Virus record (IMG/VR): IMGVR_UViG_3300017726_000096
Coordinates: 1 to 22,578 of that record
Direction: 5' to 3' (one strand)
Length of the DNA stretch: 22,578 bases
DNA from: a virus
Position 1 is the first letter of the stretch; each line of letters opens with the position of its first letter. Position numbers and translations under genes: made by a program. Positions 1 to 22,578 of the stretch are shown here, piece after piece. The notes beneath the pieces were generated by a model. The model made no database searches. It was not told the DNA's origin and worked only from the letters and a program-made list of their open reading frames with translations.

Positions 1-1
1 A

Positions 2-355
2 GGAACATACAGGATAGCGGGTGTAAACTTCAGACAAACTCCAGGTCAGACTTCAGGTAGCACTAGTCAAGTAGTTGTTCTTGAAGGAGGACGTACTTAC
101 AATGCAGTCATTGTTAGTAACTCAGGTGGGTTCAGATTGAAAAACAATAATAGTCAGTTGTGTTTCATGGATCGCGATGATGATGATTGTAATGCAAAAC
201 TTGACATTACCCCAGGTTCTAATGTAGACTTCTTTGCATCAACATCATTAGACCTAACTACAAGATCTGCTTCCAATTTAGGTAATCTTATTTGGAATAC
301 CAGAGATTCTGTAGGTTATGAACTCACTACAATTGCATCCGAAGGAGGGTATTAA
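2..355 (+). CDS. Unknown protein, C-terminal part (runs in from left edge)
   Basis: The frame is open from the first bases of the window to a TAA at 353-355, so this is the last ~117 residues of a longer gene. An internal TTG at 137 could be read as a start, but the frame continues upstream without a stop and is rich in the same Gly/Ser/Thr/Asn-type residues, so a truncated gene is more likely. The visible part alternates polar and hydrophobic residues as in a beta-rich domain, has an acidic cluster (DRDDDDCN) with one nearby Cys, and ends in GGY. I do not recognise the family; a virion or secreted beta-sandwich protein is possible but not shown. It is coupled to the next gene by a one-base TAATG overlap. 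Confidence 0.6.
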   Translation, partial: GTYRIAGVNFRQTPGQTSGSTSQVVVLEGGRTYNAVIVSNSGGFRLKNNNSQLCFMDRDDDDCNAKLDITPGSNVDFFASTSLDLTTRSASNLGNLIWNTRDSVGYELTTIASEGGY

Positions 356-600
356 TGGACTTACCAAAGATAAAAAATGAAGATCTACCCAAGGAACTCA
401 AAGAGATCCTAGGTGATGGAGACGCAGAGTTTGAAGCGATCATGGATCCAATGGACTATATGGACATTCAATTTGATCCTGACGCATGGTATGAGGGAAG
501 AACTAAAGTTGCTGAGATGCTAGTTGAATCAAGAAAAAAACTAGAGGAAATCCGAAATGAGATTAAAAGACACGATAAAGGCAGCGAAAAAAATTATTAA
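355..600 (+). CDS. Small acidic hypothetical protein
   Basis: An 81-residue ORF that starts at the ATG overlapping the upstream stop codon (TAATG), with GAAGGAGGG as a strong ribosome binding site about 5 bp upstream. The N-terminal two thirds is acidic (Asp/Glu/Met/Pro-rich, including a DPMDYMDIQFDPD stretch). The last ~30 residues form a charged amphipathic helix rich in Lys/Glu/Arg, possibly a coiled coil. There is no signal peptide or membrane segment and I do not recognise a family. Its 3' end overlaps the start of another small ORF in a different frame. Good ribosome binding site, coupling and codon use make it a likely real gene of unknown function. Confidence 0.6.
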   Translation: MDLPKIKNEDLPKELKEILGDGDAEFEAIMDPMDYMDIQFDPDAWYEGRTKVAEMLVESRKKLEEIRNEIKRHDKGSEKNY

Positions 601-724
601 AGCACGCAAAAATAACAAAGCGTGCTATACTAAAGAGGAAGTTTTATACGCAAAACTCCTGAAGCGACGTGCCGAAACAATGTTAGAGATCAAACACAAT
701 GTACGGTCATCAGAAAACACTTGA
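557..724 (+). CDS. Small basic hypothetical protein
   Basis: A 55-residue ORF beginning with ATG at 557 inside the end of the previous gene (44-bp overlap) and ending with TGA at 722-724. It is Lys/Arg-rich and predicted helical: MRLKDTIKAAKKIIKARK, then a TKEEVLYAKLLKRRAE segment typical of small phage helical proteins. It fills a stretch that would otherwise be non-coding, and its stop overlaps the TTGACA of the promoter that follows. There is no clear Shine-Dalgarno sequence beyond the AGAGGAAA about 10 bp upstream. No function can be assigned. A shorter version from an internal ATG near 680 is possible. Confidence 0.5.
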   Translation: MRLKDTIKAAKKIIKARKNNKACYTKEEVLYAKLLKRRAETMLEIKHNVRSSENT

Positions 725-754
725 CAAAACTTCGGGATCATGTTAGTATAAATA
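721..754 (+). promoter_or_regulatory. Candidate promoter (TTGACA plus TATAAATA)
   Basis: A perfect sigma70-type -35 box TTGACA (721-726) is followed 18 bp later by TAGTAT (745-750), and 20 bp later by TATAAATA (747-754), which matches the T4-like late promoter core. It lies at the head of a 185-bp gap before the porin-like gene. Either host-type or late phage transcription could start here; the overlap suggests use by both. Confidence 0.55.
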
Positions 755-909
755 CTCGGTGAAGGTGGGACGCCACCCGATTAAGTACTTCCGAATGCCT
801 CAATTACTCGCGCTAGGTTCTTCTTCAATCACCTAACACGATGTCATGTCGAGACATCTATCATCTGCTGACCAAAATTTTAATCAGCAAGTAAAATCTT
901 TTAAACAAA
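755..909 (+). ncRNA. Long hairpin-rich 5' leader, no ORF
   Basis: About 150 bp between the promoter and the porin-like gene contain no credible ORF but four inverted repeats in series: GGTGG/CCACC (764-768 with 773-777, loop GACG), TAGGT/ACCTA (814-818 with 831-835), GATGTC/GACATC (840-845 with 853-858) and TGCTGA/TCAGCA (866-871 with 884-889). The last stem lies 20 bp from the start codon. Other gaps in this window are mostly under 60 bp, so an untranslated leader of this length with this much pairing potential is unusual. It could be a cis-regulatory leader or a separate small RNA; the sequence alone does not decide. Confidence 0.4.
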
Positions 910-1281
910 ATGATCAAATCAACAATCGCAGCACTCGCTGCAACTCCTCTTCTTTTCTCTGGTGCTGCGTTTGCAGGTCCTTACGTTAATGTAGAAGCAA
1001 ACGGTTCTTATCCTGATGGTGCATACACTTCTGGCAACGTTGAATTCCAACTTGGATATGAAGCAGTGACCGATGGCGGTCTTGCTTGGTACGCTTCTGT
1101 AGGACCTACTGTAGGACATTCTGAAGCAACTGATGAGTTCGGTGACACTGAACTTGCAGGATACCTTGGAGCATCTAAGGGAATCAGCGAGAAGGTTTCC
1201 CTTTACGGTGAAGTCTACGGTGTAACTAACGATTCTGACTTTGATATGTCTGGAAAAGTGGGTGCAAAATATACCTTCTAA
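910..1281 (+). CDS. Secreted porin-like small beta-barrel protein
   Basis: A 123-residue protein with a clear Sec signal peptide: MIKSTIAALAATPLLF then SGAAFAG, with likely cleavage after AFA near residue 22. The mature part of ~100 residues is a series of about six alternating polar/hydrophobic strands with aromatic girdle residues (for example YVNVEANGSY, VEFQLGYEAV, VSLYGEVYGV), and it ends in ...KYTF. A C-terminal Phe is the usual signal for outer-membrane insertion by the BAM machinery. This suggests a small outer-membrane barrel made in the host. It is short for an 8-stranded barrel, so oligomerisation or a truncated family member is possible. It has its own promoter and long leader upstream and an intrinsic terminator downstream, so it is a separate transcription unit. 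The role during infection is unknown. Confidence 0.65.
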   Translation: MIKSTIAALAATPLLFSGAAFAGPYVNVEANGSYPDGAYTSGNVEFQLGYEAVTDGGLAWYASVGPTVGHSEATDEFGDTELAGYLGASKGISEKVSLYGEVYGVTNDSDFDMSGKVGAKYTF

Positions 1282-1304
1282 GATACACTATATAAATTAA
1301 ACCT

Positions 1305-1329
1305 AGGGGATCTAAGGGTCCCCTTTTTT
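1305..1329 (+). terminator. Intrinsic transcription terminator
   Basis: An 8-bp stem (1305-1312 with 1317-1324, including one G-T pair) closes a TAAG loop and is followed directly by a run of T to 1329. It sits 24 bp after the stop of the porin-like gene and ends its transcription unit. Confidence 0.85.
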
Positions 1330-1341
1330 ATTCTCCTTTTT

Positions 1342-1584
1342 ATGTTTATGAACTTCGCTGTTTACACTCGTACTGGTTGCCCTTACTGCACAAAAATTAA
1401 ACAGGTGCTTGAGGGAAAGGGATATAATTTTAGAGAATACAGATTGGGGGTTGACTTTGAGCGCGATGCGTTCTATAATCAATTCGGTAATGGATCTACC
1501 TTTCCTCAGGTAGTTCTTAATAGTACTAATCTTGGTGGTTGCACTGAGACTGTACAATACCTCCGTGAAAACAATCTTATCTAA
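1342..1584 (+). CDS. grx: Glutaredoxin
   Basis: An 80-residue single-domain glutaredoxin. The active-site motif C13-P-Y-C16 follows the first beta strand (FAVYTRTG). The TFPQV cis-proline segment lies near residues 53-57 and the GGCTE glutathione-binding turn near 65-69, all in the expected order and spacing. It would reduce disulfides using glutathione and is probably an electron donor for ribonucleotide reductase, as with T4 NrdC; no nrd genes are in this window to confirm that. The start may be ATG 1342 or ATG 1348; the second leaves a more typical N-terminus. There is no obvious Shine-Dalgarno sequence because the upstream bases are the terminator's T-run. The next gene begins 2 bp after its stop. 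Confidence 0.92.
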   Translation: MFMNFAVYTRTGCPYCTKIKQVLEGKGYNFREYRLGVDFERDAFYNQFGNGSTFPQVVLNSTNLGGCTETVQYLRENNLI

Positions 1585-1586
1585 TA

Positions 1587-1934
1587 ATGGATGAATTTTA
1601 TGAACTTGTGGAACGATCGATTGATTGTGCTTTTGAACAAAACAAATTTTATTTCAAAGCATACGACTATCTAAAGTCTCGCAAGGTGAAGAGGAGAGAG
1701 ATAACTGAGTTTATCCAATCCTCATCTGCTGATACCTTATCACAACTCTGTTATGATTTGGATGCATACATTAAGGGTGGGTCTGATTCAGAACATCGAT
1801 TCATCCGTGAAGCGTATGGTCACCTTGGAAAACCAAGGGCAAGAAAGATCAAAGACTATCTGTACAAGATCTTACAAGATGCTTGGCAATATGAAATAGA
1901 TCGTAGACCAGGGCGCAGGAAACCTTCTAAATAA
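1587..1934 (+). CDS. Conserved-looking hypothetical helical protein
   Basis: A 115-residue, mostly helical, charged protein starting 2 bp after the glutaredoxin stop. The C-terminal third is strongly basic (KPRARKIKDYLYKIL, ending RRPGRRKPSK), which would suit nucleic-acid binding. There is no signal peptide or membrane segment. The stop codon overlaps a CTAAATA late-promoter core serving the next gene. I do not recognise the family. Codon use and tight spacing support a real gene. Confidence 0.6.
   Translation: MDEFYELVERSIDCAFEQNKFYFKAYDYLKSRKVKRREITEFIQSSSADTLSQLCYDLDAYIKGGSDSEHRFIREAYGHLGKPRARKIKDYLYKILQDAWQYEIDRRPGRRKPSK
1927..1933 (+). promoter_or_regulatory. Late promoter core CTAAATA
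   Basis: CTAAATA at 1927-1933 overlaps the stop codon of the preceding gene and lies 65 bp before the start of the small membrane protein gene. CTAAATA/NATAAATA is the known late promoter core of T4-like cyanophages. The same arrangement (motif on or just after a stop codon) recurs at 6495, 12301 and 19527. Confidence 0.6.
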
Positions 1935-1957
1935 TATTAACATCAAACATAGGAGGT

Positions 1958-1998
1958 TGGTTTCCATTTATTATAACTTTCATCTAAGGAGGAAACCA
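1958..1998 (+). promoter_or_regulatory. Hairpin covering a ribosome binding site
   Basis: TGGTTTCC (1958-1965) is perfectly complementary to GGAAACCA (1991-1998). The second arm takes in the last two bases of the strong AAGGAGG ribosome binding site (1986-1992), the spacer and the A of the start codon. A second Shine-Dalgarno-like AGGAGG lies at 1951-1956 without a start codon after it. When folded, the 8-bp stem would limit initiation at 1998. Confidence 0.45.
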
Positions 1999-2234
1999 TG
2001 CTAATAGCACTAGCAACTTTAGTTACCATCGGTGCATTCATCTTAGGAATCACTGTTTCATGGTTAGCAAAGGGTTACGTTGAAGACTACATCGAAAACG
2101 CTGCCTACGCAAAATCAGTTACACATCCAGAGATGCTTGACGAGGACGGTAACATTTTACATGATGAACTTATCTACGTCAGACCTACATCACCTTGGGA
2201 TATCCAAGACTTAGACGACGACGAGGAAGACTGA
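1998..2234 (+). CDS. Small membrane protein with HPEM motif and acidic tail
   Basis: A 78-residue protein with an N-terminal membrane segment (about residues 2-25, ALATLVTIGAFILGITVSWL). A soluble part with a VTHPEMLDEDGN segment near residues 41-52 follows, then an Asp/Glu-rich tail (DLDDDEED). The start is fixed by AAGGAGG 5 bp upstream. It shares its layout (one N-terminal membrane helix, HPEM ~17-20 residues after it, acidic C-terminus) with the protein at 8224-8472, so the two look like distant paralogues. Function unknown. It has its own late promoter and a possible translation-controlling hairpin. Confidence 0.65.
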   Translation: MLIALATLVTIGAFILGITVSWLAKGYVEDYIENAAYAKSVTHPEMLDEDGNILHDELIYVRPTSPWDIQDLDDDEED

Positions 2235-2255
2235 CTTCATTATTTTAAAATCATT

Positions 2256-2723
2256 ATGGCAACACGAAACATGGACAACAGCAACCCTAGGTTGCTAATC
2301 AGTGAGGTTTTACGAAAAGTCTCAAACGCAAAAACTAAAGAAGAGAAGGCAAAACTTCTCAACAAACATAATAGTCAAGCACTCAGGTCACTTTTGATCT
2401 GGAACTTTGACGACAGTGTAATTTCTATGCTCCCTGAAGGTGAAGTACCATACACACCCAACGATGCACCAATAGGAACTGATCATACTCGACTAGAACA
2501 AGAGTACAGAGGTTTGTATAGGTTCGTTAAAGGTGGTGCTGATAAACTACCTAGTCTTAAGAGGGAGTCTATTTTTGTGCAACTGTTAGAAGGGTTATCT
2601 GCTGAAGAGGCAGAACTTCTTGTTCTTGTAAAGGATAAGAAACTCACCAGTAAATACAAAAGGATTACTCGTTCTACAGTTGCAGAAGCATTTCCAAACA
2701 TCGATTGGGGTAAACGAAGTTGA
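2256..2723 (+). CDS. Conserved T4-like phage protein (DUF6433-like)
   Basis: A 155-residue soluble protein. The segment YRGLYRFVKGGADKLPSLKR and the following FVQLLEGLSAEEAELLVLVK part resemble a family widespread in T4-like phages, which I recall as DUF6433; the name should be confirmed by search. The N-terminal region (NPRLLISEVLRKVSNAKTKEEK) is helical and the end contains AFPNIDW. No catalytic motif is visible. It begins the run leading to thyX and phoH, and its TGA overlaps the TTG start of the next gene (TTGA). The ATG at 2256 follows a short AT-rich gap with no clear Shine-Dalgarno sequence; an ATG at 2271 is an alternative. Confidence 0.6.
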   Translation: MATRNMDNSNPRLLISEVLRKVSNAKTKEEKAKLLNKHNSQALRSLLIWNFDDSVISMLPEGEVPYTPNDAPIGTDHTRLEQEYRGLYRFVKGGADKLPSLKRESIFVQLLEGLSAEEAELLVLVKDKKLTSKYKRITRSTVAEAFPNIDWGKRS

Positions 2724-2989
2724 AAGTTCTATACGAGAACTGCGATAAAGAAAAGGCAAACGACACTTCGTTGCCTTACACTGCCTACCTTGTAACCTAT
2801 AAGGTGGACGGTAAAGAACGTTACGACGTTACTATCTCCCAGAAGGGAGTGGAGTTGTTCGATTATTATTATGATCTCTATAAAAAAGACTTCGTAACTT
2901 TTATCCAGACTAAAGGAAACATCAATCCTAGACTGTGGCAAGACCCATCAGAGGCAAAGAAACCTACCAAGAAGAAAAAAACCAGATGA
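2720..2989 (+). CDS. Hypothetical protein, TTG start
   Basis: An 89-residue ORF with no in-frame ATG near its start. TTG at 2720 overlaps the upstream TGA (TTGA), giving MKVLYENCDKEK. The middle (AYLVTYKVDGKERYDVTIS) looks like a small beta-sheet domain, followed by FDYYYDLYKKDF and the conserved-looking GNINPRLWQDP, and a Lys-rich tail (KKPTKKKKTR). Translation coupling on both sides (TTGA before, ATGA into thyX) supports it being real. Function unknown; the basic tail may contact nucleic acid or a partner protein. Confidence 0.6.
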   Translation: MKVLYENCDKEKANDTSLPYTAYLVTYKVDGKERYDVTISQKGVELFDYYYDLYKKDFVTFIQTKGNINPRLWQDPSEAKKPTKKKKTR

Positions 2990-3618
2990 ATGTAAGTTTG
3001 ATTTCGGTCACTCCCGATGCAGAGAAGACTATTGGTTATGTAGCGAGGGTGAGCAACCCTAACAATCAAAGTAACCCTAAGGTATCAGGGTTGCTGAAGT
3101 ATTGTATTAAACATCAACACTGGAGTATCTTTGAACAGGCGTTCATGACTCTAGAAATATCAACTACAAGAGCAATCGCTGCACAAATTTTGCGTCACCG
3201 TAGTTTTACATACCAAGAATTTTCACAACGCTACGCTGATAGTTCTCTACTAGGTAAGATTGATTTACCGAAACTCAGACGTCAAGACACAAAGAATCGT
3301 CAGAATAGCATCGATGATGTTGACGAATTCTTAATTCAGGAGTATGATATAAAGATGCGTAAAATTATTGATGACTCCTTTGCACTTTATGAGGAAATGC
3401 TTAATCACGGTATTGCCAAAGAATGTGCTAGAATGATTCTACCTTTATGTACACCCACCAAACTTTATATGTCTGGTAGTGTTCGGTCTTGGATGCATTA
3501 TATCTCATTGCGTTCTGGACATGGTACACAACAGGAGCACATGGATATCGCTGACGCTTGTAAGCGTATCTTTGTCGAACAATTTCCTACAATTTCTGAA
3601 GCAATGGAGTGGAACTAA
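2986..3618 (+). CDS. thyX: Flavin-dependent thymidylate synthase ThyX
   Basis: A 210-residue protein starting at ATG 2986, which overlaps the previous stop (ATGA). The frame stays open upstream to a GTG at 2935, but that extension lies inside the preceding gene. It contains the ThyX signature R70-H-R-x7-S80 (RHRSFTYQEFSQRY), the HWSIFE segment (45-50) before it, and the C-terminal SWMHYISLRSG...QQEHMDIA region that completes the dUMP/FAD site. ThyX converts dUMP to dTMP using methylene-tetrahydrofolate, FAD and NADPH. It is common in cyanophages, where it supplies thymidylate for phage DNA synthesis. Length matches the family. The stop overlaps the next start (TAATG). Confidence 0.95.
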   Translation: MNVSLISVTPDAEKTIGYVARVSNPNNQSNPKVSGLLKYCIKHQHWSIFEQAFMTLEISTTRAIAAQILRHRSFTYQEFSQRYADSSLLGKIDLPKLRRQDTKNRQNSIDDVDEFLIQEYDIKMRKIIDDSFALYEEMLNHGIAKECARMILPLCTPTKLYMSGSVRSWMHYISLRSGHGTQQEHMDIADACKRIFVEQFPTISEAMEWN

Positions 3619-3848
3619 TGCCTACTTATCCTGTAATTAACAAAAAAACGGAAGAGAAGAAAGAACTCTCCATGTCAATGAAAGAGTATGATCAATGGCG
3701 AAAGGATAACCCTGACTGGGACAAGGACTGGTCTGCAGGTATCGGAGGACACATGTATGGCACACCTAAGATGGACAATGGTTTCAAAGAAGTCATGTCT
3801 AAAGTCCAGAAGGCACACCCTAGAGCAAACTTGAGTCGATTCACTTAA
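3618..3848 (+). CDS. Small hypothetical protein (MPTYPVINKKT type)
   Basis: A 76-residue soluble protein whose best start is ATG 3618, overlapping the thyX stop as TAATG. A GTG at 3609 in the same frame would add three residues inside thyX. The N-terminus (MPTYPVINKKTEEKKELSMSMKEYDQW) recalls the start of FmdB-type small proteins, but it lacks the Cys pairs of their zinc ribbon. It then has an aromatic stretch, NPDWDKDW, and a Gly-rich turn. I have seen similar small proteins in T4-like cyanophages but cannot give a function. It lies 3 bp upstream of phoH. Confidence 0.6.
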   Translation: MPTYPVINKKTEEKKELSMSMKEYDQWRKDNPDWDKDWSAGIGGHMYGTPKMDNGFKEVMSKVQKAHPRANLSRFT

Positions 3849-3851
3849 ATT

Positions 3852-4613
3852 ATGGCAAGAGCACGAAAAGGAACTAACAATCCTAAAACATTTCCAAATG
3901 GTATGTCTAAGAAGCATATGAAACGCAAAAAACCTATTGATGCATCCTATCTGGTTCCTATCAAACCATTGACTGATAATCAGAAGACTGCTTTTGCTCA
4001 GTACAATGAGGGTAAAAATCTTTTACTCCATGGTGCTGCAGGTACAGGTAAGACTTTCATCACATTGTATCTTGCTTTACAACAAGTACTTGACGAAAAC
4101 ACACCTTATGATAAAATATACATTGTAAGGTCTTTGGTTCCTACCAGAGAGATTGGTTTCCTTCCAGGTGACCATGAGGATAAGAGTGCTCTCTATCAGA
4201 TTCCATACAAGAACATGGTTCGATACATGTTCAGTATGCCTGATGATAATTCATTCGAGATGCTTTACGACAACCTTCGTGCACAAGAGACTATTAGTTT
4301 CTGGTCCACTAGTTTCATTCGTGGTGTTACTCTTGACAATGCTATCGTTGTTGTCGATGAATTTTCTAACTTAAACTTTCATGAGTTAGATTCAATGATC
4401 ACCAGAATTGGTGAAGAAAGTAAGATCATGTTCTGTGGTGACATCACCCAGTCTGATCTAACACGAGAGAATGATAAGTCTGGTATCTCAGACTTCATCA
4501 GAATCTTAGAACAGATGAAAGAGTTTGCATGTATCGAGTTTGATATCAATGATATCGTTCGCTCTGGTCTTGTGAAGTCTTATCTCATCAGCAAATACAA
4601 CCTAGGATTATAA
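3852..4613 (+). CDS. phoH: PhoH-like P-loop ATPase
   Basis: A 253-residue PhoH-family protein. Walker A is at residues 61-68 (GAAGTGKT) and Walker B at about 165-170 (IVVVDE) followed by FSNLN; the CGDITQSDL sensor-type segment follows near 205-213, as in the helicase-like core of PhoH. The first ~40 residues are very basic and probably disordered. The family is an ATPase linked to phosphate starvation in bacteria and to RNA processing (PhoH2). It is one of the most widespread genes in marine phages, but its role during infection is not established. The stop TAA overlaps the ATG of the next gene (TAATG). Confidence 0.92.
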   Translation: MARARKGTNNPKTFPNGMSKKHMKRKKPIDASYLVPIKPLTDNQKTAFAQYNEGKNLLLHGAAGTGKTFITLYLALQQVLDENTPYDKIYIVRSLVPTREIGFLPGDHEDKSALYQIPYKNMVRYMFSMPDDNSFEMLYDNLRAQETISFWSTSFIRGVTLDNAIVVVDEFSNLNFHELDSMITRIGEESKIMFCGDITQSDLTRENDKSGISDFIRILEQMKEFACIEFDINDIVRSGLVKSYLISKYNLGL

Positions 4614-5290
4614 TGTTTGACTTCGTTAAAGTAGACTTCAAAGAAACTGAAGTTCAACCTGTGAATAAAGATGGTGTTCGTTTCTATAAAATACCTGATA
4701 CTGATAAATACTTTCCAAGTGTTACCTCAATCACATCGTTTCAGAACGCACAGTTCTTCAAAGAATGGAGAACCAAAATTGGTGAACAAGAGGCAAATCG
4801 TATCACTGCTAGAGCAACACAACGAGGCACAACCTTTCACAGTATTACCGAAGATTATATCCGAGGCAATCTAGACATCGATCAGTACATGGAGAACAAT
4901 CCATTGGCAGTTCGTATGTTTCAATCCGCAAAGAAAGATCTCAATCGTATTTCAAACATACATTGCTTAGAAACTTTCCTATACTCTCACTATCTCGGAC
5001 TAGCAGGTCGTGTTGACTGCATTGCTGAGTTCGATGGCGAGTTGGCAGTGATCGATTTTAAAACTTCAACTAAAGAAAAGAAGGAAGATTGGATCCAGAA
5101 CTATTTTGTTCAGGAGACTGCATACGCAGCAATGTTCCTCGAAAGATCTGGAATCGAGGTAAAGAAAATTGTCACACTCATTGCCACTGAAGAGGGCACT
5201 ATTCAAATATTTGAGAAGTACAATCTTGATGACTATTTACAGTTACTCAAAACCTACATCTCTGAATTCGTCGCTTTCCATAATGGTTGA
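4613..5290 (+). CDS. PD-(D/E)XK exonuclease (MGME1/RecB-like)
   Basis: A 225-residue nuclease of the PD-(D/E)XK superfamily. Motifs are in order: GTTFHSITEDY (about 72-82), E120, the core GRVDCIAEFDGELAVIDFK with D135 and D148-x-K150, then the QxxxY motif Q167-x3-Y171. This set matches RecB-like and mitochondrial genome maintenance exonuclease 1-type single-strand DNA exonucleases, which cyanophages often carry. It probably processes DNA ends during replication or recombination. It sits between phoH and gp33 and overlaps both neighbours (TAATG before, ATGGTTGA after). Polarity and exact substrate cannot be read from the sequence. Confidence 0.85.
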   Translation: MFDFVKVDFKETEVQPVNKDGVRFYKIPDTDKYFPSVTSITSFQNAQFFKEWRTKIGEQEANRITARATQRGTTFHSITEDYIRGNLDIDQYMENNPLAVRMFQSAKKDLNRISNIHCLETFLYSHYLGLAGRVDCIAEFDGELAVIDFKTSTKEKKEDWIQNYFVQETAYAAMFLERSGIEVKKIVTLIATEEGTIQIFEKYNLDDYLQLLKTYISEFVAFHNG

Positions 5291-5573
5291 TAAAGTATTA
5301 TCAAATGATGGTAAGAAAAAGTCTGCCAAGAAGTCTGCTGAGGACAAGTTCCTCACACCTACAAAATTTTCTCAAGAGATTGAGAGACTTGTAAAGACTA
5401 GTGGAGGACTAATTTCATACATCGAAGCAGTAGTTACATACTGTCAAGAAAATGAAATCGAATTGGAGACGGTTCCAAAGTTATTATCTAAACCTCTCAA
5501 GGAACGCTTGAGACATGAGGCACAACGTCTCAACTATATGAAACAGACTTCTAAGGGAGTGTTACCACTGTGA
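5283..5573 (+). CDS. gp33: Late-transcription coactivator gp33
   Basis: A 96-residue protein starting at ATG 5283, overlapping the exonuclease stop. The open frame extends further upstream to 5169, but that part is inside the exonuclease gene. After a Lys/Ser-rich N-terminus, the segment FLTPTKFSQEIERLVK, then YIEAVVTYCQENEIELETVPKLL and LKERLRHEAQRLNYMK, matches T4-like gp33. gp33 binds the RNA-polymerase beta flap and links it to the sliding clamp for sigma gp55-dependent late transcription. The identification is supported by position: 33 is next to 59 and near 32, as in T4. It would act on the CTAAATA/NATAAATA promoters in this window. The GTG start of gp59 overlaps its stop (GTGA). Confidence 0.88.
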   Translation: MVDKVLSNDGKKKSAKKSAEDKFLTPTKFSQEIERLVKTSGGLISYIEAVVTYCQENEIELETVPKLLSKPLKERLRHEAQRLNYMKQTSKGVLPL

Positions 5574-6169
5574 CAGGGTTTGAAGTTTACAAAACTTACC
5601 TAGCACTCAAACAACATTTCACAAAGACAGACTACGATTATGAAAAGTATCGAGGTAAAGTTCGTGCTTCCGAACAATCCTTTGAGCAGAGACTTGATCG
5701 ATACTTTTTCAAAAAACTAGCGGTGAAGTTCAAGGATCATGAAATCTTTGATTACTTCATCGCTAACTTTTTGTCAAATCCTAGAGGGTATATCAAATCA
5801 TTTAGTGTGGAAAACTATACCAAATGGAAGATTGCACGAGAGTCTTTGACTTATAAATTTAAAGAAGACGTGAACGTTTTATTAGATGATCTCGAATCAC
5901 CTTATGATCAATCGTTTGAAGACATCTTTAAAGCAAGCAAAGGTAATCATCCTCCACTGTTGAAGAGATACTATGCTAATGAAGTTTCATTGGATACCTT
6001 AGTCATCTTTGAAAACTGTTTGGGTTATATCGATAACCTTTCTAAGATATTAGTTGACCCTATCTGGGAAGATACTAAAATGAAAGTAACCAAATACAAA
6101 CCCTTTCTACAGGTAGACTGTAAGAAATACAAGGGTGTTATACTAGACGTAATACACACAAAGCTATGA
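5570..6169 (+). CDS. gp59: gp59 loader of replicative helicase gp41
   Basis: A 199-residue protein (T4 gp59 is 217) with a GTG start overlapping the gp33 stop. Family features: EVYKTYLALKQHF near the start, the RLDRYFFKKLAVKFK segment (T4 has a closely similar RRDKYFFQKLSEKYK), an all-helical middle with YKFKEDV, and a C-terminal TKMKVTKYKPFLQVD region. gp59 binds fork DNA and gp32 and loads the gp41 helicase, helping recombination-dependent replication. It sits between gp33 and gp32 as in T4, with one extra gene inserted before gp32. Its stop overlaps the ATG of that gene (ATGA). Confidence 0.92.
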   Translation: MTGFEVYKTYLALKQHFTKTDYDYEKYRGKVRASEQSFEQRLDRYFFKKLAVKFKDHEIFDYFIANFLSNPRGYIKSFSVENYTKWKIARESLTYKFKEDVNVLLDDLESPYDQSFEDIFKASKGNHPPLLKRYYANEVSLDTLVIFENCLGYIDNLSKILVDPIWEDTKMKVTKYKPFLQVDCKKYKGVILDVIHTKL

Positions 6170-6498
6170 GTTTTTTTGATTCTGAACAAGTCCAAGAAAA
6201 TCTTAACGATATCTTCCACACTTATCAACAAGTTGCTATGGTGACATCACAACTTGCAGAGATGACTAAGGAAGAAAAACTGGAACACATCGATGGGTGT
6301 AAGCAACTCATTGAGAAGCAGAAGAATTTCTACTTCCGTCTCTCCCTTGCTGCCAAAGAGGACGAAGAGGCAAAGGAAATGAGAGAAAGGATTCACCAGT
6401 TAACTAAAGCATTCGGGTTCAAGGACCTGATGGACTGCATGGATGCAATGGTTGTGACACTCGAACAAGCAGCACAACAAGAACTTGACAGACCCTAA
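6166..6498 (+). CDS. DUF1825-family protein, cyanobacterial type
   Basis: A 110-residue helical protein beginning MSFFDSEQVQENLNDIF, with MTKEEKLEHIDGCKQLIEKQ, NFYFRLSLA and an EAKEMRERI segment. This pattern is that of DUF1825, a family known from cyanobacteria and carried by many cyanophages. Its biochemical function is not established. It is inserted between genes 59 and 32, which are adjacent in T4, so it looks like a host-derived gene captured into the replication operon. The ATG overlaps the gp59 stop. Its own stop overlaps the CTAAATA core of the promoter that serves gp32. Confidence 0.8.
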   Translation: MSFFDSEQVQENLNDIFHTYQQVAMVTSQLAEMTKEEKLEHIDGCKQLIEKQKNFYFRLSLAAKEDEEAKEMRERIHQLTKAFGFKDLMDCMDAMVVTLEQAAQQELDRP

Positions 6499-6513
6499 AT
6501 AGTATGCTACGAT
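6485..6513 (+). promoter_or_regulatory. Dual promoter for gp32 (TTGACA-N17-TACGAT and CTAAATA)
   Basis: TTGACA (6485-6490) and TACGAT (6508-6513) with an ideal 17-bp spacer form a host sigma70-type promoter. CTAAATA (6495-6501), the cyanophage late core, lies inside it. It stands 48-67 bp upstream of gp32, so gp32 could be transcribed both early and late. A GGAG ribosome binding site follows at 6549-6552. Confidence 0.6.
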
Positions 6514-6560
6514 AACTCAGTAGTACAAAAACCAAATCCAAACAATACGGAGAATACACT

Positions 6561-7499
6561 ATGTCTTTCGCATCATTAAAGAAAGCATCTGCAACTGGTA
6601 ACACACTTGCAAAACTAACACAGGAGATTGAGAAACTCAATCAACCTCAACAGAGTTCATCCAATGTAGATGACCGTCTTTGGAAACCAGAACTCGACAA
6701 ATCAGGTAACGGTTATGCTGTTATCCGATTCCTACCTGCACCTGACAGTGAAGAGATTCCATTTGCAAAAGTGTGGAGTCATGCATTCAAAGGACCTGGT
6801 GGGCAATGGTACATCGAAAACTCTTTGACTACTCTTGGTAAGCAAGATCCTGTCTCTGAGTATAATACAGAACTTTGGAACGCAGGTGGCGAAGGTTCAC
6901 CTCAACGTGCACAAGCACGAGCACAGAAAAGGAAACTCTCTTACTACTCAAACATCTACGTTGTCAGTGATCCTGCACATCCTGAGAATGAAGGTCGGGT
7001 TTTCCTTTATAAGTATGGTAAGAAGATTTTTGACAAACTTGTCGAAGCAATGCAACCTGCATTTGCAGACGAGCAACCTCTTGATCCTTTCAACTTCTGG
7101 GAAGGAGCGAACTTCAAGTTGAAGATTCGTAAGGTCGATGGTTACTGGAACTATGATAAGTCAGAGTTCGCAGCACCTGGTGCCCTTCTTGATGACGATG
7201 CTAAACTTGAGTCTCTTTGGAAGCAAGCATATTCTCTTGCTGACTTTGAAGCACCTAAGAACTTTAAGTCATATGAAAAACTTAAAGAGCGTCTCAGTCT
7301 TGTCCTACAGTTGACTGCAGCACCAAAACCTGTTGATGAGTCCCTTGAGGATGAGTCTGAAGGACTTGGAGCACGCAACACAACTCCATCTTGGGGTACA
7401 GAGGTGAATGACTTTCGTGAGAAAGCAGTCGCTTCCTCTCCTGTAGACACAGAAGAAGATGCTTTGTCTTACTTCTCTAAACTCGCTGAAGAAGAATGA
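6561..7499 (+). CDS. gp32: Single-stranded DNA-binding protein gp32
   Basis: A 312-residue gp32 (T4: 301). The basic N-terminal B domain starts MSFASLKKAS; the OB-fold core carries DRLWKPELDKSGNGYAVIRFLP and KRKLSYYSNIYVVSDP-type segments, then GRVFLYKYGKKIFDKL; the acidic C-terminal tail (ending SYFSKLAEEE) would recruit partner proteins such as gp59. It coats ssDNA at the phage fork. There is no Cys anywhere in the protein, so the T4 zinc site (one His, three Cys) is absent. The start is fixed by GGAG 8 bp upstream. It has its own promoter region. The TGA overlaps the next ATG (ATGA). Confidence 0.95.
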   Translation: MSFASLKKASATGNTLAKLTQEIEKLNQPQQSSSNVDDRLWKPELDKSGNGYAVIRFLPAPDSEEIPFAKVWSHAFKGPGGQWYIENSLTTLGKQDPVSEYNTELWNAGGEGSPQRAQARAQKRKLSYYSNIYVVSDPAHPENEGRVFLYKYGKKIFDKLVEAMQPAFADEQPLDPFNFWEGANFKLKIRKVDGYWNYDKSEFAAPGALLDDDAKLESLWKQAYSLADFEAPKNFKSYEKLKERLSLVLQLTAAPKPVDESLEDESEGLGARNTTPSWGTEVNDFREKAVASSPVDTEEDALSYFSKLAEEE

Positions 7500-7900
7500 A
7501 AACCATCCTTGCTGCTATTTTAGTGGCAACCTCGATGTCGGTCCCTGCTGAGGCAAAGCACCGTCGTCACAGTCACGTCTATCGTGATGAGGTTTGCACT
7601 AAGACGATCTACGAAGAAGTATATCGTCCTCCAAGGTCACTTGGTAACCCAAGTCCTAGGGGTCAGATCTTTTCTGAGTCTTATGATGTAGAGGTTCCAT
7701 GTAAGAGACGTCGTAGATACTACGACTCACATCCCAGACCTGTACCTGATACGAACGATTGTTCAGAAGGTACAGTGATTGGAGGATTACTAGGTGGTCT
7801 AGGAGCAGCAGCAATCTCCGAAAACGATGCTATGATCTGGTCCATTCCCCTTGGTGTTGTCGGAGGGGCAATGACTGGTTGCCAAATAGACGGAGGTTAA
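7496..7900 (+). CDS. Secreted glycine-zipper protein
   Basis: A 134-residue protein with a signal peptide (MKTILAAILVATSMSVPAEA, likely cleavage at 20/21) and no lipobox Cys. The mature part begins with a His/Arg-rich segment (KHRRHSHVYRD), then has a Tyr/Pro-rich middle. The C-terminus is a glycine zipper, GTVIGGLLGGLGAAA followed by a second hydrophobic stretch (PLGVVGGAMTG), as in 17-kDa-antigen/RcpA-like envelope proteins. Four Cys (in VCTK, VPCK, NDCS, TGCQ) could form two disulfides after export. It overlaps the gp32 stop and leads a run of envelope-type small genes. It may insert in the host envelope; a role in lysis, exclusion or virion structure is not shown. Confidence 0.65.
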   Translation: MKTILAAILVATSMSVPAEAKHRRHSHVYRDEVCTKTIYEEVYRPPRSLGNPSPRGQIFSESYDVEVPCKRRRRYYDSHPRPVPDTNDCSEGTVIGGLLGGLGAAAISENDAMIWSIPLGVVGGAMTGCQIDGG

Positions 7901-7903
7901 AAA

Positions 7904-8227
7904 ATGTCACATCGATTCTCTGAGATTAAACCAGAGCACTGCTATACTAAAAATGAAGTTGACAAACTCATTAAGGAAGCGGTAGATGAGGCACGGAGAA
8001 TAGATGAAGAGTCCATGCGGAAACACAATAGAGATGCTACAGTCATCTCTATGATTCTAGGGTTCACAACCTTAGCATTGTTTCTGGATGGACTCCTTCG
8101 CATCTTAGGAATTATCCCACCATTCATGGGCATCGATGTTAACGTTGTTGACAAGATCGAGAATGGTATCATAGATAAACTAGACTTAATTAAACAAGTT
8201 CCAATACAAAAACTTTTACGTCGATGA
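7904..8227 (+). CDS. Hypothetical membrane protein
   Basis: A 107-residue protein with a charged N-terminal region (about residues 1-45, with a CYTKNEVDKLIKEAVDEARRI helix). One long hydrophobic segment follows (ISMILGFTTLALFLDGLLRILGIIPPF, about 48-75), long enough for one membrane helix or a hairpin, then a short amphipathic basic tail. GACGGAGG upstream gives a strong ribosome binding site about 8 bp before the ATG. The stop overlaps the next ATG (ATGA). Not recognised; small membrane proteins in this position could affect lysis timing or the host envelope, but nothing here shows that. Confidence 0.55.
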   Translation: MSHRFSEIKPEHCYTKNEVDKLIKEAVDEARRIDEESMRKHNRDATVISMILGFTTLALFLDGLLRILGIIPPFMGIDVNVVDKIENGIIDKLDLIKQVPIQKLLRR

Positions 8228-8472
8228 GTGATCTTCAAGTGGGTATCTATTTTATTTGCTTTGCTTTGGTAGCAGGTGCATCGTTTGCTTTTATGTTTAA
8301 GATGATGACTACTACACTAGAAGAGTTTAACAAACCAGTACAGAAAACAAATGTACACCCTGAGATGTCAGACGTACAGAGTGGAGAGGAGTTGCTAGTC
8401 TTCAGAGGATACGAAGAAGACGATGAAGAGGATGACGATGACGAAGGTGATGTAGTCGTAATCCGAAAATGA
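8224..8472 (+). CDS. Small membrane protein with HPEM motif and acidic tail
   Basis: An 82-residue protein with an N-terminal membrane helix (about 5-28, VGIYFICFALVAGASFAFMF), then NVHPEMSDV near residues 43-51, then a very acidic tail (EEDDEEDDDDEGD) ending VVVIRK. Layout and the HPEM motif match the protein at 1998-2234, suggesting a paralogous pair. The acidic tail would face one side of the membrane and could bind basic partners or cations. The start overlaps the stop of the previous gene. A ~63-bp non-coding repeat element begins at the base after its stop. Confidence 0.6.
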   Translation: MSDLQVGIYFICFALVAGASFAFMFKMMTTTLEEFNKPVQKTNVHPEMSDVQSGEELLVFRGYEEDDEEDDDDEGDVVVIRK

Positions 8473-8535
8473 CTTTTAGTTTCAAAATATCGCCCAAAAA
8501 AATCCCGCCAAAAATTTGACCCCTTTAGTTTTTTC
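8473..8535. repeat. Intergenic repeat element, copy 1
   Basis: This 63-bp gap is nearly the same sequence as the gap at 20218-20280. Shared blocks in order are CTTTTAGTTTCAAAA, ATCG, AAAAAAATCCCGCCA, TTGAC and GTTTTTT. It starts immediately after a stop codon and ends directly at the ATG of the cupin gene. Unlike copy 2, this copy cannot form the CGGGG/TCCCG hairpin, so a simple shared terminator is not the whole explanation. It may act as a DNA or RNA control element. Confidence 0.65.
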
Positions 8536-9009
8536 ATGAGTGACGTACAGTATAAAAAGCACAGAGTGTTTCGTGAGACAGAAGATGTTATCTTCTACGA
8601 TATATCTGTAGAGGAATCAAATGCTAGTGATCTTGTAGTACACACAGGTGCTGCAGTATCACCTCCCGATGACATGGTAGGTGCAAAACAGTTTTATATA
8701 CATTATCATCAGGTAGATTACAATCGTGTTCTATCTGGACAGAGAATGTTTGAATTGGTAAACTTTGATTGGAAATATCCGTATCACATTGTACATCTAG
8801 ACGTTCACTCTGGTGCACTGATCATTCCTACTAACACATACCATAGATCTGTGTCTGGAGAGGGTGGATCTATAGTAATTAATCAAGCACAACGTGATGA
8901 TTTATTCAAACCAGATACAGAGTTTATACCTGTCTCATCAGCAGAGAAACCAAAACTTTATAAGGTTTTACTTCATGAAAAACCAGTTATCCATAGGTTA
9001 GGAGAATGA
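8536..9009 (+). CDS. Cupin-fold protein
   Basis: A 157-residue protein with a cupin core. The first motif is HYHQVDYNRVLSGQRMFEL (about 56-74), with two candidate His metal ligands and a Gly turn. The second is SGALIIPTNTYHRSV (about 93-107), with the downstream His. Cupins are beta-barrels that bind metal and act as dioxygenases, isomerases, sugar-modifying enzymes or binding proteins; the substrate cannot be told here. There is no signal peptide. The start directly abuts repeat element copy 1 and lacks a Shine-Dalgarno sequence, so translation may depend on that element. The TGA overlaps the ATG of the small ORF that follows. Cyanophages often have such a gene close to gp32. Confidence 0.6.
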   Translation: MSDVQYKKHRVFRETEDVIFYDISVEESNASDLVVHTGAAVSPPDDMVGAKQFYIHYHQVDYNRVLSGQRMFELVNFDWKYPYHIVHLDVHSGALIIPTNTYHRSVSGEGGSIVINQAQRDDLFKPDTEFIPVSSAEKPKLYKVLLHEKPVIHRLGE

Positions 9010-9113
9010 TTAGCACTGAAAAACTTCTAGCAATCTATAAGGTTGTCAGAGTAAAACGAAAACCGAAGTATAGTCCACCTCGTAAAGATCACAATCAACA
9101 TCTATACGGATGA
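9006..9113 (+). CDS. Small basic ORF of 35 residues
   Basis: An ATG at 9006 overlaps the cupin stop (ATGA) with AGGAG just upstream. It encodes a 35-residue, strongly basic peptide (MISTEKLLAIYKVVRVKRKP then KYSPPRKDHNQHLYG), ending with TGA at 9111-9113. The next base (9114) is the end of the convergent gp53 gene. Coupling, ribosome binding site, and complete use of the gap support it as a real gene. Function unknown; it resembles small basic nucleic-acid- or polymerase-binding phage peptides only in charge. Confidence 0.5.
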   Translation: MISTEKLLAIYKVVRVKRKPKYSPPRKDHNQHLYG

Positions 9114-10013
9114 TTAGTAACCGCCACCATATCCTGACGAACCAGAGGAACTAGAACTGCTGCTCGAAGAACTTGAACTAGTATCTTGAGTCGTTGTAGT
9201 TGTAGCAGTCGTTGTAGTATCTGTAGTCGTTGTAGTTGTAGCGGTGGTAGATGTAGCAACTCCAACACTGCCTGTTGTGCTCGCAGTAGAAGAAGGACCG
9301 TAATCAAATGTAGTTGCACTCGTTGCTGCCGACTGTCTAGACACACTAGCAGTAACAAAACCTGCAATATCAATGAACCTCGCTGCAATAGACAGTGGGG
9401 TTTTCTTATTGTTTACATCATCTAGTTCTGGATGAGGATCGTATGATACTTGTTCTGTAATCTCTTCAACCATCATGTCTGCAAGACCTATTGTTGGGAT
9501 TATAATTTGTCTCTTTAACTCATTAAGAAAAACTTCATGTTCATAGTTAGTCACAGGGTATCTAGATTGTTCTGCAGTAAGTGCAGTTCCATCTAACATG
9601 GTAGTTCTATAATTTTCTAATACTTCAATACCTTTCTTTGTTACTACAACATCACCATCTAATACTTCATTCGTTTCGTAGTGGTGGATACCATTAGCAT
9701 CTGAATACACTGAACCGATGTATTTCTGCAAATCATAATCAGTCTTTGGCCAGTGGTCGTAGAAGTCTGTGATATTATTTACCATTAGGATGACCCAATC
9801 CAAATGTCCATCACCTAGAAAATTTCTTGCAAGACTCTCAGGTGTGTCATTGACTCTGAGTTCATATGCCTCAAACTGAGTAACATACTGGTCAAGATCC
9901 TCTCTTACCTTTACTCTTCTAAAGATATTTTTGACCAAACGATACTTATAGTTCTCACTATCGGAGATGCCTTCTCCTACATATACATTTGGAAAATAAG
10001 AAAAATAAGACAT
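9114..10013 (-). CDS. gp53: Baseplate wedge subunit gp53
   Basis: A 299-residue protein on the minus strand. The N-terminal ~130 residues match gp53: a Tyr/Phe-rich start (MSYFSYFPNVYVGE), YRLVKNIFRRVKVREDL, YELRVNDTPESLARNFLG and LDWVILMVNNITDFYDHWP. gp53 joins six baseplate wedges around the hub and has a LysM-like fold. T4 gp53 is 196 residues; the extra length here is a middle region and a low-complexity tail of about 80 residues made of Thr runs, 12 consecutive Ser, then GSSGYGGGY. Its ATG overlaps the gp48 stop by one base, so both are read from the minus-strand promoter at 11029-11036. It ends tail-to-tail with the plus-strand genes with no spacer. Confidence 0.85.
   Translation of the reverse strand: MSYFSYFPNVYVGEGISDSENYKYRLVKNIFRRVKVREDLDQYVTQFEAYELRVNDTPESLARNFLGDGHLDWVILMVNNITDFYDHWPKTDYDLQKYIGSVYSDANGIHHYETNEVLDGDVVVTKKGIEVLENYRTTMLDGTALTAEQSRYPVTNYEHEVFLNELKRQIIIPTIGLADMMVEEITEQVSYDPHPELDDVNNKKTPLSIAARFIDIAGFVTASVSRQSAATSATTFDYGPSSTASTTGSVGVATSTTATTTTTTDTTTTATTTTTQDTSSSSSSSSSSSSGSSGYGGGY
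9190..9242 (-). repeat. Degenerate Thr-coding repeats in gp53 tail
   Basis: A 17-bp sequence occurs exactly twice (9190-9206 and 9226-9242), with a partial copy between (from 9209). It encodes the Thr-rich part of the gp53 tail. Such arrays can change length by slippage; the next stretch (9121-9180) encodes the Ser run. Confidence 0.75.
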
Positions 10014-10999
10014 TAGAAACCTTTTGCGATAGAACCTTGATTGATAACAGAAGTTTCGGTAAACTGCATATCAAGTTGAATAGCAGGAACTGATACTGCA
10101 CCTTGATCAACGGTTTGGAAAGAAGAATACTGCCCATCAGGAGTATAATTGACTGTAATACTAGTGCAAACTGATGGTTTTATTCTAAAATGTAATCCAC
10201 CTGCTTCTGAGATAGTATCTGCTTCTGGATCGTATCTGACAAATCTAAGTTCATACTTATCAGGAATCTCAAAGAATCTATTAGCAGCAAGAGCACCAGT
10301 GGTTGCAGATGATGTAATTGTGTTACCACCATCTTCCTGATCAAAGAGACCAAATAATTGCTTTTCGTCTATACCTTTAAGTCTAGGTGCAGCACCTGTT
10401 TTAAGGTAAGTAATAATATTGTATATTTCTTTTGCTTCATTCATTGAACGAGAGAATAATTTAAAGGAGAACGAATGAGTTCTAAACTGCATTTCTTTAA
10501 AAATTTGTTCAGCAAAGGGGTTGAATACTCTACCTTGACCAACAGCAAGAAGATCACTTGCAGTAACGTTTCCTTCACCACCAATAAGTTGGTTTAAACT
10601 ACCTACTGAACCTGCGATCACTGATGCTGCCAGTTCTGGTACAGCAGCACCTGCAGCAGTTTGGATTGATGATGCTGCGTCATCAAAAGTTGTTCCACCT
10701 GGGTTGATCATAGTACTTGCCATGGCACCTGCAACACCCATATTAACTTTAGCATATGATGCTTGGTATGCAGTTGAGATGTTTTTAGGCATCGCAAGAT
10801 ACACTGAAGTGTCATTCCTTTCTAAATTTGATTCACTCCCTGGCATATTCATGCCTTTATAACCGCCACCAGTATCCTTATAATTAATTCTTGATCTTTG
10901 AATGTGAATATAATCTACTGCTTCAGTAGGGAATGGTTCATCGTTTGCTCTATCAACGACAGCGGAAATTGGATATCTTAATGTGCTTTTGTTCGCCAT
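10013..10999 (-). CDS. gp48: Baseplate tail tube cap gp48
   Basis: A 328-residue minus-strand protein (T4 gp48: 364). Family-like features are in the second half: RVFNPFAEQIFKEMQFRTHS followed by FSFKLFSRSMNEAKEIYNII (about 168-202), PDKYELRFVRYD, LHFRIKPSVCTSITVNYTPD and a closing LDMQFTETSVI strand. The middle is Ala/Gly-rich. gp48 caps the baseplate hub and, with gp54, starts tail tube polymerisation. In T4, gp48 and gp54 are encoded side by side; here they are close but on opposite strands, separated by gp4. The start codon at 10997-10999 lies about 30 bp from a minus-strand CATAAATA promoter. Confidence 0.78.
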   Translation of the reverse strand: MANKSTLRYPISAVVDRANDEPFPTEAVDYIHIQRSRINYKDTGGGYKGMNMPGSESNLERNDTSVYLAMPKNISTAYQASYAKVNMGVAGAMASTMINPGGTTFDDAASSIQTAAGAAVPELAASVIAGSVGSLNQLIGGEGNVTASDLLAVGQGRVFNPFAEQIFKEMQFRTHSFSFKLFSRSMNEAKEIYNIITYLKTGAAPRLKGIDEKQLFGLFDQEDGGNTITSSATTGALAANRFFEIPDKYELRFVRYDPEADTISEAGGLHFRIKPSVCTSITVNYTPDGQYSSFQTVDQGAVSVPAIQLDMQFTETSVINQGSIAKGF

Positions 11000-11004
11000 T
11001 CGAC

Positions 11005-11011
11005 CTAAATA
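11005..11011 (+). promoter_or_regulatory. Late promoter core CTAAATA for gp4
   Basis: CTAAATA lies 22 bp upstream of the gp4 ATG at 11034. With transcription starting about 10-13 bp downstream, the leader of gp4 would be very short. It forms a divergent pair with the minus-strand core at 11029-11036. Confidence 0.65.
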
Positions 11012-11028
11012 AAAGAGTACATATATTA

Positions 11029-11036
11029 TATTTATG
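11029..11036 (-). promoter_or_regulatory. Late promoter core CATAAATA for gp48-gp53
   Basis: The minus strand reads CATAAATA, a match to the NATAAATA late core, about 30 bp upstream of the gp48 start. Its bases overlap the ATG of gp4 on the other strand, so the two divergent promoters cross over one another. Confidence 0.55.
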
Positions 11037-11453
11037 AGGTATCAAGGAAAATATCGTCCTAGTTTCCCTCGAAAGTACAAGGGTGACCCTAACAATGTTA
11101 TTTATAGGTCATCGTGGGAGTACAAATTCATGAAATGGTGTGACGTCACATCATCTGTAACTGAATGGGGTAGTGAAGAGATTATTATCCCCTATGTTTC
11201 TCCTGTTGATGGCAGAAAGCACAGGTACTTTCCTGATTTTTATGTAAAGGTTAAGGGTAAGAAGTATCTAGTTGAAGTTAAACCATTCAAACAGACACTT
11301 GAACCCAAAACACAAAAACGACATACCAAACGATATATAAATGAAGTTGTTACCTATGCTGTTAACAGAGCAAAATGGAAAGCAGCAACTGAATTTTGTA
11401 AAGATAACTCTTGGGAGTTTATGTTAATCACCGAAAAAGAACTTAAAGTCTAA
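11034..11453 (+). CDS. gp4: Head completion protein gp4 (gp50/gp65)
   Basis: A 139-residue protein (T4 gp4: 150). The start GKYRPSFPRKYKGDPNNVIY followed by RSSWEYKFMKWCD and EWGSEEIIIPY is characteristic of gp4. It has a TnsA-like nuclease fold pattern: P67-D68-F69 and E81-V-K83, matching the D...ExK metal site. In T4, gp4 acts after DNA packaging to finish the head before tail joining. The start ATG is set by the family N-terminus; ATTTATGAGG offers no Shine-Dalgarno sequence, consistent with a short leader from the promoter 22 bp upstream. The stop overlaps the next ATG (TAATG). In T4, gene 4 is beside 53, and this closeness is kept. Confidence 0.92.
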   Translation: MRYQGKYRPSFPRKYKGDPNNVIYRSSWEYKFMKWCDVTSSVTEWGSEEIIIPYVSPVDGRKHRYFPDFYVKVKGKKYLVEVKPFKQTLEPKTQKRHTKRYINEVVTYAVNRAKWKAATEFCKDNSWEFMLITEKELKV

Positions 11454-12295
11454 TGGCAATCCCCAATAAAGAAACTGCAAGACCCGTCGCCAGTGTTGGT
11501 GGTGGTGTTGGTGCGTTCATGGAGACGATGCTTAAAGACGAGACGATGCGTCCGTCTACTCTTAATAAGTATTCAGTCAACTTCGCATCACCCCCAATCC
11601 TTCTATCAAAGAGTGTCGGTGGTAAATCTCAGGCAGATAATTTACAACTCGAAACAAAAACTCCTGCAAACTTACTAGATTACTATGCAAAAAGTGTAAG
11701 TTTACCTAGCAGACAGATTACTACTGGACAGTTTCAACCTCCAGGTGCGTCAGTAAGATACGCAACCAACCAAGCATTTAGTCAGATGCAGATTGAGTTT
11801 CTAGTTCCTGCATCTCAATACACAAGATCTATATTTGAAACATGGGTCAATAGAATTTCTAGAGATTCCAATCAGATGGTAGATTTCTATCAAGAGTATT
11901 GTTCTCCTAGGGTAAGAGTTTATAAGTGGGAGACACAACAAGCACAAAACGTTCTTACTGGTTGTTGGGAGATGAGAAATGTATTCCCATATAACATTGG
12001 ATCTATTCAGTTGAACAATGAACAGAATCAAATTATGTCATTGTCTATGGGATTCTATTACGAGAGATATAGATTCTACTCTGCAGATGCATTCTCTGAT
12101 CCTGGATTGAGAAATCAAATCACTGTTCCTGGTTCGATTGGTGATACTTTCAAAGCTGATGAAACCAGTGGCAATACTACAGTTAATACGACACCAAAAT
12201 ACAGCGGAGAAACATATACAGTATCTGGTGTTACATACAGAAGTGACACTGGTCAACCCATTTCATTTGATGGTTCATATACAGGTCCTCGCTAA
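11453..12295 (+). CDS. gp54: Baseplate tail tube initiator gp54
   Basis: A 280-residue protein (T4 gp54: 320). After a short N-terminus, LNKYSVNFASPPIL starts a tube-like domain. Features of gp54/tail-tube folds include a region on cleavage-free strands (AKSVSLPSRQITTGQF), the FLVPASQYTRSIFETWVNRI segment, and VLTGCWEMRNVFPYNIGSIQL followed by a strand ending FYYERYRFYS. The last ~65 residues are Ser/Thr/Gly-rich and likely flexible. With gp48 it would form the platform on which the tail tube grows. Because gp54 and tube protein gp19 share a fold, a tube-like paralogue is the alternative, but neighbours (gp4, gp26) favour gp54. It follows gp4 with a one-base overlap. Confidence 0.75.
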   Translation: MAIPNKETARPVASVGGGVGAFMETMLKDETMRPSTLNKYSVNFASPPILLSKSVGGKSQADNLQLETKTPANLLDYYAKSVSLPSRQITTGQFQPPGASVRYATNQAFSQMQIEFLVPASQYTRSIFETWVNRISRDSNQMVDFYQEYCSPRVRVYKWETQQAQNVLTGCWEMRNVFPYNIGSIQLNNEQNQIMSLSMGFYYERYRFYSADAFSDPGLRNQITVPGSIGDTFKADETSGNTTVNTTPKYSGETYTVSGVTYRSDTGQPISFDGSYTGPR

Positions 12296-12300
12296 CCTGA

Positions 12301-12307
12301 CTAAATA
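12301..12307 (+). promoter_or_regulatory. Late promoter core CTAAATA for the hub operon
   Basis: CTAAATA lies 6 bp after the gp54 stop and 24 bp before the gp26 ATG. It would drive gp26, gp51, the two tape-measure-type genes and gp27, which follow without a clear terminator. Confidence 0.65.
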
Positions 12308-12331
12308 AAAACATGAAGTGAACTACACCTT

Positions 12332-13042
12332 ATGGCATTACCTAAGCTAAATGTACCTAAGTACAAATTGAAACTACCGTCTGACGGTAGGACTGTGAAC
12401 TATAGACCTTTCCTTGTTAAAGAAGAAAAGTTATTATTAGTCGCAACTGAGACTGGTGAACAACCAGAGATCATCGATGCAATCAAAGATATTATTCAAT
12501 CATGTACAGATCTAGATTCTGTAGATGATTTAGCAACCTTTGATATTGAGTATTTGTTTCTACAGATTAGAACAAAGTCTGTAGGAGAAGAAGTTGAAGT
12601 ATTAGTCAACTGCCCTGATGACGAAGACACTCAGGTCAAGGTCAAGATTCCTCTTGATCAGATCAAAGTCAAGAAAACTAGGGGACACAAATCTACTGTT
12701 CAACTAACTGATGAGTGCGCTGTTGAAATGGGATATCCAAGTCTGGATATGTTTGTGAAATTAAACTTCACCGATCAAAACATTGGTGTGGAAGAAGTTT
12801 TTCAGATGGCAGCAGCATGTGTGAAAACTATTCAAGATCCTAATCAGGTCTATGAATGTAAAGACGTTCCTCAGGAAGAGATCCTTGCATTCTTTGATGA
12901 TATGAATAGTGGGCAGTTTGCAAAGATTCAAGATTTCTTTGACACCATGCCCAAATTAACTCACACTGTGAAGGTTACTAATCCTAACACTGGAGTAGAA
13001 AGTGACGTAGTACTGGAAGGACTAGCAAGTTTTTTCGGTTAG
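12332..13042 (+). CDS. gp26: Baseplate hub assembly protein gp26
   Basis: A 236-residue protein (T4 gp26: 208) with the family start MALPKLNVPKYKLKLPS followed by VNYRPFLVKEEKLLLVA. The middle has IEYLFLQIRTKSVGEEVEV and VKIPLDQIKV; the C-terminal half has acidic helices and ends EGLASFFG. gp26 is needed for assembly of the central hub around gp27, gp5 and gp29 but is thought to act as a chaperone-like factor. The last codons AGT TTT TTC GGT TAG contain a -1 slippery heptamer T TTT TTC three codons before the stop, and the -1 frame leads into the gp51-like sequence. Late promoter 24 bp upstream. Confidence 0.9.
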   Translation: MALPKLNVPKYKLKLPSDGRTVNYRPFLVKEEKLLLVATETGEQPEIIDAIKDIIQSCTDLDSVDDLATFDIEYLFLQIRTKSVGEEVEVLVNCPDDEDTQVKVKIPLDQIKVKKTRGHKSTVQLTDECAVEMGYPSLDMFVKLNFTDQNIGVEEVFQMAAACVKTIQDPNQVYECKDVPQEEILAFFDDMNSGQFAKIQDFFDTMPKLTHTVKVTNPNTGVESDVVLEGLASFFG

Positions 13043-13083
13043 CCCTACTTCATACTAATCTACAATCATACTATGAGGGTAAC
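13015..13083 (+). promoter_or_regulatory. Candidate -1 ribosomal frameshift signal
   Basis: The heptamer T TTT TTC (13030-13036) is in the gp26 reading frame, matching X XXY YYZ. A Shine-Dalgarno-like GGAAGGA (13015-13021) sits 8 bases upstream, similar to stimulators known from dnaX. Downstream, GTTA-G-CCCT (13038-13046) can pair with AGGGTAAC (13076-13083) in an 8-bp stem with one bulge and a 29-base loop. A shift here would skip the stop at 13040-13042 and read into gp51. Confidence 0.55.
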
Positions 13084-13218
13084 TTTGCACTGATGCACCA
13101 CCACAAGTGGAACATCGAACATATAGACAACCTTATGCCATGGGAAAAGGAAATCTATTGCGACATGCTTATCAACCACCTCAAAGCAGAGGAACGTAGA
13201 ATGAAGGAGAAACCATAG
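13036..13218 (+). CDS. gp51: gp51-like hub assembly segment, read by -1 frameshift from gp26
   Basis: This frame (-1 relative to gp26) is open from 13006 to TAG at 13216-13218. It encodes RLALLHTNLQSYYEGNFALM, then HHHKWNIEHIDNLMPWEKEI and YCDMLINHLKAEERR. The last part resembles the gp51/hub-catalyst proteins annotated in T4-like cyanophages. No ATG, GTG or TTG exists in this frame before ATG 13093, which would remove the first ~19 protein-like residues and has no good ribosome binding site. The likely product is a gp26-gp51 fusion, join(12332..13036,13036..13218), 295 residues. This parallels the tail chaperone pairs G/GT of lambda and E/E' of P2, also encoded just upstream of the tape measure. 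A separate 41-residue protein from 13093 is the alternative. Confidence 0.6.
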   Translation, partial: RLALLHTNLQSYYEGNFALMHHHKWNIEHIDNLMPWEKEIYCDMLINHLKAEERRMKEKP

Positions 13219-13220
13219 CA

Positions 13221-15539
13221 GTGGCAAAAATCGTAGCATACAAGTTTGTAAATCCAGGTGGAAGATCTGTAAGATCCTCTGGAGGAATTGCTGCGAGAAA
13301 ACAACTGCTTGCTGTTAATCGTGTTGGTGCTAGTACAAGTAGTTTAGCGACTACATTAAGTGACATTGCAAAAATCAATACAGCATTTAAAAGAACTGAA
13401 ACTGAGATAGAGAAACAGCAACGTAGAAAACTACAAAGAGAAAGGGATAATCAAGCAGAAGAGTTACAAGAAGGTAAGAGTATTGAAAAGGGAAAGGTCG
13501 ATGGAGAGTTTAAAAAGGAAATTAAAAAGAAACCTAAAGGTGGTCTTGTAAGTAAAGCACTTAAGGCAAAGAATGGTTTCTTTGGATTCTTAGAGGGATT
13601 CTTAAGTCCCATTGGTGGTCTGATAATGAAAATTGCTGCTAAGGCAATCTTCGCCAACATTCTTCTCTACCTATCAGACCCAAAGAAAAGTGAAGAGGTA
13701 AAAGTTTTTATTGAGAAGGCATCGTTTGTCTTCAAGAAACTCTATCAGTTTGGGTCGATGATTGTTGGCAGTGTCATGGACACTGTTGGGCAAGTTGTTG
13801 GGAAGGAATCTACTCTTTCAGAGAGACTCATTGGACTTGGTAAGATAATCGGTGCCATCACTGGCATGACATTATTGCTTGAAGGTGTTGGGATGGTTAG
13901 GGATCTTTTCAACACTGCAGAAGATGTTGCTGATACTGTAGACACTGCTAAGGATGTTAAGCGTGCAATGCGGACGCAGAAAACAGTCAAAGAGTTAGGA
14001 GAGCAGTTCGGTCAGAAGGCAGGAAAAAGATATGCAATGCTCATTGCTGATGGTGCTGATGATGCAGCAGAACTCTTTGCAAAAACACTGCGAGAGACTG
14101 GTGATATTAAACAGGCAAATAAGGCAGTAAAAGCATTTACAGAAGGACTCGATGTAGCAGCGGATGCTGCAAAAGTAGCAAAACAACCTGGGTTCTTTAG
14201 TAGGATGATGTCGAAGGGTAAAAACTTCGCAGTAACACAAGGACAAAGAGGATTAAATTTTGCTACAACTGAAGGAAAAAAACTATTAGAACTTGGATCA
14301 ACTGCACTTCAGAATCTTGCTGCCAGGTTTCCTAAAGTTGATATCATTGGAGCGTTAAAGAGTCTTCCAGATAAAACAGTAAAGAAGTATAAACAGGTGG
14401 CAGCGTGGGGTGCTCAGGCGATGGACAACGCCAAAGCAGGGATCAACTCACTCACGGAGACTATTGGTAAGGGATTTAATAATCTTGGTAAGTTTGCACA
14501 AGAGCAGGTTCTTGGCAGACTTTATAACAAGTTCAAACCATTCTTTGATGGTATTTCTGATGTAGTCAAACCTATAATCAGTAACTTTAAAAAGAATTTG
14601 TTATCCATTCCTGGAATGGAAAAGGCACCTGGGGTCTTGAAGAAGATGGGTATCAATGGTTTCGGTGACATTTCTAAGGCAGGTTCTAAGTTAGGAGCAC
14701 GAGCATCGAGTTTCTTACCCTTGATTGGTAGTATCGCAAACTTCTTATTTGCTTATCAACGTCTGTCACAGGGTGATACTATTGGTGCTTTGATTGAAGG
14801 CGGTTCGGGTGCAATCCAGTTTACAGGAGAACTAGCAACAGTAACAGGTGTAGGTGCAGCACCAGGTCTAGCCGCGATCATAGCATCATATGCAGGTGAC
14901 GGTTACATGTTCCTTCGTGACTTCATTCCTGAGATACAAGAGAACGAAGAAAAGGCAGTTGGCGCAATGGGTCTAGGTGGAATTAAGAAGTTTATTGATC
15001 AAGCAGTCTCTAAAGTATTGCCTGGGTTTGGTGCCATTATGAAGGCAGCGACAGGTGATCTTGAAGGTGCAGGAGAAATGTATAAGGATCAGAGTAACTA
15101 TGCAGGTCAAGGTTCAATGACCGAACAAACAAAAGAACCAATTGATGTTGAAGATCCAATCTCTATCTCTACAAAAGGTAAAGTTTCAGGTCGTTTTGAT
15201 ATGGAAACTGGCAAAGGATATATTAATGATCGCGAAGTTCCTATGGAAGAGTATGAAGCATTTGCAAACATGAGTATGGCAGAGAAGTTAGCGAAATATA
15301 GTAAAGCAGCAGGTGGTTTAGTAGGTTCTATTAGTGCAGTGAAAGGTTCTCTTACTGCAGTAAAACGTATTGCTTCCTCTAAACTATCAGAGGAAATATC
15401 AATTGCTAAAGAAATGGCAGAAGCAATCGTGGTACCAATGGTAATTCAACAATTAGCACCTATGCCTATGCTAGTACCAATAAATAGTGGCGATGGTAAC
15501 ACTGCATCAATCTCTTCAGTAACTTCTAGACGATTATAA
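13221..15539 (+). CDS. Tape-measure-type tail protein, first of a pair
   Basis: A 772-residue protein with a GTG start (13221) and AAGGAG 11 bp upstream. The N-terminal ~100 residues are basic and coiled-coil-like (TETEIEKQQRRKLQRERDNQ). A Gly/Phe/Leu-rich hydrophobic block follows (about 110-150, FFGFLEGFLSPIGGLIMKIA), then a LSERLIGLGKIIGAITGMTL segment near 200. The rest is long Ala/Lys-rich helices with further hydrophobic patches (about 560-600). Position between the gp26/51 genes and gp27 matches T4 gp29, the hub protein and tape measure (590 residues), though sequence similarity to gp29 is not obvious by eye. The order of features in its first ~250 residues matches the next protein. 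The stop overlaps the next ATG (TAATGG). Confidence 0.6.
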   Translation: MAKIVAYKFVNPGGRSVRSSGGIAARKQLLAVNRVGASTSSLATTLSDIAKINTAFKRTETEIEKQQRRKLQRERDNQAEELQEGKSIEKGKVDGEFKKEIKKKPKGGLVSKALKAKNGFFGFLEGFLSPIGGLIMKIAAKAIFANILLYLSDPKKSEEVKVFIEKASFVFKKLYQFGSMIVGSVMDTVGQVVGKESTLSERLIGLGKIIGAITGMTLLLEGVGMVRDLFNTAEDVADTVDTAKDVKRAMRTQKTVKELGEQFGQKAGKRYAMLIADGADDAAELFAKTLRETGDIKQANKAVKAFTEGLDVAADAAKVAKQPGFFSRMMSKGKNFAVTQGQRGLNFATTEGKKLLELGSTALQNLAARFPKVDIIGALKSLPDKTVKKYKQVAAWGAQAMDNAKAGINSLTETIGKGFNNLGKFAQEQVLGRLYNKFKPFFDGISDVVKPIISNFKKNLLSIPGMEKAPGVLKKMGINGFGDISKAGSKLGARASSFLPLIGSIANFLFAYQRLSQGDTIGALIEGGSGAIQFTGELATVTGVGAAPGLAAIIASYAGDGYMFLRDFIPEIQENEEKAVGAMGLGGIKKFIDQAVSKVLPGFGAIMKAATGDLEGAGEMYKDQSNYAGQGSMTEQTKEPIDVEDPISISTKGKVSGRFDMETGKGYINDREVPMEEYEAFANMSMAEKLAKYSKAAGGLVGSISAVKGSLTAVKRIASSKLSEEISIAKEMAEAIVVPMVIQQLAPMPMLVPINSGDGNTASISSVTSRRL

Positions 15540-18145
15540 TGGCAAAAGCAGCAGTACAAAAAGGAAGCAAGATTAACGTTTACAAATTAGTAACCGTTAA
15601 AGAACCTGATGCAAGACAAAAGAAGAAAGATCCTACTGGGTATGAGACTGCAAGAGGTCTGAATGCAACTACTAAAGCAGTTAATAACTTAGGTACCACT
15701 CTCAATGGTATTAACAAAATTGTTGGTGACCTTAAGCAAATAGAATTAGATCGTCTTGAAACTGCAAATAAAAATAAACCCAAGATGGATCCCAAGTATG
15801 GGAAAAGTAAGAAAGGTGGTGGTATACTAGGATCACTTGCAAAAGGATTTCTAAAAACTGGTGGTGGATTCTTATCAGGTCTATTAGGACTACTCGGTAA
15901 CCTATTCAAAGCATTTGTAGTTCTTCCTGTTTTGACATGGTTAAGTAAAGAAGAAAATCAAGAGAAGGTTGCAGGTGCTTTAGAAGTATTGGCAAAGTTT
16001 GGTAAGTTCATATGGAACTGGGCAAGTTTTGGAGTTACCAATACAATTGATGGACTATATAAGTTACTTAGCGACGATTCGTCTTGGATGGATCGACTTG
16101 TTGGGTTTGGTCAAGCACTTTTAGGCGTTGGATCCATCTTCATCGGTTTAAAGGGTCTAAAATGGTTACTAAATCCTGTCAAAGTTGCTAAAGGTATTAC
16201 AGCAGCAGTCAAAGCATTAGTTAAATTCGTAACGAAAAGAGGAAATCCATTGCGTATTCCAGGTAGAAGAAAAGGTGGGAAGGCAGCAGGTGGTTTAGTT
16301 ACCGCTGCTGCTATAGCATTGCCACAGATGGCACAGGGTGGATGGATAACTGGACCCCAGTCTGGTTATCCTGTATCACTTGATGGTGGTAAAAGCACAT
16401 CATTCATTGGTCATGGCACAGAGTATGTGTCACAGAAGTCAAGTGGTGGTGCATTTGTTACCCCGTATGATACTCCTGCAACCCGTAAGAATCCTGGGCT
16501 GACTGCTATGAGACAAGCAGAAGCAGCAAGAATGGGTTATTCTCAGGGTGGTGAAGTAAAAGAATCTCTTAATCTAACCGCAGATCAGTTCAGAGCACTT
16601 GCATATGGTGTGAGTGGTGAAGCACAACGCAATACTGCTGATGAGTATGGAACTGCAGCAGCAATCTTAAACAGAGTTGCAGATCCTAGGTACCCTAACA
16701 ACATCATGGGCGTTCTTAGTCAGAACAATCCCGTTCAGTTTGCAGCATACTATGATGGTAGTATGCGCCACGAAGAGAAGTTACAAGAGAAACTTTCTTC
16801 TCAGGTAGGACAGACAGCAATCATTGCAGCACTAAGAGAACTTAAAGGTAGAGATAGTTTTAAAGGAACTGCCATGTACAAACACATGGGTTCCGATGAC
16901 GTCAAGTTCTCTAGAAGAGGAAACTTCTATCATTATTCAGAACAACGAGGAAAGAATGATCCTCCTCCGTCATCTATCCCAACGCATTATCTAAAGTTCA
17001 TTCAAAATCAACAGGCAGATCCAGATCAACAACCAAATGCTCCAGGTAATGATAGTGGAATAATGGGAGGGTTATCTAATGCTCTCCAAGGTCTTACTGG
17101 ATTTCTTAGTAATGTATTCTTAGGAGGTCCTGCACAAGCAGCACCAATGCCACAAGTAGCACCACCACCTGCAAGGAAGGCGGAGTCAGCAGCAAATGAT
17201 GGAGCAAGGGGAGTTTCAGTTGCTACTGGTGATATGGGAGAGAAAGTATTCCCACTTCCTAAAGGTAGATTTGAAGCAACAGCAAGGCAAATATTTGGTG
17301 CACCGAGAGATGGAGGATCACGGTCACACCTCGGTGTAGACTTAACTGAAGCATCTCCTTGGGGACCAGATCCAAAGATTCCTGTTGTTGCTGCTATTGC
17401 AGGATCAGTGTTAAGCGAAGAATATAAGGCAGGGCAGACATACCATTCAGGTGCGATGATTCGAGGTAAAGATGGTTATGACCAACGATACTTGCATATG
17501 GAACCTAGTGTAAAACCTGGGCAGGAAGTCAATGCAGGTGATCAGATCGGTAGACTTTATGATGATGGAATCAACAGTCACTTACACTTTGAGGTATACA
17601 AAAACGGTAAGGGTGGAGCTCTAAATCCATCTTTGATCTACCCAAGTATGTTTAAAGCAGGAACTACAGGTGGAATGCAGATGAGAAATCCTACTGCATT
17701 CACTGCTTCCAGTTTAACAACTCCTGGTCAGAACAAACCTTCTCAAGCTAGCATCCAATCACAGGGTGATATGAGTAGAACAGAGGATACAACCTTCTCT
17801 GGTATGGATGGTATTCCTAGTCAGTTCTCTGCTGCTAAAAAACAAAGAGAAGCATTACTTAATGCAACTCAAGAAAGAGATAATGCACGAGAGAATTTTA
17901 AAACAGGCGTAGCAAATGCTGTGATGACTGCACAAACACGAGTAAATGAGTCTAACCAACAGAGTGCTAATGCTATTCAGCAAGCAAACTCAGGTTTAAA
18001 AAGTGCAAGTCAAGGTGGAGGAAGTAAACCCATGGTGAGTGGTGGTCTTCCTGGGGTTGGTAGTGTAAACATCAATGGTGTGATGAAAACTACAGCATAT
18101 GCGTTGAACTCTAACAAGAATTTTATGCGAGGTATTCTTAGATGA
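15539..18145 (+). CDS. Tape-measure-type tail protein with SleB-like and M23 peptidoglycan hydrolase domains
   Basis: An 868-residue multidomain protein. Residues 1-250 mirror the previous protein: basic N-terminus with INKIVGDLKQIELDRLE, Gly-rich block (LSGLLGLLGNLFKAFVVL), LTWLSKEENQEKV and WMDRLVGFGQALLGVGSIF. Residues ~340-480 look like a SleB/Hydrolase_2 cell-wall hydrolase: LAYGVSGEAQ with candidate catalytic E361, AAAILNRV, ALRELKGRDSFKGTAMYKHM. Residues ~585-700 are an M23 (LytM) metallopeptidase with Zn ligands H597-x3-D601 (HLGVD) and H681-L-H683 (HLHFE), plus YLHMEPSVKPGQEVNAGDQIG. A Gln/Asn-rich helical tail follows. It probably rides in the tail and opens host peptidoglycan during DNA entry. 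It overlaps both neighbours by a few bases (start of gp27 is ATGAGC at 18142). Confidence 0.82.
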   Translation: MAKAAVQKGSKINVYKLVTVKEPDARQKKKDPTGYETARGLNATTKAVNNLGTTLNGINKIVGDLKQIELDRLETANKNKPKMDPKYGKSKKGGGILGSLAKGFLKTGGGFLSGLLGLLGNLFKAFVVLPVLTWLSKEENQEKVAGALEVLAKFGKFIWNWASFGVTNTIDGLYKLLSDDSSWMDRLVGFGQALLGVGSIFIGLKGLKWLLNPVKVAKGITAAVKALVKFVTKRGNPLRIPGRRKGGKAAGGLVTAAAIALPQMAQGGWITGPQSGYPVSLDGGKSTSFIGHGTEYVSQKSSGGAFVTPYDTPATRKNPGLTAMRQAEAARMGYSQGGEVKESLNLTADQFRALAYGVSGEAQRNTADEYGTAAAILNRVADPRYPNNIMGVLSQNNPVQFAAYYDGSMRHEEKLQEKLSSQVGQTAIIAALRELKGRDSFKGTAMYKHMGSDDVKFSRRGNFYHYSEQRGKNDPPPSSIPTHYLKFIQNQQADPDQQPNAPGNDSGIMGGLSNALQGLTGFLSNVFLGGPAQAAPMPQVAPPPARKAESAANDGARGVSVATGDMGEKVFPLPKGRFEATARQIFGAPRDGGSRSHLGVDLTEASPWGPDPKIPVVAAIAGSVLSEEYKAGQTYHSGAMIRGKDGYDQRYLHMEPSVKPGQEVNAGDQIGRLYDDGINSHLHFEVYKNGKGGALNPSLIYPSMFKAGTTGGMQMRNPTAFTASSLTTPGQNKPSQASIQSQGDMSRTEDTTFSGMDGIPSQFSAAKKQREALLNATQERDNARENFKTGVANAVMTAQTRVNESNQQSANAIQQANSGLKSASQGGGSKPMVSGGLPGVGSVNINGVMKTTAYALNSNKNFMRGILR

Positions 18146-19530
18146 GCATAACAAGGTCAGTTGCAGGTGATTGTAGCGTATCTGTTTTTCTTTTTAGAGA
18201 TGGACAACAACTCAAAGCAAAAGATGGAGGAGAAAACTTAGTAGGTTTCCTGAGAGGTTGGGAACTCTATGAGAGTATTGAGTCAGGAACTATCGAAGGT
18301 ACGTTTATCTTTGAAGACTCTGCAGGTATCTCTAACATTTTCAGTGGATCTGAACTCATTAAGTTTCAAGTCAGAGGAACTATTGCTACTAGGACATATT
18401 ATCTAAGAGCATACAATATTAGTAACAGATCAAGAACTGGACAAACTACGGATGTTTTTATCATTCAAGCATGTTCTGATGAGTACATTAAGAACGAAGT
18501 ATCAAATATTTTTGGTAACTCAGAAAAAATATTTAAAGAAACTGAATCATCTGCTATTGTTAAAGATGTAGTTAGGAACACCAAGTATCTTGGAAGTGGT
18601 AAAAAATTATTTGCTGAGGAGAGTCTAAACAAACATAAATTTATCGCACCAAACTGGAGACCCATGGATGCGATCTATTGGATTGCACAGAGATCAATCA
18701 GAAAGAAAAAGACGGGTGGTGGATTCCAGAACGGGTTTACTTTCTTTGAGAATGCAATGGGATACCATTTTAAATCTATCGATGGTATGATTGAAGATAT
18801 TAACAAACAGGATGTAGAAACTAAAACTAATCCATCTACAGGTATAGCAAGACTGTATAAGTATGTCTATTCTGCTAAGAAAATTGATACTGGTGAAGGA
18901 GATCAATTTAAGATTGATAGTGTTAGTTTTCCAGAAGAAAAGAACTTTTTGATGGGTCTGAGACACGGTGCTTGGTCAGGTTACAGCGTTGGATTTGATC
19001 CTGTCACAGTCAATCAATCTAGGTGGGGTGGAGAGAGTTCAGATCTATCAGCAGACATGTACAGGTATAAAGTTTCTGATGCATGGAAGAATATGTCACA
19101 CTTGGGTGGTAAAAATGCAGTAAACCCTATGTCACGACTTGATGACGACTTTAAAAATCTCGTTGACAACCCTAAAAGGGTGCGTTATAGTATACTTCCG
19201 AACCAAATTTTCGATAAGAAAACATCTGCTGGTTCGGCACTCAGTTCGCAGAAAAACTATGAAGCACTCGTAGAGTTGCAAGCATATCAATGGATGCGAA
19301 TGGAAACGATGAAAAACACGAGAGTGCAAGTAGTCGTCCCAGGAAACTTGGATCTATATGGGGGTTACGGAATTCACATTACGTTACCATCTACCGAAAA
19401 ATCTGGAGAGAAAACCAAGATGGATAAACGATTTAGCGGTCGTTATATGATCGTTACAATCGCCCATAAAGGTACTCCCGACAACTTCTCGTCAGAGATG
19501 CTACTAATGAAAGATGGTGTAATCCCCTAA
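18142..19530 (+). CDS. gp27: Baseplate hub subunit gp27
   Basis: A 462-residue protein (T4 gp27: 391). It begins with beta-barrel-type strands (VSVFLFRDGQQL, LYESIESGTIEGTFIFED, GISNIFSGSELIKFQVRG) like the gp27/VgrG hub domain. A conserved APNWRPMDAIYWIAQRS helix near residue 170 and FTFFENAMGYHFKSID follow. Near the end, PGNLDLYGGYGIHITLPS and FSGRYMIVTIAHK are typical of the hub's closing strands. gp27 forms the trimeric adaptor ring holding gp5 and joining the tail tube. The ATG at 18142 overlaps the previous stop (ATGA). The stop overlaps a CTAAATA promoter for cp12. Confidence 0.85.
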   Translation: MSITRSVAGDCSVSVFLFRDGQQLKAKDGGENLVGFLRGWELYESIESGTIEGTFIFEDSAGISNIFSGSELIKFQVRGTIATRTYYLRAYNISNRSRTGQTTDVFIIQACSDEYIKNEVSNIFGNSEKIFKETESSAIVKDVVRNTKYLGSGKKLFAEESLNKHKFIAPNWRPMDAIYWIAQRSIRKKKTGGGFQNGFTFFENAMGYHFKSIDGMIEDINKQDVETKTNPSTGIARLYKYVYSAKKIDTGEGDQFKIDSVSFPEEKNFLMGLRHGAWSGYSVGFDPVTVNQSRWGGESSDLSADMYRYKVSDAWKNMSHLGGKNAVNPMSRLDDDFKNLVDNPKRVRYSILPNQIFDKKTSAGSALSSQKNYEALVELQAYQWMRMETMKNTRVQVVVPGNLDLYGGYGIHITLPSTEKSGEKTKMDKRFSGRYMIVTIAHKGTPDNFSSEMLLMKDGVIP

Positions 19531-19533
19531 ATA
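19527..19533 (+). promoter_or_regulatory. Late promoter core CTAAATA for cp12-cpeT
   Basis: CTAAATA overlaps the gp27 stop codon and lies 24 bp upstream of the cp12 ATG, the same spacing as before gp26. It implies late-class expression of the two metabolic genes. Confidence 0.62.
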
Positions 19534-19557
19534 GTTCTGTATCACTCAGGTACTAAC

Positions 19558-19785
19558 ATGAAAACACTAGAAGACCACATCCAAAAAGATAGAACAATCT
19601 TAGACAATCCTCAAATCAGTCCTCAGACTCGTAGACACATTGAAGGCGAGTTGCACGACTTAGAAGATTACGCAGAACATCACAAAAAGGAAATTGAAGC
19701 AGGAGATCATCACGATCCTACTTACCTAGAACTTTACTGTGATCAGTTCCCTTCAGAACCAGAATGTCTAGTCTATGACGATTGA
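19558..19785 (+). CDS. cp12: CP12, Calvin cycle inhibitor
   Basis: A 75-residue protein whose C-terminal half is a clear CP12 signature: LELYCDQFPSEPECLVYDD, with the C61-x8-C70 redox pair and the C-terminal acidic tail that enters the GAPDH active site. The N-terminal half is helical (PQTRRHIEGELHDLEDYAEH) and lacks the N-terminal Cys pair; a standard AWD_VEEL core is not visible, as in other picocyanobacterial and phage forms. CP12 tethers and inactivates GAPDH and phosphoribulokinase in the dark. In cyanophages it is thought to block carbon fixation and push carbon into the pentose phosphate pathway for nucleotides. It overlaps cpeT by 11 bp and sits between hub genes 27 and 5. Confidence 0.92.
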   Translation: MKTLEDHIQKDRTILDNPQISPQTRRHIEGELHDLEDYAEHHKKEIEAGDHHDPTYLELYCDQFPSEPECLVYDD

Positions 19786-20224
19786 GTCTTATCTCTTAGG
19801 ACTTTGGAATAACATAGCACAAGCACAAGCAAATCCCCATGCCTACGCATCAATCTTTATGCACTGGCAAGAGATAGAAGGGGGTTTGCAGTCTCAAAAT
19901 TACTATAGAAAAGACGGACCCTCTAACCCATATCGAAAAAGATTTCATAAGAAAGTTGTAATATCTGACACCCAAATATTAATTGAGAACTACGATATAG
20001 ACTGGACTAAATCTGAAGAGTGTGGTATGATGTTTACCTTCGATGGTAACGCATGGCACGGTTCTGTTGTGGGCAACTGTGTCGTCAAAGGAGTTGAGAT
20101 CAAATCAAAGATGTCACTCTTCGGAGACAAACTACATAGTTGTGACCAAGGTTATGTCGATGGACGTATGATCTGGGGTAGTAAGGAAACATATAAGTTT
20201 GTTAAAACCAAAAACACCTTTTAG
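19775..20224 (+). CDS. cpeT: CpeT/CpcT-family phycobiliprotein lyase
   Basis: A 149-residue protein matching the CpeT/CpcT family: GLWNNIAQAQANPHAYASIFMHWQEI at the start, YYRKDGPSNPYRKRFHK (residues ~47-62), ILIENYDID, the FDGNAWHGSVVGNCVVKG region with SKMSLFGDKLHSCDQGYV, and a closing IWGSKETYKFVK. The family is an eight-stranded calycin-like barrel that attaches phycoerythrobilin or phycocyanobilin to phycobiliproteins. The phage form is shorter than host proteins (about 195-200 residues), as is usual in cyanophages. It likely maintains or alters host light harvesting. The start overlaps cp12. Repeat element copy 2 begins in its last codons. Confidence 0.9.
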   Translation: MTIESYLLGLWNNIAQAQANPHAYASIFMHWQEIEGGLQSQNYYRKDGPSNPYRKRFHKKVVISDTQILIENYDIDWTKSEECGMMFTFDGNAWHGSVVGNCVVKGVEIKSKMSLFGDKLHSCDQGYVDGRMIWGSKETYKFVKTKNTF

Positions 20225-20280
20225 TTTCAAAAATCGGGGTAAAAAAATCCCGCCATTTTTTGACTCTTAGGGTTTTTTAC
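20218..20280. repeat. Intergenic repeat element, copy 2, with possible terminator hairpin
   Basis: A 63-bp element nearly matching 8473-8535 (same blocks, same order and the same length). This copy overlaps the cpeT stop and can form CGGGG/TCCCG (20235-20239 with 20248-20252; one G-T pair, A-rich loop) followed by a CCA then T-run (20256-20261), a weak intrinsic terminator. It ends at the C of the CTAAATA promoter ahead of gp5. Confidence 0.65.
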
Positions 20281-20286
20281 TAAATA
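20280..20286 (+). promoter_or_regulatory. Late promoter core CTAAATA for gp5
   Basis: CTAAATA starts where repeat element copy 2 ends, 19 bp before the gp5 ATG at 20306. The placement, terminator-like element then late core, would separate gp5 transcription from the cp12-cpeT unit. Confidence 0.62.
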
Positions 20287-20305
20287 ATCAAAAATCTGCA
20301 GATAG

Positions 20306-22578
20306 ATGCAAACAGTTGAAGGTATCCTAAATGAACCTACAGTAAACTTTGTCGGTAAAGACGGATTTTTCTGGTGGGTTGGTGAAGTCGAAGACAACGA
20401 AGATCCGATGGAACTTGGTCGGTGTAAAGTTCGTGTGCTTGGATATTATACTAACGTAAGGGGTGGCACAGTTGCCGATCTACCTACAGAAAACTTACCA
20501 TGGGCAACAGTATTACAACATACTTCACAGGCAGGTAACGACGGACAAGGTGAAAGTTCAGGACAACTCCAACCTGGTGCTGTTGTTATGGGTTTCTTCA
20601 TGGATGGTGAAGATGCTCAAATGCCAATAGTTATTGGTGTTTTGCGTGTACAGAAGAGTACAAGTACAAAGCATGACTTCACCCTCACAGGTGAAAATAT
20701 GGAGGATGGAAGTACAGGTGTAGTCAACCCTGCACTTAGAAGAACTGCCGATCCTAATAGTATTGATATTAATAATAAAAATAATGCTTCTGGATCAAAT
20801 GCTGTAAAAATTCCTGGAAGTAAAGTATCACCAGAACCTGCAGGTCCAGGATCACCTAATAATGTAGGTGTACACCTCCCAGGAAGTGCAGGTAATGCTC
20901 AAAAACCAAGATCACCTTCTAAACCAATTGCTACTGGTAATGGTGTAGGCGGACCTTGGAAATCTGTGGAATCTAAGTTAAACTATCTTATTGAAGATAT
21001 TTCAGATACAGCAGGTACACTGGTTGCAACAGAAGATGGTGACTTCATTGACATTGTATCTGGTAAAGTTGTAACTATTGAAAAACTTACAGCAAAACTA
21101 CAAAACTTTCTAGGTTCTGTTTTCTCTCAAATTATCTCTGCAATTAGAGAGGCAACATCACAACTTGCTGAACAACTTGGTGGTTTGTTAGACTTTGGTA
21201 GTCTCATTCCAGGAATTCCATTTTCACAAATGGCACTTATTCAGACTGCAGTGACTCAGATTTTATCATCTCTCTGTATTTTTGATAGTCAGATTACTAG
21301 TTTCATTAATGATCCTGTAAGTGCTATTCAAAGTGGTATTAACAGTTTGCTTAGTGGTGCTATCAGTAAAGCACAAATGGTAATGCAGGGTGTTCAAGAT
21401 ACTATTGATAGTATTGTTTGTTCTGTACAAAAAGTTCTCAGTCAACTTAAGAGTGTTATCAGCACAGTAAAATCAGCAACTAGTGCAGTTGCAGGTGTTG
21501 AGGATATCATCAGCAGTTGGGAAAAAGGATCTGGCATCTTTGATGGTGGATCTGACATGTTCCAAAATGGACTTTCTGGTCTTGCAGGTTTACTTGCTCT
21601 GTTTGTTAAGTTTCTTGGTGGTGGTTGTGATAGAAAACCTGATGGTGGTACTGATAGTCATGGATATTTCCCACTATTCGGTGTTACCAACTGTAGTGAT
21701 GAAGAACTAGCAAATATTAATAAACTGAGGGGTAGTAATAGAGGAAGTTGTGAAGGTGATAGTTCTCCAACTGGTGTTCTTGATCAAATCTTCACAAAAG
21801 CAGATCCTTATCTTTCTGTAGCAAAAACATTTGTAGATGGTTCATTCGATCACCATGTAGGAACCCCAGGTCGTCAGGCACACGTTGTCAAAGAACCTAG
21901 TGGAACGACTCACTCATCTTACAATATCAACAACAACACTTTTGCAGAGTGGACTTATCTAAAGGCATTAAGAGAAAAAAATCCTGATATTTCAGATGAA
22001 GAAGTTAAGAAAAAGACAGAAGAATATAAAAAATCTAACAGAGGTGGTAGTAAAGATGATACTGGTAATTTAGTTGCTGATCACTCCAGTTACGCAGGAA
22101 ATCACACCGTAGATGTTATGGGTGACGATTGTTGTACTGTAGATGGTGATGGTGTTCTAAACGTAGAGGGTGATTATAGATTAAAAATTACTGGTGATAT
22201 GCATGTAGAAGTTGGCGGAGGTTTCTTCCTGAACGCATCTGGTGCACCTAAAACTGTTGATAGAAATGGTAAGAAGAAGAGCAGTAAGATTCAGAAACAT
22301 GCTATCACGTTCGGATCTGACGTAGATATTAAGAGTTCAGGTGCTGCGATGGTGATACAAGCATCAGAATTTTCTCTTGGTGCACCAAATACTAAGTTTA
22401 CTGGATCTACTTTTGAGAACTCATATAAGGTTCAAAAGATGGCAGGAAATGAGTTAGTCTTATCAGGAAATAGTGTTATTAATTGCCTAACTCCTGTACT
22501 GAATCAACTGATTAATACTGAAGCAACATCTTTAGTTCCTGCACCAGGAATTTATACTACCTGTCATGGTAATATTAC
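20306..22578 (+). CDS. gp5: Baseplate hub / tail spike gp5 (partial, runs off right edge)
   Basis: Open from ATG 20306 to the end of the window, 757 codons with no stop. Residues ~15-115 are the gp5 OB-fold: FFWWVGEVED, LGRCKVRVLGYYTN, NLPWATVLQHTSQAG, PGAVVMGFFMDGEDAQMPIV then IGVLR. Residues ~220-420 are long hydrophobic/amphipathic helices with Ser/Ala-rich heptads. No T4-lysozyme-like domain (E-D-T triad and flanks) is visible. Near 604-643 is a run of octads VxGxxxxx, the mark of the gp5C trimeric beta-helix needle. gp5 sits on gp27 and pierces the outer membrane. T4 gp5 is 575 residues, so this is already longer and probably lacks the hydrolase, which seems to be supplied by the protein at 15539. 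Late promoter 19 bp upstream. Confidence 0.85.
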   Translation, partial: MQTVEGILNEPTVNFVGKDGFFWWVGEVEDNEDPMELGRCKVRVLGYYTNVRGGTVADLPTENLPWATVLQHTSQAGNDGQGESSGQLQPGAVVMGFFMDGEDAQMPIVIGVLRVQKSTSTKHDFTLTGENMEDGSTGVVNPALRRTADPNSIDINNKNNASGSNAVKIPGSKVSPEPAGPGSPNNVGVHLPGSAGNAQKPRSPSKPIATGNGVGGPWKSVESKLNYLIEDISDTAGTLVATEDGDFIDIVSGKVVTIEKLTAKLQNFLGSVFSQIISAIREATSQLAEQLGGLLDFGSLIPGIPFSQMALIQTAVTQILSSLCIFDSQITSFINDPVSAIQSGINSLLSGAISKAQMVMQGVQDTIDSIVCSVQKVLSQLKSVISTVKSATSAVAGVEDIISSWEKGSGIFDGGSDMFQNGLSGLAGLLALFVKFLGGGCDRKPDGGTDSHGYFPLFGVTNCSDEELANINKLRGSNRGSCEGDSSPTGVLDQIFTKADPYLSVAKTFVDGSFDHHVGTPGRQAHVVKEPSGTTHSSYNINNNTFAEWTYLKALREKNPDISDEEVKKKTEEYKKSNRGGSKDDTGNLVADHSSYAGNHTVDVMGDDCCTVDGDGVLNVEGDYRLKITGDMHVEVGGGFFLNASGAPKTVDRNGKKKSSKIQKHAITFGSDVDIKSSGAAMVIQASEFSLGAPNTKFTGSTFENSYKVQKMAGNELVLSGNSVINCLTPVLNQLINTEATSLVPAPGIYTTCHGNI
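22091..22234 (+). repeat. Octad repeats of the gp5 beta-helix needle
   Basis: Six consecutive 8-residue units in gp5: YAGNHTVD, VMGDDCCT, VDGDGVLN, VEGDYRLK, ITGDMHVE, VGGGFFLN. Position 3 is Gly in all six and position 1 is Val/Ile in five. This is the VxGxxxxx pattern of the T4 gp5 C-terminal triple-stranded beta-helix. Confidence 0.8.

Follow-up and report, generated by a model that had tools for sequence, protein, structure and literature searches.

The 5′ leader of the Escherichia coli ompA gene is an mRNA stabilizer, with hairpins near its 5′ end and before the start. Transcription attenuators consist of terminator and antiterminator helices, whereas phage translational operators, which act with a repressor, consist of a leader hairpin that lies just upstream of the start codon and has an A left unpaired close to its base. 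In the available parts of two papers, the RNAs described from cyanophages comprise manA, wcaG, PhotoRC-II, CfrI, the glutamine riboswitch/glnA RNA, and abiF (PMC2864571, PMC9964418). The leader analyzed here, which precedes a phage gene for a predicted outer membrane protein (OMP), resembles manA (RF01745), wcaG, and PhotoRC-II in being a structured 5′ leader RNA of T4-like cyanophages. However, manA and wcaG precede genes of several kinds, according to the part of PMC2864571 that is available, while the OMP leader precedes a single gene and has no match in Rfam. It is classed here as a new family within a known kind of RNA, the structured 5′ leader. In a survey of mostly open-access literature on cyanophage leaders and RNA motifs, DUF680, and PhCOG173, no title or abstract opening among the papers listed deals with the OMP leader.

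Searches of Rfam 15 at the gathering threshold find no matches in the window, that is, the entire analyzed stretch of 22,578 nucleotides (IMG/VR record IMGVR_UViG_3300017726_000096). The same database yields, in 18 relatives, only manA elsewhere in two loci (L002 and L054) and a tRNA in a third (L086). A permissive search of 8 loci to an E value of 0.1 gives no match, and that of window positions 650 to 1000 gives, on the opposite strand, two matches that fall far short of their thresholds, one to a microRNA family and one to a hepatitis C element. The two manA RNAs (positions 447 to 635 of L002 and 130 to 317 of L054) lie approximately 0.9 to 1.2 kb upstream of the OMP gene. Pairing with tRNA arms or with the host RNA Yfr1 was another candidate, dropped after inspection by eye.

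By DNA search, the window region is 99.5% identical to Synechococcus phage metaG-MbCM1, a T4-like cyanophage of the family Kyanoviridae. The gene downstream of the leader (positions 910 to 1281, plus strand, like all features described below) belongs to the Phage_OMP family (Pfam ID PF24653; E value of 2.4e-36, 125.1 bits against a gathering score of 27), also matches phrog_417, and is labeled DUF680 in phage records. A structure model built from 24 relatives predicts a signal peptide and six strands in 123 amino acids (mean pLDDT, 80.4), and its best fold matches, none of which reaches an E value of 0.001 or lower, are for the most part OmpA-, OprF-, OmpX-, and Ail-type small barrels. Porins are large pore-forming barrels, and by its length, its six modeled strands, and its small-barrel fold matches, this protein does not qualify as one. 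The family match, structure model, and fold matches thus indicate an OmpA-like small barrel in place of the porin-like protein named in the preliminary description. The gene is nearly absent from cellular genomes. Its three copies in genome_contigs all lie on contigs of metagenome-assembled genomes and are read as phage contigs binned with their hosts; the leaders of two of them (L257 and L259) show the RNA core described below or its visible part, and the third (L258) lacks it.

According to the available part of PMC6224464, phage S-TIM4 evolved on Synechococcus WH8102 carried 13 different mutations in the OMP gene, at a cumulative frequency of approximately 100%, and many of these were expected to disturb its expression. 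Because such mutations accumulated in the S-TIM4 populations, expression of this protein can be costly. The leader of S-TIM4 is of the same type as that in the window (DNA match MH512890). The protein is termed nonstructural in the available part of the S-TIM4 study (PMC6224464), and the part available of another paper reports it among the proteins detected by proteomics in S-SZBM1 virions (PMC9146016).

The leader itself occupies positions 755 to 909. The promoter region upstream of it (721 to 754) contains a sigma-70-like promoter, TTGACA (721 to 726) and TAGTAT (744 to 749) separated by 17 nt, which matches at 10 of 12 positions, and an overlapping T4-late-type box, TATAAATA (747 to 754), of a type common to the relatives; by sequence, the box marks a putative T4 late promoter upstream of the OMP gene. 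A sequence scan places an intrinsic terminator after the gene, at 1305 to 1324. The good promoter and the terminator of its own that had been described for this gene are therefore both present, and so are the four inverted repeats in between, two of them with perfect 6-bp stems. The 5′-proximal hairpin (764 to 777) has a 5-bp stem, GGTGG-GACG-CCACC. In relatives, the letters of this stem differ and the pairing is kept, as in GGAGG/CCTCC of P-RSM1 and GCGAAG/CTTCGC of P-RSM4. The second hairpin (TAGGT...ACCTA, 5 bp, 814 to 835) is invariant among the close relatives that have it and hence has no comparative support.

The third and fourth repeats form a conserved two-hairpin RNA core at 838 to 891 (covariance model match, 832 to 897), recognized from covariation, the model, and folding. 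Hairpin A (840 to 858), GATGTC-ATGTCGA-GACATC, has a perfect 6-bp stem and the loop ATGTCGA. It is followed at 862 to 891 by CATC, hairpin B, and AG, with the arms of hairpin B (TGCTGA...TCAGCA, 866 to 871 with 884 to 889) again forming 6 perfect pairs. Invariant columns suggest that A890 can be unpaired, as a bulge, with C865 and G891 pairing below it. The remaining 18 nt before the ATG (892 to 909) are A/T-rich and, judging from position in the leaders and predicted openness, would serve as an unpaired ribosome landing zone. Shine-Dalgarno-like letters are missing before the OMP start in the window; they are present at this place in 81 of 108 leaders of the window's type (S-type) and in none of 67 leaders of the other type (P-type).

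The conservation of this core was assessed in leaders drawn from scans of viral_contigs (the best 80 loci of each of four scans) and from named phages. After removal of four too-short loci and of L093 (ACG-2014f), which has no start codon at the expected place and no match to the covariance model, the 234 loci, with those identical in the last 90 nt merged, gave 178 leaders; replacement of two near copies of the window (L001 and L088) by the window itself left 177. Since they were gathered mostly by OMP gene similarity, these leaders are related, and the tree and the slide controls below cover this kinship in part. The core is present in 175 of the 177 distinct leaders, including the window, the exceptions being podophage P-SSP6 (L092) and L197; among the records read, the gene and its leader occur in phages of 17 named genera. 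The layout is always hairpin A, CATC, hairpin B, and AG, ending 14 to 27 nt before the ATG in the 175 leaders and 18 nt before it in the window. The loop of hairpin A contains GTCG in 170 of the 175 leaders; it is replaceable, as five leaders have another loop there.

The two hairpins are also seen when RNAalifold is applied to alignment A3, with changes on both sides in 9 of 11 pairs. This alignment comprises 54 S-type leaders, the window included, that were chosen by hand because they align cleanly (leaders with a GATCGG-type hairpin A are among those omitted); a further selection kept 121 of the 175 leaders, and alignment A4 consists of 43 P-type leaders. For 12 named pairs in A3, 95.7% of 647 cells are paired, compared to 76.9% in shuffles and at most 57.5% in slid versions, and the covariation score of these pairs is 0.646 versus 0.268. 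By parsimony on a tree of the 54 OMP proteins, pairing in the core is preserved through 103 double and 15 single changes and is gained or lost in 29, whereas controls with one arm slid have 5 to 13 double changes and 142 to 173 gains or losses of pairing. In a structure-blind scan of column pairs by mutual information, the top 8 scores all fall on predicted base pairs. By comparison with relatives, therefore, hairpins A and B are real beyond reasonable doubt. The compensatory changes looked for in related phages are thus found in a conserved structure upstream of a gene. The proposal of an RNA element tied to an envelope gene gains strong support from them for hairpins A and B, whereas the first two of the four hairpins fall outside the conserved core. 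The triggers suggested along with that proposal, a ligand, temperature, or a host sRNA, are hypothetical.

At the base of hairpin B, 88 of the 175 leaders have a U-A pair, 87 have a C-G pair, and none has a mispair. This basal pair switches together with the base after AG, such that U-A goes with U and C-G goes with A; 10 of the 14 changes inferred on the tree for this triplet (window positions 866, 889, and 892; A3 columns 36, 62, and 65) are direct triple swaps. This linked switch is unexplained and might reflect either a base triple or the exchange of a cassette.

Folding of single sequences gives a compatible picture. Hairpins A and B together are more stable than shuffled sequences (z = -2.45, p = 0.02; in a second test, z = -3.30, with none of 200 shuffles as stable), and five S-type leaders folded singly show the same two hairpins. 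Two shuffle tests of the whole leader show no unusual stability (z = -1.0 and z = -1.24), and in the window neither the first hairpin (z = -1.1) nor the second hairpin (p = 0.056) is significant on its own. In 56 of 60 leaders sampled from the 175, the start region is predicted to be more open than that of shuffled sequences. Where a TATAAATA-type box precedes the core by 30 nt or more, as in 58 S-type leaders, the sequence following this box folds more stably than its shuffles (mean z of -2.2), and z is below -1 in 41 of the 58; the corresponding 48-nt stretch in the window shows no extra stability (z = 0.5). Past the start, synonymous variation is reduced in codons 2 to 7 of the OMP gene (913 to 930): in 174 coding sequences, the mean normalized entropy of these 6 codons is 0.34, versus 0.68 for 79 later codons. 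The nucleic acid constraint may therefore extend beyond the ATG, and these conserved first codons may belong to the RNA element or may reflect an effect on translation start.

The core is linked to this one gene. A covariance model of the core (R1), for which several of the leaders served as input, was run over 20 whole phage records and has matches in 18 of them, with a true match directly upstream of the OMP gene in 17. The window, itself among the sequences used to build the model, scores 56.4 bits (E value of 1.2e-13). The only match in P-TIM68, at 49,674, is false, as it lies inside a helicase gene; by sequence, the OMP leader of this phage carries a P-type core. No match is found in the P-SSP6 and ACG-2014f records, and second, weak matches in P-SSM7 (167,793; E value of 0.1) and Syn33 (50,288; E value of 0.35), as well as one at 18,820 in the window (E value of 0.46), are taken as chance. 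Patterns covering only hairpin B were also scanned in IMG/VR with no use of the gene, giving at least 120 sites per pattern. Sites with at least 150 nt downstream were testable, which excluded 3 S-type and 9 P-type sites; among the matches listed, the OMP gene lies downstream at 117 of 117 testable sites for the S-type pattern and at 108 of 111 for the P-type pattern, and the three sites that lack it look like unrelated DNA. A second OMP copy in P-SSM2, PSSM2_247 (L094, 1419 to 1775; P-SSM2, 187963 to 189943), is located beside pstS and has no RNA core. The sequence CTTAACCTTCTCTTAG upstream of it fits the Pho-box pattern CTTA-N7-CTTA as quoted in the available part of PMC3037559, so that the RNA leader and the Pho box may be alternative controls of the OMP gene.

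Two types of leader can be distinguished among the 175, 108 of the S-type and 67 of the P-type, the latter exemplified by P-HM1, P-SSM2, P-SSM7, and P-TIM68. P-type leaders contain an extra upstream domain that ends in CCCTGCG, a strand complementary to the 5′ arm of hairpin B, CGCAGG(G); since the upstream strand and hairpin B use the same arm, the two helices are mutually exclusive. In 47 distinct P-type triplets of these strands, the duplexes of the 5′ with the middle strand and of the middle with the 3′ strand are each more stable than all 500 permutations, which leave the ancestry shared by the sequences in place, whereas the outer strands do not pair (499 of 500 permutations are as good or better). 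The upstream strand beats shuffles in all 66 P-type leaders tested and in only 41 of the 108 S-type leaders; in the window, no upstream strand competes for hairpin B (-7.4, against -7.5 for shuffles). A run of U residues follows the shared arm CGCAGG in 62 of the 67 P-type leaders, and one of them (L020) takes the terminator-like form in its predicted fold of lowest energy. Because of the competing helices, the U-run, and this fold, the P-type leader looks like an attenuator, with two mutually exclusive helices of which one is followed by U residues. The window type differs from an attenuator in lacking both the competing strand and the U-run, and it keeps the core without the P-type switch.

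The gap contains two further elements. The conserved block CTCAATTACTCGC (799 to 811), identified by comparison of phage records, lies upstream of a -10-like box in some phages and within the leader in others. With at most one mismatch, it is found at 13 places in 15 phage records, 7 of them adjoining the OMP gene, and in at most a few copies per genome. The candidate CTCAAYTAMTCGC was rejected as a general promoter motif: its 13 occurrences across 15 records, with 7 occurrences beside the OMP gene, show that it is not genome-wide. A short open reading frame, MPQLLALGSSSIT, spans positions 796 to 837, and the equivalent frame in P-RSM4, 36 codons long, extends over the start codon of the OMP gene. 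As a conserved small protein, this candidate was discarded, since the reading frame is not kept among 7 leaders, in which its length differs; no such protein explains the gap.

Taken together, these data make an RNA-level action in cis on the OMP gene the best-supported reading, since the stems swap letters yet continue to pair and their position ahead of the ATG is conserved. Recognition by a factor is favored over a plain stem because the conserved loop and flanks exceed what a stem would need. We tentatively propose, at somewhat less than even confidence, that the leader is a gene-dedicated, cis-acting 5′ untranslated RNA that is read by a factor and sets the expression of the envelope protein. 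The leader would be transcribed, and positions 838 to 891 would fold into two neighboring hairpins. The GTCG loop, the CATC before hairpin B, and the AG after it would then probably be read by a trans-acting phage or host factor, and the presence or absence of this factor would set the mRNA lifetime and the rate of translation from the open, A-rich start 18 nt downstream, resulting in the right dose of a potentially costly outer membrane protein. In P-type leaders, the core would be wired as a switch, with the arm of hairpin B pairing instead with the upstream strand to give a terminator-like helix. With phage translational operators, the leader shares a hairpin just before a single start codon and, close to the base of that hairpin, an unpaired A. 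The absence of the core from L092, L197, and PSSM2_247, the lack of a model match in ACG-2014f (L093), the five leaders with another loop in hairpin A, and the ordinary stability of the whole leader are counterpoints to a factor-read leader, and the conserved letters could instead serve the RNA's own fold.

The main rival, which we consider unlikely, is that the hairpins are a passive stabilizer or spacer that shields the mRNA from host RNase and keeps the start open with no factor involved. The E. coli ompA leader has a similar layout, with hairpins both close to the 5′ end and ahead of the open start of an OmpA-like barrel gene; the OMP leader differs in its conserved loop and flanks. This explanation is consistent with the additional hairpin downstream of the distant promoter box in S-type leaders (z below -1 in 41 of 58), with the open start in 56 of 60 leaders, with the OmpA-like protein, and with the induction of host RNase E in cyanophage-infected Prochlorococcus MED4 given in the available part of PMC9692554. 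A plain shield, however, needs only stems, not the GTCG conserved in 170 of 175 leaders or the CATC and AG flanks, and the restriction of the core to one gene per genome also argues against it. A metabolite-binding riboswitch would account for the competing P-type helices, the upstream strand, and the U-run, with the terminator-like helix as its expression platform, yet it is improbable for a small core that occurs once per genome, always before the same gene, and matches no Rfam riboswitch, the more so as the window type lacks the competing strand.

The same P-type U-run after CGCAGG would terminate a short RNA, as expected if a small RNA released from the leader acted in trans. This idea, already raised in the preliminary description, finds no specific support in the window type, where no U-run follows the core, and the constant placement of the core 14 to 27 nt from the ATG is that of a cis element, which makes it very improbable. 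There is an equally slim chance that the reading frame at 796 to 837 controls the OMP gene as a leader peptide: its first 8 residues are similar in 7 leaders and the P-RSM4 record annotates a 36-residue frame overlapping the OMP start, but in these leaders, among which there are length differences of 2 nt, the frame is 13, 27, 36, or 38 residues long, the block is missing from most S-type and all P-type leaders shown, and the core lies outside the frame. Least probable of all are promoter or operator palindromes acting as DNA; promoters and the block at 799 to 811 do share the gap, but the arms swap letters and stay complementary (103 double changes), as a palindrome read by a protein does not.

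A wider reading, which we regard as speculative and rather doubtful, is that T4-like cyanophages have in common a dedicated RNA sensor ahead of the virus-specific OMP; in Prochlorococcus phages, it would act through the competing terminator-like and hairpin B helices as an on/off switch that reads the state of the host or a protein and decides on remodeling of the infected cell's surface. The core model is ready for use in annotating the OMP leader in metagenomes. The presence of a near-universal leader before one gene in the T4-like ocean cyanophages examined points to an unrecognized control device. Since nearly all of these phages place a folded RNA before the gene of one virus-specific membrane protein, the dose of this protein appears to matter, which fits the repeated disruption of its gene in evolved S-TIM4, as described in the available part of PMC6224464. 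Several described cyanophage RNA motifs have no shown function, and in this group of abundant ocean viruses the OMP leader offers a compact system for the study of posttranscriptional control in cyanophages.
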